A model generated the notes under the pieces. That model did not search any database. It saw only the letters and a program-made list of their open reading frames with translations, and was not told the DNA's origin. Positions 1-64,000 of a stretch of DNA of 64,000 bases are shown here, one piece after another. The position numbers and the translations under genes were made by a program. Positions within the stretch are counted from its first letter, which is position 1. Every line of letters starts with the position of its first letter. Source of the stretch: Rhizobium sp. BT04 (lineage in GTDB: Bacteria > Pseudomonadota > Alphaproteobacteria > Rhizobiales > Rhizobiaceae); NCBI RefSeq assembly GCF_030053135.1, contig NZ_CP125652.1, positions 186,001 through 250,000 on the forward strand, in the 5' to 3' direction.

Positions 1-234
<234 letters not shown>

Positions 235-270
235 TCCGCGGCTGAAGCCCGCGAATAAAACGCCAATTGA

Positions 271-307
271 AAAACCGCCCGGAGCGATCCGGGCGGTTTT
301 TGTTTTT
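271..307 (+). terminator. Intrinsic terminator of rpoC
   Basis: A perfect stem AAAACCGCCC / GGGCGGTTTT with a short loop is followed by a T-rich tract. It lies 36 nt after the rpoC stop. The A-rich 5' side makes it usable in both directions, so it may also end the leftward gene at 395-688. Confidence 0.9.
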
Positions 308-394
308 GGTCTGATCTGATTGGTCTGGGGGAGGGAAGGCGGCTCGTTCCGCTTAGGCTGCATTGGCGACCGGCAGCGCGAGCGGCGGCCTCCT

Positions 395-688
395 TCAGTT
401 GAAGCGGATGATCGCAACCTCGCCGTCGACGGCGCCCTGGTAGGCGGAGGCGTGCGGCTCTTCGGCGGGCACTTCGGTCAGCATGCCGATCTGGTCGAGA
501 TCGGCTTCGATGAAGCCTTCCTCGGCAAGCGCGTTCAAGGCCTCGCGGACGGCCGTGTCGTCGTCGGGCGCTTTCAGCATGATGTGCAGGTCGATGCCTT
601 CGCTGGCGTCGGACTCGTAGCCCTTGCCGATGATGATGAAGATCATCGGCCCGTCGAAATTATTGTCGTTATCAGGTGTCGTAATCAT
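395..688 (-). CDS. Conserved hypothetical acidic protein, 97 aa
   Basis: This small acidic protein has no family I can name. ATG 688 is preceded by AAGGA at a good distance, which supports both the start and the strand. No signal peptide or membrane span is visible. The sequence reads like a compact alpha/beta domain: a hydrophobic strand (MIFIIIGKGYES) near residue 15, then a helix rich in Ala, Leu and Glu, ending in a strand (GEVAIIRFN). It points against the rpoC and rpsL transcripts and is the only leftward gene among the translation genes. Function unknown. Confidence 0.75.
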   Translation of the reverse strand: MITTPDNDNNFDGPMIFIIIGKGYESDASEGIDLHIMLKAPDDDTAVREALNALAEEGFIEADLDQIGMLTEVPAEEPHASAYQGAVDGEVAIIRFN

Positions 689-1186
689 CGCCTGTCCTTC
701 GGCTCTTTAACGATTCGGTCGCCCGAATCCCGCTGTGAGGGCCGCACGCCGCAATTGCTGATTCCTTAACTGCTTTTGCCGCAATGCCCAAGTTTTTATC
801 TTGGTGCACGGCCGCCATTTCGTCTAGAAGGATGAAATCAGGGCCTCAGGCCCTGAGATCAAGGCGATACGGCGAGTTTATTTCTTAACCGGCCTTGACG
901 AGACAGGTGGAAACCAGTAGTACCCCGGCCATCAGATCCCATGTGAGGCTTGGCTGTTCGGGGCGACGCGCCCTGAAGTTCACCTCAAACAAGGTTCTAA
1001 ACGCACGTTGAAGTCATGATGCTGCACGCACGACGCATATTTTATGTGTCCTCTGCTCCTTGTGGTCCATCTGCGGAAGCGGATCGGGCCATATTTTGCG
1101 CATTGACGGAAAACGTACGTCACTGCCGGAGACGGCGCGAGTTCAAGCCCGCAAGGGTACTGAGATAAAACGTAAGGGATGGTTGA
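689..1186. promoter_or_regulatory. Intergenic region upstream of the str operon
   Basis: This 498-bp stretch separates the leftward small gene from rpsL, and no convincing coding frame fills it. It should hold the promoter and untranslated leader of rpsL-rpsG-fusA-tuf. A hairpin (TCAGGGCC, loop TCA, GGCCCTGA) lies at 838-856 without a U run. A CTTGAC element at 894-899 is a possible -35, but the matching -10 is poor, so the start site is not assigned. The leader would be long, which is compatible with translational feedback. Confidence 0.5.
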
Positions 1187-1558
1187 ATGCCTACCGTAAA
1201 CCAGCTGATCCGCAAGCCTCGCCAGGCGAACGTAAAGCGTAACAAGGTTCCCGCACTCCAGGAGAACCCGCAGAAGCGCGGCGTTTGCACGCGCGTCTAC
1301 ACGACGACGCCGAAGAAGCCGAACTCGGCTCTGCGTAAGGTCGCAAAGATCCGCCTGACCAACGGCTTCGAAGTCATTGGTTACATCCCCGGCGAAGGTC
1401 ACAACCTTCAGGAACACTCCGTCGTCATGATCCGTGGCGGCCGCGTCAAGGACCTTCCGGGTGTCCGTTATCACATCATCCGCGGCGTTCTCGATACTCA
1501 GGGTGTCAAGAACCGCAAGCAGCGCCGCTCCAAGTACGGCGCGAAGCGTCCGAAGTAA
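1187..1558 (+). CDS. rpsL: 30S ribosomal protein S12
   Basis: S12 sits at the decoding centre of the 30S subunit and helps control accuracy. At 123 aa it has the family length. The decoding-site loops [13 protein letters not shown] and [13 protein letters not shown] are intact. Lys43 and Lys88, the classical streptomycin-resistance positions, are both lysine, so this is the streptomycin-sensitive form. It is the first gene of the str operon, and rpsG begins 76 nt downstream. Confidence 0.99.
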
Positions 1559-1622
1559 TTCGGTTTTGAATAATCCGGCGCTGCGCGAGGTCCTCCGCGT
1601 CATGAAGCGCCTTAACGGTTGA

Positions 1623-2105
<483 letters not shown>

Positions 2106-2134
2106 TTCCGAACGGTATCGAAAGGCAGTCCACA

Positions 2135-4234
2135 ATGGCTCGCGAATATAAGATCGAAGACTACCGTAATTTCGGTATCATGGCGCATATCGACGCCGGC
2201 AAGACCACGACCACCGAGCGTATCCTTTATTACACCGGCAAGTCGCACAAGATCGGCGAAGTTCACGACGGCGCAGCCACCATGGACTGGATGGAGCAGG
2301 AGCAGGAGCGTGGCATCACGATCACCTCCGCTGCCACCACGACCTTCTGGAAGGGTCGTGACGGCAAGATGCGCCGCTTCAACATCATCGACACCCCCGG
2401 CCACGTCGACTTCACCATCGAAGTCGAGCGTTCGCTGCGCGTTCTCGACGGCGCCATCGCGCTGCTCGACGCCAATGCTGGTGTCGAGCCGCAGACGGAA
2501 ACCGTTTGGCGCCAGGCCGAGAAGTACAATGTCCCGCGGATGATCTTCTGCAACAAGATGGACAAGACCGGCGCCGACTTCTACCGCTCCGTCGAGATGA
2601 TCAAGACCCGTCTCGGCGCAACGGCTGTCGTCATGCAGCTGCCGATCGGTGCTGAAACCGAATTCAAGGGCGTCATCGACCTGATCGAGATGAACGCTCT
2701 CATCTGGCGCGACGAGTCGCTCGGCGCCCAGTGGGATGTCGTCGAGATTCCCGAGGACATGAAGGCCAAGGCTGAAGAATATCGCGAAAAGCTGATCGAG
2801 ACGGTCGTCGACATCGACGAAGCCGCGATGGAAGCTTATCTCGAAGGCATTCTGCCGGACAACGACCAGATCCGTGCGCTGGTTCGCCGCGGCACGATCG
2901 ACGTCAAGTTCCACCCGATGTTCTGCGGCACCGCCTTCAAGAACAAGGGCGTGCAGCCGCTGCTCGACGCCGTTGTCGACTACCTGCCTTCGCCGATGGA
3001 CATCCCGGCGATCAAGGGCATCGACTTCAAGACGGAAGCTGAAATCGAGCGTCACGCCGATGACAGCGAGCCGCTCTCCATGCTCGCCTTCAAGATCATG
3101 AACGACCCCTTCGTCGGTTCGCTGACCTTCGCCCGCATCTATTCCGGCAAGCTCGAAAAGGGCGCGTCGGTCATGAACACGGTTAAGGACAAGCGCGAGC
3201 GCGTCGGCCGCATGCTGCAAATGCACTCCAACTCGCGTGAAGACATCGAAGAAGCTTTTGCAGGCGACATCGTCGCTCTTGCCGGCCTCAAGGAAACCAC
3301 GACCGGCGATACGCTCTGCGATCCGCTGAAGCCGGTTATCCTCGAGCGCATGGAATTCCCCGAGCCGGTCATCCAGATCGCCATCGAGCCGAAGACCAAG
3401 GGCGACCAGGAAAAGATGGGCCTCGCGCTCAACCGCCTGGCTGCTGAGGATCCGTCCTTCCGCGTCAAGACCGACCAGGAATCCGGCCAGACCATCATCG
3501 CCGGCATGGGCGAACTGCATCTCGACATCATCGTCGACCGCATGCGTCGTGAATTCAAGGTTGAAGCAACCGTCGGTGCGCCGCAGGTTGCCTACCGCGA
3601 AACCATCACCAAGACGCACGAAGAAGACTACACGCACAAGAAGCAGTCCGGCGGTACCGGCCAGTTCGCGCGCGTCAAGATCATCTTCGAACCGAACCCG
3701 GAAGGCGACGACTTCAAGTTCGAATCGAAGATCGTCGGCGGTTCCGTTCCGAAGGAATACATCCCCGGCGTCCAGAAGGGCATCGAAAGCGTTCTGTCTT
3801 CCGGTCCGCTCGCAGGCTTCCCGATGCTCGGTGTCAAGGCGACCCTCATCGACGGCGCCTTCCACGACGTTGACTCCTCGGTTCTCGCCTTCGAAATCGC
3901 ATCGCGTGCCTGCTTCCGTGAAGCAGCCAAGAAGGCCGGCGCTCAGCTGCTCGAGCCGATGATGAAGGTCGAAGTCGTTACTCCGGAAGATTATGTCGGC
4001 GACGTTATCGGCGACCTGAACTCCCGTCGCGGTCAGATCCAGGGCCAGGAAAGCCGTGGTATCGCCGTCGTCATCAACGCGAACGTCCCGCTCGCGAACA
4101 TGTTCAAGTACGTCGACAACCTGCGCTCCATGTCCCAGGGCCGCGCCCAGTACACGATGACCTTCGATCACTATTCGCCGGTCCCGTCGAACGTCGCAAC
4201 AGAAATCCAGGCAAAGTATTCCGGTCAGAAGTGA
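2135..4234 (+). CDS. fusA: Translation elongation factor G
   Basis: EF-G is the GTPase that moves tRNA and mRNA through the ribosome and, with RRF, recycles ribosomes. At 699 aa it is full length. The G domain shows the P-loop AHIDAGKTT, switch [10 protein letters not shown] and NKMD; domain IV/V sequences such as [14 protein letters not shown] and [14 protein letters not shown] follow. It lies between rpsG and tuf in the canonical str order. A long open frame on the opposite strand (2093-4309) is a codon-bias shadow. Confidence 0.99.
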
Positions 4235-4302
4235 CCGGAATACCAATTGACCGATAACAAGAATTAGATCCCCTCGGGGACTAGCAAAACGGAGAGCCGA
4301 AA

Positions 4303-5478
<1,176 letters not shown>

Positions 5479-5486
5479 TGAGCGGC

Positions 5487-5604
5487 TGGGCCACCAGGCC
5501 CAAGGAAAGGATAGGGACGCCGATCTCGGTGTCCCTCTCGATCTTTGAAACCGGTGGCCCGCTAACGTAACTGAAGGTAAGTCGTGTCCCTGAATGGTGA
5601 CACG
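5487..5604 (+). promoter_or_regulatory. Structured leader between tuf and rpsJ
   Basis: Three hairpins follow each other in this gap: TGGGCC/GGCCCA (5487-5502), a 10-bp stem with one G-U pair (5514-5535) and CGTGTC/GACACG (5583-5604). None has a U run typical of a terminator. They precede the S10 operon, whose leader in E. coli is the target of L4 autoregulation. A similar role here is inference from position only. Confidence 0.5.
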
Positions 5605-5632
5605 CGGATAACAGACACAAGGATAAAGTCGA

Positions 5633-5941
5633 ATGAACGGCCAGAATATCCGCATCCGCCTGAAGGCGTTCGATCACCGGATTCTCGATGCCTCCACGCG
5701 CGAGATCGTATCGACGGCTAAGCGCACCGGTGCAAGCGTCCGGGGCCCCGTTCCGCTTCCGACCCGCATCGAGAAGTTTACGGTCAACCGGTCCCCGCAC
5801 ATCGACAAGAAGAGCCGCGAACAGTTCGAGATGCGCACGCACAAGCGCCTTCTCGATATCGTTGACCCGACCCCGCAGACGGTAGACGCGCTGATGAAGC
5901 TCGATCTCGCCGCCGGTGTCGATGTTGAGATCAAGCTCTGA
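5633..5941 (+). CDS. rpsJ: 30S ribosomal protein S10
   Basis: S10 belongs to the 30S head and, as NusE, also joins transcription antitermination complexes. The length (102 aa) and the start [19 protein letters not shown] are typical, and the motif [18 protein letters not shown] (here [14 protein letters not shown]) is present. It heads the S10 operon, with rplC starting 39 nt after its stop. Confidence 0.98.
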
Positions 5942-5980
5942 GACCTCGGGTCTTCGGGCTGAGTGAGAAGGATTGAACCG

Positions 5981-6622
5981 ATGCGTTCAGGTGTGATTGC
6001 ACAGAAGGTGGGAATGACCCGCGTCTATAACGACGCCGGTGAGCATGTCCCGGTAACGGTACTGCGCATGGAGGCCGTCCAGGTCGTTGCCACGCGTACT
6101 GTCGAAAAGAATGGCTATACCGCAGTTCAGCTCGGTGCCGGCCAGGCGAAGGTGAAGAACACGTCGAAGGCGATGCGCGGCAACTTTGCTGTCGCCAACG
6201 TCGAGCCGAAGGCGAAGCTTCAGGAATTTCGTGTCTCCGAAGACAATCTTCTGGAGATCGGTACTGAGCTTAAAGCCGGCCACTTTGCAGCCGGTCAGCT
6301 CGTCGACGTCACGGGCACGACGATCGGTAAGGGTTTTGCCGGCGCTATGAAGCGCCATGGTTTCGGCGGTCTGCGCGCCACGCACGGTGTGTCGGTTTCG
6401 CACCGCTCGCACGGTTCGACCGGCTCGCGCCAGGATCCGGGCAAGGTATTCAAGAACAAGAAGATGGCTGGTCACATGGGCCAGACGCGCGTAACGACTC
6501 AGAACCTGGAAGTGGTTTCGACCGATGAAGATCGCGGTCTGATCCTGATCAAGGGTGCAGTGCCCGGTTCCAAGGGTGCCTGGATCATCGTGCGCGATGC
6601 CGTCAAGTCGGCAGCGAAGTAA
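5981..6622 (+). CDS. rplC: 50S ribosomal protein L3
   Basis: L3 is an early assembly protein that reaches into the peptidyl-transferase region. I chose ATG 5981 ([18 protein letters not shown]) over the in-frame GTG at 5963 because it has a GAAGGA site upstream and gives the usual 213 aa. The conserved loop [20 protein letters not shown] and [13 protein letters not shown] are present. It lies in the S10 operon. Confidence 0.98.
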
Positions 6623-6635
6623 GGGAGCCGGACCA

Positions 6636-7256
6636 ATGGAATTCAACGTCAAGACCCTCGAGGGAAAAGACGCAGGGAAGGTTTCTCTTTCTGATGCGAT
6701 TTTCGGCCTCGAGCCCCGCGAAGACATTCTCGCCCGCGTCATCCGCTGGCAGCTTGCCAAGAAGCAGCAGGGCACCCACAAGGCAAAGGGCCGCGCTGAA
6801 GTTTCGCGCACCGGCGCCAAGATGTACAAGCAGAAGGGTACGGGCCGCGCCCGCCACCATTCGGCTCGCGCTCCGCAGTTCCGCGGCGGCGGCAAGGCTC
6901 ACGGCCCGGTCGTCCGCAGCCACGAGCACGACCTTCCGAAAAAGGTTCGCGCACTTGGCCTTCGCCACGCCCTTTCGGCCAAGATCAAGGCCGATGACGT
7001 CATCGTCATCGACAACCTGGTTGCCGCCGAAGCCAAGACCAAGGCTCTCGCGTCCGTATTCGAGACGCTCGGCCTGACCAACGCCCTCTTCATCGGCGGC
7101 GCAGAACTTGACGGCAACTTCAAGCTCGCAGCTCAGAACATCCCGAACATCGATGTTCTGCCGATCCAGGGCATCAACGTTTACGACATCGTGCGCCGCG
7201 GCAAGCTCGTGCTTTCCAAGGCTGCGGTTGAAGCGCTAGAGGAGCGATTCAAGTGA
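6636..7256 (+). CDS. rplD: 50S ribosomal protein L4
   Basis: L4 lines the peptide exit tunnel and in E. coli represses the S10 operon. The start ATG 6636 ([16 protein letters not shown]) gives 206 aa; the longer upstream frame overlaps rplC and lacks the family start. The tunnel loop [19 protein letters not shown] is intact. Its stop codon overlaps the GTG start of rplW, suggesting translational coupling. Confidence 0.98.
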
Positions 7257-7546
7257 CCGATCTTCGCCACTACGATGTGATCGTCTCTCCGGCGATCACC
7301 GAAAAGTCCACGCTGGTCTCCGAAAACAACCAGGTTGTTTTCAATGTCGCCAAGCAGGCGACAAAGCCGGAAATCAAGGCTGCTGTCGAGGCGCTGTTCG
7401 GCGTCAAGGTCACGGCCGTCAACACTCTGCTGCGCAAGGGCAAGACCAAGCGGTTCCGCGGTTTCGTCGGCAAGCAGAAGGACGTGAAGAAGGCTGTTGT
7501 GACCCTGGCTGAAGGCCAGACGATCGACGTCTCCACCGGTCTCTGA
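7253..7546 (+). CDS. rplW: 50S ribosomal protein L23
   Basis: L23 sits at the tunnel exit and is the docking point for trigger factor and SRP. The gene starts with GTG inside the end of rplD (GTGA overlap), and the preceding GAGGAGCGA provides the ribosome-binding site. The 97-aa product shows [14 protein letters not shown] and the conserved [16 protein letters not shown] segment. Confidence 0.98.
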
Positions 7547-7557
7547 GGTATAAGAAA

Positions 7558-8394
7558 ATGGCATTGAAAACATTCAATCCGATCACCCCGAGCCAGCGCC
7601 AGCTGGTCATCGTCGACCGTTCGGCCCTCTACAAGGGCAAGCCGGTCAAGGCGCTGACGGAAGGCCTGACCAAGAGCGGCGGTCGTAACAACCTCGGCCG
7701 CATCACCGCCCGCTTCATCGGCGGCGGTCACAAGCGCACCTATCGTCTGATCGACTTCAAGCGTCGCAAGTTCGACGTCGAGGGCACGGTCGAGCGTATC
7801 GAATACGATCCGAACCGCACGGCTTTCATCGCGCTGGTGACCTATGCTGACGGTGAGAAGGCTTACATTCTCGCTCCTCAGCGTCTCGCTGCCGGTGACA
7901 AGGTCATCGCTTCCGAGAAGGCTGTCGACGTCAAGCCCGGCAACACCATGCCGCTGCAGTTCATCCCGGTCGGCTCCATCATCCACAATGTGGAAATGAA
8001 GCCGGGCAAGGGTGGTCAGATCGCTCGCTCCGCCGGTGGCTACGCGCAGCTCGTCGGCCGCGACCAGGGCATGGCGATCCTTCGCCTGAACTCCGGTGAA
8101 CAGCGTCTCGTTCATGGCTCCTGCCTTGCTTCGATCGGCGCCGTGTCCAACCCGGATCACGCCAACATCAACGACGGCAAGGCCGGTCGTACCGTTTGGC
8201 GCGGCAAGCGTCCGCACAACCGCGGTGTCGTCATGAACCCGGTCGACCATCCGCACGGCGGTGGTGAAGGCCGCACCTCCGGTGGTCGCCATCCGGTGAC
8301 ACCGTGGGGCAAGCCGACCAAGGGCAAGCGCACCCGGTCGAACAAGTCGACCGACAAGATGATCATGCGCTCGCGTCATCAGCGTAAGAAGTAA
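7558..8394 (+). CDS. rplB: 50S ribosomal protein L2
   Basis: L2 is needed for subunit association and peptidyl-transferase activity. At 278 aa it is full length. The C-terminal [20 protein letters not shown] region, which approaches the catalytic centre, is complete. It lies 11 nt after rplW and 15 nt before rpsS. Confidence 0.99.
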
Positions 8395-8409
8395 GAGAGG
8401 AAGTCTCCA

Positions 8410-8688
8410 ATGGCTCGTTCAGTATGGAAAGGTCCGTTCGTTGACGGCTATCTTCTCAAGAAGGCTGAGAAGGTTCGTGAAGGCGGACGTGCAGAAGTGA
8501 TCAAGATCTGGAGCCGTCGCTCCACGATCCTGCCGCAGTTCGTCGGTCTTACCTTCGGCGTCTACAACGGCAGCAAGCATATCCCGGTCAGCGTCAATGA
8601 AGACATGGTCGGTCACAAATTCGGTGAATTCTCTCCGACCCGCACCTACTACGGTCACGGCGCGGACAAGAAGGCGAAGAGGAAGTAA
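8410..8688 (+). CDS. rpsS: 30S ribosomal protein S19
   Basis: S19 pairs with S13 in the 30S head near the A site. The 92-aa protein begins [20 protein letters not shown] and contains [13 protein letters not shown] and [16 protein letters not shown], all typical of S19. rplV starts 2 nt after its stop. Confidence 0.99.
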
Positions 8689-8690
8689 CA

Positions 8691-9079
8691 ATGGGCAAGG
8701 CAAAAGCCGAACGCCGGCTGAAGGACAACGAGGCGCAAGCAGTCGCCCGCACGCTCCGCGTCAGCCCCCAGAAGCTCAACCTGGTTGCTGCGGCTATCCG
8801 CGGCAAGAAGGTCGAGCGCGCACTCGCTGAGCTGGAGTTCTCCCGCAAGCGCATCGCAGGTGCCGTCAAGAAGACGCTCGAATCTGCGATCGCCAACGCC
8901 GAGAACAACCACGATCTCGACGTCGACGGTCTCGTCGTCGCCGAGGCCTATGTCGGCAAGTCGATCGTCATGAAGCGTTTCCACGCTCGTGGTCGCGGTC
9001 GTGCGTCGCGCATTGAAAAGCCCTTCGCGCACCTGACGATCGTCGTTCGTGAAGTGCAGGCAGTAGAGGAGGCCGCATA

Positions 9080-9080
<1 letters not shown>
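8691..9080 (+). CDS. rplV: 50S ribosomal protein L22
   Basis: L22 contacts all 23S rRNA domains and its hairpin lines the exit tunnel. It is 129 aa. Diagnostic segments are [20 protein letters not shown] and the C-terminal hairpin [20 protein letters not shown]. The stop overlaps the start of rpsC by one base (TAATG), indicating coupled translation. Confidence 0.99.
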
Positions 9081-9811
<731 letters not shown>

Positions 9812-9847
9812 TAGCGCGCGTGGCAGAGAAGTTCGGAGAATAAGAAA

Positions 9848-10261
9848 ATGTTGCAGCCAAAGCGTACCAAGTACCGCAAGCAGTTCAAGGGCCGCATCAA
9901 GGGCGTCGCCAAGGGCGGTTCTGACCTAGCATTCGGCGAATTCGGCCTGAAGGCTCAGGAACCCAACCGCGTCAACGCGCGCGAGATCGAAGCGGCCCGC
10001 CGCGCGATCACGCGTTATATGAAGCGCGCCGGCCGTGTATGGATCCGCGTGTTCCCGGACGTTCCGGTAACCGCAAAGCCGACCGAAGTCCGCATGGGTA
10101 AGGGTAAGGGCTCCGTTGAATACTGGGCATGCAAGGTCAAGCCCGGCCGTATGATGTTCGAGATCGATGGTGTCAGCGAAGAAATCGCCCGCGAGGCGCT
10201 TCGTCTCGGCTCTGCCAAGCTCTCGGTCAAGACGCGCTTCGTTCAGCGCATTGCAGAGTAA
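9848..10261 (+). CDS. rplP: 50S ribosomal protein L16
   Basis: L16 organises the A-site region of the 50S subunit. The 137-aa product starts [19 protein letters not shown] and has the conserved [19 protein letters not shown] stretch. It lies 12 nt before rpmC in the S10 operon. Confidence 0.98.
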
Positions 10262-10273
10262 GGGATTGAGCTC

Positions 10274-10474
10274 ATGAAAGCCTCAGATGTTCGCGGCTTC
10301 ACCGCCGACCAACTCAAGGACGAGCTTGCCAAGCTGAAGAAGGAGCAGTTCAACCTGCGCTTCCAGAAGGCGACCGGCCAGCTCGAAAAGTCCTCGCGCA
10401 TCAACGAGGTCCGCAAGGACATCGCCCGCGTGAAAACCATTGCCCGCCAGAAGGCGGCAGAAGTTAAGGCCTAA
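10274..10474 (+). CDS. rpmC: 50S ribosomal protein L29
   Basis: L29 is a small helical protein beside L23 at the tunnel exit. The 66-aa sequence [19 protein letters not shown] ... [11 protein letters not shown] is typical. It is spaced 12 nt from both rplP and rpsQ. Confidence 0.97.
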
Positions 10475-10486
10475 AGGAAGAAAAAT

Positions 10487-10726
10487 ATGCCGAAGCGCAT
10501 CCTGCAGGGCGTCGTCGTTGGCGACAAGAACGAGAAGACGGTAGTGGTTCGCGTCGAGCGTCGTTTCGCTCACCCGCTGCTCCAGAAGACCGTTCGTCGT
10601 TCCAAGAAGTACAAGGCCCACGACGAGAACAACCAGTACAAGATTGGCGATACCGTATCCATCGAGGAATGCGCGCCGATCTCCAAGGACAAGCGCTGGA
10701 CGGTGATTTCCGCCCAGGGCCAGTAA
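10487..10726 (+). CDS. rpsQ: 30S ribosomal protein S17
   Basis: S17 is a primary 16S-binding protein with an OB fold. The 79-aa product shows [19 protein letters not shown] and the loop [17 protein letters not shown]. It is the last gene of the S10 segment; a 259-nt gap with hairpins separates it from rplN, where the two are usually close. Confidence 0.98.
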
Positions 10727-10737
10727 CAGAATTTTGT

Positions 10738-10812
10738 GCGAGGCCTTGCGTCTCGCCGAAATATCTGTATGAAGCAGCGTCAGAACGCTCGAATGCCGGG
10801 CGTTCTTTTGCT
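10738..10812 (+). terminator. Terminator-like hairpins between rpsQ and rplN
   Basis: The first stem, GCGAG/CTCGC, spans 10738-10756. The second, AGAACGC/GCGTTCT, spans 10782-10806 and runs into TTTTGCTTT, so it looks like a weak intrinsic terminator or attenuator. The rest of the 259-nt gap (to 10985) has no gene and may hold a secondary promoter for rplN. Confidence 0.55.
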
Positions 10813-10985
10813 TTGAGCGCACGGAAGGTCCCGTTCGGGAAACCACCCTGGCACGATCGATCCCGCGCTATTCAGCTATTGCCGCGTCTGTGTTGCCGTC
10901 ATGGCAGTTCGGCCGGCGAAAATTTTCATAAGCCGGAGTAGGGGGCTAGCCCAACCATTCCGGTAAACCAAGAAGGCGACCTGAT

Positions 10986-11354
10986 ATGATTCAGATGCAA
11001 ACAAACCTCGACGTCGCGGATAATTCCGGCGCACGTCGTGTCATGTGCATCAAGGTGCTGGGCGGCTCGAAGCGCAAGTATGCCTCGATCGGCGACGTTA
11101 TCGTCGTTTCGATCAAGGAAGCGATCCCGCGCGGCCGTGTGAAGAAGGGTGACGTGATGAAGGCGGTTGTCGTTCGCACCGCCAAGGATATCCGTCGTCC
11201 GGATGGCTCCGTCATCCGCTTCGACACCAACGCAGCAGTCCTCATCGACAACAAAAAAGAGCCGATCGGCACCCGTATCTTCGGACCGGTTCCGCGCGAA
11301 CTTCGCGCCAAGAACCACATGAAGATCATCTCGCTGGCTCCCGAAGTACTGTAA
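10986..11354 (+). CDS. rplN: 50S ribosomal protein L14
   Basis: L14 forms intersubunit bridges and binds the silencing factor RsfS in other bacteria. It has the standard 122 aa, beginning [20 protein letters not shown]. It is the first gene of the spc segment after the structured 259-nt gap, and rplX follows after 11 nt. Confidence 0.99.
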
Positions 11355-11365
11355 GGAGCGAAGCG

Positions 11366-11674
11366 ATGCAGAAGATTCGTAAGGGCGACAAGGTCGTCAT
11401 GCTCGCTGGCAAGGACAAGGGCCGTACCGGCGAAGTTGTCCAGGTCATGCCGAAGGAAGATCGTGCCGTTGTTCGTGGCGTCAACGTCGTCAAGCGCCAT
11501 CAGCGCCAGACGCAGACCCAGGAAGCCGGCATCATCAACAAGGAAGCCCCGGTTCACCTGTCCAACGTTGCAATCGTCGACAAGGACGGCAAGCCGACCC
11601 GCGTCGGTTTCAAGGTTGTTGACGGCAAGAAGGTCCGTGTGGCCAAGCGTTCTGGAGAAGTGATCGATGGCTGA
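11366..11674 (+). CDS. rplX: 50S ribosomal protein L24
   Basis: L24 is an early 50S assembly protein. The KOW motif appears as [20 protein letters not shown], and the length is 102 aa. Its end overlaps the rplE start by 8 nt, a sign of translational coupling. Confidence 0.98.
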
Positions 11675-12224
11675 GGCAAAATACGAGCCGCGGCTCAAGA
11701 AGGAATATGTCGAGCGCATCCGCAAGGCGATGCAGGAGCAGTTCTCCTACGCCAACGAGATGATGATTCCGAAGCTCGACAAGATCGTGATCAACATGGG
11801 TGTTGGCGAAGCGACCGCTGACTCGAAGAAGCCGACGGTTGCTGCCGCCGACCTCGCAGCGATCGCCGGCCAGAAGCCGGTCATCACCCGCGCACGCAAC
11901 TCCATCGCAGGCTTCAAGGTCCGCGAACAGATGCCGATCGGCGCGAAGGTCACCCTGCGCGGCGCCCGCATGTACGAGTTCCTGGACCGTCTCGTGAACA
12001 TCGCGCTCCCGCGCGTTCGCGACTTCCGCGGCCTGAACCCGAAGAGCTTTGACGGCCGTGGCAACTTCGCCATGGGCATCAAGGAGCACATTGTGTTCCC
12101 TGAGATCAACTACGACAAGGTTGATCAGATGTGGGGCATGGACATCATCGTTTGCACGACGGCGACGACCGACGACGAAGCACGGGCTCTTCTGAAAGAG
12201 TTCAGCTTCCCGTTCCGTCAATAA
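11667..12224 (+). CDS. rplE: 50S ribosomal protein L5
   Basis: L5 binds 5S rRNA and the P-site tRNA. The 185-aa product contains [37 protein letters not shown] and [18 protein letters not shown], all characteristic of L5. It overlaps rplX and is followed by rpsN after 32 nt. Confidence 0.99.
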
Positions 12225-12256
12225 CCGTAACGACGAGCGTAGAAAAGGAACCTGAC

Positions 12257-12562
12257 ATGGCGAAGACAAGCGCAGTTGAAAAGAACAAGCGCCGCCGTAC
12301 TACGGTCGCAAACCAGGCCGCGAAGCGGGCTGCGTTGAAGGCGATCATCATGAACCAGGCTCTTCCGATCGAAGAGCGGTTCAAGGCCTCGATCAAGCTG
12401 GCATCCCTGCCGCGTGATGGATCGAAGACCCGTATTCGCAACCGTTGCGAAGTCTCGGGGCGTCCGCGCGCATATTACCGCAAACTGCGCATGTCGCGTA
12501 TTGCGCTGCGTGAACTGGGCAATCTCGGCAAGGTGCCGGGTATCGTCAAGTCGAGCTGGTAA
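12257..12562 (+). CDS. rpsN: 30S ribosomal protein S14
   Basis: S14 completes the 30S head. ATG 12257 ([14 protein letters not shown]) follows an AAAGGAA site and gives 101 aa, the long zinc-free form: the zinc ribbon cysteine pairs of the short form are absent. The conserved [20 protein letters not shown] motif is present. Confidence 0.98.
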
Positions 12563-12574
12563 GGAGCAGGTTAC

Positions 12575-12973
12575 ATGACAATGACTGATCCGTTGGGCGA
12601 TATGCTCACCCGTATCCGTAACGGCGCTTCCCGCCGCAAGTCGTCGGTCTCGACGCCTGCGTCCAAGCTCCGTGCACGTGTTCTCGATGTCCTGCAGTCC
12701 GAAGGCTACATCCGTGGCTATTCCGTTGTCGATTTCGGCAATGGCAAGTCGGAACTCAGCATCGAGCTGAAATATTATGAAGGCGCATCGGTGATCCGTG
12801 AGATCGGCCGTGTGTCCAAGCCGGGCCGCCGGGTTTATGTCTCGGTCAAGTCCATTCCGCAGGTCGCGAACGGCCTCGGCATCACCATCCTTTCGACTCC
12901 GAAGGGTGTGATGGCCGATCACCAGGCTCGCGAACAGAACGTTGGTGGCGAGGTTCTTTGCTCGGTCTTCTAA
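12575..12973 (+). CDS. rpsH: 30S ribosomal protein S8
   Basis: S8 binds the central domain of 16S rRNA and represses the spc operon in E. coli by binding near the rplE start. The 132-aa protein starts [16 protein letters not shown]; a start two codons later is also possible. The family end motif [20 protein letters not shown] is present. Confidence 0.99.
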
Positions 12974-13015
12974 GGCCGGGCAAGGATTTCCATAGCGAAC
13001 AGACAGGATTGAAAC

Positions 13016-13549
13016 ATGTCTCGTATCGGTAAAAAGCCCGTTCAGGTGCCTGCTGGGATCACGGCTACGGTCGATGGCCAGAAGGTGACTGCAAAGGGCC
13101 CGAAGGGCGAGCTGTTTTTCGTTGCAAATGACGAAATCAGCCTCAAGCTCGAAAACAACGCGGTCGTCGTGACGCCCGTAAACCAGACCAAGGATGCACG
13201 TTCGAAGTGGGGCATGTCCCGCACGATGATCGAAGGCATCTTCAAGGGCGTCAAGGACGGCTTTGAGCGCAAGCTTGAAATCAACGGCGTCGGTTACCGC
13301 GCTTCTCTGCAGGGCAAGAACCTGCAGCTGGCTCTCGGTTTCAGCCATGACGTGATCTATGAGCCGCCGGTCGGCATCACGATCGCCGTTCCGAAGCCGA
13401 CTGAAATTGTTGTCTCCGGCATCAATAAGCAGCAGGTTGGTCAGGTCGCCGCTGAAATCCGCGAATATCGCGGTCCCGAGCCCTACAAGGGCAAGGGCGT
13501 CAAGTACGCTGACGAGCGGATCGTCCGCAAAGAAGGCAAGAAGAAGTAA
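13016..13549 (+). CDS. rplF: 50S ribosomal protein L6
   Basis: L6 lies near the factor-binding site of the 50S subunit. It has 177 aa with [19 protein letters not shown] at the start and the end motif [16 protein letters not shown]. rplR begins 12 nt after its stop. Confidence 0.99.
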
Positions 13550-13561
13550 GGATCACGCGAA

Positions 13562-13924
13562 ATGGCTAGCAGGAAAGAAGCACTTGCACGTCGTGCCAAC
13601 CGCGTGCGCCGTCATCTCAAGTCGGTGGCCAATGGCCGTCCGCGCCTGTCGGTTCATCGCTCCTCGAAGAACATCTACGCCCAGGTCATTGATGATGTGG
13701 CCGGCAAGACGCTTGCGTCTGCCTCCACCCTCGATAAGGATCTGCGCGGTTCTCTGAAGACCGGTGCCGATACCGCCGCCGCTGCCGTTGTCGGCAAGCT
13801 CGTTGCCGAGCGCGCCTCCAAGGCCGGTGTTACGGAAGTCGTGTTCGACCGTGGCGCCTTCATCTATCACGGCCGCATCAAGGCTCTCGCCGATGCAGCC
13901 CGCGAAGGCGGTCTCACCTTCTGA
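13562..13924 (+). CDS. rplR: 50S ribosomal protein L18
   Basis: L18 binds 5S rRNA together with L5. It has 120 aa, with [18 protein letters not shown] and [20 protein letters not shown] as family signatures. The gap to rpsE is 130 nt and highly structured. Confidence 0.98.
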
Positions 13925-13930
13925 TCAGTT

Positions 13931-14008
13931 TCCGGCCGGACGCTTTTAGCGCCGGCCGGATTTCACCGGACCGCAGGCACTCTCCGAAAGGGGAGGCTGA
14001 TGCGGTCC
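13931..14008 (+). promoter_or_regulatory. Two strong hairpins between rplR and rpsE
   Basis: The first is a near-perfect 12-bp stem TCCGGCCGG-CGC / GCG-CCGGCCGGA (13931-13960) followed by TTTC. The second (13968-14008) has an outer GGACCGCA/TGCGGTCC stem and an inner CTCTCC/GGGGAG stem capped by a GAAA tetraloop. The first could terminate or pause transcription; the second resembles a protein-binding RNA element. Both roles are inference. Confidence 0.6.
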
Positions 14009-14054
14009 ACATTTGTTTGCCGATTGCACCCGGAAAAGAAAAAGGAAGAGGACA

Positions 14055-14624
14055 ATGGCACAGGAAAGAAGGCCGCAGCGGGAAGACCGCCAGAGCCGTG
14101 AAGAGCGCGATAGCGAGTTCGTCGACAAGCTGGTCGCGATCAACCGCGTCGCCAAGGTCGTCAAGGGCGGCCGTCGTTTCGGTTTCGCAGCACTCGTCGT
14201 CGTCGGCGACCAGAAGGGCCGCGTCGGCTTCGGCCATGGCAAGGCACGCGAAGTGCCGGAAGCCATCCGCAAGGCAACCGAAGCCGCCAAGCGCGAACTG
14301 ATCTTCGTACCGCTGCGTGACGGCCGTACGCTGCATCACGACGTTCATGGCCGCCACGGCGCCGGCAAGGTTCTGCTGCGCTCGGCCAAGGTCGGTACCG
14401 GCATCATCGCCGGCGGTCCGATGCGCGCCGTATTCGAAACCCTCGGCATGCATGACGTCGTCGCCAAGTCGACTGGTTCGTCGAACCCCTACAACATGGT
14501 TCGCGCCACCTTCGACGCTCTGAAGCACCAGGTTCACCCGAAGGACATCGCAGCTCAGCGCGGCATCAAGTATGCAACGCTGCAGGCTCGTCGTAGCGCC
14601 TCCGGCAACGCCTCTGAAGAATAA
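14055..14624 (+). CDS. rpsE: 30S ribosomal protein S5
   Basis: S5 lines the mRNA entry channel and influences accuracy. ATG 14055 ([20 protein letters not shown]) follows GGAAGAGGAC and gives 189 aa. The dsRBD-like part [20 protein letters not shown] and the [16 protein letters not shown] motif are conserved. rpmD follows after 14 nt. Confidence 0.98.
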
Positions 14625-14638
14625 GAGGAGTCTGACAG

Positions 14639-14848
14639 ATGGCCAAGGCTACCAAGAAGGCTGAAGCGAAGACTGTCACGATCGAACAGATCGGCAGCCC
14701 GATTCGCCGTCCGGATGTTCAGCAGCGCACGCTGATCGGTCTCGGACTGAACAAGATGCACCGTCGCCGCACGCTGGAGGATACTCCTTCCGTTCGTGGC
14801 ATGATCCGTGCTGTCCAGCATCTCGTTCGCGTCGTCGACGAGAAGTGA
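14639..14848 (+). CDS. rpmD: 50S ribosomal protein L30
   Basis: L30 is a small 50S protein. The 69-aa product includes the core [20 protein letters not shown] and the [20 protein letters not shown] segment typical of alphaproteobacteria. It lies between rpsE and rplO. Confidence 0.97.
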
Positions 14849-14864
14849 GACGGAGGAAACGCTC

Positions 14865-15341
14865 ATGAAACTCAATGAAATTAAAGACAACGAAGGCTCG
14901 ACTCACAGCCGCAAGCGCCTCGGCCGCGGTATCGGTTCGGGCTCGGGCAAGACCGGCGGTCGCGGTGTGAAGGGTCAGAAGTCCCGTTCGGGCGTCGCCA
15001 TCAACGGCTTCGAAGGCGGCCAGATGCCGATCTATCGTCGCCTGCCGAAGCGCGGCTTCAACAACATTTTCGCTTCCGATTTTGTTGTCGTGTCGCTCGG
15101 CCGTATCCAGGCCGCGATCGACGCCGGCAAGCTCGACGCCAAGGCGACCGTTGACGCAGCTGCCCTCAAGGCCGCTGGCGTCATCCGTCGCCCGAAGGAT
15201 GGCGTGCGCGTTCTCGCCGACGGCGAGCTCAAGGCCAAGATCACCATCGTCGTTGCAGGCGCTTCCAAGCCTGCCGTCGAGAAGATCGAAAAGGCCGGCG
15301 GCGCCGTGACGCTGCTTTCGGCTCCGGCTGCTGCCGAATAA
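14865..15341 (+). CDS. rplO: 50S ribosomal protein L15
   Basis: L15 is a late 50S assembly protein. ATG 14865 ([20 protein letters not shown]) follows CGGAGGAAA and gives 158 aa. The Gly-rich stretch [20 protein letters not shown] is intact. A terminator-like hairpin separates it from secY. Confidence 0.98.
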
Positions 15342-15355
15342 TAATCTGATGATAT

Positions 15356-15388
15356 ATCGCCCGGGGTGCTTCACACCGGGCGATTTTG
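15356..15388 (+). terminator. Intrinsic terminator-like hairpin between rplO and secY
   Basis: A stem of about 12 bp, ATCGCCCGG..GTG / CAC..CCGGGCGAT, is followed by TTTTG. It lies 14 nt after rplO and well before secY, so it may reduce read-through from ribosomal genes into secY. Confidence 0.75.
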
Positions 15389-15574
15389 CTCCCATATGTG
15401 GGCCTCACAAAAACTTGGCTGGCGCGCCCGCGTCATGCCGGTAAGACTAAAACGAGGGTGAGGCATGGGGTTGCATTGCAATCCGTTCTGAACCCGGTTT
15501 TGAATAATTTTCATACTGATTCCGGGGCCGGCCTATCCCCCAGAGACGCCGGAATTGGTAGCGCGGAGAATCGC

Positions 15575-16915
15575 ATGGCTTCTGCAGCGGAACAATTGGC
15601 ATCCAACCTCAATTTTTCGACCTTTGCCAAAGCCGAGGATTTGAAGAAGCGCTTGTGGTTCACACTGGCAGCTCTCCTCGTCTACAGGCTCGGCACCCAT
15701 ATTCCGCTTCCGGGTCTCAATCCCGAAGCCTATGCCCAGGCTTTCCGCGGCCAGGCAGGCGGCATTCTCGGCCTTTTCAACATGTTCTCGGGCGGTGCTG
15801 TCCAGCGCATGGCGATCTTCGCGCTCGGCATCATGCCCTATATCTCTGCTTCGATCATCGTGCAGCTCATGACCTCGGTCGTGCCGGCGCTCGAAAACCT
15901 CAAGAAGGAGGGCGAGCAGGGCCGCAAGATCATCAACCAGTATACCCGCTATGGCACCGTCATCCTCGGTGCGCTGCAGGCCTACGGCATTGCCGCCGGC
16001 CTTGAGAGCGGCCAGGGCCTCGTCGTCGAGCCGGGCTGGTTCTTCCGTGTGTCGACCGTTCTGACGCTGCTCGGCGGCACGATGTTCCTGATGTGGCTCG
16101 GCGAGCAGATCACCTCGCGCGGCATCGGCAACGGCATCTCGCTGATCATCTTCGCCGGCATCGCCGCCGGTCTTCCGACAGCTCTTGCCGGCACGCTCGA
16201 ACTCGGCCGCACCGGCGCACTGTCGACCTTCCTCATCCTGCTCGTCATTATCGTCGCGATCGGCGTCATCGGCGTCATCGTCTTCGTCGAGCGGGCGCAG
16301 CGCCGGCTGCTGATCCAGTATCCGAAGCGCCAGGTCGGCAACCGCATGTTCCAGGGCGATACCTCGCACCTGCCGCTGAAGCTCAACACCTCGGGCGTCA
16401 TTCCGGCGATCTTCGCCTCGTCGCTGCTGCTGCTGCCGGCAACGCTTGCGGGCTTTGCCAACACCACGGCGATGCCCTCCTGGGCGACGTCGATCGTCGC
16501 GGCGCTCGGCCACGGCCAGCCGCTCTACATGGTGCTCTATGCAGCGCTGATCGCCTTCTTTGCCTTCTTCTATACGGCCATCGTCTTCAATCCGAAGGAC
16601 ACGGCCGACAATCTGAAGAAGCATGGCGGCTTCATTCCCGGCATCCGCCCGGGCGAGCGCACCGCCGAATATATCGACTACGTGCTGACCCGAATCACGG
16701 TGATCGGCGCGCTCTATCTCGTCTTCGTCTGCATCCTTCCGGAGATCTTGGTGTCGCAAACCGGCATCCCATTATCCCTTGGTGGGACTTCGCTTTTGAT
16801 CGTGGTTAGCGTAACTCTTGATACGGTTGCACAGATCCAGGGTCACCTGATCGCGCAGCAATACGAAGGCCTGATCAAGAAATCGAAGTTGCGTGGAGGA
16901 AAGAGGGGGCGATGA
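15575..16915 (+). CDS. secY: Sec translocon channel subunit SecY
   Basis: SecY is the protein-conducting channel of the inner membrane, working with SecE, SecG and SecA. ATG 15575 ([20 protein letters not shown]) gives 446 aa; the longer in-frame start at 15386 overlaps the upstream terminator and is rejected. Ten hydrophobic segments can be followed, with the conserved [12 protein letters not shown] of the first helix region and [20 protein letters not shown] near the last third. adk overlaps its stop by 4 nt. Confidence 0.98.
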
Positions 16916-17562
16916 GACTTATCCTTTTGGGGCCGCCGGGCGCGGGTAAGGGAACCCAGGCCCAGCGGATCGTGGAAAAGCACGGCATTCCGCAGCTTTC
17001 CACGGGGGACATGCTGCGTGCAGCGGTCAACGCCGGTACGGATGTCGGTAAGCGCGCCAAAGCGGTCATGGACGCCGGCAAGCTTGTCTCCGATGAGATC
17101 GTTATCGCTATCGTTTCCGAGCGAATCGATCAGCCCGATTGCGCCAATGGCTTCATTCTCGACGGTTTCCCGAGGACGCTCGTCCAGGCGGATGCCACCG
17201 AGGCAATGCTGAGGGCAAAGGGCCTCGGCCTGTCCGTCGTCATCGAATTCCGTGTCGATGATGAGGAACTGGTCCGTCGTGTCGCCGGTCGCTACTCCTG
17301 CGCACAGTGCGGCGGCGTCTATCACGATACCGACAAGGTTCCTGCTGCCGAAGGCGTGTGCGACAAGTGCGGTTCCACCCACTTCAAGCGCCGTCCGGAT
17401 GACAATCCGGAGACCATGACGGCGCGGCTGCAGGTCTACTACAAGGAAACCTCGCCGCTGATCGGCTATTACCATGCCAAGGGCAAACTCAGGTCCGTGG
17501 ACGGCATGGCGGAGATCGATCAGGTGACGGCAGAGGTCGAAAGCATTCTTTCCAAGCTTTAA
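16912..17562 (+). CDS. adk: Adenylate kinase
   Basis: This enzyme converts AMP plus ATP to two ADP. It has 216 aa with the P-loop [11 protein letters not shown] at residues 7-17 and the NMP-binding DGFPRT motif. The long LID domain carries two CxxC pairs (CAQC and CDKC), so it should bind zinc. It overlaps secY by ATGA, consistent with co-translation. The 221-nt gap to rpsM has no evident gene. Confidence 0.98.
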
Positions 17563-17783
17563 GGCTTTGAAAATAAACTTGGTGGAACGGTTGCTTTTCA
17601 GCAGTGATTCCGCTAAACACCGCGCCAACTCGCGACATTCCATGCGATCGGCGCGGATTTCCCAGGGAAGTCCGGGTGCGGTCGTTTTGACATGTTGCGG
17701 ACGTAAATCTGAACGAGCGGTTCCAAAGGCCGCGTAACGAAGCCCACTTGCCGGATGGCAACTGGAATGCAAGGAGAACAGGC

Positions 17784-18152
17784 GTGGCACGTATCGCTGG
17801 CGTCAACATCCCGACTGCGAAGCGCGTTGTTATCGCGCTGACCTACATTCACGGGATCGGTCCGAAATTCGCACAGGAAATCGTCGAGAAGGTCGGTATC
17901 CCGGCTGAGCGTCGTGTGCATCAGCTGACGGACGCAGAAGTCCTTCAGATCCGCGAAGCCATCGACCGCGACTATCAGGTCGAAGGTGATCTTCGTCGCG
18001 ATACCGCGATGAACATCAAGCGTCTGATGGACCTCGGCTGCTACCGCGGCCTGCGTCATCGCCGCGGCCTTCCGGTCCGCGGTCAGCGCACGCACACCAA
18101 TGCCCGCACCCGTAAGGGTCCGGCAAAGGCAATCGCTGGTAAGAAGAAGTAA
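17784..18152 (+). CDS. rpsM: 30S ribosomal protein S13
   Basis: S13 bridges the subunits and contacts the P-site tRNA. GTG 17784 ([20 protein letters not shown]) follows AAGGAGAAC and gives 122 aa, so the longer ATG at 17748 is rejected. The C-terminal [19 protein letters not shown] is typical. It begins the alpha-operon segment. Confidence 0.98.
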
Positions 18153-18173
18153 TTTCCGGGAAACCGGGGTAGG

Positions 18174-18202
18174 GAGGCTGGCGGTCTGCGCCGGCCTCTT
18201 TT
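18174..18202 (+). terminator. Terminator-like hairpin between rpsM and rpsK
   Basis: The stem GAGGC-GGCG / CGCC-GCCTC, with one unpaired base on each side, is followed directly by TTTT. This is a classic intrinsic terminator layout inside the alpha operon, 22 nt after rpsM. It may act as an attenuator. Confidence 0.7.
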
Positions 18203-18285
18203 GAGTTTGGAGCGGGACCATATAGGCGCCGTTCCGGTGTAGCCGCTGGCATTACGGCGGTGAAGAGATCAACGAAAGGAATACC

Positions 18286-18675
18286 ATGGCTAAGGAAGCC
18301 GTCCGCGTTCGCCGTCGCGAGCGCAAGAATATCTCGTCGGGTGTCGCCCACGTCAACTCGACCTTCAACAACACGATGATCACCATCACCGATGCGCAGG
18401 GCAATGCGATCGCTTGGTCGTCGGCTGGCGCCAAGGGCTTCAAGGGCTCGCGCAAGTCGACCCCGTTCGCTGCCCAGATCGCTGCCGAAGACTGCGCCAA
18501 GAAGGCTCAGGAACACGGCATGAAGTCGCTGGAAGTCGAAGTCTGCGGTCCGGGTTCGGGTCGCGAATCGGCTCTGCGTGCGCTCCAGGCTGCAGGTTTC
18601 ATGATCACGTCCATCCGCGACGTGACCCCGATCCCGCACAATGGCTGCCGTCCGCGCAAGAAGCGCCGCGTCTGA
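18286..18675 (+). CDS. rpsK: 30S ribosomal protein S11
   Basis: S11 forms part of the platform and the mRNA exit. The 129-aa protein has [20 protein letters not shown] and the end [21 protein letters not shown] 97-nt gap with two hairpins lies between it and rpoA. Confidence 0.99.
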
Positions 18676-18695
18676 TCATCGCTCTCGTCACTGGT

Positions 18696-18755
18696 GAGCG
18701 CCTTGGCGCTCCCGGTGGTTTTCAAGCTCGGTTGCCACGATTGGATGGTGGCAAC
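18696..18755 (+). promoter_or_regulatory. Two hairpins between rpsK and rpoA
   Basis: The first stem, GAGCGC/GCGCTC (18696-18711), has a 4-nt loop and is followed by a TTTT four bases after its flanking pairs. The second, GTTGCCAC/GTGGCAAC (18731-18755), is perfect and lies just before the rpoA ribosome-binding site. They could tune rpoA expression relative to the ribosomal genes. Confidence 0.55.
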
Positions 18756-18772
18756 GAACGGAAGGCAAACTC

Positions 18773-19783
18773 ATGATTCAGAAGAACTGGCAGGAACTGA
18801 TCAAGCCGAACAAGGTGGAGTTCTCTTCGAGCTCGCGCACCAGGGCGACGCTTGTTGCCGAACCGCTGGAGCGCGGCTTCGGCCTGACCCTCGGCAATGC
18901 GCTTCGCCGCGTTCTGCTCTCCTCGCTGCGCGGCGCTGCCGTCACGGCGGTGCAGATCGATGGCGTGCTGCATGAATTCTCCTCGATTCCGGGCGTCCGC
19001 GAAGACGTGACGGACATCGTGCTCAACATCAAGGAAATCGCCATCAAGATGGATGGCGACGACGCAAAGCGCATGGTCGTGCGCAAGCAGGGCCCGGGCG
19101 TTGTCACGGCTGGCGACATTCAGACGGTCGGCGATATCGAAATCCTCAACCCCGAGCATGTGATCTGCACGCTCGATGAGGGCGCCGAAATCCGCATGGA
19201 GTTCACCGTCAACAACGGCAAGGGCTATGTTCCGGCCGAACGCAATCGTGCGGAAGATGCTCCGATCGGTCTCATCCCGGTCGACAGCCTCTATTCGCCG
19301 GTCAAGAAGGTGTCCTACAAGGTTGAAAATACCCGCGAAGGACAGGTTCTCGACTACGACAAGCTGAACATGACCATCGAAACCGATGGCTCGATCACCG
19401 GCGAAGACGCCGTCGCTTTCGCGGCGCGCATCCTCCAGGATCAGCTTGGCGTCTTCGTCAACTTCGACGAGCCGCAGAAGGAAACCGAAGAGGAAGCAGT
19501 CACCGAACTCGCTTTCAACCCGGCTCTCCTCAAGAAGGTGGACGAACTCGAACTGTCGGTCCGTTCGGCAAACTGCCTGAAGAACGACAACATCGTCTAC
19601 ATTGGCGACCTCATTCAGAAGACCGAAGCAGAAATGCTCCGCACGCCGAATTTTGGTCGCAAGTCGCTGAACGAAATCAAGGAAGTTCTCGCTTCCATGG
19701 GCCTGCACCTCGGCATGGAAGTGCCGGCATGGCCGCCCGAGAACATCGAAGATCTCGCCAAGCGTTACGAAGACCAATACTGA
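18773..19783 (+). CDS. rpoA: RNA polymerase alpha subunit
   Basis: Alpha dimerises to nucleate RNA polymerase, and its C-terminal domain binds UP elements and activators. At 336 aa it is full length. The N-terminal domain shows [20 protein letters not shown]; the CTD shows [16 protein letters not shown] and [16 protein letters not shown]. It is followed by rplQ after a 177-nt gap containing a rhizobial palindrome and a weak terminator. Confidence 0.99.
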
Positions 19784-19792
19784 GCGGCGTGA

Positions 19793-19823
19793 GGAAAAGT
19801 GTGAAGCGGTTTTCCGCCCGCAC
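19793..19823. repeat. Rhizobial-type intergenic palindrome
   Basis: The stretch contains GGAAAAGTGTGAAGC followed by GCGGTTTTCCGC, with GGAAAA/TTTTCC and GCGG/CCGC arms. From memory, near-identical elements occur between many genes in rhizobial genomes; counting copies genome-wide would settle it. Here it lies between rpoA and rplQ. Confidence 0.5.
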
Positions 19824-19844
19824 GCCGATCGCGAGAACATAACA

Positions 19845-19870
19845 AAAGGCAGGCTCTTTCGGCTGCCTTT
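19845..19870 (+). terminator. Weak terminator-like hairpin between rpoA and rplQ
   Basis: An 8-bp perfect stem AAAGGCAG/CTGCCTTT ends in only three T before CCCC, so termination would be partial. It is followed by 90 nt of leader before rplQ. Confidence 0.5.
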
Positions 19871-19960
19871 CCCCGTCAAACAGCAGGCCGATCGCCTGCA
19901 TGTGCCAGGAAACGGCAGGCCCACTTAGCGTAAGGGCACCTGCATTAAAGGAGAATAGCA

Positions 19961-20383
19961 ATGCGCCATGGTAAAGCCGGCCGCAAGCTGAATAGAACTG
20001 CAAGCCACCGCAAGGCGATGTTCGCCAACATGGCGGCTTCGCTGATTACCCACGAGCAGATCGTCACGACCCTGCCGAAGGCCAAGGAAATCCGTCCGAT
20101 CGTCGAGAAGCTCGTCACGCTCGGCAAGCGCGGCGACCTGCATGCTCGCCGCCAGGCGATCTCGCAGATCCGCGATGCTGCCGTCGTTTCGAAGCTGTTC
20201 GACACGATCGCAACGCGTTACGCCACCCGCAATGGCGGTTACCTGCGCATCATGAAGGCCGGCTTCCGCCAGGGCGACAACGCCGCCATGGCCGTTGTCG
20301 AATTCGTTGATCGCGACACCTTTGCCAAGGGCGCAGCCGACAAGGCCCGCGTCGCTGCCGAAGAACAGGCCGTCGCCGCTTAA
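19961..20383 (+). CDS. rplQ: 50S ribosomal protein L17
   Basis: L17 lies near the tunnel exit. It has 140 aa with [27 protein letters not shown]-type continuation and [21 protein letters not shown] clear terminator 25 nt after its stop ends the ribosomal super-operon. Confidence 0.98.
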
Positions 20384-20407
20384 TCTTTCGCTCCGGCGGA
20401 ACAAAAC

Positions 20408-20436
20408 AGCCGGGCTGCAAAGTCCGGCTTTTTTTG
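20408..20436 (+). terminator. Intrinsic terminator after rplQ
   Basis: The stem AGCCGG/CCGGCT with a 10-nt loop is followed by seven T. This marks the end of the alpha-operon transcript. Confidence 0.9.
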
Positions 20437-20465
20437 TTTCTGATATAGTGACGGGACCGGCTCCA

Positions 20466-20963
20466 TTGCGCAAAATCATTCAGACTCGCTCTCCGCAGCT
20501 CCTTCGTCTGGCCGCCCTGTTTCTCGTTATCGTTCTCGGGCTGGTGCTCCGCAGGTTTGGCTATGCGGCCGATCTGCCTTTCATCGTCGTCAAATATGGC
20601 GGATCGGCGCTCTGGGGAGCGATGGTCTATCTGCTCGTGGCGCTCTTGGTCGCAAGGTCACGGCCGACAGCAATTGCCGTCGCAGCGCTGTTCATAGCGA
20701 TCTCAGTGGAATTGTTCCGGCTCTATCATACGCCCTGGCTCGACGCCTTTCGGCTGACCACGGCGGGCGCGCTGCTGCTTGGGCGGATATTCTCGCTTTG
20801 GAATATGCTGGCTTATGCCATCGGCATCGCCGCGGCTGGGCCCTTGATCCAGCATATCGGTGATCCATTCTCGCCGGTCGCTTACGCCTCGGATGGCGAC
20901 GCCACGGCGCGATTGCGTGGTCGTCCTTGGCCCTTCTTTCGGCTGCGTGCGATCGGCCGATAG
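20466..20963 (+). CDS. DUF2809-like membrane protein
   Basis: The protein is about 165 aa with four hydrophobic segments (LLRLAALFLVIVLGLVL, the GALWG/AMVYLLVALLVA region, IAVAALFIAISVELFRLYH and a C-terminal segment). The motif ISVELFRLYHTPWLDAFR matches my memory of DUF2809, a small family of unknown function. Start choice is uncertain: TTG 20466 has GGGA at a fair distance; GTG 20448 is the alternative. Its last 82 nt overlap the 3' end of msrQ on the other strand, so the C-terminal 25 or so residues may not be conserved. Confidence 0.7.
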   Translation: MRKIIQTRSPQLLRLAALFLVIVLGLVLRRFGYAADLPFIVVKYGGSALWGAMVYLLVALLVARSRPTAIAVAALFIAISVELFRLYHTPWLDAFRLTTAGALLLGRIFSLWNMLAYAIGIAAAGPLIQHIGDPFSPVAYASDGDATARLRGRPWPFFRLRAIGR

Positions 20964-21544
20964 GAGCGGTAGAGGATGAGCGCGATGATCAGCCCGACAT
21001 AGATATATTGCTCGAGATCGAGGATCTTGGTCGAGAGCGCGAAATGCAGCGCCCCGCTGGCGGCTATGATGTAGACGAGGCGGTGCAGCCAGATCCAATT
21101 CTTGCCGAGGCGGCGGATCGAAAAATTGTTGGATGTCAGCGCCAGCGGAATGAGCATTGCAAGCCCGGCCATGCCGAACATGATGAAGGGGCGCTTCAGC
21201 ACATCGTTGATGACCGCAGGAATGTCCATCGCCTGGTCGAGCACCATGTAGACGGTGAAGTGCATCAGCGCGTAATAAAAGGTCAGCAGGCCGAGCGCGC
21301 GGCGATAGCGCAGATAGTTCCAGCCGAAAAGCTCGCGGGCAGGGGAGACGGCAAGCGTTGCGATCAGGAAACGGATCGTCCAGATGCCGAGGAAGAGCTC
21401 GAAGGTCTTGACCGGATCGGCGCCGAGCTGATCGGTCGCCCCGAGATAGAAGGTCCAGGCGGCGGGCGCGAGCCCGACGACATAAAGCAGCCAGATGGAA
21501 GCGGGCTGCCAGCGCTTGGGGATGGCGAGCGACAGTTCCGCCAT
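20882..21544 (-). CDS. msrQ: MsrQ, heme-binding membrane subunit of the methionine sulfoxide reductase
   Basis: MsrQ (YedZ) passes electrons from the quinone pool to periplasmic MsrP. ATG 21544 ([20 protein letters not shown]) overlaps the msrP stop by one base and gives 220 aa. It has about six transmembrane segments of the ferric-reductase-like fold; conserved histidines that can hold heme lie in LLTFYYALMHFTVY and WLHRLVYIIAASGALHF. The polar Arg-rich tail overlaps the convergent DUF2809 gene. It forms an operon with msrP. Confidence 0.93.
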   Translation of the reverse strand: MAELSLAIPKRWQPASIWLLYVVGLAPAAWTFYLGATDQLGADPVKTFELFLGIWTIRFLIATLAVSPARELFGWNYLRYRRALGLLTFYYALMHFTVYMVLDQAMDIPAVINDVLKRPFIMFGMAGLAMLIPLALTSNNFSIRRLGKNWIWLHRLVYIIAASGALHFALSTKILDLEQYIYVGLIIALILYRSYRPIARSRKKGQGRPRNRAVASPSEA

Positions 21545-22491
21545 CAGAAATTCGCCTTCAGATCCATGCCGGCATAGAGGCTCGCCACCTCGTCGGCATA
21601 GCCGTTGAAGGGTAGGGTGGGATGGCGGCTTGCGCCAAAGAAGCCGCTTTCGCCGATGCGCCGTTCGCTGGCCTGGCTCCAGCGTGGATGGTCGACGGCA
21701 GGGTTGACGTTGGCGTAGAAGCCGTATTCCTGCGCATTGGTGACCTGCCAGGTATTCTCGGGCTGCTGGTCGGTGAGTGTGATCCTGACGATCGACTTGA
21801 TGCCCTTGAAGCCGTATTTCCACGGCACGACGAGCCGGATGGGCGCGCCGTTCTGGTTCGGCAGCGTTTCGCCATAAAGCCCGACGGCAAGCAGCGTCAG
21901 CGGATGGCGCGCCTCGTCCAGGCGCAGACCCTCGACATAGGGCCAGTCGAGTGACTGGAAGAAGCCCTTCTGCCCCGGCATCTCCTCCGGCCGCACCACG
22001 GTTTCGAAGGCGACGTATTTGGCGCTGCCGAGCGGCTCCACCTTGTCGAGCAGCGATGCCAGTGGAAAGCCGTCCCAGGGAATGACCATCGACCAGGCCT
22101 CGACGCAGCGCATCCGATAGGTGCGCTCCTCGATCGGGAATTCCTTGATCAGCGCCTCGAGGTCGAAAGTGCCGGGCTTGTTGACCATGCCGTCGACCTT
22201 GACCGTCCAGGGCAGCGGCTTGAAATCGCCGGAAAGAGCGGCGGGGTCACCCTTGTCGAGGCCGAATTCATAGAAGTTGTTGTAGGTGGTGACGTCCTTG
22301 ATCGGCGTCGGCTTCTCGTCGACCTTGTACTTGCTCTCTACGGCGGAAAGCGCCGCAGCACTCGCCTTGCCGGCGCTGTAGAGCGCCATGGCGCCAAGCG
22401 CTGCCGCGCCGAGAAATTCACGACGGCGCACATAGACCTGGCGCGGCGTGATCTCCGATGACGCGATCTTCGGCGGGCGATAGCTTGGCAT
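21544..22491 (-). CDS. msrP: MsrP, periplasmic protein-methionine-sulfoxide reductase, molybdopterin subunit
   Basis: MsrP (YedY) repairs oxidised methionines in envelope proteins. It has 315 aa. An N-terminal twin-arginine signal ([18 protein letters not shown], about residues 21-38) shows folded export with the cofactor. The molybdenum-ligating cysteine is in [16 protein letters not shown], and the sulfite-oxidase fold continues through [15 protein letters not shown]. It is co-transcribed with msrQ. The 5' region is shared with ilvD, transcribed away from it. Confidence 0.95.
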
Positions 22492-22824
22492 GGCGAAACC
22501 TCCTGGGCGGATTTCTGCAATATAGTCTTTAAACGAACCATCCGCATGTTCGGATGAGTCTCTAAGCCTTGAATATTGCTAACGGGAAGCCAATTTTTTG
22601 TGTTCGGCCGTGATGGAATAGGCTGTAACGAAACGTCGCGCCGAACCGTATATGAAAGATGGGCCTATGACGCTTGGCCGATGGCGTACCGGATTTGAGC
22701 TTCGCGGTAGTGACAGCCCCCGTCGATTGGATTAGGACAATTCCAAAAAGCAGCGTTGCCCGGCCCGCAGGCTCTATGCCGCCCCGCTTCGCCTGACTAT
22801 TCCGACACATCGAGGAAGACACCG
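22492..22824. promoter_or_regulatory. Divergent intergenic region between msrP and ilvD
   Basis: This 333-bp gap must hold the promoters of both genes. A CATCCG/CGGATG hairpin with a 6-nt loop (22539-22556) lies 48 nt upstream of msrP and could be an operator. No leader peptide rich in branched-chain amino acids, as would be expected for attenuation, is evident before ilvD. Open frames on either strand here lack ribosome-binding sites. Confidence 0.5.
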
Positions 22825-24663
22825 ATGCCAGCTTACCGTTCCAGAACCACGACCCACGGCCGCAACATGGCAGGCGCGCGCGGCCTTTGGCGCGCCACGG
22901 GCATGAAGGATTCGGATTTCGGCAAGCCGATCATCGCGGTGGTGAATTCCTTCACCCAGTTCGTGCCCGGCCACGTGCACCTGAAGGACCTCGGCCAGCT
23001 CGTTGCCCGGGAAATCGAGGCGGCTGGCGGTGTCGCCAAGGAATTCAACACCATCGCGGTCGATGACGGCATCGCCATGGGCCATGACGGCATGCTCTAT
23101 TCGCTGCCCTCGCGCGAGCTCATCGCCGACAGCGTCGAATACATGGTCAATGCCCATTGCGCCGACGCCATGGTCTGCATCTCCAACTGCGACAAGATCA
23201 CTCCCGGCATGCTGATGGCGTCGCTGCGCCTCAACATCCCCACAGTCTTCGTCTCCGGTGGCCCGATGGAAGCCGGCAAGGTCGTGCTGCACGGCAAGAC
23301 GCACGCCCTCGACCTGGTCGATGCCATGGTCGCCGCAGCCGACGACAAGATCAGCGACGAGGACGTCCAGACCATCGAACGCTCGGCCTGTCCGACCTGC
23401 GGCTCCTGCTCCGGCATGTTCACTGCTAATTCGATGAACTGCCTGACGGAAGCGCTCGGTCTGTCGCTGCCCGGCAACGGCTCGACGCTCGCCACCCACG
23501 CCGACCGCAAGCGGCTGTTCGTCGAGGCCGGCCACCTGATCGTCGATCTCGCCCGCCGTTATTACGAGCAGGACGACCTCAAGGCGCTGCCGCGCACCAT
23601 CGCCTCCAAGCAGGCCTTCGAGAATGCCATGGCGCTCGACATCGCCATGGGCGGTTCGACCAATACGGTCCTGCACATCCTGGCTGCCGCCCATGAAGGC
23701 GAGATCGATTTCACCATGAGCGATATCGACGCGCTGTCGCGCCGCGTGCCGTGCCTGTCGAAGGTCGCACCGGCCAAGAGCGATGTTCATATGGAAGACG
23801 TGCACCGCGCCGGCGGCATCATGTCGATCCTCGGCGAACTCGATAAGGGCGGTCTCTTGAACCGCGATTGCCCGACCGTGCATGCCGAGACGCTGGGCGA
23901 TGCGATCGACCGCTGGGATATCACCCGCACCAACAGCGAAACCGTCCGCAATTTCTATCGCGCCGCACCCGGCGGCATCCCCACCCAGGTCGCTTTCAGC
24001 CAAGAGGCCCGCTGGGACGAACTCGACACCGACCGCCAGAACGGCGTCATCCGCTCGGTCGAACATCCCTTCTCCAAGGATGGCGGCCTTGCCGTGCTCA
24101 AGGGCAACCTTGCGGTTGACGGCTGCATCGTCAAGACGGCCGGCGTCGATGAATCGATCTTGAAATTCTCCGGCCCCGCCCGCGTCTTCGAAAGCCAGGA
24201 TGCCTCCGTCAAGGCGATCCTTGCCAACGAGGTGAAGGCCGGCGACGTCGTCGTCATCCGCTACGAGGGCCCGAAGGGCGGCCCGGGCATGCAGGAAATG
24301 CTCTATCCGACGAGCTATCTGAAGTCGAAGGGCCTGGGCAAAGCCTGCGCGCTGATCACCGACGGCCGCTTCTCCGGCGGCACCTCCGGCCTGTCGATCG
24401 GCCACGTCTCGCCGGAAGCGGCAAATGGCGGCACGATCGGCCTGGTGCGCGAAGGCGACATGATCGACGTCGACATCCCCAACCGCACGATCAGCCTGCG
24501 TGTCAGCGAGAGCGAACTTGCCGCCCGCCGCGCCGAACAGGACGCCAAGGGCTGGTATCCCACAGAAGTCCGCAAGCGCAACGTCACGACCGCGCTGAAG
24601 GCCTACGCCGCCTTCGCAACGAGTGCCGATCGCGGTGCCGTGCGCGATCTGAACGCCCGCTGA
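22825..24663 (+). CDS. ilvD: Dihydroxy-acid dehydratase
   Basis: IlvD makes the 2-keto acid precursors of valine, isoleucine and pantothenate. ATG 22825 ([20 protein letters not shown]) follows GAGGAAG and gives 612 aa, the family length. Iron-sulfur ligand regions [10 protein letters not shown] and [18 protein letters not shown] are intact, as is the C-terminal [20 protein letters not shown]. It is a single-gene unit here, with a terminator before the convergent LprI-like gene. Confidence 0.98.
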
Positions 24664-24709
24664 CTCATCTGAACCGACGACTTACTGATTAAAAGTCAGC
24701 TGCTCTTCC

Positions 24710-24745
24710 AACCGGTCGCTTTCAAAGCGGCCGGTTGATGTTTTT
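24710..24745. terminator. Terminator hairpin between ilvD and the convergent LprI-like gene
   Basis: A long stem, AACCGG-T-CGCTTT / AAAGCG-G-CCGGTT, is followed by GATG and then TTTTT. It would terminate ilvD and overlaps the last codons of the leftward gene. Confidence 0.7.
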
Positions 24746-25081
24746 ATAAGACTCGCCGAGCTGCTTCAGCCGCTCGTCATAGGCAGCCTTAATGCAAGTT
24801 GCATCGGCCCCACATTCCTGCCGTTTCTTCAGCCAGGCCGTCTGTTCGTCCTGCAGGGTTCCGCGCGAACCCATCGCCAGCAGGCCGGAGAGCAGCTCGA
24901 AAGTCGTCACCATCTTCACATCGGCGTCGTTGAGCGCGCGGTTGTCGCAGATCGCCTTTTCATCCGACTTCAATTCTTTCGCCTCGCAATCGAAACTGGC
25001 CGCCTGTGCCAGATGCGATGTGAGGAGCAGGATCGCCAAACTGAGAGCGGCGGACATTGCGCGTGTCATCATCATCATCAT
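24722..25081 (-). CDS. Exported LprI-like (DUF1311) protein
   Basis: The protein has up to 119 aa with a signal peptide (MSAALSLAILLLTSHLAQAA) and a mature part with four cysteines: FDCEAKELKSDEKAICDN and KKRQECGADATCIKAAYDER. This is the pattern of the DUF1311/lysozyme-inhibitor LprI N-terminal family. It begins with five consecutive ATG codons, and the AAGAAAG upstream touches the first, so one of the later ATGs is the likelier start. It is probably periplasmic. It lies 15 nt after the DUF1232 gene and may be co-transcribed with it. Confidence 0.8.
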   Translation of the reverse strand: MMMMMTRAMSAALSLAILLLTSHLAQAASFDCEAKELKSDEKAICDNRALNDADVKMVTTFELLSGLLAMGSRGTLQDEQTAWLKKRQECGADATCIKAAYDERLKQLGESYKNINRPL

Positions 25082-25096
25082 CTTTCTTGCCGCCGA

Positions 25097-25477
25097 TCAG
25101 GCCAGCTTGCTGAGTGCCAGAGCCAGGAAGATGATGCAGGCGAGCCAGACGGCAAGGATGAAGATCAATCCGAGACGGCCGGAAGGGCGCTCGATGCGTC
25201 TTGCCGCCTCAGCGCGAAGCTCGTTCATCACCTCGGCCGGGACAAGCCGCGTCGCCAGCAGGATGCCGAGCGGCACGATCAGCAGATCGTCGAGATAGCC
25301 GAGCACCGGAATGAAATCCGGGATCAGATCGACGGGCGACAGCGCGTAGGCGGCAACGGCGCCGGCCACCGCTTTCGCATACCACGGCACGCGCGCATCA
25401 CGCGCGGCCAGCCACAGCGCAACGATGTCACGCTTCAGTGACTTCGCCCAGGTTTTGGCTTTTGATATCAGCTGCAT
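25097..25477 (-). CDS. DUF1232 (YkvA-like) membrane protein
   Basis: The protein has 126 aa. The core VPWYAKAVAGAVAAYALSPVDLIPDFIPVLGYLDDLL is divided here into its parts: an amphipathic helix, YALSPVDLIPDFIPVLGYLD (the DUF1232 signature) and a final membrane span GLIFILAVWLACIIFLALAL. ATG 25477 has AGGAA at 8 nt; the TTG two codons upstream is too close to that site. The function of the family is unknown. It sits between the HtrA gene (divergent) and the LprI-like gene. Confidence 0.85.
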   Translation of the reverse strand: MQLISKAKTWAKSLKRDIVALWLAARDARVPWYAKAVAGAVAAYALSPVDLIPDFIPVLGYLDDLLIVPLGILLATRLVPAEVMNELRAEAARRIERPSGRLGLIFILAVWLACIIFLALALSKLA

Positions 25478-25610
25478 GGCCAAACTTCCTGAATCAAATT
25501 CACAACGACTTCAAGACATTCCCCTGCCTTGTTCTTCCATGCTTCCGCCCTCTTTCCTTTCTAGCGTCGGGCGCTACAACGTTGCTCAAGAGGATTCAAA
25601 AGGGATACCC

Positions 25611-27014
25611 ATGCAAGGCCTGTTCAAGCGCGCGTCCGTCTCGCTATTCGCACTGATACTCGTTCTGCCGGCTGCGGCCGATGCACAGACGGCAAAGTCC
25701 GTACCCGAGAGCCAGATGCAGATGCAGCTCTCCTTCGCGCCGCTCGTCAAGCAGACGTCAGGCGCCGTCGTCAATGTCTATGCGGAAAAGATCGTCCAGC
25801 GGCAGTCGCCCTTTGCCGGCGATCCCTTCTTCGAGCAGTTTTTCGGCCAGCAGATGCCAAACCGTTCGGAAAAGCAGTCATCGCTCGGCTCGGGCGTCAT
25901 CGTCGAGGCGAACGGCACCGTCGTCACCAACAATCACGTCGTCGACGGCGCCGACGATATCAAGATCGCGCTGTCGGATGGCCGCGAATTCCCCTGCAAG
26001 GTGGTTCTGCGCGATGACCGTGTCGATCTTGCTGTGCTGAAGATCAACACCAAGGAAAGCTTCCCGACATTGCCGATCGGCAATTCCGATTCGGTCGAGG
26101 TCGGCGATCTCGTGCTGGCGATCGGCAACCCCTTCGGCGTCGGCCAGACGGTAACGAGCGGCATCGTCTCGGCACTGGCGCGCAACCAGGTGGTCAGGAA
26201 CGAATTCGGCTTCTTCATCCAGACCGATGCCTCGATCAATCCCGGCAATTCCGGTGGCGCCCTGATGAACATGAAGGGCGAGCTGATCGGCATCAACACC
26301 GCGATCTTCTCGCGCGGCGGCGGCTCGAACGGCATCGGCTTTGCCATCCCTGCCAATCTCGTCAAGGTCTTCCTCGCCTCGGCCGATGCCGGCGTCAAAT
26401 CCTTTGAGCGGCCCTATGTCGGCGCGAGCTTCGATGCCGTGACCTCTGAGGTGGCCGAAGCGCTGGGGCTGAACAAGGCCCGCGGCGCGCTCGTCGTCAA
26501 GGTTTCGGAAGGCGGACCGGCCGCCAAGGCCGGTCTAAAGGCCGGCGAAATCGTCACGGCGGTCGATGGCATTTCCGTCGAACATCCGGATGCGCTGCTC
26601 TACCGGCTGACGACGGCCGGTCTCGGCAAATCGGTCAAGCTCACCGTCGTCGAGAACGGCCGCGAGCAGCAACTGCCGCTGACGCTGGCCCGTGCCCCGG
26701 AAACCTCGCCGCGCGACCAGCGCACGATCGGCGGGCGCACCCCCTTTAGCGGCGCTGTCGTCGAAAACCTGTCGCCGCGGGTGGCCGACGAGCTGCGCAT
26801 GCCGCCGGAATCGTCCGGCGTCGTCGTATCCGAGGTGAAAGAAGATTCGCCTGCCGCCCGTCTTGGTTTCGAGCCGAAGGATATCATCGTCTCGATCAAC
26901 GGCACCGATGTGAAGTCGACCAGCGAACTGTCCGAGATCGCCGACAGCGACCCCGGCCTCTGGCGGGTGGAGATCGAGCGCGACGGCCAGCGCATCCGGC
27001 AGTTCTTCCGATGA
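25611..27014 (+). CDS. HtrA/DegP-family periplasmic serine protease
   Basis: This is a quality-control protease of the periplasm. It has 467 aa with a signal peptide (residues 1-25, ending ADA). The trypsin-like domain has the triad His109 (TNNHVVDG), Asp139 (RDDRVDLAVLK) and Ser214 (NPGNSGGAL). Two PDZ domains follow, around residues 270-360 and 380-465, for substrate binding. ATG 25611 follows an AGGG site; the longer upstream frame lacks the signal peptide at its start. rarA overlaps its stop (ATGA). Rhizobia have several DegP paralogues, so no symbol is given. Confidence 0.95.
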   Translation: MQGLFKRASVSLFALILVLPAAADAQTAKSVPESQMQMQLSFAPLVKQTSGAVVNVYAEKIVQRQSPFAGDPFFEQFFGQQMPNRSEKQSSLGSGVIVEANGTVVTNNHVVDGADDIKIALSDGREFPCKVVLRDDRVDLAVLKINTKESFPTLPIGNSDSVEVGDLVLAIGNPFGVGQTVTSGIVSALARNQVVRNEFGFFIQTDASINPGNSGGALMNMKGELIGINTAIFSRGGGSNGIGFAIPANLVKVFLASADAGVKSFERPYVGASFDAVTSEVAEALGLNKARGALVVKVSEGGPAAKAGLKAGEIVTAVDGISVEHPDALLYRLTTAGLGKSVKLTVVENGREQQLPLTLARAPETSPRDQRTIGGRTPFSGAVVENLSPRVADELRMPPESSGVVVSEVKEDSPAARLGFEPKDIIVSINGTDVKSTSELSEIADSDPGLWRVEIERDGQRIRQFFR

Positions 27015-28327
27015 GCAACGATCTCTTCGCACCGCGTGTTCCGGAGGAGGTCGCCGCCAGGCGGCCGCTTGCCGATCGCTTGCGGCCGAAGACCCTTGCT
27101 GATGTCACCGGTCAGGAACATCTGACCGGTGAAGACGGCGTCTTGAAACGGATGATCGAAAGCGGCTCGCTCGGCTCGATGATCTTCTGGGGGCCGCCCG
27201 GCACCGGCAAGACGACGGTGGCGCGGCTGCTGTCCGGCGAGGCGGGGCTGGCCTTCGAGCAGATATCGGCGATCTTCTCAGGCGTTGCCGATCTGAAGAA
27301 GGTGTTCGAGACAGCCCGCCTGCGACGCATGGACGGCCGTCAGACGCTGCTCTTCGTCGATGAGATCCATCGTTTCAACCGCGCCCAGCAGGATAGTTTC
27401 CTTCCCGTCATGGAGGACGGCACCGTCATTCTCGTCGGCGCCACCACCGAGAACCCGTCCTTCGAGCTCAACGCCGCTCTCTTGTCGCGGGCCCGGGTCC
27501 TCACCTTCAAGTCGCATGACGAGGAGAGCCTAGAGGAGCTGCTGAAGCGCGCCGAGGTGATCGAGCAGAAGCCGCTACCGCTGACCGAAGAGGCGCGCGC
27601 CAGCCTGGTCCGCATGGCCGATGGCGACGGCCGCGCGGTGTTGACGCTCGCCGAAGAGGTCTGGCGCGCCGTGCGCGAGGGCGAGAGCTTCGACACCGAA
27701 GGCCTGACCCGCATCGTCCAGCGTCGCGCTCCTGTCTATGACAAGGCGCAGGACGGTCATTACAATCTGATCTCGGCGCTACATAAGTCCGTGCGCGGTT
27801 CGGACCCGGATGCCGCTCTTTATTATCTCGCTCGCATGTTCGATGCCGGCGAGGATCCGCTTTATCTCGGCCGGCGGCTGGTGCGCATGGCAGTGGAGGA
27901 TATCGGCCTTGCCGATCCGCAGGCGCTGGTGATCTGCAATGCCGCCAAGGATGCCTATGAGTATCTCGGCTCTCCGGAAGGGGAGCTGGCGCTGGCCCAA
28001 GCCTGCGTCTATCTCGCCACCGCGCCGAAATCGAATGCCGTCTACACCGCCTTCAAGGCGGCCAGCCAGGCGGCCAAGCAGAACGGCTCGCTGCTACCGC
28101 CGAAGCATATCCTCAACGCGCCGACCAAGCTGATGAAGGGCGAAGGTTATGGCGATGGCTACCGCTACGATCACGACGAGCCGGATGCCTTTTCAGGCCA
28201 GGATTATTTCCCGGAGAAGATGGGCCGCCAGACCTTCTACGATCCGCCGGAGCGCGGCTTCGAGCGCGATATCCGCAAGCGGCTGGAATGGTGGGGAAAA
28301 CTGCGCAAGGAGCGCAATCCCCGCTGA
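27011..28327 (+). CDS. rarA: Replication-associated recombination AAA+ ATPase RarA (MgsA)
   Basis: RarA acts at stalled replication forks with SSB and RecA. It has 438 aa. Walker A is GPPGTGKTT, Walker B is LLFVDEIHRF, and sensor 1 follows in VGATTENPSFELNAALLSR. The C-terminal tetramerisation part includes GSDPDAALYYLARMFDAGED. It overlaps the protease gene by 4 nt, so both are probably translated from one mRNA, a pairing of protein and DNA quality control. Confidence 0.96.
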   Translation: MSNDLFAPRVPEEVAARRPLADRLRPKTLADVTGQEHLTGEDGVLKRMIESGSLGSMIFWGPPGTGKTTVARLLSGEAGLAFEQISAIFSGVADLKKVFETARLRRMDGRQTLLFVDEIHRFNRAQQDSFLPVMEDGTVILVGATTENPSFELNAALLSRARVLTFKSHDEESLEELLKRAEVIEQKPLPLTEEARASLVRMADGDGRAVLTLAEEVWRAVREGESFDTEGLTRIVQRRAPVYDKAQDGHYNLISALHKSVRGSDPDAALYYLARMFDAGEDPLYLGRRLVRMAVEDIGLADPQALVICNAAKDAYEYLGSPEGELALAQACVYLATAPKSNAVYTAFKAASQAAKQNGSLLPPKHILNAPTKLMKGEGYGDGYRYDHDEPDAFSGQDYFPEKMGRQTFYDPPERGFERDIRKRLEWWGKLRKERNPR

Positions 28328-28359
28328 CGCGTTTGTGCCTGTTCGGTCGGCGAAAGGGC

Positions 28360-29175
28360 TCAACCGCCAAGGGCGATTGCTATTGCAACCAGAAGCAATC
28401 CGAGACAAGTCATCGTCATCCCGGCATGAAAAGGCCTGCCTCCCGAAAATTCCGCCCACGCATAGCCCGTCACAAACAGCAGTATGATGAGAAACAGGTT
28501 GCTGACTCTCAGAGCAAGGTGAGCGTTGTCGATGAGAAGAAAAGGGGTCACTGCTGGAATGGAGGTGACCGAGACCAGAAAGAAAACCGCGATTGCGGCC
28601 AAGAGTTCATCTTTCGATAATGACGCCTTCCGGGGATCGGCGCGGGATGCGAGCGTCAGGAGTGATCGATAGAGCGCGTCCGTGTCGGCGGCTTTTGCAG
28701 AAAACGGTGCTTCTTCTATCGGGAATTCTTGCGTGAGCATCTTGAGCGCCGCAGTCTCGCTTCTGGCGGCTTTAATTTGCCGAAAAAGGCGCAAGCGCCT
28801 GCTTTTGTAAAACGTCGTGCCCAGAATGAACAACACGGCGTCAATGATCCCCCAAGCGACGTTGCATCCGATTGTTGCGACGATCAACTCATGGACATCT
28901 AACCCTTCATCTTCAAAAACAAGCCTAGAACCTACCGTCAATGTCAGCGCCATGATCAATCCGAAAAGGACTTCGCCGAGCGCATCGCCGGGATCGATGA
29001 TGTTGGTGATATGACCGATCGGGTTCGAGGTCATGGACGGCCCCCACGTGATGAAGATCATGGTCTGCTGTTCTTCACTCCCTAGCAGAGCACGAATGAG
29101 GAGCCGACTTGCGGCTGGCGGCGCGGGTAAGCTTCGCGACGAAAGAACTGTGACCGACATCGCGGTCTGATTCAT
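28360..29175 (-). CDS. Multi-pass membrane protein, VIT1/CCC1-like
   Basis: Five hydrophobic segments can be traced: GEVLFGLIMALTLTVGSRL, IVATIGCNVAWGIIDAVLFI, AAIAVFFLVSVTSIPAV, SNLFLIILLFVTGYAWAEF and the C-terminal LGLLLVAIAIAL. The arrangement and IDAVLFI/VTSIPAVTPF motifs recall VIT1/CCC1-type transporters, but the match is from memory. The start is uncertain: no strong ribosome-binding site precedes the ATG at 29175, and a start near MTSNPIGHITNIIDPGDALG would trim about 47 residues of non-membrane sequence. It converges on rarA. Confidence 0.7.
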   Translation of the reverse strand: MNQTAMSVTVLSSRSLPAPPAASRLLIRALLGSEEQQTMIFITWGPSMTSNPIGHITNIIDPGDALGEVLFGLIMALTLTVGSRLVFEDEGLDVHELIVATIGCNVAWGIIDAVLFILGTTFYKSRRLRLFRQIKAARSETAALKMLTQEFPIEEAPFSAKAADTDALYRSLLTLASRADPRKASLSKDELLAAIAVFFLVSVTSIPAVTPFLLIDNAHLALRVSNLFLIILLFVTGYAWAEFSGGRPFHAGMTMTCLGLLLVAIAIALGG

Positions 29176-29286
29176 TGATCGTAATCAAAGATCAGCACGT
29201 TTGGGCGTCTCGTGATCAAGGTTTTTCGACAGAGCACGTTCAGCGCTTGCCTTTGCGCGTCCGAAAGATGCGCGGCGATGCAAAGT

Positions 29287-29598
29287 TCAGGAGGGCCGCG
29301 GCATCTTCTGGTTTGCGGGCGTGGCGATCACCTTGACGGAAGATTCCGCCAGCCCGTGATGGCCTTCCATATCGACGACGATATGCCAGTGACCGCTTTC
29401 GGGAACAGCAATCTTGATCGGCGATTTGCGCGCCACACCGCCGATATATTTGAAATCGAGAACCTCGGTGAACCGCTGGAAATTCGGAGCCGTCATCAGG
29501 CGGACATTGTTCACCGCATTCAACGACACCTCGACGATCGTTCCGGCGCGCTGTTCTTTGAGATCGTAATGGGTGAAGCGGAAGTTCGGTTTCGGCAT
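29287..29598 (-). CDS. DUF1883 domain protein
   Basis: The protein has 103 aa and matches the DUF1883 pattern from end to end: FTHYDLKEQRAGTIVEVSL, NVRLMTAPNFQRF, then IAVPESGHWHIVVDMEGH. The domain is small, beta-rich and of unknown function; in larger proteins it is found next to TIR-like domains. Here it stands alone, with no signal peptide, and neighbours give no further clue. Confidence 0.8.
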   Translation of the reverse strand: MPKPNFRFTHYDLKEQRAGTIVEVSLNAVNNVRLMTAPNFQRFTEVLDFKYIGGVARKSPIKIAVPESGHWHIVVDMEGHHGLAESSVKVIATPANQKMPRPS

Positions 29599-29805
29599 CG
29601 GTCTCGTGGCGTCTGAAGTCTCTGCGCAAAGATTTTACCAGCATGCCGGTTAAGGAAAAGTTGGAATTGGCCCCCTCGTTCTTCCGGCAGGTGAAAACGG
29701 CGGGAGAAGTGCTGGCTTGTCGCGACCGTCATGACGAAACGGCGCAACGAGGGCGGTGATTGCGCCGTCAAGGCGCGGCATCCTCGCTGTTTCCCCGGAT
29801 GGACC

Positions 29806-29961
29806 TCAAGCGGAGTAAACGATGTAAAGCTCTATGCAGGCGAGCACGATGCCGAAGACGATCAGCGCCCAGGCGGTGCGTTTCTCGCGGATCTGCCGGT
29901 TACCGCGCGTGATCCCATGCGGGCGAAGAGGGTGGAAGGCGGAGGACATCATATTTCGCAT
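29806..29961 (-). CDS. Small single-span membrane protein, 51 aa
   Basis: A basic N-terminal half (RPHGITRGNRQIREKRTAWA) is followed by one membrane span (LIVFGIVLACIELYIVYSA) reaching the C-terminus. The positive-inside pattern predicts a cytoplasmic N-terminus. The start is ambiguous among three nearby ATG codons (29961, 29952, 29949), and the ribosome-binding site is weak. No function can be assigned. Confidence 0.55.
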   Translation of the reverse strand: MRNMMSSAFHPLRPHGITRGNRQIREKRTAWALIVFGIVLACIELYIVYSA

Positions 29962-30004
29962 GGCGTTTGACTTTTGCAACGATGGCAAAAGCCTACTGCC
30001 GTTT

Positions 30005-30235
30005 GCGATAGGAAATCCATTCGGAGCGCATATGATCGACTTCTACCACAAGCTCGGCGGCGGTCTGCGCGATGCGGGCTGGATGCGGGAAAACATGCCG
30101 AAGAACCGGCTGGCGATCCTGCCTGATCTCACCCATTACGAGACCTTCGCCTCGCCCCTCATGGCGAATATGGCAACGACCTTCCTCGATGGCGGCGGCA
30201 AGGCGCCGAACTGGGCTGAGCAGGTCGGAAAGTAA
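30005..30235 (+). pseudogene. 3' remnant of an alpha/beta hydrolase gene
   Basis: The translation HMIDFYHKLGGGLRDAGWMR and NRLAILPDLTHYETFASP matches the last quarter of alpha/beta-hydrolase proteins: the region after the catalytic Asp, with the catalytic His in LTHY. The upstream two thirds, including the nucleophile, are missing; nothing hydrolase-like precedes it on either strand. The frame ends at TAA 30233-30235. I read it as a truncated relic; a short expressed protein cannot be excluded. Confidence 0.65.
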
Positions 30236-30242
30236 GCGAAGA

Positions 30243-30263
30243 CGGCCGGGTTTTTCCCGGCCG
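30243..30263. terminator. Hairpin between the hydrolase remnant and the ketopantoate-reductase-like gene
   Basis: A perfect 8-bp stem CGGCCGGG/CCCGGCCG with a TTTTT loop lies in the 43-nt gap between convergent genes and can serve both directions. Confidence 0.6.
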
Positions 30264-30278
30264 CCCTTTCCTCTGCAA

Positions 30279-31283
30279 TCAGCCGCTGCGCTGGTTTTCC
30301 CGATCCAACTGCGTCACCAGCGCCAGGATCGTTTCCGAGACCGGCGTCGGCACGGCACTCAGGCGTCCGAGCGCCACCACCATGCCGACCAGCGGCGTGA
30401 TTTCGAGCGCCTTGCCGCCGATCAGATCTTGCAGCATCGATGTGCGCACGGCGCCGATATGGCGCGATTGTTCGAGCCGCTGCTCGACGGTCATGCTGAA
30501 ACGCGCACCCAAGGCCTCGCCGACGGCGCGGACCTCGTTCATCACCTTGCCGACCGTGGCTGAAAGTGCCGGATCCGCCATGATGTCGGTCATCAGAGCC
30601 CTGGTCAGCGCGCTGATCGGGTTGAAGGCGGCATTGCCCATCAGCTTGCTCCAGATCTCGTTGCGGATAACAGCCGTCGTCGTGATGTTGAGGCCGGCGT
30701 CGGTCAGCACCGCGGCGATCGCCTCGAGATCGGGCGAGATCTCGCCCGAGGGCTCGCCGAGCAGGAAGCGGCCGTTGTTGGCAAGCTGGATCTCGCCGGG
30801 ATTGATCACCTCTGCGCCTTGATAAGCGACGCAGCCGATGACCCGTTCCGGTCCGATCAGCCGCCAAAGCCTGCGGCCGGGATCGAGCTCGTTGAACTGC
30901 AGCTCGGCATGCCGGCTCTGGCTATCGCGGTGAAAATACCACCACGGAATGCCGTTAAGGATCATGACGACGCGGGTACCTTCCTTGAGGAGTCCTGCAA
31001 TGCCTTCGGCAGCGGGTGCCAGCTGATGCCCCTTGAGGCCGGTGATGACAAGATCCTGCGGCGGCAATGTCTGGGGATCGTCGGTCGCGGTGAGGCGGAC
31101 GTTGAGCGGCCTTTCCGCATCGGCTTCGCGCAGGCTGAGACCGTTGTCGCGGATGGCGTCGAGATGGGCTCCACGCGCGACGACGGAGATGGTGACGTCG
31201 TTTCCGGCTTGGCTAGCAAGCTTGACGGCGATAGCGCCGCCGAGTGCGCCAGCGCCATAGATGCAGATGGACTTGATGGACAT
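30279..31283 (-). CDS. Ketopantoate reductase (ApbA/PanE) family protein
   Basis: The protein has 334 aa. An N-terminal NADP-binding Rossmann motif IYGAGALGGAIAVKLA is followed by the PanE C-terminal domain with the catalytic lysine region RNEIWSKLMGNAAFNPISAL. It likely reduces a 2-keto acid with NADPH; whether the substrate is 2-dehydropantoate is not decided by sequence, since rhizobia carry several paralogues. AGAGG precedes ATG 31283. It lies downstream of the SDR gene on the same strand after a 148-nt gap. Confidence 0.88.
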   Translation of the reverse strand: MSIKSICIYGAGALGGAIAVKLASQAGNDVTISVVARGAHLDAIRDNGLSLREADAERPLNVRLTATDDPQTLPPQDLVITGLKGHQLAPAAEGIAGLLKEGTRVVMILNGIPWWYFHRDSQSRHAELQFNELDPGRRLWRLIGPERVIGCVAYQGAEVINPGEIQLANNGRFLLGEPSGEISPDLEAIAAVLTDAGLNITTTAVIRNEIWSKLMGNAAFNPISALTRALMTDIMADPALSATVGKVMNEVRAVGEALGARFSMTVEQRLEQSRHIGAVRTSMLQDLIGGKALEITPLVGMVVALGRLSAVPTPVSETILALVTQLDRENQRSG

Positions 31284-31431
31284 GCTCGCCTCTTCATGGT
31301 GGTGATCGACCTAGATCTAGGCCATTCCAGAGGTGAGGCGAACGCTAATTTGCCGCATGCCGCACTTTCCCGCAGTCACAGCGGCGCTGCAGCCGCATCC
31401 CCGAGTCCTGGGATGCGGCGGGCAGGGCGCT

Positions 31432-32283
31432 TCAGGCAGAGGCCGTTGCCTCGTTTGGAAAATCCGTGGACAAAGCGAGCTGACGCCAGATAGCAAGTTC
31501 CTTTTCGACGCTGGCATGCTGCTCCTCGATCACCGCAACCGTATCGCTGCCGAACGGCATGCGCAGCGGCGGATTGGGCGAATTGACGATCGTCATGATG
31601 CCGGCGGCCAGCTTGGCGGGATTGCCGGGCTGGGCATGGTTGGCGTCGGCAGCGAAACTGCGCATGTTGCCGGCCGGCGTACCCTCGTAGTCCGCAATCG
31701 AAGCCGGGCTGATAGCCAGCGATGTGTCGGCGAGGAAGTCGGTGCGGAAGAAGCCAGGCTCGACGATCGTCACCTTGATGCCGAAAGGTTCGAGTTCGGC
31801 GGCCATCGATTCCGACAGGCCTTCGACGGCGAACTTCGTCGAGCCGTAGACGCCCCACCCGGGATAGCCGAAATAACCGCCGATCGAGGAAAAGTTCAGG
31901 ACATGGCCGGAGCGCTGGCGGCGCATATAGGGCAGCACCGCGCGCGTCACCTTCAGCAGGCCGAAGACGTTCGTGGCATAGAGCCTTTCGACCTCTTCGG
32001 CCGTGGCTTCCTCGACAGCACCCAGCAAGCCGTAGCCGGCATTGTTGGCAAGGACATCGATGCGGCCGAAGCGGGCGATGCCGGCAGCCGCGGCCTCCTT
32101 CGCCTGTGCCTCGTTGGTGACGTCGAGGGCGACGGCAAGCAGGTTCGGATGATCGCCGAACTGCCCGGTCACGGTCTTCGGGTTGCGGGCGGTGGCGATG
32201 ACGGCATCGCCTGACGCAAGGGCTTCCTTGGTCATCAGCGCGCCGAAGCCGCGGGATGCACCAGTGATGAACCAGACTTTCAT
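31432..32283 (-). CDS. Short-chain dehydrogenase/reductase
   Basis: This classical SDR has 283 aa: cofactor motif TGASRGFG at residues 7-14, NNAG in DVLANNAGYGLLG, a catalytic Ser in LNFSSIGGYFG and YGSTK as the YxxxK active site. Basic residues after the Gly motif (ATARNPKT) favour NADP(H). The substrate is unknown. ATG 32283 follows AAAGGAATT. It is divergent from a LysR-type regulator 121 nt away, the usual arrangement in which LysR controls the neighbouring gene. Confidence 0.92.
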   Translation of the reverse strand: MKVWFITGASRGFGALMTKEALASGDAVIATARNPKTVTGQFGDHPNLLAVALDVTNEAQAKEAAAAGIARFGRIDVLANNAGYGLLGAVEEATAEEVERLYATNVFGLLKVTRAVLPYMRRQRSGHVLNFSSIGGYFGYPGWGVYGSTKFAVEGLSESMAAELEPFGIKVTIVEPGFFRTDFLADTSLAISPASIADYEGTPAGNMRSFAADANHAQPGNPAKLAAGIMTIVNSPNPPLRMPFGSDTVAVIEEQHASVEKELAIWRQLALSTDFPNEATASA

Positions 32284-32404
32284 GACGAATTCCTTTCTGT
32301 TCGGTGGGTGGTGGCATCTCTGTGCCGACGGGGTGAATTTGACCGAAAAACCGTTGCTGTATAAGATTTGTTATTCTTGAAACTATGATGAGTTTAATTC
32401 AGCA
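32284..32404. promoter_or_regulatory. Divergent SDR/LysR control region
   Basis: This 121-bp A/T-richer gap holds both promoters. An imperfect dyad TTGAAACT...AGTTTAA at 32377-32397 fits the T-N11-A type of LysR site and overlaps the start region of the LysR gene, so it could mediate autorepression. The assignment is by position and pattern only. Confidence 0.45.
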
Positions 32405-33292
32405 ATGCGCGCCACCGAATTGTCCGAACTCGCGGCCTTTGCCGCCGTCGCGCGGCATAAGAGCTTCCGCAAGGCGGGCGAGGAGCGGGGTGTCACCGCG
32501 TCTGCGGTCAGCCATGCCGTGCTCAATCTCGAAGACCGGATCGGCATCCGCCTGCTCAACCGCACGACGCGCAGCGTCTCGCTGACGGAGGCCGGCGACC
32601 TGCTGATCTCGCATCTCGACCCGGCTTTCGGCGAGATGACGGCGGCGCTCGATGCACTGAACCGCTATCGCGACACGCCGTTCGGCAAGGTGAGGATCAA
32701 CGTGCCGAATTCGATCGGCCCCTTCGTTATCGGCCGCATCATCGGTCCGCTGCTGAAAAAGAACCCCAACTTGCAGCTGGAGATCAACGCGACCGACAGG
32801 CTGGTCGATATCGTCGAGGAGGGTTTCGATGCCGGTATCCGCTTCGGGGAGCGCGTCACCGAGGGCATGATCGCGCTGCGCATAAAACCGCGCATCCGCT
32901 TGGTCGTCGTCGGTTCGCCTGCCTATTTCGAGACCCGGCCGAAGCCGGCGACACCGCACGAGCTCAAGCGCCATCTCTGCATTCAGAACATGTTTCCGTC
33001 AGGCGCGCGTTATGCCTGGGAGTTCGAGAAGGACGGCCAGGCGGTGAGCTTTCAGCCGGCCGGACCGCTGTCGCTCGACGATCACGAGCTGATGATGCAG
33101 GCAGCGCTCGGCGGCGTCGGCCTTGCCTACATCTGGGAGCCGCGCGTGGAAAAAGCCGTTGCCGGCGGCGAACTGATCCAGGTCCTGGACGACTGGTGCC
33201 AGCCGGAGGAACCGCTCTATCTCTACTATCCGAGCCGCCGCCATATGTCGGCGGGCTTCAGGGCGGTCATCGAGGCGATGAAGGCGGAGTAA
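32405..33292 (+). CDS. LysR-family transcriptional regulator
   Basis: The protein has 295 aa. The N-terminal winged helix-turn-helix reads LAAFAAVARHKSFRKAGEER and ASAVSHAVLNLEDRIGIRLL; the C-terminal part is a periplasmic-binding-like effector domain with the GLAYIWEPRVEKAVAGGEL segment typical of the AaeR/DmlR-like subgroup. It likely controls the divergent SDR gene. Its last 26 nt overlap the 3' end of the convergent deoxyribosyltransferase gene. Confidence 0.93.
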   Translation: MRATELSELAAFAAVARHKSFRKAGEERGVTASAVSHAVLNLEDRIGIRLLNRTTRSVSLTEAGDLLISHLDPAFGEMTAALDALNRYRDTPFGKVRINVPNSIGPFVIGRIIGPLLKKNPNLQLEINATDRLVDIVEEGFDAGIRFGERVTEGMIALRIKPRIRLVVVGSPAYFETRPKPATPHELKRHLCIQNMFPSGARYAWEFEKDGQAVSFQPAGPLSLDDHELMMQAALGGVGLAYIWEPRVEKAVAGGELIQVLDDWCQPEEPLYLYYPSRRHMSAGFRAVIEAMKAE

Positions 33293-33857
33293 AAGAGGCC
33301 GGGATGCCGGCGATCGTCTGAAGCGCCTTGAAGTAAACCGTAAGGTCGCGGGCAGGGTCCGCCGGGAGCGTCGCTGCACGAAACACCTTGCCTCCGGTCG
33401 CCTCGATCCCTCCGTCGATCATCAGGTTGTCGGCCATGCCGTGATTTTCGATCGCGATGCCATCCGGTCCGCGGGGGCGTCCGCTCGTCTCATCGATCTC
33501 GAGCCCCGCATACCAGATCGAGCGAACACGCAGGCCGTAGTCGTCGGGGTGGTTGGAATAGGCAAAGACCGCTTTTCCGAGCGCAATCATGAAGCCGATT
33601 TCGTAGACCGTACCCGGATCGGCGCTGACGCCTCGAAAGGGAGTGATGTTGGCAAGGCAGATCTCGGCTCGGCGCATGGCGTCGTCGTTGCGTGCGTAGA
33701 TCTCTGCGGCGGTCCGCTTCACCGGTGTCTGGTTTTCGTCGCTGCCGGGACCGGTCGGCTCGAAGCCGAACTGGCGCGCCAATCGGCGTTTTTCGGCCAT
33801 GATGGGCATGGCATCCGGAAGAAAGACTTCCGGGCCGGCAAGGTAAATGGTGGTCAT
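33267..33857 (-). CDS. Nucleoside 2-deoxyribosyltransferase family protein
   Basis: The protein has 196 aa with the family pattern: MTTIYLAGPEVFLP at the start, an aspartate pair in IYARNDDAMRRAEICLANIT and DPGTVYEIGFMIALGKAVFA, which holds the glutamate nucleophile. Members exchange bases between deoxynucleosides or cleave modified nucleotides. ATG 33857 has AAGGA at the right spacing; ATG 33863 is too close to it. No pathway neighbour is present, so a house-cleaning role is only a guess. Confidence 0.85.
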   Translation of the reverse strand: MTTIYLAGPEVFLPDAMPIMAEKRRLARQFGFEPTGPGSDENQTPVKRTAAEIYARNDDAMRRAEICLANITPFRGVSADPGTVYEIGFMIALGKAVFAYSNHPDDYGLRVRSIWYAGLEIDETSGRPRGPDGIAIENHGMADNLMIDGGIEATGGKVFRAATLPADPARDLTVYFKALQTIAGIPASFTPPSSPR

Positions 33858-34108
33858 CGACATCCTTCACTCACATGCGAGACGAAGCGCCGGGGTTGGG
33901 GGCAGCCAGACGCGGAGCCCATTTCCGACGGATGCGCGGCAAATGGCAAGCCGTGCCGGCGGGCATTGGCGATTTTTTTGAAAGTAAGACAGCCGTCGAG
34001 GCGGTGCGGGAGAAATGAAAAAGCTTGAGGTTCAGTCCCGGCACCTTTTGACTCCGGAGGACGAACCGGCCAAATATGCCGCATGGCCAGCATCGTCGGG
34101 AGAAGTTG

Positions 34109-35149
34109 ATGAACGGTGGGATTTTGCCAGCTGGTATTCGAAGAGCGTCCAAGCGGCTCGGATGTCTGTCTTTCGTCTTGGTCGCGTTGACGCCGATGGG
34201 ATCGGCAGCGGTCGGGCAGGGCATCGGGCCGCAAAGTCAGGCCTCGCGCCAGCAGGTCGAGAAACTCGTCGGCCTCTGGAAGGGTCATTTTGCCGGCGCC
34301 GACAGCCTGCAGCAGCGGCGAACGGCCTTCAGGACGCTGATGGAGACGATGCCTGGGCCAACGCGCATCCAGGTGCGGCAGGTCGATGCCGACGGCGTCG
34401 ACGCCGAGCTGATGTGGCCTGCCCGTCTTCATCACCCGATCGGCCAAAGGGTGATCCTCTATATCCATGGCGGCGGCTTTTCCAGCGGCTCCATTCGCAC
34501 ACATAGCCTGCTTGCCGGCTCGCTTGCCAAGGCCGCATCCAGCGACATTCTTCTCATTGATTATCGGCTGATGCCCGAATATGCCTATCCTGCTCAGATC
34601 AACGACGCGCTGACCGCCTATCGCTGGCTTCTCGACAACGGCTATCGGAGCGAGAACGTCATCGTGGCCGGAGACGGCGCCGGCGGCAATATCGCGATCG
34701 AGACGGTGCTGAGGCAGATGCAGGCGGCAAAGCCGTTGCCGGCGGCTGTGATTGCGCTCAGCCCCATCACCGATCTTGCCGCGACAGGCGGATCCATGAC
34801 ATCAAACGCCGGAAGCGATCCGCTGGTCGGCAAGGACTGGATCGAGACCCTGCGCCAGACCTATCTCCGCACCCGGTCTCCGACCGATCCCCAGGCATCG
34901 CCGCTTTATGCCGACATGACCGGCTTTCCGCCGCTGTTGCTGCAGGTCGGCTCCGGCGAAGTCCTGCTGGACGATACGCTGCGGCTCGCCGACAAAGCGC
35001 GCCAGGCGGGAGTGGACGTCACCACCGAGGTTTGGCCGGGCATGCCGCATCAGTGGCAGCTGTTTCCCTCTCTGCTCGACGATGCCGATCGGTCGAGCCA
35101 GAATATCGCCGAGTTCGCGATCCGACATTTTGCAGACAAACCGGAGTAG
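34109..35149 (+). CDS. Exported HSL-family alpha/beta hydrolase with the nucleophile Ser replaced by Gly
   Basis: The protein has 346 aa. ATG 34109 follows GGGAGAAG and opens a signal peptide (hydrophobic stretch LGCLSFVLVALTPMGSAAVG). The hormone-sensitive-lipase oxyanion motif HGGG is at 120-123. The nucleophile elbow, normally GDSAGG, reads GDGAGG with Gly190 (codon GGC 34676-34678); an AGC-to-GGC change would explain it. The Asp/His parts VGSGEVLLDDTLRLADKA and MPHQWQLFP are intact. It is probably inactive as an esterase, or works without a covalent step. It has its own upstream region and no close operon partner. Confidence 0.88.
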   Translation: MNGGILPAGIRRASKRLGCLSFVLVALTPMGSAAVGQGIGPQSQASRQQVEKLVGLWKGHFAGADSLQQRRTAFRTLMETMPGPTRIQVRQVDADGVDAELMWPARLHHPIGQRVILYIHGGGFSSGSIRTHSLLAGSLAKAASSDILLIDYRLMPEYAYPAQINDALTAYRWLLDNGYRSENVIVAGDGAGGNIAIETVLRQMQAAKPLPAAVIALSPITDLAATGGSMTSNAGSDPLVGKDWIETLRQTYLRTRSPTDPQASPLYADMTGFPPLLLQVGSGEVLLDDTLRLADKARQAGVDVTTEVWPGMPHQWQLFPSLLDDADRSSQNIAEFAIRHFADKPE

Positions 35150-35206
35150 GGGGCCGGAGGAGCAGGACAGCAAAGGCCGCCGCCCAAGCATCCTCCATTT
35201 ACCCCA

Positions 35207-35830
35207 TCATTGCGATGTGCCGCGGGAGGTTGAAGGCGCCAAAGGCCGTTCGACCTCCCGTCCGACGCTGAGCGCCCTTCGTACATTCGGCTCCAGCCGC
35301 TCCATATAGGCGTGGTCGGGAGCGGCACCCAGCGCATCCAGCATTTTCGAGAAGAAACACCGGGCCGCTGCCGCAGCCGTGACGTCGAAGACCTCGGCAT
35401 CGCTCAGCCCGTGTTTCTTCAGTCCGTCTATATCCTGCTGGGTGACCGATGTCGCGTCGCGCGCCACCTTGGCGGCAAAGGCCATGATGGCGCGTTCGCC
35501 GGCATCGATCGGCGCCTTCTCCGTCTCGTTGACAACAGCCGTCAGCCCGTCGCTGGTAAAGCCCTCGCGCAGCAGCACCGAGCCATGCGCCAGCATGCAA
35601 TAGGAGGATTTCAGCTCCTTGGCCGCCGCCAGCGTCACCAATTCGTAGCGCCGCAGGCTCATATGGCCGCGAATGCTCGAAAGCAGCGCCACCCAGTTCT
35701 CCATCACCTCCGGCCGGTGGCCGAAGGCACGATACATGTTCGGTAGATAACCATAGTTCGCCTCCGCTGACGCGTACATCGACGTCGTCTTCTCGCTGGC
35801 GGATGCATTGGGGGTGTGAATGAAAGCCAT
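35207..35830 (-). CDS. Carboxymuconolactone decarboxylase (AhpD-like) family protein
   Basis: The protein has 207 aa. The helical core RRYELVTLAAAKELKSSYCM then LAHGSVLLREGF is the CMD/AhpD active-site region. The usual CxxC appears as SxxC-like SSYC, so only one cysteine remains beside the His; a thiol peroxidase cycle through a disulfide would need another partner. The second half repeats the fold with AAAARCFFSKMLDALGAAPD. ATG 35830 follows AGGAGG. Function is uncertain. Confidence 0.85.
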   Translation of the reverse strand: MAFIHTPNASASEKTTSMYASAEANYGYLPNMYRAFGHRPEVMENWVALLSSIRGHMSLRRYELVTLAAAKELKSSYCMLAHGSVLLREGFTSDGLTAVVNETEKAPIDAGERAIMAFAAKVARDATSVTQQDIDGLKKHGLSDAEVFDVTAAAAARCFFSKMLDALGAAPDHAYMERLEPNVRRALSVGREVERPLAPSTSRGTSQ

Positions 35831-35892
35831 GGCCAGATCCTCCTCTATGCGAGAAGGATAGGGTAGATATGCAGGACAGCAATCCTGAAATA

Positions 35893-37443
35893 TCAGGCAG
35901 CGTCGCTGCTCGCAGAAGCGTTACCAGTTCTCTCGATGGGACCAGTTCTCTCGATGGGAAGAGTGACGGTGAATGTCGATCCGCATCCTCTTGCGCTTCG
36001 AACCTCTATCGCGCCGTGGTGCAGTTCGACGATCTGCTTCACCAGGTTGAGGCCGATGCCCGTTCCGGCAATCCCGGTCGAGGTCCCGGCACGGAAATAG
36101 CGCTGGAATAGCCGGGGTACGTCTTCGGGGTCGATCCCCACCCCGTCATCGCTGATCGAAACTTTGACGTTTCCCGTCTCCTCCCACGCCGTGATGCGAA
36201 TTTCGGAGGTTCCGGGCGCGTATTTGACGGCATTGGACAGCAGGTTGGTAAAGACCTGCGCCAAAGCGCGGGGATCGGCATCGATGACCTCCGGCAGCCG
36301 GTCAATGTCCAACATGAAGCTGTGTGTCTTGGCGATCGTCGACTGCCGCTCGCAACAGGTTCTTATCAATGATCTTAAGGCGCAGGCGTCGTAGCTGATA
36401 TCGATCTTACCGGTGTCAAGACGCCCGGCCGACAGGATGCTCTCCATGAGATCGACAATCCGGTTCACCGATGCGCGGATCTGGTCGACCTTGTCGCTGA
36501 GAAATTCGGGTTCGACGGCCCCTCTCTTACGCAACAGCCGCTGGGCGGCCGCGTCGATGATGGCCAGCGGGGTCCTGAATTCATGGGACGCCATCGCCAC
36601 GAACTGCCGTTGCAATTCGTTGATGTTCCGCTCCTGCGCCAGCATTCGCTCGAGTTCCCGCGCCTGGCGCTCGACTTCCGCCGTGCGGCTCTTCACCGTC
36701 GTTTCGAGCTGATCGTGATGCCGGCGCAGCTCTTCCGCAAGTCGCACCGTCTTGGTGACGTCTTCGTGGGTGGCGACGTAACCACCGTTTTGCATCGGAT
36801 TGTGGGTGATCTTGATGACGCGACCATCGGTGAGCACGATATTCTGGCTGGCCACCGCACCGCGGACCGTCGCTTCGAAGACGACGTCAAAATAGGTGGC
36901 GGTATCGGCCGGGCCATTTCCCTCGCGGCTGCGAAAGGCCAGGATATCGACAAGTGGCGTTCCTGGTTTCGTCAGCAAATCCGGTAGATTGTACATCCGT
37001 GCATAGGACGGGTTGCACAGGATCAGGTTCTTTTTCGAATCGAACATGCACAGTCCATGCGGCATGTTGCTGAGGGCCGCGTCGAACCTGTGATGTTGTT
37101 CGGTGAGACTGTCTTCGACGCGGATGAGGGTCGAGATGTCTTCATAGCTCAAGATCCAGCCTCCCTCTTTCGACGGGGCTGAGGTCAATGAGACCATCCG
37201 TCCGTCGGAAAGCGCAAACTGGGACGTGCGCGGTCTGCCGATCGTCGACGACTGTGCCGCTGCGCGGCAATCGGCGGTGCCCGGCAATCCGTCAATATTC
37301 ATTCCTCTGCTGATGGCTCCATCCGGGAGGCCGAGAATTTCGAGCGTGCGGGCGTTGAAAGCCGTCACCTTATTGGCAGGATCAAGGAGAACAATGCCCT
37401 GCGGCAGGTTCTCCAGAATGGATTCAAACGAGTGTGGCATCAT
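35893..37443 (-). CDS. PAS-domain sensor histidine kinase (no membrane span)
   Basis: The protein has about 516 aa from the ATG pair at 37443/37440; an upstream in-frame ATG (37560) has no family sequence. Two PAS domains (about residues 8-115 and 125-240) are followed by a coiled coil, the HisKA box MASHEFRTPLAIIDAAAQRL and an HATPase with VFTNLLSNAVKYAPGTSE, DDGVGIDPED and GTGIGLNLVKQIVELHHGAI. With no membrane segment it should sense a cytoplasmic signal. No response regulator is adjacent. The C-terminus contains an in-frame 18-bp tandem duplication. Confidence 0.92.
   Translation of the reverse strand: MMPHSFESILENLPQGIVLLDPANKVTAFNARTLEILGLPDGAISRGMNIDGLPGTADCRAAAQSSTIGRPRTSQFALSDGRMVSLTSAPSKEGGWILSYEDISTLIRVEDSLTEQHHRFDAALSNMPHGLCMFDSKKNLILCNPSYARMYNLPDLLTKPGTPLVDILAFRSREGNGPADTATYFDVVFEATVRGAVASQNIVLTDGRVIKITHNPMQNGGYVATHEDVTKTVRLAEELRRHHDQLETTVKSRTAEVERQARELERMLAQERNINELQRQFVAMASHEFRTPLAIIDAAAQRLLRKRGAVEPEFLSDKVDQIRASVNRIVDLMESILSAGRLDTGKIDISYDACALRSLIRTCCERQSTIAKTHSFMLDIDRLPEVIDADPRALAQVFTNLLSNAVKYAPGTSEIRITAWEETGNVKVSISDDGVGIDPEDVPRLFQRYFRAGTSTGIAGTGIGLNLVKQIVELHHGAIEVRSARGCGSTFTVTLPIERTGPIERTGNASASSDAA
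35923..35958. repeat. 18-bp perfect tandem duplication in the kinase C-terminus
   Basis: ACCAGTTCTCTCGATGGG occurs twice in direct succession (35923-35940 and 35941-35958). On the coding strand it adds six residues, giving PIERTGPIERTG, just after the ATPase domain. It keeps the frame and looks recent. Confidence 0.9.
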
Positions 37444-37665
37444 CCGGCCCTGCTTCAGATCTGGCGCGTTGCACGTATGCGTAGCATTCGTCAGAAATGA
37501 TAAAGTTTCGCTAATCCAATCGGCGGGAGTTCCTCGACGGAAACTTGGATAGCGGGGCATCGGTCACATCCCTCAAGGCGGCCGCCGATGCAAAGGCGCG
37601 CCTCGTCCACGGCGACAAGCCCCGAATCTTCCCTGATACGCCGTCCAGTTGCGGTAATTTAGATC

Positions 37666-37757
37666 GTTCCAATTTTCTGGATTGCATTTTGATGCGGGAC
37701 GAGACTGAATTCTTGGTGACTCATTAGATTTATCTTGACAGAATTGGAACGTTCCAA
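37666..37757. promoter_or_regulatory. Probable LacI-family operator upstream of the catabolic cluster
   Basis: A perfect 14-bp palindrome TTGGAACGTTCCAA (37744-37757) lies 41 nt before the lacI-type gene, with the central CG usual for LacI-family operators. A half-site GTTCCAA lies 78 nt upstream at 37666-37672, which could allow looping. Autoregulation and control of the downstream cluster is inference. Confidence 0.7.
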
Positions 37758-37798
37758 ATATTTAACGATCAATCAACGTTTGGTGGTCGGAGAAAGAC

Positions 37799-38872
37799 GT
37801 GACAAAGGCGCGGGTAACCGTCATTGACATCGCAAAGGCCGCCGGCGTCTCCAAGTCGACGGTGTCGCTGGTGCTTCAGGGCTCCTCCCTGGTCAATGAG
37901 GTGACGCGCGCCAAGGTCAACTCTGTGATGCGCGAACTCGGCTACGTCTATAATCGCGGCGCCGCCAATCTTCGCCAGGCCGGCGCCAAATCGCGGATCG
38001 TCGGGGTCGTCGTCAACGACCTGACGAACAGCTTCTTTGCGGAACTGGCGGTCGGCGTCGATATGGTCGTCCAATCGGCCGGCTTCGTGCAATTCCTGTC
38101 GAATACCGGCGAGAGCATCGACCGGCAGCGTGAGGTTGTCGCATCGATGCGCGAGCATGGCATTTCCGGCCTGATCGTCTCGCCGGCGCGCGCCACCGAT
38201 GCCGCAGACTTCAAGCCGCTCGTCGCAGCCGGCATTCCGGTGGTGGTCGTCGTGCGAAACCTGCCCGGCGCCAAAGTCTCGTCGATCGTCTCCGACAACC
38301 GAGCCGGCATGATGTCGGCGGTCAAGCATTTGGTGGGGCTCGGCCACAAGCGTATCGCTTTTCTCGGAGGCTTTCCCGACACCGCCGTCTTCGACGACCG
38401 GCTTGCCGGCTACCGGAGCGGTGTGGAGACGGCAGGGCTTGACTATCACGAAGAACTCGTCATCGCGTCGGCACCTTCGCGGGCCGGCGGGGTGGAGGCG
38501 ATCGGCAAAGCGATTGCTCTTGCCCGTCGGCCGACCGCAGCCGTCTGCTTCAACGATGCAGTCGCCTTCGGTGTCTGTGACGGATTGCGCGCTCGCCGTC
38601 TGGAGCCTGGCGCCGACTTCGCCGTGGTGGGTTTCGACGACGTCATCGAGGCTCAGGCGGCGGTTCCCGCGCTGACGACGGTCTCTGTCGATCCGCAGGG
38701 CATCGGGCGACGGGGCGCACAGATGCTGCTCAAGCAGATCAATGCGGGCAAGGCCGAGGCGGAGACGGTGACGACAGCCGTTCGGCTGGTCGTTCGCGAA
38801 AGCTGCGGCGCCGGCAAGACCGCGCCGGCAAGGACCGGCAAGAGTGTAAAATCGAAACAGGACGCTGAGTAA
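37799..38872 (+). CDS. LacI-family transcriptional regulator
   Basis: The protein has 357 aa and starts with GTG after GGAGAAAG. The N-terminal helix-turn-helix VTVIDIAKAAGVSKSTVSLV and hinge region ELGYVYNRGAANLRQAGA are canonical, and the sugar-binding-like domain shows GVVVNDLTNSFFAELAVGVD. It likely binds the palindrome just upstream and responds to the imported substrate or an intermediate. Its stop overlaps the next start (TAATG), so regulator and enzymes are one transcription unit. Confidence 0.95.
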   Translation: MTKARVTVIDIAKAAGVSKSTVSLVLQGSSLVNEVTRAKVNSVMRELGYVYNRGAANLRQAGAKSRIVGVVVNDLTNSFFAELAVGVDMVVQSAGFVQFLSNTGESIDRQREVVASMREHGISGLIVSPARATDAADFKPLVAAGIPVVVVVRNLPGAKVSSIVSDNRAGMMSAVKHLVGLGHKRIAFLGGFPDTAVFDDRLAGYRSGVETAGLDYHEELVIASAPSRAGGVEAIGKAIALARRPTAAVCFNDAVAFGVCDGLRARRLEPGADFAVVGFDDVIEAQAAVPALTTVSVDPQGIGRRGAQMLLKQINAGKAEAETVTTAVRLVVRESCGAGKTAPARTGKSVKSKQDAE

Positions 38873-40491
38873 TGCACATGGAGAAGCATCTCACCCCAGC
38901 CGAAGCGGCAGCGCTGATCCCGGATGGCGCTTTTGTCACGGTGTCGTCTTCGAGCGGTCTCGGTTGCCCTGATCTCATGCTGAAGGCGATTGGCGAGCGT
39001 TTCGATGCGACCGGCCATCCCAAGGATATTACCACTCTTCATCCCATCGCAGCCGGCGACATGAGCGGCATCAAGGGTGTCGATTACATTGCAAAAAAGG
39101 GCCTGCTCAAACGCATCATCGGCGGCTCCTATCCCTCAGGTCCGTCGTCATCAGAGCCGCCGCTGATCTGGCAGATGATCACCAACAACGAGATCCCGGC
39201 CTACAACATTCCCTCCGGCATCCTCTTCGACATTCATCGCGAAGCCGCTGCCAAGCGGCCGGGCGTGCTGACCAAGATCGGCATCGACACCTTCGTCGAT
39301 CCGGAGCGGCAGGGTTGCGCGATGAACGGCCTGGCGTCGGAGCATCCGGTGGTCAAGCGCGTCAGCTTCGAGGGCGAGGACTGGCTGTTCTTTCCGGCAA
39401 TCGTCCCCGAGGTCGCCATCATCCGGGCCACCACCGCCGACGAGCGCGGCAACCTGACCTACGAACACGAAGGCGCCTATCTCGGCGGCCTCGATCAGGC
39501 GCTGGCCGCCCGCAACAATGGCGGCATTGTCATCGCCCAGGTCAAGCGGATCACCAAGGAAGGCTCGCTGAAGCCGCATGACGTCCGCGTGCCGGGGATG
39601 CTGGTTGATTATGTGGTCGTCGATCCGGAGCAGAAGCAGACGACGCAGACGCAGTATGATCCGGCGATATCAGGGGAGATCTTCCGCCCGCTCGATAGCT
39701 TCAGCGTTCCGGAGTTCAATGTTCAGAAGGTCATTGCGCGCCGTGTCGCGCAGGAGCTTCAGGCGGGAAGTTGCGTCAATCTCGGCTTCGGCATCTCGGC
39801 CAATGTGCCGCGCATTCTGCTGGAGGAGGGGCTCCACGGCGCGGTCACCTGGGTCATCGAGCAAGGGGCGGTCGGGGGCGTGCCGCTGCTCGACTTCGCC
39901 TTCGGCTGCGCGTCGAACGCCGACGCCTACATGCCGTCTCCCTATCAGTTCACCTATTTCCAGGGGGCAGGCTTCGATGCGTCGTTGCTCTCCTTCCTCG
40001 AGATCGGCAAGGACGGCTCGGTCAACGTCTCCAAGCTCTCCTTCCGGCCGCATGTGACGGCTGGCGCCGGCGGCTTCGTCGACATCACCGCGCGGGCGAA
40101 GAAGATCGTCTTCTCCGGCATGTTCAACGCCGGAGCGAAGCTTTCGATCGCCAATGGCGCCCTTCTGATCGAGAGGGAAGGCAGGCTGAAGAAGCTGGTG
40201 AACGAGGTCGAACACGTGACCTTCAGCGGCAGGCGCGCGATCGAGCAGGGGCAGGATATCACCTATGTCACCGAGCGGTGCGTGATGAAGCTGACGCCCG
40301 ACGGCATCGTCCTCACCGAGATTGCCCCCGGTATCGATCTCCAATCCCACATCCTCGATCAGTCGGAGTTTCCATTGATCGTTGCGCCTGATTTGAAGGT
40401 CATGGACGCCGCGCTCTTCGCGGAGTCTGCGATCGGCCTGTCGCTTCCGGGGAAAAAGGCACGGACGCTGGAGGGCAGCTTCCATGGCTAG
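38872..40491 (+). CDS. Fused alpha/beta acyl-CoA:carboxylate CoA-transferase
   Basis: The protein has 539 aa and is one polypeptide covering both halves of a family I CoA-transferase. The first half has PDGAFVTVSSSSGLGCPD; the second has NLGFGISANVPR and the catalytic Glu in WVIEQGAVGGVP. Such enzymes (propionate or acetate CoA-transferase type) move CoA between an acyl-CoA and a free carboxylate. It is the first enzyme gene of the cluster and would activate an organic acid made by the downstream oxidising enzymes. It overlaps lacI by 1 nt and the enoyl-CoA hydratase gene by 8 nt. Confidence 0.9.
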   Translation: MHMEKHLTPAEAAALIPDGAFVTVSSSSGLGCPDLMLKAIGERFDATGHPKDITTLHPIAAGDMSGIKGVDYIAKKGLLKRIIGGSYPSGPSSSEPPLIWQMITNNEIPAYNIPSGILFDIHREAAAKRPGVLTKIGIDTFVDPERQGCAMNGLASEHPVVKRVSFEGEDWLFFPAIVPEVAIIRATTADERGNLTYEHEGAYLGGLDQALAARNNGGIVIAQVKRITKEGSLKPHDVRVPGMLVDYVVVDPEQKQTTQTQYDPAISGEIFRPLDSFSVPEFNVQKVIARRVAQELQAGSCVNLGFGISANVPRILLEEGLHGAVTWVIEQGAVGGVPLLDFAFGCASNADAYMPSPYQFTYFQGAGFDASLLSFLEIGKDGSVNVSKLSFRPHVTAGAGGFVDITARAKKIVFSGMFNAGAKLSIANGALLIEREGRLKKLVNEVEHVTFSGRRAIEQGQDITYVTERCVMKLTPDGIVLTEIAPGIDLQSHILDQSEFPLIVAPDLKVMDAALFAESAIGLSLPGKKARTLEGSFHG

Positions 40492-41263
40492 CGGAACCGT
40501 CAGAATTGACGTCGATGGACATTTTGCGACGCTGACGATTTCTCGTCCGGAGAAGCTGAACGCGCTCGACCTCGACATGCTGAAAGCGCTGGCAGACGCG
40601 GCCGACGCGGTGGAGGCGAACGCCAATGTGCGCGCTGCCGTTCTCACGGGCGAAGGAAAGGGCTTTTCCGCCGGCGGCGATATCAAGGCCTGGGGCGGAA
40701 TGTCGCCTCAGGAGTTCGGTCATCTCTGGGTTCGCCACGGCCACCGTATCTTCGAGAGACTGGCGACGCTCAGGGTGCCGCTGGTCGCGGCTCTGAACGG
40801 CCACGCCCTCGGAGGGGGGCTTGAGCTTGCGGGGGTTGCCGACATTCGCCTCGCCGAGCAGCACATCAAGATCGGCCTGCCGGAGACCGGCTTGGGAATG
40901 GTGCCGGGCTGGTCGGGGACACAGCGTCTGGTGCGCCGGTTCGGCGCGCAGGCCGTCCGGCGCATGGCCTTGGGCGGCGAGATATTCACCGCCGAGGAGG
41001 CGCGTCTGCTCGGGATCGTCGACGCGGTGGTTCCCTCGGGAAGCTCGCTTGCTGCCGCCAGGGAATACGCTGAGCGGATTGCCGCAAGGGGCCCGGCTGC
41101 CGTCGAGATCGCCAAGTTGATGATCGCATCGGCGAACGGCGAAGACAACGGAACCGCGGTCGAAGCCCTGGGCTCGATCCTCGCTGCGAAGACCGGCGAT
41201 CTGAAGGAGGGCGTCGCATCATTCAGCGAGAAGCGCCCGGCAACATTCAAGGGAGAATGGTAA
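40484..41263 (+). CDS. Enoyl-CoA hydratase/isomerase (crotonase) family
   Basis: The protein has 259 aa. The crotonase oxyanion and acid/base regions are GKGFSAGGDIKAWGG, NGHALGGGLELAGVADIRLA and GLPETGLGMVPGWSGTQRLV, with both glutamates of true hydratases present. It would hydrate a 2-enoyl-CoA formed after the CoA-transferase step. It overlaps its neighbours on both sides (8 nt upstream, TAATG downstream), so the three enzyme genes are tightly coupled. Confidence 0.92.
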   Translation: MASGTVRIDVDGHFATLTISRPEKLNALDLDMLKALADAADAVEANANVRAAVLTGEGKGFSAGGDIKAWGGMSPQEFGHLWVRHGHRIFERLATLRVPLVAALNGHALGGGLELAGVADIRLAEQHIKIGLPETGLGMVPGWSGTQRLVRRFGAQAVRRMALGGEIFTAEEARLLGIVDAVVPSGSSLAAAREYAERIAARGPAAVEIAKLMIASANGEDNGTAVEALGSILAAKTGDLKEGVASFSEKRPATFKGEW

Positions 41264-42783
41264 TGACGGTCCTCGTCAACCCCACGGCACTGAGCAATCA
41301 CAGCGCGCGTGATTTCAAGATGCTCATCGACGGCAAATGGGAGGCCGGCGGCTCCGATCCGATCGAGCGTATCGCGCCGAGCCACGGGGTCGTGGTCAGC
41401 CGCTTCCCCACAGGCAGCAGGACGGATGCCGAGCGCGCCATTGCCGCGGCGCGCAAGGCCTTCGATCTCGGGCCGTGGCCGCGGATGACCGCTTCCGAAC
41501 GCTCCGCCATCCTGCTCAAGGCTGCCGATCTGATTGCGGCGCGCGCGGAGGAGTTGGCATTTCTCGATGCGATCGAGGCGGGAAAGCCGATCACCCAGGT
41601 GCGGGGAGAAATTGCAGGCTCCGTCGACATATGGCGCTATGCGGCAGCTCTTGCGCGCGACCTCCACGGTGAGAGCTACAACACACTCGGCGATGGCACC
41701 CTCGGCGTCGTCTTGCGCGAAGCGATCGGGGTGGTGTCGATCATCACGCCTTGGAACTTTCCGTTCCTAATCGTCGGCCAGAAGCTGCCATTCGCCTTGG
41801 CTGCCGGCTGCACGACCGTCGTCAAGCCCTCGGAACTGACCTCGGGATCGACGCTGGTGCTGGGAGAGATCCTGCAGCAGGCCGGCATTCCGGATGGCGT
41901 CGTCAACATTGTCACCGGTAGGGGACCTGAGGTCGGCGCGGTCATGACGTCGCATCCCGACGTCGACATGGTCTCCTTCACCGGCTCGACCGGCGTCGGA
42001 AAGCTGACGATGTCGAATGCCGCACAAACGCTGAAGAAAGTCTCGCTGGAACTTGGTGGGAAGAACCCGCAGATCGTGTTTCCGGATGCCGATCTCGATG
42101 CATTCATCGATGCCGCGGTCTTCGGCGCCTACTTCAATGCCGGCGAGTGCTGCAATGCCGGCTCGCGGCTGATCCTTCACAAATCAATCGCTTCCGATGT
42201 CGTCGAGCGGATTGCCGAATTGTCGAAGGCCGTGAAGGTCGGCGACCCGCTCGATCCCTCGACGCAGGTGGGCGCGATCATCACGCCTGAGCATCTGGAG
42301 AAAATCTCGAGATATGTCGCCGGTGCAAGAAGCGGCGGCGCCCTGGTCGCTCATGGCGGCGAGACGCTTGACCTCGGCATGGGGCAATTCATGTCGCCGA
42401 CGATCCTTGAAGCGGTCACCCCTGATATGGCGGTGGCGCGCGAGGAAGTCTTTGGGCCGGTGCTTTCGGTGCTGACATTCGAGACGTCAGCCGAAGCGAT
42501 CAGGATTGCCAATTCCATCGACTACGGCCTGTCGGCCGGTATCTGGAGCCGCGATTTCGACACCTGCCTCACGATCGGCCGCTCGGTGCGGGCCGGCACG
42601 GTCTGGATGAACACCTTCATGGATGGCGCCTCGGAGCTTCCCTTTGGCGGCTACAAACAGAGCGGCCTCGGCCGCGAGCTCGGCCGCCATGCGGTCGAAG
42701 ACTACACGGAGACCAAGACGCTCAACATGCATATCGGCAAACGCACCAGCTGGTGGATGCCGCAGACGGAAAAGCCGGCTTAG
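41263..42783 (+). CDS. NAD(P)-dependent aldehyde dehydrogenase
   Basis: The protein has 506 aa from ATG 41263, which has GGGAG 7 nt upstream; an ATG two codons earlier is too close. The family motifs are ITPWNFPFLIVGQKLPFALA, FTGSTGVGK, the general base in LELGGKNPQ and the catalytic cysteine in FNAGECCNAGSR. The end motif PFGGYKQSGLGRELG is typical of betaine-aldehyde-type ALDHs. It likely oxidises an aldehyde intermediate to the acid used by the CoA-transferase; the true substrate is not known. Confidence 0.95.
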   Translation: MTVLVNPTALSNHSARDFKMLIDGKWEAGGSDPIERIAPSHGVVVSRFPTGSRTDAERAIAAARKAFDLGPWPRMTASERSAILLKAADLIAARAEELAFLDAIEAGKPITQVRGEIAGSVDIWRYAAALARDLHGESYNTLGDGTLGVVLREAIGVVSIITPWNFPFLIVGQKLPFALAAGCTTVVKPSELTSGSTLVLGEILQQAGIPDGVVNIVTGRGPEVGAVMTSHPDVDMVSFTGSTGVGKLTMSNAAQTLKKVSLELGGKNPQIVFPDADLDAFIDAAVFGAYFNAGECCNAGSRLILHKSIASDVVERIAELSKAVKVGDPLDPSTQVGAIITPEHLEKISRYVAGARSGGALVAHGGETLDLGMGQFMSPTILEAVTPDMAVAREEVFGPVLSVLTFETSAEAIRIANSIDYGLSAGIWSRDFDTCLTIGRSVRAGTVWMNTFMDGASELPFGGYKQSGLGRELGRHAVEDYTETKTLNMHIGKRTSWWMPQTEKPA

Positions 42784-42871
42784 CCGGCGGCCGAACTACG
42801 CTCGATGAGGGCGGGTGATTGGTGCGGGAATGGGTCCCGCATCTTCCAAACTGGAACTGGGAGGTTCTTCG

Positions 42872-44134
42872 ATGAAAAGGTTTTTGACCACCACCGCAAT
42901 GATCGCATTGGCTCTGGCCGGCGCTCACGTGTCCGCACGAGCTGCCGACGTGAAGGAAGTGCAGATGCTGCACTGGTGGACGTCTGGCGGTGAGGCAGCG
43001 GCGTTGAACGTCTTGAAGCAGGATCTGTCGAAGGAAGGTTTTGCCTGGAAGGACGTTCCTGTTGCCGGCGGTGGCGGTGACGCGGCGATGACGGCGCTGA
43101 AGGCGATGGTTGCGGCCGGCACCTATCCGACAGCCTCGCAGATGCTGGGTTATACCGTGCTCGATTATGCCCAGGCCGGCGTCATGGGCGATCTGACGGA
43201 GACGGCGAAGAAGGAAGGCTGGGACAAGTCGGTGCCGGCAGCGCTGCAGAAGTTCTCGGTCTATGACGGCAAATGGGTTGCAGCCCCGGTCAACGTGCAT
43301 TCGGTCAACTGGCTGTGGATCAACAAGGCTGTGATGGACAAGATCGGCGGCACGCAGCCGAAGACCTTCGAGGATCTGATCGCCCTGCTCGACAAGGCCA
43401 AGGCCGCCGGTGTCATCCCGCTCGCCCTTGGCGGCCAGAACTGGCAGGAAGCGACGATGTTCGATTCCATCGTACTGTCGACCGGCGGTCCGGAGTTCTA
43501 CAAGAAGGCCTTCAACGACCTCGACGAGGAATCGCTGAAGTCCGACACGATGAAGAAGTCCTTCGACAATCTGGCGACGATCATCAAATATGTCGACCCG
43601 AACTTCTCGGGCCGCGACTGGAACCTCGCCACCGCCATGGTCATCAAGGGTGACGCGCTGGTGCAGGTGATGGGCGACTGGGCCAAGGGCGAATTCGTCG
43701 CCGCCAAGAAGACGCCGGACACCGACTTCCTGTGCTACCGCTTCCCCGGCACCGACGGCAGCGTGATCTACAACTCCGACATGTTCGGCATGTTCAACGT
43801 CCCCGACGACCGCAAGGCGGCGCAGGTGGCGCTGGCAACGGCGACGCTGTCGAAGAGCTTCCAGTCGGCCTTCAACGTCGTCAAGGGTTCGGTGCCGGCT
43901 CGTACCGATGTTCCCGATACCGACTTCGACGCCTGCGGCAAGAAGGGCATCGCCGACCTGAAGGCCGCCAATGAGGGCGGCACGCTGTTCGGCTCGCTGG
44001 CGCAAGGCTACGGCGCTCCTCCGGCCATCGCCAATGCCTATAAGGATGTCGTCTCGAAGTTCGTCCACGGCCAGATCAAGACCTCCGACGAGGCCGTCAA
44101 GCAGCTCGTCCAGGCGATCGACGACGCCCGCTGA
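42872..44134 (+). CDS. CUT1 sugar ABC transporter, substrate-binding protein
   Basis: The protein has 420 aa from ATG 42872 (GGGAGG upstream) with a signal peptide [20 protein letters not shown] ending at ARAADV. The mature start [18 protein letters not shown] and the [14 protein letters not shown] segment resemble glucose/mannose-type binding proteins (GtsA-like). It would deliver a mono- or oligosaccharide, or a related polyol, to the permeases downstream. A strong RNA hairpin follows its stop. Confidence 0.93.
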
Positions 44135-44150
44135 GACCATTGTGACAAAC

Positions 44151-44176
44151 GCTTCCCCGCATCGTCGCGGGGAAGC
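44151..44176 (+). promoter_or_regulatory. Hairpin between the binding-protein and permease genes
   Basis: A perfect 10-bp stem GCTTCCCCGC/GCGGGGAAGC with a 6-nt loop and no U run. Such structures behind binding-protein genes often stabilise the upstream mRNA so that more binding protein than permease is made. Confidence 0.7.
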
Positions 44177-44230
44177 TTCAGGCGCCGCGCCGATCATGTG
44201 GGGCCGAGAATGTAGGGGAGATGACATTCC

Positions 44231-45184
44231 ATGAGCACAGTTGCGACCACCGATCCGGTTCTGACGCCGCGGCAATCGACGGGGATCTCGCTGCGGGGCC
44301 GACTGCAGGATGCGCTGCCGAAGATCGTGCTGGCGCCGAGCTTCGTCATCACCATCATCTTCGTCTACGGCTTCATCGTCTGGACGGCCTATCTGTCCTT
44401 CACCAATTCCAAGACCTTTCCGTCTTATGCGCTGACGGGAGCGCGCGCCTATCAGCGGCTGTGGCGCTGGACCTTCGAGAGCGATCCGCCGTCCTCCTGG
44501 TACACCTCGATCACCAATATGGCGATCTTCGGCTTTCTCTATATCGGCATCTGCCTGGCGCTCGGTCTGTTCCTGGCCATCCTGCTCGACCAGAAGATCC
44601 GCGGCGAGGGTCTGCTCAGACCGATCTTCCTCTATCCGATGGCGCTCTCCTTCATTGTGACAGGCGTTGCCTGGAAATGGTTCCTCGATCCCGGCCTCGG
44701 GCTGGAACAGACGCTGCACCACTTCGGCTGGACGAGCTTCCACTTCGACTGGATCAAGAACAAGGACTTCGTCATCTACACCGTCGTCATCGCCGGCGTC
44801 TGGCAGGCGTCGGGCTTCGTCATGGCGATGTTCCTGGCGGGCCTGCGCGGCATCGACGGCGAGATCATGAAGGCCGCCCAGATCGACGGCGCCTCGCCCT
44901 TCCAGCTCTACCGCCGCATCGTCATTCCGCTGCTGCGGCCGATCTTTCTCTCCGCCTTCATCGTGCTCGCCCATATGGCGATCAAGTCCTACGACCTGGT
45001 GGTGGCGCTGACCTCGGGCGGCCCCGGCGGCTCGGCCTGGCTGCCGTCGAACTTCATGTATGAATACACCTTCAAGCGCAACGAGATGGCCGTCGGCTCG
45101 GCCAGCGCCATCATCATGCTGATGACCATCTCGGCGATCATCGTGCCCTATCTCTATTCCGAACTGAAGGAGAAGGCGCGATGA
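44231..45184 (+). CDS. CUT1 ABC transporter permease 1
   Basis: The protein has 317 aa with six membrane segments, beginning with VLAPSFVITIIFVYGFIVW. The EAA loop that docks the ATPase reads EIMKAAQIDGASPFQLYRRI. A downstream GGCPGG-like stretch GGPGGSAWLPSNFMYEYTF is typical of MalF/GtsB-type permeases. It overlaps permease 2 by 4 nt. Confidence 0.94.
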   Translation: MSTVATTDPVLTPRQSTGISLRGRLQDALPKIVLAPSFVITIIFVYGFIVWTAYLSFTNSKTFPSYALTGARAYQRLWRWTFESDPPSSWYTSITNMAIFGFLYIGICLALGLFLAILLDQKIRGEGLLRPIFLYPMALSFIVTGVAWKWFLDPGLGLEQTLHHFGWTSFHFDWIKNKDFVIYTVVIAGVWQASGFVMAMFLAGLRGIDGEIMKAAQIDGASPFQLYRRIVIPLLRPIFLSAFIVLAHMAIKSYDLVVALTSGGPGGSAWLPSNFMYEYTFKRNEMAVGSASAIIMLMTISAIIVPYLYSELKEKAR

Positions 45185-46161
45185 GCAGTCTGACCTCTTC
45201 AACAGTAACCTCGGCAGCAACGCTTTCGCAGGCCAGCGACGACAGGAACGACAGCAACAACAATGCCCGCTGGATCGGCCGCATCGTCATCTACGGCCTG
45301 CTGGTGATCTTCGCGATCCTCTACCTGATGCCGCTCTTCGTCATGCTGACGACCTCGTTCAAGACCATGGACGAGATCCAGAACGGCAACATGCTGGCGC
45401 TGCCGCAATCGCCGACCTTCGATCCCTGGATCAAGGCCTGGGGCGAGACCTGTGTGGGGCTCACCTGCGCCGGCATCAAGGGTTACTTCTGGAACTCGAT
45501 CAAGATGGTGGTGCCGGCTGTCGCGATCTCCACCATCATGGGGGCGCTGAACGGCTATGTCCTGACCAAATGGCGCTTTCCCGGCCACACGCTGGTGTTC
45601 GGGCTGATGCTGTTTGCCTGCTTCATCCCGTTCCAGTCGGTGCTGCTGCCGATGGCGACGATCCTCGGCAGCCTCGGCCGCTTCGGCATGACGCTGCAGA
45701 ATGCCACCGGCTGGAACTTCGGCTTCGGCAATCCGACGGTCAATCTGGTCTTCGTCCATGTCGTCTATGGCTTGGGCTTCACCACCCTGTTCTTCCGCAA
45801 TTTCTACGAGGCCTTCCCGACCGAACTGGTGCGGGCCGCCCAGGTCGATGGCGCCAGCTTCTTCCAGATCTTCCGCCGCATCATGCTGCCGAACTCGCTG
45901 CCGATCATCGTCGTCACCGTGATCTACCAGTTCACCAATATCTGGAACGACTTCCTGTTTGCCTCGGCTTACGCCGGCACCGGTGACTCCATGCCGATGA
46001 CGGTGGCGCTGAACAATGTCGTCAACACCTCGACCGGGGTGGTCGAATACAATGTCAACATGGCGGCGGCGATGATCGCCGCCGTGCCGACGCTCATCGT
46101 CTATATCCTCGCCGGCCGCTACTTCGTGCGTGGCCTGATGGCGGGCGCTGTCAAAGGGTAA
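45181..46161 (+). CDS. CUT1 ABC transporter permease 2
   Basis: The protein has 326 aa. A hydrophilic N-terminus of about 28 residues is followed by six membrane segments starting at IVIYGLLVIFAILYLMPLF. The EAA loop reads ELVRAAQVDGASFFQIFRRI. It partners permease 1 as in MalF/MalG. The ATPase gene begins 3 nt after its stop. Confidence 0.94.
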   Translation: MSSLTSSTVTSAATLSQASDDRNDSNNNARWIGRIVIYGLLVIFAILYLMPLFVMLTTSFKTMDEIQNGNMLALPQSPTFDPWIKAWGETCVGLTCAGIKGYFWNSIKMVVPAVAISTIMGALNGYVLTKWRFPGHTLVFGLMLFACFIPFQSVLLPMATILGSLGRFGMTLQNATGWNFGFGNPTVNLVFVHVVYGLGFTTLFFRNFYEAFPTELVRAAQVDGASFFQIFRRIMLPNSLPIIVVTVIYQFTNIWNDFLFASAYAGTGDSMPMTVALNNVVNTSTGVVEYNVNMAAAMIAAVPTLIVYILAGRYFVRGLMAGAVKG

Positions 46162-46164
46162 TCC

Positions 46165-47280
46165 ATGGCCTTCCTCGAAATCTCCGGTCTTAAAAAACGC
46201 TTCGGCGCCGTCGACATTCTCAAGGGGATCGACCTCGAACTCGACAAGGGCGGCTTTCTCGTGCTGGTCGGCCCGTCCGGCTGCGGCAAGTCGACCCTGC
46301 TCAACACCATTGCCGGGCTGGAGACGATCACCTCTGGCGATATCAGGATCGACGGGCGCGACATCAGCGGTCTGCATCCCTCCAAGCGCGACATCGCCAT
46401 GGTGTTCCAGTCCTATGCGCTCTATCCGAACATGACGGTGGCGGGAAACATCGCTTTCGGCATGGAGATCCGCGGCGTTCCCAAGGAGGAACGGGAAAAG
46501 GCGATCAAACAGGTCTCCGACATGCTGCAGATCGGCCATCTGCTCGACCGCAAGCCGAGCCAGCTGTCGGGCGGCCAGCGCCAGCGTGTCGCCATGGGGA
46601 GAGCCTTGGTGCGCAATCCGCAGGTCTTCCTGTTCGACGAGCCGCTCTCCAATCTCGATGCCAAGCTGCGCGTCGACATGCGCACCGAGATCAAGCGGCT
46701 GCACCAGCGCATGGGCACCACCTTCGTCTATGTCACCCATGACCAGATCGAGGCGATGACGCTGGCGACCAAGATCGCCGTGCTGAAGGACGGCGTGCTG
46801 CAGCAGTTCGGCACGCCGGCCGAGATCTATAACAGCCCCGCCAATATCTTCGTCGCCGACTTCATGGGCTCGCCGGCGATGAACCTGCTCACCGCCACCG
46901 TCGAGACCGGCGCCGGCGGGCTTGAGGTCTCGCTGGAGCGGCCGAATGCCGCCCCGCTGAGGCTCCCGGTCATCTCGGGCAATAATGGCCTGAGCGGCTA
47001 TACCGGCAGGCAGGTGATCTTCGGCATCCGGCCGGAGGCGCTGACCGATCCCGATGGCGCCGACCGCAAGGCGCGCATGCTGAGCGAGGGCGACTGCCTG
47101 ATCGAGGTGGTCGAACCGGCCGGCTCCGACACCTTCGCCGTCACCAAGCTCGGCGGCAAATCCGTCATCGCCCGCCTGCGCGCCGATACCGGCATCGCTC
47201 CAGGACAAAACACCCGCCTCGCCTTCAATCTCGACAAGGCCGTCTTCTTCGATCCGGAAACGCAAGCCAGGATCGTGTGA
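46165..47280 (+). CDS. CUT1 ABC transporter ATPase (MalK/UgpC type)
   Basis: The protein has 371 aa. Walker A is GPSGCGKST, the signature LSGGQRQRVAMGRALVRNP and Walker B VFLFDEPLSNLDAKLR. A C-terminal OB-type regulatory domain of about 130 residues (TATVETGAGGLEVSLERP onward) is typical of MalK/UgpC. It energises the two permeases and completes the importer. The GMC gene follows after 15 nt. Confidence 0.96.
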   Translation: MAFLEISGLKKRFGAVDILKGIDLELDKGGFLVLVGPSGCGKSTLLNTIAGLETITSGDIRIDGRDISGLHPSKRDIAMVFQSYALYPNMTVAGNIAFGMEIRGVPKEEREKAIKQVSDMLQIGHLLDRKPSQLSGGQRQRVAMGRALVRNPQVFLFDEPLSNLDAKLRVDMRTEIKRLHQRMGTTFVYVTHDQIEAMTLATKIAVLKDGVLQQFGTPAEIYNSPANIFVADFMGSPAMNLLTATVETGAGGLEVSLERPNAAPLRLPVISGNNGLSGYTGRQVIFGIRPEALTDPDGADRKARMLSEGDCLIEVVEPAGSDTFAVTKLGGKSVIARLRADTGIAPGQNTRLAFNLDKAVFFDPETQARIV

Positions 47281-47295
47281 CGGCCAGGTGCTGAT

Positions 47296-48846
47296 ATGAG
47301 CAATTCACCAGACATCGTCATCATCGGTTCAGGCGTCGGCGGCTCCACCGTCGCGGCCGGCCTGGCTGTATTAGGCGCGCGGATATTGATCCTCGAAGCT
47401 GGCGATCATATCGCCGATCTTCCCGTCAATCGGGACCAGCGCGCCATCTTCCAGCGGGGACATTTCCGACCGAAGGAAACCTGGTACGAGGCAGACGGCA
47501 GAGGCTTCAATCCGGGCAACTATTACAATGTCGGCGGCAATTCGAAATTCTACGGCGCCGTGCTGTCGCGTTATCGCAGGGAGGATTTCGACGTCATCAA
47601 GCACCGCGAGGGTGTGTCGCCGGCCTGGCCGTTCCCCTATGAGGCGCTGGAGCCGTGGTACTCAAAGGCGGAACTGTTGTATCAGGTTCGCGGCAGCCTG
47701 GGCGAAGATCCCACCGAACCGTACCACTCGGCTGGCTACGCGTACCCGCCCGTGCCCGACGAGGAGCCGATCGCCGATATCAGGGCGCGCCTCAAACAGA
47801 AAGGCCTGCATCCGTTTTCCCTACCGCTCGGCCTGGACCTCGACGCTTGGCTCTCCAAGGCGCAGACACCATGGGATGCCCATCCGAACGCACGCGACGG
47901 CAAGATGGATGCCGAGACCGCGGCCCTTGCGGTGGCGCTGAAGCACGAGAACGTGCGGCTCGAAACCAATGCGCGCGTGATAAGGCTCGACACGGGGGCG
48001 GGGAACCGGATCGACCGGGTCACCTATGTCAGGAACGGTCAGACGCTGACGGTGTCACCGAAGATCGTCATCCTTTCGGCAGGCGCCGTCCAGTCATCGG
48101 TGCTTTTGCTGCGCTCGAAAAACGACCGCTTCCCAAGGGGCCTGGCGAATTCCTCCGATCAGGTGGGCCGCAACTTCATGAACCACAATGCCTCCGCCGT
48201 CATCGGCGTCTCGCCAAAGTTCAGGAACACCGCAGTATATCAGAAGACATTTGCCTTCAACGATTTCTATCTCTCGGACGGGGAGGGAGGACCGCCGCTC
48301 GGCAATGTGCAGCTCCTCGGCCGCATCTCCGAAAAAGTTCTCAAGGGCTCTCTGCCGCAGGCTCCGGAATGGTTCCTGCGCTTCATCACGAGCCATTCCA
48401 TCGACTTCTATGCGATGAGCGAGGACGTGCCTAATCCCGAAAGCCGCGTCACGGTCGATGGAGACCGGATTATTCTCCAATGGCAGCGAACCAACTGGGA
48501 TGCGCATCTGGCCCTTGTCGCCAAGCTGAAGCTCATCCTGAAATCGATCGGATTTCCGATCGTGCTGTCGCGGCCCTTCGACAAGCGCACGCCTTCCCAT
48601 CAATGCGGAACGGTCCGCATCGGCAACGATCCCGCGACAGCGCCGTTGGACCCGTACTGCCGTTCCTATGATCACGAAAACCTCTTCGTCGTCGACGCCG
48701 GTTTCCTCCCCACCTCGGCTGCGGTCAATCCTGCGCTCACCGTCGCCGCCCAGGCGCTGCGAGTGGCAGATCACATTGCGTCGAAGGACTTTGCAGACAT
48801 GACACAGGCGCTGGCGGTTGCCAGGCCGGATGCAACAGGACAGTAA
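47296..48846 (+). CDS. GMC-family FAD oxidoreductase 1
   Basis: The protein has 516 aa. It has the FAD dinucleotide motif VIIGSGVGGSTVAAGLAVLG at the N-terminus, the conserved NPGNYYNVGGNSKFYGAVL loop and the C-terminal catalytic His in SHQCGTVRIG with Asn in SAAVNPALTVAAQALR. This layout resembles sugar-oxidising GMC enzymes more than choline dehydrogenase. No signal peptide is seen, so it should act in the cytoplasm after import. A second GMC gene follows after 1 nt. Confidence 0.92.
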   Translation: MSNSPDIVIIGSGVGGSTVAAGLAVLGARILILEAGDHIADLPVNRDQRAIFQRGHFRPKETWYEADGRGFNPGNYYNVGGNSKFYGAVLSRYRREDFDVIKHREGVSPAWPFPYEALEPWYSKAELLYQVRGSLGEDPTEPYHSAGYAYPPVPDEEPIADIRARLKQKGLHPFSLPLGLDLDAWLSKAQTPWDAHPNARDGKMDAETAALAVALKHENVRLETNARVIRLDTGAGNRIDRVTYVRNGQTLTVSPKIVILSAGAVQSSVLLLRSKNDRFPRGLANSSDQVGRNFMNHNASAVIGVSPKFRNTAVYQKTFAFNDFYLSDGEGGPPLGNVQLLGRISEKVLKGSLPQAPEWFLRFITSHSIDFYAMSEDVPNPESRVTVDGDRIILQWQRTNWDAHLALVAKLKLILKSIGFPIVLSRPFDKRTPSHQCGTVRIGNDPATAPLDPYCRSYDHENLFVVDAGFLPTSAAVNPALTVAAQALRVADHIASKDFADMTQALAVARPDATGQ

Positions 48847-48847
48847 A

Positions 48848-50503
48848 ATGGGATTCGATTACATCATCACCGGCGCCGGTCCGGCAGGATGCGTTCTGGC
48901 AAGCCGGCTGAGCGAAGATCCCGATGTCAACGTGCTCCTGCTCGAGGCGGGTGGCGGTGATTGGAATCCGCTTTTTCATATGCCGGCCGGCTTCGCCAAG
49001 ATGACCAAAGGTGTCGCCAGCTGGGGATGGGAAACCGTTCCCCAGAAGCACATGAAAGGCCGGGTGCTTCGTTATACGCAGGCAAAGGTCATCGGCGGCG
49101 GCTCGTCGATCAACGCGCAGCTCTATACCCGCGGAAACGGCGCGGATTATGACCTCTGGGCGCGAGAAGACGGTTGCGAGGGCTGGGACTACCGTTCGAT
49201 CCTTCCTTATTTCAAACGCGCCGAGGACAACCAGCGCTTTGCCGACGACTACCACGCCTATGGCGGCCCGCTGGGGGTCTCGATGCCGGCAGCGGCGCTG
49301 CCGATCTGCGACGCCTATATCCGCGCAGGGCAGGAGCTCGGCATTCCCTATAATCACGATTTCAACGGCCGTCAGCAGGCGGGCGTAGGGTTTTACCAGC
49401 TGACGCAGCGCAACCGCCGCCGGTCGTCGGCTTCGCTCGCCTATCTCTCGCCGATCAAGGACCGAAAGAACCTGACGGTCCGGACGGGCGCTCGCGTCGC
49501 GCGCATCATCGTGGAAGGAGGCCGTGCGACAGGCGTCGAGATCGTGACCTCGCGCGGCCAGGAGATCGTCCGCGCCGATCGCGAAGTGCTGGTCTCATCG
49601 GGCGCGATCGGATCGCCGAAGCTGCTTCTGCAGTCCGGCATCGGACCGGCCGACCATCTGCGCTCGGTGGGCGTCAAGGTGCTGCACGATCTGCCGGGTG
49701 TCGGCGGCAACCTGCAGGATCACCTGGATCTATTCGTCATTTCCGAATGCACCGGCGATCACACCTATGACGGTGTCGCGAAGCTCCACCGCACACTTTG
49801 GGCCGGGCTTCAATATGTCCTGTTCCGCACCGGTCCGGTCGCCTCGTCGCTCTTCGAGACCGGCGGCTTCTGGTACGCCGATCCTGAAGCCCGTTCTCCC
49901 GATATCCAGTTCCACCTTGGCCTGGGATCGGGCATCGAAGCAGGCGTCGAGCGCCTGAAAAACGCGGGCGTGACGCTCAACTCCGCCTATCTGCATCCGC
50001 GCTCGCGTGGGACGGTGCGTCTGTCATCCCCCGACCCGGCTGCCGCTCCCTTGATCGACCCCAACTACTGGTCCGATCCCCATGACAGGACGATGTCGCT
50101 GGAGGGGCTCAAGCTCGCACGCGAGATCATGCAGCAGGCGGCGCTGAAGCCCTATGTCATGGCCGAACGGCTTCCCGGACCGAAGGTCATGACCGACGAG
50201 CAGCTTTTCGATTATGGCTGCGCCAACGCCAAGACCGACCATCATCCGGTCGGCACCTGCAAGATGGGGAGGGGACCGGACGCGGTTGTCGGGCTTGATC
50301 TCAAGGTCCATGGCCTGGAAGGCCTGAGGGTCTGCGATTCATCCGTCATGCCGCGCGTGCCGTCCTGCAACACCAACGCTCCGACAATCATGGTCGGCGA
50401 AAAGGGATCGGACCTCATTCGCGGCCTGCCGGCACTTGCCCCCACCATCTTCGCCTATGAACGCAACGATGCGAGGCCTCGGGCCCGCGCCGAAATCCGG
50501 TAA
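48848..50503 (+). CDS. GMC-family FAD oxidoreductase 2 (choline dehydrogenase-like)
   Basis: The protein has 551 aa from ATG 48848, preceded by CAGGACAG. The FAD motif ITGAGPAGCVLASRLSEDP, the GGGSSINAQLYTRGN loop, the catalytic His in DHHPVGTCKMG and the Asn in SCNTNAPTIMVGEKGSDLI are all present. It belongs to the choline/alcohol dehydrogenase group, whose true substrates are often other alcohols. It is paired with GMC 1, and the two are too divergent to be a recent duplication. Confidence 0.92.
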   Translation: MGFDYIITGAGPAGCVLASRLSEDPDVNVLLLEAGGGDWNPLFHMPAGFAKMTKGVASWGWETVPQKHMKGRVLRYTQAKVIGGGSSINAQLYTRGNGADYDLWAREDGCEGWDYRSILPYFKRAEDNQRFADDYHAYGGPLGVSMPAAALPICDAYIRAGQELGIPYNHDFNGRQQAGVGFYQLTQRNRRRSSASLAYLSPIKDRKNLTVRTGARVARIIVEGGRATGVEIVTSRGQEIVRADREVLVSSGAIGSPKLLLQSGIGPADHLRSVGVKVLHDLPGVGGNLQDHLDLFVISECTGDHTYDGVAKLHRTLWAGLQYVLFRTGPVASSLFETGGFWYADPEARSPDIQFHLGLGSGIEAGVERLKNAGVTLNSAYLHPRSRGTVRLSSPDPAAAPLIDPNYWSDPHDRTMSLEGLKLAREIMQQAALKPYVMAERLPGPKVMTDEQLFDYGCANAKTDHHPVGTCKMGRGPDAVVGLDLKVHGLEGLRVCDSSVMPRVPSCNTNAPTIMVGEKGSDLIRGLPALAPTIFAYERNDARPRARAEIR

Positions 50504-50527
50504 GTCCTGTCGAGAGGAGAGACGACA

Positions 50528-51706
50528 ATGTCTGAAGTCAGAGTTGCAGTGCTTGGCGCCTCGGGCTGGATGGGAAAGGTCCACACGATGGCCTATCAGG
50601 CCTTTCCGCATTTCTTCGGAGTGTCGGACGGAACGGCACGGATCGTCGCTCTCGTCGAAGGCCCCTCGACGGCAGCCGAGGATCTCGCCCACAGGGCGCC
50701 GGGCGCAAGGATTCTTCAGGATTGGAAACTGGCGGTCGCTGATCCTGATGTCGATCTAATCGATATCTGCCTGCCTGATCATCTTCACTACGAGGTGGCC
50801 AAGGCCGCGCTGCTGGCCGGCAAACATGTCTACTGCGAGAAGCCATTGGCAAACACCGCTGCCGAAGCGTGGGAACTGGCCGACATCGCCAGGGAAAAGG
50901 GTGTGATTACCCGTGTCGGACACGCCTTTCCCCGAAACCCCGTCCATGATCTGGCGAAAGACATCATTCAATCCGACGAAATCGGCGACATCAAACTGTT
51001 CCGCGGCTGCCAGCATGTCGACATGTATGGCGATCCCTACGCCCCCTTCATGTGGCGGGCCGATGGAGAGCTGGCGCCGACCGGGATCGTCGGTGACACC
51101 GGCTCGCACATCTTCAGTTTCATGGATTTCCTGGTCGGCCGCGTCAGCTCGTTGATCGCCGACAACCTCATCGTCACGCCGCGCCGGCCCGTCGTCGGGG
51201 GCCTTGCCTATGGCGAGCAGGTGAAACTGACAGGCAATGAGTCCTGGGCAGACATTACCAATCCTGACGCCACGAACCTGCTTTGCCGGTTCGAAAACGG
51301 CGCCGGCGGGATCGTCGATTTCAGCCGTGTCGCGACCGGCCGCAAGTTCATGCAGACCTACGAGATCTACGGAACGAAAGGCAGCATCGCCTATAGCTAT
51401 GACGAGATAAACCGGCTGCGCTTCTATTCCAACGACGACCGGACGGGACGGCGCGGCTTCCGGGAGATCGACGTGGGGCCCGAAAACCCGACCTTCCGGG
51501 CTTTCCTTCCTCTGCCGAATTTCGGCTTGGGCTACAATGAAAGCAAGATCATCGAAGCGGCCGAGGTGATCCGTTCGATCGTTGCCCACAGGCCGATGTG
51601 GCCGACATTCGAGACCGGCCACCACATCTGCCAGATCGTCGACGCATGCATGCAGTCTTCCCGCGAGAGGCGCTGGGTCGACATCCCGCTGGCTGAACGC
51701 CAATGA
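50528..51706 (+). CDS. Gfo/Idh/MocA-family NAD(P) oxidoreductase
   Basis: The protein has 392 aa. A Rossmann motif VAVLGASGWMGKVHTMAYQ is followed by the family motif HVYCEKPLANTAAEAWELAD, with Lys as the expected catalytic residue, and the C-terminal fold contains GDTGSHIFSFMDFLVGRVSS. Members oxidise or reduce sugars and cyclitols, or open 3-keto glycosides. In this cluster it likely acts on the sugar-like substrate with the GMC enzymes. ATG follows GAGGAGAG; its stop overlaps the next gene (ATGA). Confidence 0.93.
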   Translation: MSEVRVAVLGASGWMGKVHTMAYQAFPHFFGVSDGTARIVALVEGPSTAAEDLAHRAPGARILQDWKLAVADPDVDLIDICLPDHLHYEVAKAALLAGKHVYCEKPLANTAAEAWELADIAREKGVITRVGHAFPRNPVHDLAKDIIQSDEIGDIKLFRGCQHVDMYGDPYAPFMWRADGELAPTGIVGDTGSHIFSFMDFLVGRVSSLIADNLIVTPRRPVVGGLAYGEQVKLTGNESWADITNPDATNLLCRFENGAGGIVDFSRVATGRKFMQTYEIYGTKGSIAYSYDEINRLRFYSNDDRTGRRGFREIDVGPENPTFRAFLPLPNFGLGYNESKIIEAAEVIRSIVAHRPMWPTFETGHHICQIVDACMQSSRERRWVDIPLAERQ

Positions 51707-53784
51707 CCATAGACGTTCGGCAGGAAATTCTTGACGCACTGACCGACGTCGACATGCCGCGGCTGCCGCCCGAGGCTGCCCCGTCAGAAACTGTCCGGCG
51801 CGCCGGCATCGAGGTGCCGATCTATCGAGCCGGTTGCGTCGTCGTCGGATCCGGTGCTGCCGGTCTGCGGGCGGCGGTGGAATTGAAGCGGCGCGGCGAT
51901 GACGTCGTCATCGTCAGCCAAAGCGCCTGGGGTGGAACTTCGGCCTGTTCGGGATCCGACAAGCAGACCCTGCACACGGCAAACACCGCCGATCAGGGTG
52001 ACAATTACAAGGCGATGGCCCGCGCCATCCGCAGCGGCGGCGCCATGGACGAGGACACGGCTTACGTCGAGGCCGTCGGCTCGTCCCGGATGATGGCGTC
52101 GCTGCAGTTTTTAGGCCTGCCGCTGCCTCAGGATCCGCTTGGTGGGACGCTGAGATACCAGACCGATCACGATGAGGTCGGCCGCGCCACCAGCTGCGGC
52201 CCGCGCACCTCGCGCCTGATGGTCAAGGTGCTGGCCGAGGAGGCGATCCGGCTGGGCGTGCCGTTCTACAACCAGACCACGGCGGTCAAGATCCTCACTG
52301 TGGGTGAGGGGGTTGGCCGTCATGTTGTTGGCATACTTGTCATGCGCGCCGGCGACCGTACGGAGCAGAATCCGCTGGGTATCGCGCTGTTCATCAGCGA
52401 CGTGATCGTCCTCGCGGCCGGCGGGCCGGGCGAACTCTATCGCGACAGCGTTTATCCCAACGGCTGCTTCGGCTGTCTTGGATTGGCGCTGGAAGCCGGC
52501 GTCGAGCTGGTGAACCTCACCGAAAGCCAGTTCGGCATCGGAACGCGCCGGGAAGGCTTCCCATGGAACCTGTCCGGCACCTATGTCCAGGCAATCCCGC
52601 ATATCTACTCGCTCGATAGCAAAGGCGTGGAGCATCACTTCCTGGGAGAATATTACCGCAGCACTCAGGAGCTGGCATCGAACGTCTTCCGTAAAGGCTA
52701 TCAATGGCCCTTTCATGCGACGCGCATGCTCGAATTCGGCTCAAGCCTGGTGGATCTCGCCATATCGAGCGAAACCGCCGCCGGGCGGCGCGTCTTTATG
52801 GATTTCAATCGCAATCCGCCACCCGTGCCGGGCGACCTGCCGTTCAGCCTGGAAAGACTGGACGAAGACGTCGGCCTTTATCTCGGCAAGGCCGGCGCCG
52901 GCCAGAATAGGCCGATCGATCGATTGAGGCATATGAACCCGCTCGCGATCGAGCTCTACCGCCGCTATAAGATCGATATTGCCGAAGAGCCGCTGGAATT
53001 TGCGGTCAACAACCAGCACATGAACGGCGGCATCATGGTCGACACCTGGGGTCGCAGCAATCTCGGCGGCTGTTACGCGGTCGGGGAGGCAGCGGGCACT
53101 CACGGAGTGACGAGACCGGGTGGAGCGGCGCTGAACGCCGGGCAGGTCTTCGGCACCCGCGCGGCCGAGCACATCAGCGCGAGCGGCAGGGCCAAGCGGA
53201 CGGCCACAGAGGATATAACCGGTACGGCAGAGGCAGGCATTATTGACGTCCTTGCCGCCCTTCGCACCGCGAGCCCACTCACCGTCAAATCGATCCGCTC
53301 GGAGGTGCAGGCACGAATGAGCGAGAAGGCCGGCATCCTCTGCGATCAGCAGAGCGTCGCCCAAGCCTTGATCGAGGCGCGGCAGCTCAATGCTGACATT
53401 CGCGCTCGCGGGGTCGCCTACGGTCGTGCAGCCGAGGCGGTCCGAGGCGTGCAATGGCGGCACATGGCGCTCGCCTCGGAAGCCGTGCTCAGCGCGCTCG
53501 ACTTCTTCATTCGGAATGGCGGCGGCAGCCGTGGGGCCCGCGCAATATGCGATGCGGTGGGTGAATCCCTGCCGTTGGCGAGTGCAGGTCCGTTGGAGGA
53601 ATATCGTTTCCGGAGAGAACGCGAAGCAGATCGGGACAAGCAAATCGTCGTTCGCCTCGAAGGTGATGAGATCAGGCTGTCGACGCGGGCAAACCGCACG
53701 TTCGATGAAAGCGCCAGGTCCTTCTTCGAGCGGGATTGGCCGGCTTGGCTGACGGGCCGCATCTATGATCTCGCCGACGACTGA
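51703..53784 (+). CDS. FAD-dependent oxidoreductase of the fumarate reductase/succinate dehydrogenase flavoprotein family
   Basis: The protein has 693 aa. The FAD-binding motif CVVVGSGAAGLRAAVELKRR starts near residue 45, after an unusual N-terminal extension. HMNGGIMVDTWGRSNLGGCY and AVGEAAGTHGVTRPGGAALN match the family's second FAD region, and a long helical C-terminal domain follows, as in SdhA/FrdA and aspartate oxidase. No iron-sulfur or membrane subunit gene is nearby, so it probably works alone or with a general electron acceptor. It ends the catabolic cluster; the substrate is unknown. Confidence 0.9.
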   Translation: MTIDVRQEILDALTDVDMPRLPPEAAPSETVRRAGIEVPIYRAGCVVVGSGAAGLRAAVELKRRGDDVVIVSQSAWGGTSACSGSDKQTLHTANTADQGDNYKAMARAIRSGGAMDEDTAYVEAVGSSRMMASLQFLGLPLPQDPLGGTLRYQTDHDEVGRATSCGPRTSRLMVKVLAEEAIRLGVPFYNQTTAVKILTVGEGVGRHVVGILVMRAGDRTEQNPLGIALFISDVIVLAAGGPGELYRDSVYPNGCFGCLGLALEAGVELVNLTESQFGIGTRREGFPWNLSGTYVQAIPHIYSLDSKGVEHHFLGEYYRSTQELASNVFRKGYQWPFHATRMLEFGSSLVDLAISSETAAGRRVFMDFNRNPPPVPGDLPFSLERLDEDVGLYLGKAGAGQNRPIDRLRHMNPLAIELYRRYKIDIAEEPLEFAVNNQHMNGGIMVDTWGRSNLGGCYAVGEAAGTHGVTRPGGAALNAGQVFGTRAAEHISASGRAKRTATEDITGTAEAGIIDVLAALRTASPLTVKSIRSEVQARMSEKAGILCDQQSVAQALIEARQLNADIRARGVAYGRAAEAVRGVQWRHMALASEAVLSALDFFIRNGGGSRGARAICDAVGESLPLASAGPLEEYRFRREREADRDKQIVVRLEGDEIRLSTRANRTFDESARSFFERDWPAWLTGRIYDLADD

Positions 53785-53815
53785 GGCGGCCACGCGCGGG
53801 GTGCAGGTCTGCCGA

Positions 53816-53998
53816 TCAATCGGGGTTCGGAACCGGGGGCGGAACCCGGACGCGCTCGGTATCGTCGGACCCTTCGGCGATGGCTTCCTCGCTTCTCTGC
53901 ACCCGCCTTGGCGGGTCCTTTCCTTCGACCGGCTTGGGCGACAACTGGTCGTCGGCCTGGATTTCGTCGGTGTTCAGGTAGTTTTTGCTCTCGTTCAT
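53816..53998 (-). CDS. Small hydrophilic protein, 60 aa
   Basis: The sequence is highly polar, with Glu/Asp-rich and Pro-rich segments (KPVEGKDPPRRVQRSEEAIA; end VPPPVPNPD), and is probably disordered. GGGAG lies 11 nt before ATG 53998. An EcfG-type promoter (GGAAC-N17-AGTT) sits 25-50 nt upstream, which supports a real, stress-induced gene. No family is recognised. Confidence 0.65.
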   Translation of the reverse strand: MNESKNYLNTDEIQADDQLSPKPVEGKDPPRRVQRSEEAIAEGSDDTERVRVPPPVPNPD

Positions 53999-54022
53999 TG
54001 CGGTCAGCTCCCTTTACAAGAA

Positions 54023-54048
54023 AACTCCCGGCGATATGGCCGGGTTCC
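54023..54048 (-). promoter_or_regulatory. EcfG-type promoter of the 60-aa protein gene
   Basis: Read on the minus strand: GGAAC (54048-54044), a 17-nt spacer and AGTT (54026-54023). The known EcfG consensus in alphaproteobacteria is GGAAC-N16/17-CGTT. The spacer itself contains CCCGG/CCGGG inverted arms. Confidence 0.65.
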
Positions 54049-54084
54049 CCCGCTCCTCTGCGGACCGCGCCCGAGCACCGCGGC

Positions 54085-54879
54085 TCATAGATTGGTCTGA
54101 GCTTCGGGAACGTCGAGTTCGATCATGACGGGGGCATGGTCGCTCGTGTGCTCCCAGCCTCGCGGCTTTCTTCGAACGGTTGCCGATCGAAGCCATGGCG
54201 CGACGGCCGGACTGAGCAGGACGTGGTCGATCCGCAGCCCCGCATCACGTTCGAAGCTGTTCCGCCAGTATTTCCAGAAAGTGTAGACGCGCTCTTCCGG
54301 ATGCAGATGTCTGACGGCGTCGGTCCAGCCCTGGGCGACGAGATAAGTATAGGCCGTGCGGACCTCCGGCCTGAAGAGCGCATCGTCCAGCCAGCGCTCC
54401 GGTTTGTAGACGTCGATCTCCGTCGGCATGACGTTGAAGTCACCGGCCAGGATCGCAGGCACCTCGAGTTCGAGGAGTTCGGCGGCGTAGCCGTGCAGCC
54501 GCCGGAACCAGCTAAGCTTGTAGTCGAACTTGACACTCGGGAACGGATTGCCGTTCGGCAGATATAGGCATCCGATGACGATACCGTCGATGACGGCTTC
54601 GATATACCGGCGATGGGTGTCATCAGGATCGCCGGGAAGACCGCGTCGTGTCAGGATCGGAGTCTTGCCCCTCGCCAGGATGGCGACCCCGTTCCAGGAT
54701 CTCTGTCCGTGCCAGACGGCGCCGTAGCCGGCCCGTTCGATCTCCTTTCGCGGAAACCCGGCATCGTCGGTCTTCAGTTCCTGGAGGCAGGCCACATCGG
54801 GAGCGTCCTCCTTCAGCCAGCGCAACAGTATGGCCAACCGCCCATTGATCCCATTGACGTTGTAGGTCGCGATTTTCAC
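54085..54879 (-). CDS. xthA: Exodeoxyribonuclease III / AP endonuclease
   Basis: XthA cuts DNA at abasic sites and removes damaged 3' ends. GTG 54879 gives KIATYNVNGINGRLAILLRW, the standard family start, with GGGA upstream; 264 aa. Active-site motifs are CLQELKTDDAGFP (metal Glu), AGDFNVMPTEIDVY (Asp/Asn), LRIDHVLLSP and the final TSDHAPVMIEL with the catalytic His. Rhizobia can hold more than one xthA homologue. Its neighbours are stress genes, which fits a repair role. Confidence 0.95.
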   Translation of the reverse strand: MKIATYNVNGINGRLAILLRWLKEDAPDVACLQELKTDDAGFPRKEIERAGYGAVWHGQRSWNGVAILARGKTPILTRRGLPGDPDDTHRRYIEAVIDGIVIGCLYLPNGNPFPSVKFDYKLSWFRRLHGYAAELLELEVPAILAGDFNVMPTEIDVYKPERWLDDALFRPEVRTAYTYLVAQGWTDAVRHLHPEERVYTFWKYWRNSFERDAGLRIDHVLLSPAVAPWLRSATVRRKPRGWEHTSDHAPVMIELDVPEAQTNL

Positions 54880-54907
54880 TGCAATCCCGGACGTCGAGGC
54901 TGGCTCC

Positions 54908-55405
54908 TCAACGCGTCGCACCGAGGACGAAGGCGATGCCGGCGACGATCGCGACTGATGTCAGCGGCTGCCGGCGTATGCGATCCTCGATCTCGTGGAC
55001 GAAGCTGCGCGCTTCCGCCTTTGCCAGGCGGGCTGTTCCGGAAGCCAGTTCCGAAGCCGACTCCGCGATCCGGCCAGCGTCCTTCTGAAGTGCGCGCATG
55101 TCCTTGCGATCGCCATCGAATCCTTCGGAGGAGCCGGTGGTTTCGCCGGTCGAGCGCAGGGCTCGATCGACGAACGGAAACTCTTCGTCCAGCTTGGTTG
55201 GGTCGGGCTCCCGCTTCACCCGCTCAGCCGCCTCGACGTCGCTGCGGCCGGCAGGAATTGAGGTGTGGGTGGCCGACACCGGGTCAGAGGCGGGAAAGGT
55301 ATCCTCGATTGCTTGAGTGAGATCGCTTCTTCGCCCCTGCTTCCGCTGCTCTGCCTGCTCTTTCCGCATGGACTGAACTGCGGGGGATTCGTTCGGGTTT
55401 GCCAT
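54908..55405 (-). CDS. DUF883/ElaB-YqjD-like membrane-anchored stress protein
   Basis: The protein has 165 aa from ATG 55405, which follows GAGAGGAAA; longer in-frame starts lack such a site. An N-terminal half with the rhizobial motif IEDTFPASDPVSATHTSIPA is joined to an Ala-rich helix (AESASELASGTARLAKAEAR) and a C-terminal membrane span PLTSVAIVAGIAFVLGATR preceded by RIRRQ. This second half matches the DUF883 layout, whose E. coli members bind ribosomes at the membrane in stationary phase. A degenerate GGAAC-N16-GATT lies upstream. Confidence 0.82.
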   Translation of the reverse strand: MANPNESPAVQSMRKEQAEQRKQGRRSDLTQAIEDTFPASDPVSATHTSIPAGRSDVEAAERVKREPDPTKLDEEFPFVDRALRSTGETTGSSEGFDGDRKDMRALQKDAGRIAESASELASGTARLAKAEARSFVHEIEDRIRRQPLTSVAIVAGIAFVLGATR

Positions 55406-55562
55406 TGGGGTTTCCTCTCGTTGCTCTTGGACAATCAAATCGGCGACAAGGAAAGAAGTTCCAGAAAAATGCGTCATCGCTCCATGCGGCGCTGTGCAAT
55501 CCGGCGCTCGCGATGACATCGTTTGCGCTTTGCTGGCGCATCCACCCCGGCAATCGGTAACC

Positions 55563-55597
55563 GGACCAAAGTCCTGTCTTTGCTAGTACCTAGGTCC
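55563..55597. promoter_or_regulatory. Paired 12-bp boxes upstream of the Gly/Asn-rich protein gene
   Basis: GGACCAAAGTCC (55563-55574) and GTACCTAGGTCC (55586-55597) are separated by 11 nt. The same box pair recurs at 58645-58678 and 59991-60024. No GGAAC element follows in either direction here. The site lies between divergent genes starting at 55405 and 55686. Confidence 0.6.
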
Positions 55598-55685
55598 CGT
55601 TGCATTCTGCCTACTAAACAGCGAAAATTCTCACGCGCCTCTATTGCATAGGTAACGGCGAAAAACGGACGGACGAGGCTACGGC

Positions 55686-56213
55686 ATGACTCTCTCGAAA
55701 CGCGATTTTCTGAGACTGGGCGGCAGCGCGGCCGTCGCCGTCTTCGCTGCCGCATCACCGGTGACATTGAACCTCGACGGCCCTCTTCCTGTTCTGGCGG
55801 CAGGATGCGCGTTGGCAAAGGACGGCAATAACGGGAATGGAAATGGTGGCGGAAACGGCAATGGGGGAGGGAGTGGCAACGGCAATGGTGGCGGGAACGG
55901 CGGGGGGAACGGCGGCGGGAACGGCAATGGTGGCGGGAATGGCAACGGTGGCGGCGGCGGCAGTAACGGTTCAGGAAATGGGAACTCCAGCAGCAGCACC
56001 GGATCCTCTTCCGCTTCCACAGGGTCGACACAAGGGTCGGGGGCAAGAGCAACCGAAGCTTCCGATGGCTCGATCGACGTCCGGCACGCGAACGGCATTA
56101 CCGAAACCCTGCGCAGTGGCCGCTACGTCATGAAGGACGGAAAAGGCAGGACGATCATAAGCCGGCAAGCGACGGCAAACGATGCCCGCCGGTTAAGCCG
56201 CTACCTTCGCTAA
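55686..56213 (+). CDS. Exported Gly/Asn-rich protein with Tat-like signal
   Basis: The protein has 175 aa. The N-terminus KRDFLRLGGSAAVAVFAAAS resembles a twin-arginine signal but with KR in place of RR. Residues 48-95 are almost purely Gly and Asn, then a Ser/Thr stretch, and a basic C-terminal domain IDVRHANGITETLRSGRYVM. The low-complexity part comes from a GGNGNGGG-type minisatellite. It is possibly a surface or matrix component; function unknown. It is expected to respond to the box pair upstream. Confidence 0.78.
   Translation: MTLSKRDFLRLGGSAAVAVFAAASPVTLNLDGPLPVLAAGCALAKDGNNGNGNGGGNGNGGGSGNGNGGGNGGGNGGGNGNGGGNGNGGGGGSNGSGNGNSSSSTGSSSASTGSTQGSGARATEASDGSIDVRHANGITETLRSGRYVMKDGKGRTIISRQATANDARRLSRYLR
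55830..55978 (+). repeat. Gly/Asn-coding minisatellite
   Basis: Short units of the GGNGGN/GNGGG type (ggcggcgggaacggcaatgg and variants) are repeated imperfectly in frame. Length variation between strains is likely. Confidence 0.8.
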
Positions 56214-56321
56214 AACATGAGCCGCAAAGTCAGTGGTGCGGACGATGTTCTGCCCCACTGCCTGTCGCCCGGAAGGGTGCCGCAGTTCCGGGAACACGAC
56301 AGTCATAAAATCAAAGAGTTT

Positions 56322-56945
56322 TTAGCGCCGTTCGCGCCATTGGAGAGCCGCTTCAGTCCTGTTCGAGACGCCGAGCTTGCTTAAAATCTGGGTCATATGG
56401 TGCTTCACGGTTTTTTCCTGCAGGTTGAGACGCAAACCGATATGCTTGTTTGACAAGCCTTGCGAGACCAGATCCATCACCTCGCGTTCCCGGGGCGTCA
56501 GACTGTTTTTTTCGGACGCGCCGCCCTGCAGCGAACTCTCCATGACCTTCGTCGACATCGTCGGCGAGATATAGCGTGATCCGCTCAGCACTGTTTGGAT
56601 GGCTTCGGCGAGACCACGCGAGCCGACACCTTTGAGAACATAGCCCATCGCGCCCTGTTGCAAAGCGGCCAGCAGCGTGTCCACCTCCTCGGACACCGTC
56701 AACATCAGCACTTTCGTTGTCGGGCTGCGCGTCAACACGTTGCCGATCGCCGACAGGCCGCCGCCGGGCATCGAGACATCGAGGAGCATGATGTCCGGTC
56801 GGCTGGTCGAAGCGATCATTCCCGCATCGTCGCTGCTGGCGCCTTCGCCAACGACGGCAAAGCCTGGGATTTCCGACAGGCTGCGCGTTACGCCTTCGCG
56901 AAAAAGCGGGTGGTCGTCAACGACGCCGATGGTGATGGATGTCAT
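56322..56945 (-). CDS. NarL/LuxR-family response regulator
   Basis: The protein has 207 aa. The receiver domain has the acidic pair DD at 10-11, phospho-acceptor Asp56 (IMLLDVSMPGGG) and the conserved Lys in GYVLKGVGSRGL. The C-terminal LuxR-type helix-turn-helix contains LTPREREVMDLVSQGLSNKH and KTVKHHMTQILSKLGVSNRT. It is encoded 2 nt after the histidine kinase gene on the same strand, whose last codons supply its GGGAG site. It is the natural candidate to bind the repeated GGACC...GTCC boxes around it, but this is inference. Confidence 0.95.
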   Translation of the reverse strand: MTSITIGVVDDHPLFREGVTRSLSEIPGFAVVGEGASSDDAGMIASTSRPDIMLLDVSMPGGGLSAIGNVLTRSPTTKVLMLTVSEEVDTLLAALQQGAMGYVLKGVGSRGLAEAIQTVLSGSRYISPTMSTKVMESSLQGGASEKNSLTPREREVMDLVSQGLSNKHIGLRLNLQEKTVKHHMTQILSKLGVSNRTEAALQWRERR

Positions 56946-56947
56946 CT

Positions 56948-58336
56948 CTAATCTCCCACTTCCATAGGCTCGAATGTCATGGTCACCGTCGTCCCTCCTT
57001 CGCCTGTCTTGACGTCGAAGGATCCTCCCAAGCTGTCGATGCGTTCGCGAAGCCCCACCAAGCCGAGGCTTGTCGGCCCCACCTCGCTCAGGTCGAAGCC
57101 ATCGCCGCGGTCGCTGACCTCGACATGAACGTGACCATTGTGCGAGACGGCTCTTACGGCCTGCTGAATACCCCCACCATGACGATAGGCGTTGTTCAAG
57201 GCTTCCTGAACGAAACGGTAAATGCAGATCTTTACGGCAGGAGCGAGTTCAGGTCCATCATCGTCGATAACAGTTTCGACACGGGTTTCGGTCTTGTGCT
57301 GATGCGCTTCGACCACCCGTGTGACGATCTCGGTGATCGAGGACTTCTCGATCTGCGGGAGCACCAGTCCGCTGCAGATATTGCGGATCTCGGTCATCGC
57401 CTCGGCAAGGCTCGAGCGTATCCAGGCAAGCTCCTTTTCGCGCGTTTCGGGTTGGGTCGACGCGTTGATCAAGAGGTCGCTGTCCAGGCGCAGAGAGGCA
57501 TAGGCGATGTGCTGGGCCGGACCGTCGTGCAGATCGGCGCCGATGCTGCGCAGATATGTTTCGTTCAGCGCCGCTGCTCGCTGTGAGGCGCGCTGCAGCC
57601 GCCGCTGAAGCCCGCGGTTTTCCGAAAGCAGCGCAGACAGCTCGTTGACCCGCTCTTTGAGATCCCTGCGTTGCGCTTCTATTGTGCGGCTAACCCGAAA
57701 CACCAGGACGGAGAGAATAAGGAAAAAGATTGCCGTGAGAGCGGCGACGGCGGCCCAGCTGCGCAGCCTGGCATGGGCCAGACTGTCGCTCAATCCTTCC
57801 GCCGTCTCGTAGAATTCGATGACGGCGACCGCCTGTCCGGACCATGGCTGGAGCACCGGGTTGTATATTTCCATCAGCGGCTTGCCGAGTGCACGCTCCT
57901 CGCTGCTTTCCGGATCGCTGGCGATCTCGTAGCGCGCGACCAGCGACCCCGCGAATGCGCTACGGAGCTTGTCGTTGACCGCAAACGTCCTGCCCACCAG
58001 CTCCTTCTCATTCGAATAGAGGATGGTGCCGTCGCTTCGCCACAACTTGAACGAAACAAGACGCCTGCCGAGCGCGCCCTGACCGAGCGTTTCGTCCAGA
58101 GCCTGAGCGCTGCCTTCGTCCAGCAATGACGCCTTTTGCATGTCGGGAAGCAGCGGCGCGACCACGCTGTCCACATAGAGCGCCGTCGCAGCGCCGGAAT
58201 TGTGGATGACCGCCTCCTCTATGAGGTGGGTAACGAGAATGCCTACCAGAAACATGGCGGCGATTGATATGAGCCCACCCGCGATGAAGAATTGGGAGGC
58301 GAGTGAGCGGGCATTCCAGCGGCGAAGCCAATTCAT
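56948..58336 (-). CDS. NarX-type sensor histidine kinase
   Basis: The protein has 462 aa. Two membrane spans (about residues 13-38, FFIAGGLISIAAMFLVGILV, and 193-213, SWAAVAALTAIFFLILSVLV) enclose a periplasmic sensor of about 150 residues. The cytoplasmic part has a coiled coil, the HisKA_3 phospho-acceptor LRSIGADLHDGPAQHIAYAS and an HATPase with FVQEALNNAYRHGGG and LGLVGLRERIDSLGG. It forms an operon with the LuxR-type regulator. The extracellular signal is unknown. Confidence 0.95.
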   Translation of the reverse strand: MNWLRRWNARSLASQFFIAGGLISIAAMFLVGILVTHLIEEAVIHNSGAATALYVDSVVAPLLPDMQKASLLDEGSAQALDETLGQGALGRRLVSFKLWRSDGTILYSNEKELVGRTFAVNDKLRSAFAGSLVARYEIASDPESSEERALGKPLMEIYNPVLQPWSGQAVAVIEFYETAEGLSDSLAHARLRSWAAVAALTAIFFLILSVLVFRVSRTIEAQRRDLKERVNELSALLSENRGLQRRLQRASQRAAALNETYLRSIGADLHDGPAQHIAYASLRLDSDLLINASTQPETREKELAWIRSSLAEAMTEIRNICSGLVLPQIEKSSITEIVTRVVEAHQHKTETRVETVIDDDGPELAPAVKICIYRFVQEALNNAYRHGGGIQQAVRAVSHNGHVHVEVSDRGDGFDLSEVGPTSLGLVGLRERIDSLGGSFDVKTGEGGTTVTMTFEPMEVGD

Positions 58337-58411
58337 TTTGATACCGGTAAGAGCCTTGCCGAGTAACCTATCGCTTCCTCGAATTTTTTCCAGACAGTAT
58401 CCCAGACAGCA

Positions 58412-58588
58412 TCAGGGTACATCCCTCGTATCGAAGATTTCAGCGCCTCTTATGCTTTTGGTCAATTGGAGCGTATCGCCCGACATGGCTGCGCCGACGA
58501 CGTACAGAAGGGCGGCAAGAACGACGACAAGGGCGATGACGGACACATTGCAGGCGTCATTGACTCGGGATCTGTTGCTCTGGGTCAT
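58412..58588 (-). CDS. Small single-span membrane protein, 58 aa
   Basis: ATG 58588 (MTQSNRSRVNDACNVSVIAL) follows AAGGAG and gives 58 aa with one membrane span VIALVVVLAALLYVVGAAMS. The outer part is short and polar. It is preceded by a complete EcfG-type promoter and the paired boxes, so it should be strongly stress-regulated. It lies directly upstream of the histidine kinase gene on the same strand (76-nt gap) and might be co-transcribed with it. No family is recognised. Confidence 0.75.
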   Translation of the reverse strand: MTQSNRSRVNDACNVSVIALVVVLAALLYVVGAAMSGDTLQLTKSIRGAEIFDTRDVP

Positions 58589-58612
58589 ATCAGGATCTCC
58601 TTCGTCCCTTGA

Positions 58613-58637
58613 AACGGCACGGTCCTGTGCACGTTCC
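58613..58637 (-). promoter_or_regulatory. EcfG-type promoter of the 58-aa membrane protein gene
   Basis: On the minus strand GGAAC (58637-58633), 16-nt spacer, CGTT (58616-58613): a full match to the EcfG consensus. The start of translation is 25 nt downstream. Confidence 0.82.
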
Positions 58638-58644
58638 ACTCTCG

Positions 58645-58678
58645 GGACTTCGGTCCGACGAGTCTGGGACCTAGGTCC
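58645..58678. promoter_or_regulatory. Paired 12-bp boxes upstream of the EcfG-type promoter
   Basis: Minus strand order: GGACCTAGGTCC (perfect palindrome, 58678-58667), 10 nt, GGACCGAAGTCC (58656-58645), 7 nt, then GGAAC. The spacing is identical to that at 59991-60036. It also lies upstream of the divergent methyltransferase gene. Confidence 0.75.
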
Positions 58679-58749
58679 GACCCCCGTAGACGTCGGCGGA
58701 TTCAGTCATATTTCAGGACTGAATGGCCCGGCTCTTTGGAGATTTGCGA

Positions 58750-59613
58750 GTGACAATTTCTGCCGACATCGAAGACAATGCTCACGCCGCATTCGCCAGG
58801 TCTCCATTTGACGCCAGATCTCCATTTGACGAAAGTGTCGCCGGTCTTTACCAGGCCCTTCTCGTGCCGATCCTCTTCGAGCCCTATGCGGCGGAGATGG
58901 CGATTCTCGCCGACCGATCGAAACCTGGCAGTGTTCTTGAGGTTGCCGCGGGGACTGGTGCCTTGACGCGTGCTCTGCGCGGGACGCTTGATCCGCCGAC
59001 GGAGATCGTTGCTACCGATCTCAGCCAGGCGATGATCGACGTCGGTGCGCCATCGGTGACGATGTCGCGGACTCATTGGATGCACGCCGATGCACAAAAT
59101 CTCCCATTCGCGCCCGAGATGTTCGATCTCGTCATCTGCCAGTTCGGCGCAATGTTCTTTCCTGATAAGGTGAAAGCCTATGGAGAGGCTGAAAGAGTGT
59201 TGCGCAGCAAAGGCCGTTTTCTGTTCTCGACGTGGGATTCAATCGAGGCCAACGACTTTGCACGATGTGTGGACGACTGTCTGGCGAACCTCTTCCCGTC
59301 GAATCCCCCGGATTTTCTGAGGCGCTTGCCATATTCCTACTTCGACCCCGGCCCGATCAAGGCGCAAATGTCTTCGGCGGGATTTAAGGCGGTGACCTGC
59401 GATCGGCTCGAATTGACATCGGTCGCGGCCAGCGCGCACGACGTCGCAGCCGCGTTTTGCCAGGGAACGCTGCTCCGCGGAGAGATCGAATGGCGGGCGC
59501 CGGAGCGCATGTCCGAGATCGTCGACGCGGTGGCCGAGCGACTGGAAGCGCGGCACGGAGCTTGTCCCAGCGGCAGCATGAGCGCGTTGGTGGTTGCCGG
59601 CCGAGCTGCGTAA
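58750..59613 (+). CDS. Class I SAM-dependent methyltransferase
   Basis: The protein has 287 aa from GTG 58750, which has GGAG at 8 nt; ATG 58723 is the alternative and would add nine residues. SAM motif I is VLEVAAGTGALTRALRG, motif II VATDLSQAMID and motif IV FDLVICQFGAMFFPD, as in UbiE/MenG-like methyltransferases. The C-terminal half, probably substrate-binding, gives no clue to the acceptor. The N-terminus carries an 18-bp tandem duplication (ARSPFDARSPFD). Confidence 0.87.
   Translation: MTISADIEDNAHAAFARSPFDARSPFDESVAGLYQALLVPILFEPYAAEMAILADRSKPGSVLEVAAGTGALTRALRGTLDPPTEIVATDLSQAMIDVGAPSVTMSRTHWMHADAQNLPFAPEMFDLVICQFGAMFFPDKVKAYGEAERVLRSKGRFLFSTWDSIEANDFARCVDDCLANLFPSNPPDFLRRLPYSYFDPGPIKAQMSSAGFKAVTCDRLELTSVAASAHDVAAAFCQGTLLRGEIEWRAPERMSEIVDAVAERLEARHGACPSGSMSALVVAGRAA
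58795..58830 (+). repeat. 18-bp tandem duplication in the methyltransferase gene
   Basis: GCCAGGTCTCCATTTGAC (58795-58812) is followed directly by the same sequence with one change (58813-58830). It adds six codons without breaking the frame. Confidence 0.88.
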
Positions 59614-59640
59614 TCTCTTCGGCGAAGGCTGGTGGGCGAG

Positions 59641-59904
59641 CTATGAGGGCTCGCCGGCCTTCTGCTCGCTCGCGTGAGAAGGTTGATCGCACGGATGACG
59701 TGCTGCTCGATTTCGAAACAGGTCTGGTCATATTCCCGCAGAATGTTCGCATGGACCTTGCGCCTTTGAACAGCGTCGCGCGCCTCGACGGCCATCTGAT
59801 AGGCCTCGAAGAGCTCGAACTGCCAGGGGCCGCGCTTCCATGATCAGCGGCAGACGCATCGCCAGGCGCCTGCGGCCAGCTTCCCGGCGATTGGATCTTG
59901 CCAT
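59641..59904 (-). pseudogene. Small gene with two compensating frameshifts
   Basis: AGGAGG lies 9 nt before ATG 59904, an excellent start. The frame opens MARSNRREAGRRRLAMRLPL, then the likely continuation WQFELFEAYQMAVEARDAVQ and FEIEQHVIRAINLLTRAS is in another frame, with the shift at a CCCC run. A second shift returns to the first frame, which ends EQKAGEPS and TAG 59643-59641. The whole span is a multiple of three. It may be a decayed gene, a programmed shift or a sequence error. No family is recognised. Confidence 0.5.
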
Positions 59905-59990
59905 CACCTTCAGCCTCCTGCCTGTGCCCCGCGATGACGCGGCCTTCCGATCCTGAAATAGCGGCGGCAACGGACATTGAAATGCGTTTA

Positions 59991-60024
59991 GGACCAAAGG
60001 CTGGGATCCATCGGACTGAGGTCC
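59991..60024 (+). promoter_or_regulatory. Paired 12-bp boxes upstream of the first DUF1236 gene
   Basis: GGACCAAAGGCT (59991-60002), 10 nt, GGACTGAGGTCC (60013-60024), 7 nt, then GGAAC of the promoter. Same geometry as the 58.6-kb copy; the first box matches at 9 of 12 positions. Confidence 0.7.
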
Positions 60025-60031
60025 GGGGCGT

Positions 60032-60056
60032 GGAACGACCGCGCCTCCACCTAGTT
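60032..60056 (+). promoter_or_regulatory. EcfG-type promoter of the first DUF1236 gene
   Basis: GGAAC (60032-60036), 16-nt spacer, AGTT (60053-60056); one mismatch from CGTT. It lies 47 nt before the start codon. Confidence 0.7.
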
Positions 60057-60103
60057 GGTTTGGCAGCGGTCACCAAGGCCGCTCCAACAGAAGGAGGAAA
60101 ACA

Positions 60104-60502
60104 ATGCTCTCCAAACTTATCGTAGCTGCGGCAACCGCCGCGACTCTGATGTCGGGCGCCGCATTCGCCCAGTCATCGACTGTCAACGGTGCGGCCGGTG
60201 GCGCGGTCACCGGGGCAATCGTCGGCGGTCCCGTCGGAGCTGCCGTCGGCGGCGTTGCCGGTGCAATCGTCGGCACCGCGATCGATCCGCCGCCGCAAAA
60301 GGTCGTCACCTATGTCCGCGAGGCTCCGGCACCGTCGACCCGGGTGGTCGTGAAGGAAAAGATTGTCGTCGGCCAGCCGCTTCCGGAGACGGTCGTCGTC
60401 ACGCCTATTCCCGATGATCCGACTTATGCGTATGCGGTGGTCAATGATCAACGTATCATCGTCGAACCGTCGTCACGCAAGGTGATCCAGGTCATCAAGT
60501 GA
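60104..60502 (+). CDS. DUF1236 exported protein with glycine zipper
   Basis: The protein has 132 aa. A signal peptide (MLSKLIVAAATAATLMSGAA, cleaved near AFA-QS) is followed by a glycine-zipper stretch GAVTGAIVGGPVGAAVGGVA and then the DUF1236 domain ending YAVVNDQRIIVEPSSRKVIQ. AGGAGGAAA precedes ATG 60104. DUF1236 proteins are periplasmic or envelope proteins of unknown role in Rhizobiales. It is first in a run of envelope genes reaching 62240. Confidence 0.88.
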   Translation: MLSKLIVAAATAATLMSGAAFAQSSTVNGAAGGAVTGAIVGGPVGAAVGGVAGAIVGTAIDPPPQKVVTYVREAPAPSTRVVVKEKIVVGQPLPETVVVTPIPDDPTYAYAVVNDQRIIVEPSSRKVIQVIK

Positions 60503-60566
60503 CCTGACCTCCACGCGGCCCTGCCGCGTCTTTCTTCCCCAGATCATCGTACAGAGTCTGATAACC

Positions 60567-60599
60567 GCCGCACGACGGCCGGCAGTGTCGTCGTGCGGC
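60567..60599 (+). promoter_or_regulatory. Hairpin between the two DUF1236 genes
   Basis: A perfect 11-bp stem GCCGCACGACG/CGTCGTGCGGC with an 11-nt loop and no U run lies 19 nt before the second gene. It may stabilise or process the mRNA rather than terminate it. Confidence 0.6.
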
Positions 60600-60617
60600 C
60601 AAAGCAGAGAGATTATT

Positions 60618-61433
60618 ATGAAAACCAAGACATTTACCGTCCTGATGACAGCACTCTCGATCGGCGTTTCACCGGTCGGCATCATCTCCGCCTCGGCGCA
60701 GGATGCGCCGATCCTTCCCAAGAAAGGTGCTGCCCAAAGCGGCCAGTCCAGCGGCGGTGCGACGACCCAGCAGCCGGATGCGAGCGGTGCCGCCTCGGGT
60801 GGCGCGGGAGCCTCGACCGGTCAGGGCACGCAGCAGCCTTCGGGTTCCGACGACAGCGCGTCGGGCGCATCCTCCGGAACCGCCACGGAGGGATCTTCCG
60901 GGCAGACGGCACCCGAGCCAGGCGCCAAGACGCCGTCCGGCTCTGACAGCTCGAAGACATCCAAGCCGGGACAAACCTCGACGGAAAGCCAGAAGCCTGG
61001 CGGCAGCCAGGACACCGGCACATCGACCGGCGAGACTGAAAAATCCGGCGCCGCCGCCAAGTCCTCCGGCGGTTCGACCGAAACCCAGTCGAACAGCAAG
61101 ACCAACGTCGAAACCAACAACACATCGGTCGACAGCAACACGAAAAACACCACGAAGACCGAGACCACGACCAACGTGAACATCTCCGTCGAGCAGCAGA
61201 CGGAAATCCGCAGCGTCGTGAAGGAAGTTCATGTCGAGCCGGTTCGGGAAGCGGACTTCACGGTCTCGGTCGGCACGACCATCCCGAAGAAGATCCGGCT
61301 CGAGCCGCTGCCGCCGCGCATCATCAAGATCGTACCGCAGTACAAGGCCTATCGCTTCTTCATTCTCGCGGACGGCCGGATCGTCATCGTCGATCCTTCC
61401 GCCTTCACGATCGTCTACATCATTTCGGCATGA
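60618..61433 (+). CDS. DUF1236 exported protein with long Ser/Thr/Gly-rich linker
   Basis: The protein has 271 aa. A signal peptide (MKTKTFTVLMTALSIGVSPV ... ASAQ) is followed by about 150 residues dominated by Ser, Thr, Gly, Gln and Lys, with no fold expected. The C-terminal 70 residues form a DUF1236 domain (DFTVSVGTTIPKKIRLEPLP; KAYRFFILADGRIVIVDPSA). The linker may span the periplasm or peptidoglycan and could be a glycosylation target. It is paralogous in its C-terminus to the upstream gene. Confidence 0.86.
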   Translation: MKTKTFTVLMTALSIGVSPVGIISASAQDAPILPKKGAAQSGQSSGGATTQQPDASGAASGGAGASTGQGTQQPSGSDDSASGASSGTATEGSSGQTAPEPGAKTPSGSDSSKTSKPGQTSTESQKPGGSQDTGTSTGETEKSGAAAKSSGGSTETQSNSKTNVETNNTSVDSNTKNTTKTETTTNVNISVEQQTEIRSVVKEVHVEPVREADFTVSVGTTIPKKIRLEPLPPRIIKIVPQYKAYRFFILADGRIVIVDPSAFTIVYIISA

Positions 61434-61441
61434 CAGCCGGC

Positions 61442-61469
61442 GCCCTCGGCGGCCTCCGCCACCGAGGGC
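61442..61469 (+). promoter_or_regulatory. Hairpin before the 55-aa protein gene
   Basis: A perfect 8-bp stem GCCCTCGG/CCGAGGGC with a 12-nt loop is followed by the AGGAGAGGAA ribosome-binding site rather than U, so it is more likely an mRNA processing or translation-control element. Confidence 0.5.
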
Positions 61470-61482
61470 GAGGAGAGGAAAC

Positions 61483-61650
61483 ATGATCTATTCAGAAGAG
61501 AAATCCGCTGGTCTGGCGATGCCTCTGATCGCCATCCTGCTGGCCATCGCCGGCATTCTCGCCATGCTCGTTGTGACCGGCGGCCGGGATAGCCACGCTG
61601 CCGGCCGCGTCTGGGTTCCGCAGGCTCAACAGCAGGGGGCGGGAAAATGA
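61483..61650 (+). CDS. Small membrane protein, 55 aa
   Basis: ATG 61483 has a strong AGGAGAGGA site. One membrane span (AMPLIAILLAIAGILAMLVV) is flanked by a short polar N-terminus and a Gln-rich C-terminal tail. Its stop overlaps the start of the BA14K gene (ATGA), so the two are translationally coupled and probably act in the same compartment. No family is recognised. Confidence 0.75.
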   Translation: MIYSEEKSAGLAMPLIAILLAIAGILAMLVVTGGRDSHAAGRVWVPQAQQQGAGK

Positions 61651-62240
61651 ACGCGCTCGCATCCGTCGCCTTCGGCATTGTCAGCTCGGTCGGGGCCTGT
61701 ATCGCCGCCGCATCGGTTGCCTCCCACGTCGTGGCGGATCCCAAATCTCATGCCTTCCACGATCTTGCAGAGCCCGATCTCTGGACGACGAATCCGGTGA
61801 AAGTCGACCATCAGCGGCAGGGTTATGAGCGAATTGCGCCTCTCTATTCCAGCTATGTCACCGAGGCGCCGGCCATCACGACGGCAAGCATGACGGCCGG
61901 GGCGAAGCCGGCATATACCGGCCCGTCAACCGCACGTCAGACACCGCAGCCGAAATTTTCGACCGAGCATCTTGCCTGGTGCGCGCAGCGCTATCGCTCC
62001 TTCGATCCTGCGGCCAACAGCTATCGATCCTTTAGCGGCGAGATCCGCACCTGCTCTTCGCCGTATCAGCAGACTGTCGCCGAGGCCGATGGGAGCGTCG
62101 GCGTGAAAGTGAATGCACAGGCGGCGACCTGGTGCGCTGCTCGTTACCGGTCGTATCGACCGGAAGACAATAGCTATCAGCCACGGGACGGGCCGCGGCG
62201 CACCTGCGAAGCACCGGTTATCATCGCCACGAATAATTGA
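61647..62240 (+). CDS. BA14K-family protein with two BA14K repeats
   Basis: The protein has 197 aa. A membrane or signal segment (ASVAFGIVSSVGACIAAASV) is followed by a linker and two copies of the BA14K motif: WCAQRYRSFDPAANSYRSFS near residue 112 and WCAARYRSYRPEDNSYQPRD near 162, each with a later Cys. BA14K is a Brucella immunoreactive protein family tied to the cell envelope in Rhizobiales; most members have one copy. The paired cysteines may form disulfides in the periplasm. Confidence 0.88.
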   Translation: MNALASVAFGIVSSVGACIAAASVASHVVADPKSHAFHDLAEPDLWTTNPVKVDHQRQGYERIAPLYSSYVTEAPAITTASMTAGAKPAYTGPSTARQTPQPKFSTEHLAWCAQRYRSFDPAANSYRSFSGEIRTCSSPYQQTVAEADGSVGVKVNAQAATWCAARYRSYRPEDNSYQPRDGPRRTCEAPVIIATNN

Positions 62241-62277
62241 TCGTAGCCGGTGTTTGCCAACGCGCTGAGTTGCAGTC

Positions 62278-62289
62278 AGACCAAAGTCC
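62278..62289 (+). promoter_or_regulatory. Single box matching the paired-box motif
   Basis: AGACCAAAGTCC differs from GGACCAAAGTCC (55563) at one position. It lies 54 nt before the start of the 104-aa protein gene. No second box at 22-23 nt and no GGAAC element is seen. Confidence 0.45.
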
Positions 62290-62343
62290 GTATTACAAAC
62301 GCTGCGGTTGTGATATTCGGTTTCGTTGGGTCGGAGAGCAGGG

Positions 62344-62658
62344 ATGGCGACGACGCTGATAACGGAAATTCAACGGGCGCAGACAAGGCTCCGGTTCTTG
62401 AGCCGGACCGAGCGCGGAGCCCTGATCATTCGCATCCTCCGCGAGCTGAAGACGCATCGACAGGAGGCTCTCGGCAATGTGCCGGCCGACCGTTGCGTTT
62501 GGATCGACAGGCTTATCGCATCCGTTTCCTCGACGATTTCGGAAATCGCCAACATGCAGGACGTTGAATTCAATCGTGTCCTGACCGAATTCGAAAAGCT
62601 TATGGCGACGCTCCAGGACATCTCGCATGCGGAAAAGTTGCCGAAGACTATCCACTGA
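62344..62658 (+). CDS. Hypothetical helical protein, 104 aa
   Basis: ATG 62344 has GGAG about 7 nt upstream. The protein is predominantly helical, with heptad-like hydrophobic spacing (LITEIQRAQTRLRFLSRTER, LIASVSSTISEIANMQDVEF) and no signal or membrane segment. A three- or four-helix bundle is likely. No family is recognised; its placement suggests membership of the stress island. Confidence 0.65.
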   Translation: MATTLITEIQRAQTRLRFLSRTERGALIIRILRELKTHRQEALGNVPADRCVWIDRLIASVSSTISEIANMQDVEFNRVLTEFEKLMATLQDISHAEKLPKTIH

Positions 62659-62765
62659 GGAGAGATCGCCCGCGATCTTATCGGGGCTGCGGCCTCGGCG
62701 TCGTCTGATCCGTGCACCGACTGCCTCAGCGGAAACCGTTCCCGTCGCGAGAGCGTTCTCTTTCC

Positions 62766-63551
62766 ATGACCGAAACGAAATCCCGCGCTGACCATGACGA
62801 GGCGCCCGCCGAAGATGACCCGAAGTCCGGCGCCGACATTGCCTTCCCTTACGACAGGATGACCGTCGAACAGTTCCGCAAGCGCTTTCCCCGTGCCCGC
62901 TGGAACGACGCTCGCAAGGCCTGGTTCGTTCCCGGGCGGACGGCGTCTCGCCGCATCGGGCGATGGCTTGCCGAGCTGGAGGCCGAGGCCGACGCCCATG
63001 CGGATGCGAAGGGACGCGACGCCTTCACCTTCGATCCGATCGATAGTCCATACCTTGAACTCGGTAAGGCAGGCTTTCGCATCCGCACGCCCTATTCAAA
63101 AACCGTCGTCGACGAACTGCGCCAAGTGCCATTCTCACGCTGGGACGGCGATCTCAGGATTTGGCACGTTCCCTTCCGATCCTATGAGGACCTCAGACGT
63201 CGATGGCCTGAAATCGAAGCGGCTGCCCGCAGAAACGAGCCGGAGGAGAGACGGCGGCGGGCCGAGGAGCGGAAAGGGACCGAGCAGGAGATCCGCAGCC
63301 GGCTCCGCTCTGCGGAACGAAAGCGCCATCGTTACCCGCTTCCAAGCGACGATTTGCCGCCGATCGGCCGGCCGGTGGCCGTCGCCTATGGAATTGTGGT
63401 CCTTACTGAAATATCCGGCGAACTGGTCGATCCGGACGTCGTTGCCGACTTCTATCCGGGCGTGACCGAAGATCACGTCTGGGGACATTGGCGGGTGCCG
63501 ACGCTTGAAGAACTCGTCCGCACTTGGCCTGCGAAGATGCCCTCCGGCTGA
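62766..63551 (+). CDS. HARP-like domain protein
   Basis: The protein has 261 aa from ATG 62766. Two related segments are seen: YDRMTVEQFRKRFPRARWND and AWFVPGRTASRRIGRWLAEL, then FRIRTPYSKTVVDELRQVPF and WDGDLRIWHVPFRSYEDLRR. Both resemble the HARP motif of SMARCAL1-type helicases, which binds branched DNA; no helicase is attached here. A charged coil (residues 175-205) leads to GHWRVPTLEELVRTWPAKMP. After the stop a frame-shifted continuation to 63648 repeats that last motif, so the C-terminus may be truncated. Confidence 0.72.
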   Translation: MTETKSRADHDEAPAEDDPKSGADIAFPYDRMTVEQFRKRFPRARWNDARKAWFVPGRTASRRIGRWLAELEAEADAHADAKGRDAFTFDPIDSPYLELGKAGFRIRTPYSKTVVDELRQVPFSRWDGDLRIWHVPFRSYEDLRRRWPEIEAAARRNEPEERRRRAEERKGTEQEIRSRLRSAERKRHRYPLPSDDLPPIGRPVAVAYGIVVLTEISGELVDPDVVADFYPGVTEDHVWGHWRVPTLEELVRTWPAKMPSG

Positions 63552-63701
63552 GGACGCCGAGTGGTGGCTGCCGACGATCGAGGAACTCAGACCCGCCCGT
63601 CGGACGGCAAGATCGCGCGAAGCCAGGAGGCGCGCCAAGACGTCGTGACCGCGGCACTCTTGCTCAGTGGAACAAGTTGCGCGGCTGGCCATTTGTTGTC
63701 C

Positions 63702-64000
63702 ATGAAAACACCACTGCCGATGTCGCTGCTCGCTCTGGCCATCTCCGTTGGCGGTGCCGCCGCGCGGGAGCTCCGATCCGAAGCCATCAATGGTGCTTCG
63801 ATTGCCGCTCTTGGGGCGGAGATGCCTTCATCCACAGATCCAGACCCCGCGATCGTCCGCCTTCAGGTCCTGCTCGACCGCGCCGGCGCGTCTCCCGGCG
63901 TGATCGATGGCCTCTCCGGCGAGAACGTCAATAAGGCGGTGGCCGGTTTCGAGGCCATGAACAAGCTTCCTGTTGATGGCAGGGTGGATCCGGAAGTCGT
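63702..64000 (+). CDS. L,D-transpeptidase-like exported protein, N-terminal part (partial)
   Basis: The frame from ATG 63702 runs open to the window end (99 complete codons). A signal peptide (PLPMSLLALAISVGGAAARE) is followed by a peptidoglycan-binding domain: PAIVRLQVLLDRAGASPGVI, DGLSGENVNKAVAGFEAMNK and LPVDGRVDPEV. This N-terminal layout is common in rhizobial YkuD-type L,D-transpeptidases, but the catalytic domain lies outside the window. It would act on the cell wall, in keeping with the envelope genes before it. Confidence 0.75.
   Translation, partial: MKTPLPMSLLALAISVGGAAARELRSEAINGASIAALGAEMPSSTDPDPAIVRLQVLLDRAGASPGVIDGLSGENVNKAVAGFEAMNKLPVDGRVDPEV

Follow-up and report, generated by a model that had tools for sequence, protein, structure and literature searches.

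Two promoters in the window, the 64,000-nt stretch of DNA analysed here, have a common layout in which two boxes stand at fixed distances ahead of an EcfG-type promoter (box-N10-box-N7-GGAAC-N16-NGTT). This module is real and conserved, and represents a regulon rather than a coincidence. With a probability of roughly 0.78, the NarL-type response regulator encoded behind one of the two sites would bind both boxes and aid EcfG polymerase at genes for envelope proteins and at its own operon. What is new is the specific wiring of a known theme, i.e., a response regulator combined with an alternative sigma factor; a search of open-licence papers returned no description of a paired box before an EcfG promoter.

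Layout of the paired boxes and the surrounding genes

Site A lies on the minus strand (58678 to 58613) and reads GGACCTAGGTCC-N10-GGACCGAAGTCC-N7-GGAAC-N16-CGTT, and site B lies on the plus strand (59991 to 60056) and reads GGACCAAAGGCT-N10-GGACTGAGGTCC-N7-GGAAC-N16-AGTT. Both letters and spacings agree with the first-pass annotation, which had described an identical two-box and EcfG architecture at two genes. The relevant features are:

55563..55597, no strand assigned: site C, a third box pair, GGACCAAAGTCC-N11-GTACCTAGGTCC, with 23-nt spacing as against 22; missing from the list in the first-pass annotation
55686..56213, plus strand: glycine/asparagine-rich protein of 175 aa, probably exported, proposed target of site C (open reading frame; adjoins the regulator gene)
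56322..56945, minus strand: NarL-type response regulator of 207 aa, proposed binder of the boxes (receiver and GerE/LuxR helix-turn-helix)
56948..58336, minus strand: sensor histidine kinase of 462 aa (HisKA_3 and HATPase_c domains)
58412..58588, minus strand: membrane protein of 58 aa, first gene of the operon, ATG at 58588 after GAAGGAG (open reading frame; one span by eye)
58613..58637, minus strand: EcfG-type promoter of site A, GGAAC-N16-CGTT, equal to the R. etli EcfG1 motif (accessible part of PMC3892343)
58645..58656, minus strand: proximal box of site A, GGACCGAAGTCC, 7 nt ahead of GGAAC (sequence, conservation)
58667..58678, minus strand: distal box of site A, GGACCTAGGTCC, a perfect palindrome (sequence, shuffle control, conservation)
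59991..60002, plus strand: distal box of site B, GGACCAAAGGCT (sequence, shuffle control, conservation)
60013..60024, plus strand: proximal box of site B, GGACTGAGGTCC, 7 nt ahead of GGAAC (sequence, conservation)
60032..60056, plus strand: EcfG-type promoter of site B, GGAAC-N16-AGTT, deviating from the EcfG1 motif in the first base of the −10
60104..60502, plus strand: DUF1236 protein of 132 aa, proposed target (Pfam; signal peptide by eye; Gly-zipper region)
60618..61433, plus strand: second DUF1236 protein of 271 aa, on the same strand 115 nt after the first DUF1236 gene

The operon behind site A encodes the 58-aa membrane protein, which has no Pfam or NCBIfam match, the sensor kinase and the NarL-type regulator, in that order. 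The regulator gene, previously placed between the two sites, is actually the last gene of this operon, and what separates sites A and B is a methyltransferase gene (58723-59613). Site B is located upstream of the first DUF1236 gene, which has a good ribosome site, and the two DUF1236 genes are possibly co-transcribed. The general stress system is present in this genome, since a profile search found NepR, the EcfG anti-sigma factor, above cut-off at C6:1920503.

The promoter part of the module corresponds to the GGAAC-N16-CGTT motif of the R. etli EcfG (sigma-EcfG1/RpoE4) regulon, which governs the general stress response (accessible part of PMC3892343), with CGTT as the −10 at site A and AGTT at site B. 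The character of the −10 element can be judged from a genus-wide scan with a strict pattern composed of both boxes, N7 and GGAAC, from which the −10 was left out. Among its 143 matches, the sites read on 46 loci gave 55 distinct downstream sequences. GTT follows GGAAC in all 55, after 16 nt in 44 and after 17 nt in 11; this check is independent of the pattern but not of species, some of the sites' species being also among the 58 loci counted below. The base preceding GTT (C in 23, A in 17, G in 13 and T in 2) is looser than in the CGTT given for EcfG1 in the accessible part of PMC3892343.

As described in the accessible part of the same paper, EcfG is controlled via the PhyR-NepR partner switch and its target promoters are simple −35/−10 elements; upstream activator boxes are not mentioned there, whereas here a box pair precedes GGAAC (PMC3892343). 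The available portion of a Sphingomonas study leaves room for an influence of further, stress-dependent regulators on EcfG genes, and names no site (PMC6599016). No tie could be made between this locus and R. etli CH01778, a gene of the EcfG2-RpoE4 regulon (accessible part of PMC3188799), or between the DUF1236 gene here and a strongly aluminium-induced DUF1236 gene of R. phaseoli (accessible part of PMC8909678).

Site C ends about 89 nt ahead of the glycine-rich gene, and a GGAAC promoter was sought there and not found. Instead, an alignment of the window with 31 of the 32 loci that have the pair at no more than 3 mismatches (L058 was left out) has TTGCAT or TTGCAA after the pair, at a short, clade-dependent distance. 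At that tolerance a pair is present by the glycine-rich gene in 32 of the 58 loci, and when up to 4 mismatches in sum are allowed, 42 of the 54 loci that cover the region have it at the corresponding position. The 12 loci that lack it are L054 and a related block of 11 (L042-L052), and in this block the small membrane gene is absent or diverged. Judged from these sequences, site C suggests that the box pair also serves a promoter without GGAAC.

Conservation in the genome, the genus and the order

A search of the window with GGACYNARGTCC-N10-GGACYNARGTCC, allowing up to 3 mismatches, gave 3 matches, namely site A on both strands and site B, and the same search gave none in 100 shuffles of the window. 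Over the whole 7 Mb genome the pattern matches, at the same tolerance, only sites A and B and a position at C6:3505789. To judge from how its kinase compares with those of named species, this genome is probably a member of the Rhizobium etli/leguminosarum group. The position at C6:3505789 (L003) was assigned to background, as it has three mismatches and its 3 kb contain no exact box.

By way of the kinase 60 loci were found, of which two from Clostridium (L062, L063) were dropped and 58 were counted, the proximal box being allowed at most 2 mismatches and the distal box at most 3. The module stands before the small membrane gene in all 44 Rhizobium loci that have this gene, with 7 nt from box to GGAAC in 43 and 6 nt in one, a box spacing of 22 nt in 39 and of 21-24 nt in the other 5, and a spacer of 16 or 17 nt between GGAAC and NGTT. 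Where the small membrane gene is missing, the kinase gene is preceded by a module in one locus and not in the other 13 of 14. As for the DUF1236 genes, 50 of 53 in the 58 loci carry the module, at a distance from box to GGAAC of 7 nt in 40, 6 nt in 9 and 8 nt in one. The first-pass annotation had named absence of the box pair from orthologous promoters as evidence against its proposal, and these counts are the opposite of such an absence. The search it had suggested, for box pairs 7 nt before GGAAC in this genome and in relatives, found the pair to be near-unique in the one and conserved in the others.

The strict pattern behaves in the same way across the genus, where its 143 matches fall in 73 of 148 genomes and the backward-read control has none. 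It is present in 69 of the 82 genomes whose kinase reaches 72% identity and in 4 of the 66 others (Fisher 1.5e-23, kinship ignored), and in none of the 10 without a kinase match at E<=1e-60. The exceptions are the 13 close-kinase genomes that lack the pattern, and 4 genomes that have it together with a kinase of 57-59% identity. In a sample of 397 genomes of the order, the pattern occurs in 4, whose kinases all reach 89% identity, and had no match in the 30 genomes with a more distant kinase or in the 363 without a kinase match. Because the pattern was built from Rhizobium sites, diverged forms will be missed by it. A relaxed scan of 18 distant loci, run without a chance control, found box-N10-box-N6/7-GGAAC-N16-CGTT before a DUF1236-type gene in L080 and L081, which are both genomes of another genus in the family, and weaker candidates in L082 and L089. 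The module in this second genus rules out that the EcfG link is confined to Rhizobium.

The regulator as candidate binder and its relation to known systems

The 18 distant loci were drawn from the 30 genomes of the order that have a kinase match but no close one, and were picked by kinase homology alone (41 to 59% identity) with the boxes unseen. An exact GGACYNNRGTCC is present in 12 of them and absent from 6, against 0.38 expected from whole-genome counts with related genomes counted singly. It ranks first by locus count among the 256 palindromes of its form; a palindrome of another form and equal information, CGGCRNNYGCCG, reaches 13 of the 18, and palindromes that are less tightly specified reach up to 15, as G+C-rich words would give. 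There is no genome-wide excess of the single box, which is outnumbered by its backward-read control in 20 of 21 genomes.

The positions of the 12 boxes fall into several groups. In three loci from other families (L093, L094, L096) the box is directly before the kinase gene, and in seven (L079, L081, L085-L089) it is located 5' of a glycine-rich gene. In L085-L088 it faces a gene that is PhoX in L085 according to Pfam, and similar in the other three, and in L083 and L092 it is away from any obvious promoter of the system. An EcfG motif was found next to none of the 12 boxes except in L081 and, as a weak case, in L089.

The recognition helix reads EKT[VI]KH[HYQ]MT in 73 of 74 regulators, and ERTVKHYMT in the remaining one (L094). 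No close paralogue of the regulator exists in its own genome, where the next best protein has 31% identity. We ascribe the box to the regulator family because it recurs at the distant loci, the helix is near-invariant and a close paralogue is lacking. Most likely, to judge from this distribution, the box belongs to this family and predates its EcfG link. The proposal in the first-pass annotation that the NarL-type regulator is the putative binder is strengthened by the recurrence of the box beside distant relatives, by the near-invariant helix and by the match to the DosR core described below.

The best NCBIfam models for the regulator are NarL (147.8 bits, cut-off 250), MadR (141, cut-off 300) and MctR (132.7, cut-off 300), and the nearest model for the kinase is MctS (83.8 bits, cut-off 700). 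Since these scores are far below the curated cut-offs, the system is none of NarL, MadR or MctR/MctS. Among solved chains, the regulator is nearest to NarL, followed by DevR/DosR.

Like DosR/DevR of Mycobacterium, the regulator is a two-domain member of the NarL subfamily (Response_reg and GerE), and the DosR motif, given as GGGACTTNNGNCCCT in the accessible part of PMC6448022, fits the core GGAC-YNNR-GTCC of the box described here in the same register. VraR/LiaR, at first considered the nearest box type, was dropped once this published motif matched. DosR binds cooperatively to two or more closely packed boxes, of which the proximal one overlaps the −35 (accessible part of PMC3029386). The 22-nt separation of the boxes here resembles this packing in geometry alone, and the proximal box differs in that it is kept clear of the −35, by 7 nt at sites A and B and in 43 of the 44 loci compared, and by 6 nt in the remaining locus. 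The DNA-contact residues of DosR reported in the available text of PMC5999986, K179, K182 and N183, align with K, K and H here, with the register set by eye. Furthermore, DosR is reported in the accessible sources at SigA promoters, some with SigC motifs, whereas the promoters here are of EcfG type, and the kinase and the targets differ as well. Because the proximal box clears the −35, and NarL outscores DevR among the solved chains, we do not class the regulator as a DosR; the resemblance is one of mechanism, not of membership. OsdR of Streptomyces coelicolor is likewise DosR-like, with a palindromic box found upstream of its own orthologues, but this box, AGGGCCGATCGGCCCT, is unlike the one described here, and the accessible part of the report mentions no tie to a general stress ECF sigma promoter (PMC5069765).

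Proposed mechanism and alternative explanations

In the mechanism that we propose, the boxes, 12-bp palindromes of the form GGACY-NN-RGTCC, would be dimer sites of the NarL-type regulator from the site A operon. Phosphorylation of the regulator by the membrane kinase would lead to the binding of two dimers which, being 22 bp or about two turns apart, would share one face of the helix directly upstream of the GGAAC −35. If CGTT is the −10, the box centres would be near −46 and −68, which would place the dimers beside sigma region 4, where they could help EcfG RNA polymerase to start transcription. The predicted targets are the operon itself, as a positive feedback, and small exported or membrane proteins, i.e., DUF1236 proteins, S/T-GTGGS repeat proteins and a BA14K operon. 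Such targets would need two inputs, general stress, under which NepR no longer holds EcfG, and the specific signal of the kinase, which may be an envelope disturbance. The promoter layout suggests that envelope-protein genes with the box pair are switched on only if two signals arrive together.

This can be extended to a class of two-key promoters, in which stacked DosR-like dimers would touch the EcfG holoenzyme and license part of the general stress regulon of Alphaproteobacteria, such that envelope genes and the sensor operon would fire only when general stress and the envelope signal coincide; our judgement leans towards this generalisation, with clear reserve. RcsB at E. coli sigma-S promoters is a known case of a response regulator joined to a stress sigma factor. 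The shared logic is that of a DNA-bound regulator as second input to a stress-sigma promoter, whereas sigma family, regulator and architecture all differ. The EcfG coupling would be a step of wiring added within the Rhizobiaceae, because the regulator family would act at promoters without GGAAC elsewhere. Site C and the kinase promoters in other families are promoters of this type. If the mechanism is correct, part of the EcfG regulon would receive a second, DNA-bound input through an activator site that is conserved and keeps a fixed distance to the promoter. For a two-component system of Rhizobium and its relatives that has no name so far, the analysis also predicts the regulator, its binding site and a list of targets, and it offers a way to approach the DUF1236 proteins.

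The same regulator might act with the opposite sign, and hold the EcfG promoters off until the kinase signal frees them. The direction of regulation cannot be read from sequence, and autorepression is common among two-component operons. We nevertheless consider repression unlikely, as the boxes end 7 nt ahead of the −35, so that both −35 and −10 remain uncovered, a position typical of activators, while a repressor more usually overlaps the promoter. The looseness of the base before GTT (the C 23, A 17, G 13, T 2 distribution given above) is also as found at activator-dependent promoters.

It is rather improbable that another, unlinked regulator binds the boxes, and that the kinase-regulator operon is merely one of its targets. 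The assignment of the binder is made from sequence, and 2 of the 12 distant boxes are off any obvious promoter of the system, which would be compatible with an unlinked protein. Against this, the box accompanies the kinase-regulator operon across families of the order (12 of 18 loci as against 0.38 expected), its core is that of a NarL-subfamily regulator, and box and recognition helix are conserved together.

The distribution of further targets bears on a third alternative, in which the module is an inherited promoter block that was copied together with the DUF1236 genes and their divergent neighbour, and the boxes now have no role. Further modules were collected from 20 regions in 13 genomes, chosen either for their distance from the kinase operon or because the genome's kinase is a distant one. 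Of the genes behind these 21 modules, 14 are DUF1236-like and 4 encode S/T-GTGGS repeat proteins, and the remaining 3 are a BA14K operon, a regulator with a receiver domain and a start without assignment. Leaving aside this regulator and this start, all resemble small exported or envelope proteins, with signal peptides assigned by eye. Since many of the extra targets are DUF1236 paralogues, part of the conservation of the module may stem from gene duplication.

In R. metallidurans (L054) and L059, the DUF1236 and small membrane genes are divergent and have one common box pair, with GGAAC at a distance of 7 nt in either direction. Four loci (L034, L039, L040, L041) have three boxes at 22-nt spacing between two GGAAC promoters, and by its position the middle box may serve both promoters; L035, L036 and L037 have three boxes and a promoter on one side only. 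In the clade of the window, the two genes are separated and each has its own box pair. Comparable forms also turned up in the genus-wide scan. The promoters of sites A and B may have a common origin, because their genes are divergent neighbours in some species, and the intermediate forms, from a shared bidirectional pair through three boxes to separate pairs, are still visible among the species compared here. The two genes had been called unrelated in the first-pass annotation; the identity of spacing holds, but they are not an arbitrary pair, being divergent neighbours with common boxes elsewhere.

The 14 DUF1236-like genes and this neighbourhood in other species are what an inherited block would predict. 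We regard such a block without present role as very improbable, given that 7 of the 21 extra modules precede other genes, that the spacings are kept over many species, and that the pair of site C stands at an unrelated promoter. Furthermore, in the etli/leguminosarum clade the distal box has 1.41 bits per column at site A and 1.62 at site B, compared with 0.83 and 0.97 for the flank, in a script that did not demand the distal box for selection.

Chance similarity, for which nothing speaks in the case of the pair, although the single box alone is neither rarer nor commoner than chance genome-wide, has a negligible probability and is refuted by the absence of the pair from 100 shuffles, its near-uniqueness in the genome and its conservation. 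Exact single boxes elsewhere in the genome (L064, L069, L070, L071) were treated as background, as none is accompanied by a second box at a distance of 19-26 nt or by an EcfG motif closer than about 150 nt. Over all 7 Mb, a search for the exact single box gave 9 matches, located at 8 places, as compared with 16 for the backward-read control. Of the 9, 5 (at 4 places) are within the cluster, so that the box is enriched locally and not genome-wide.

Promoters of the DUF1236 and small membrane genes

The module, composed of two 12-bp palindromic boxes followed by an EcfG-type promoter, is also present in a different genus of the same family, where it lies 5' of a DUF1236-type gene in two genomes (at 9012 in L080 and 9023 in L081, with the locus oriented so that the kinase is on the plus strand). 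Both modules escaped the strict pattern (both boxes, N7 and GGAAC), which was built from Rhizobium sites. Between the DUF1236 gene and the gene for the 58-aa membrane protein, kinase loci L054 (position 6624) and L059 (6645) carry a bidirectional box pair common to both genes, and a three-box promoter form occupies this interval in L034 (6642), L039 (6660), L040 (6656) and L041 (6643). In the window, a methyltransferase gene (58723-59613), which occurs in the window's clade, lies between the two modules; it was not found in the loci where both target genes adjoin (L034, L039-L041, L052, L054 and L059).

Boxes at the glycine-rich gene

55563-55597, third box pair (site C), spacing 23 nt, 5' of the glycine-rich gene

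This pair is present in 42 of the 54 loci that include the region, and is followed by TTGCAT/TTGCAA in place of GGAAC. In four loci of a related genus (L085-L088), a box sits in the interval separating the glycine-rich gene from one that encodes a PhoX-family phosphatase, the PhoX assignment having been checked against Pfam in L085 alone.

Other boxes and modules

By eye, a single near-box, AGACCAAAGTCC, is seen at 62278-62289, 3' of the BA14K gene, with neither partner box nor GGAAC. In other genomes, modules lie 5' of proteins built from S/T-V-GTGGSSAGGG-like repeats (L132, L138, L140 and L142), and in L148 5' of a gene encoding a 124-aa response regulator with a receiver domain, possibly as a feedback link.
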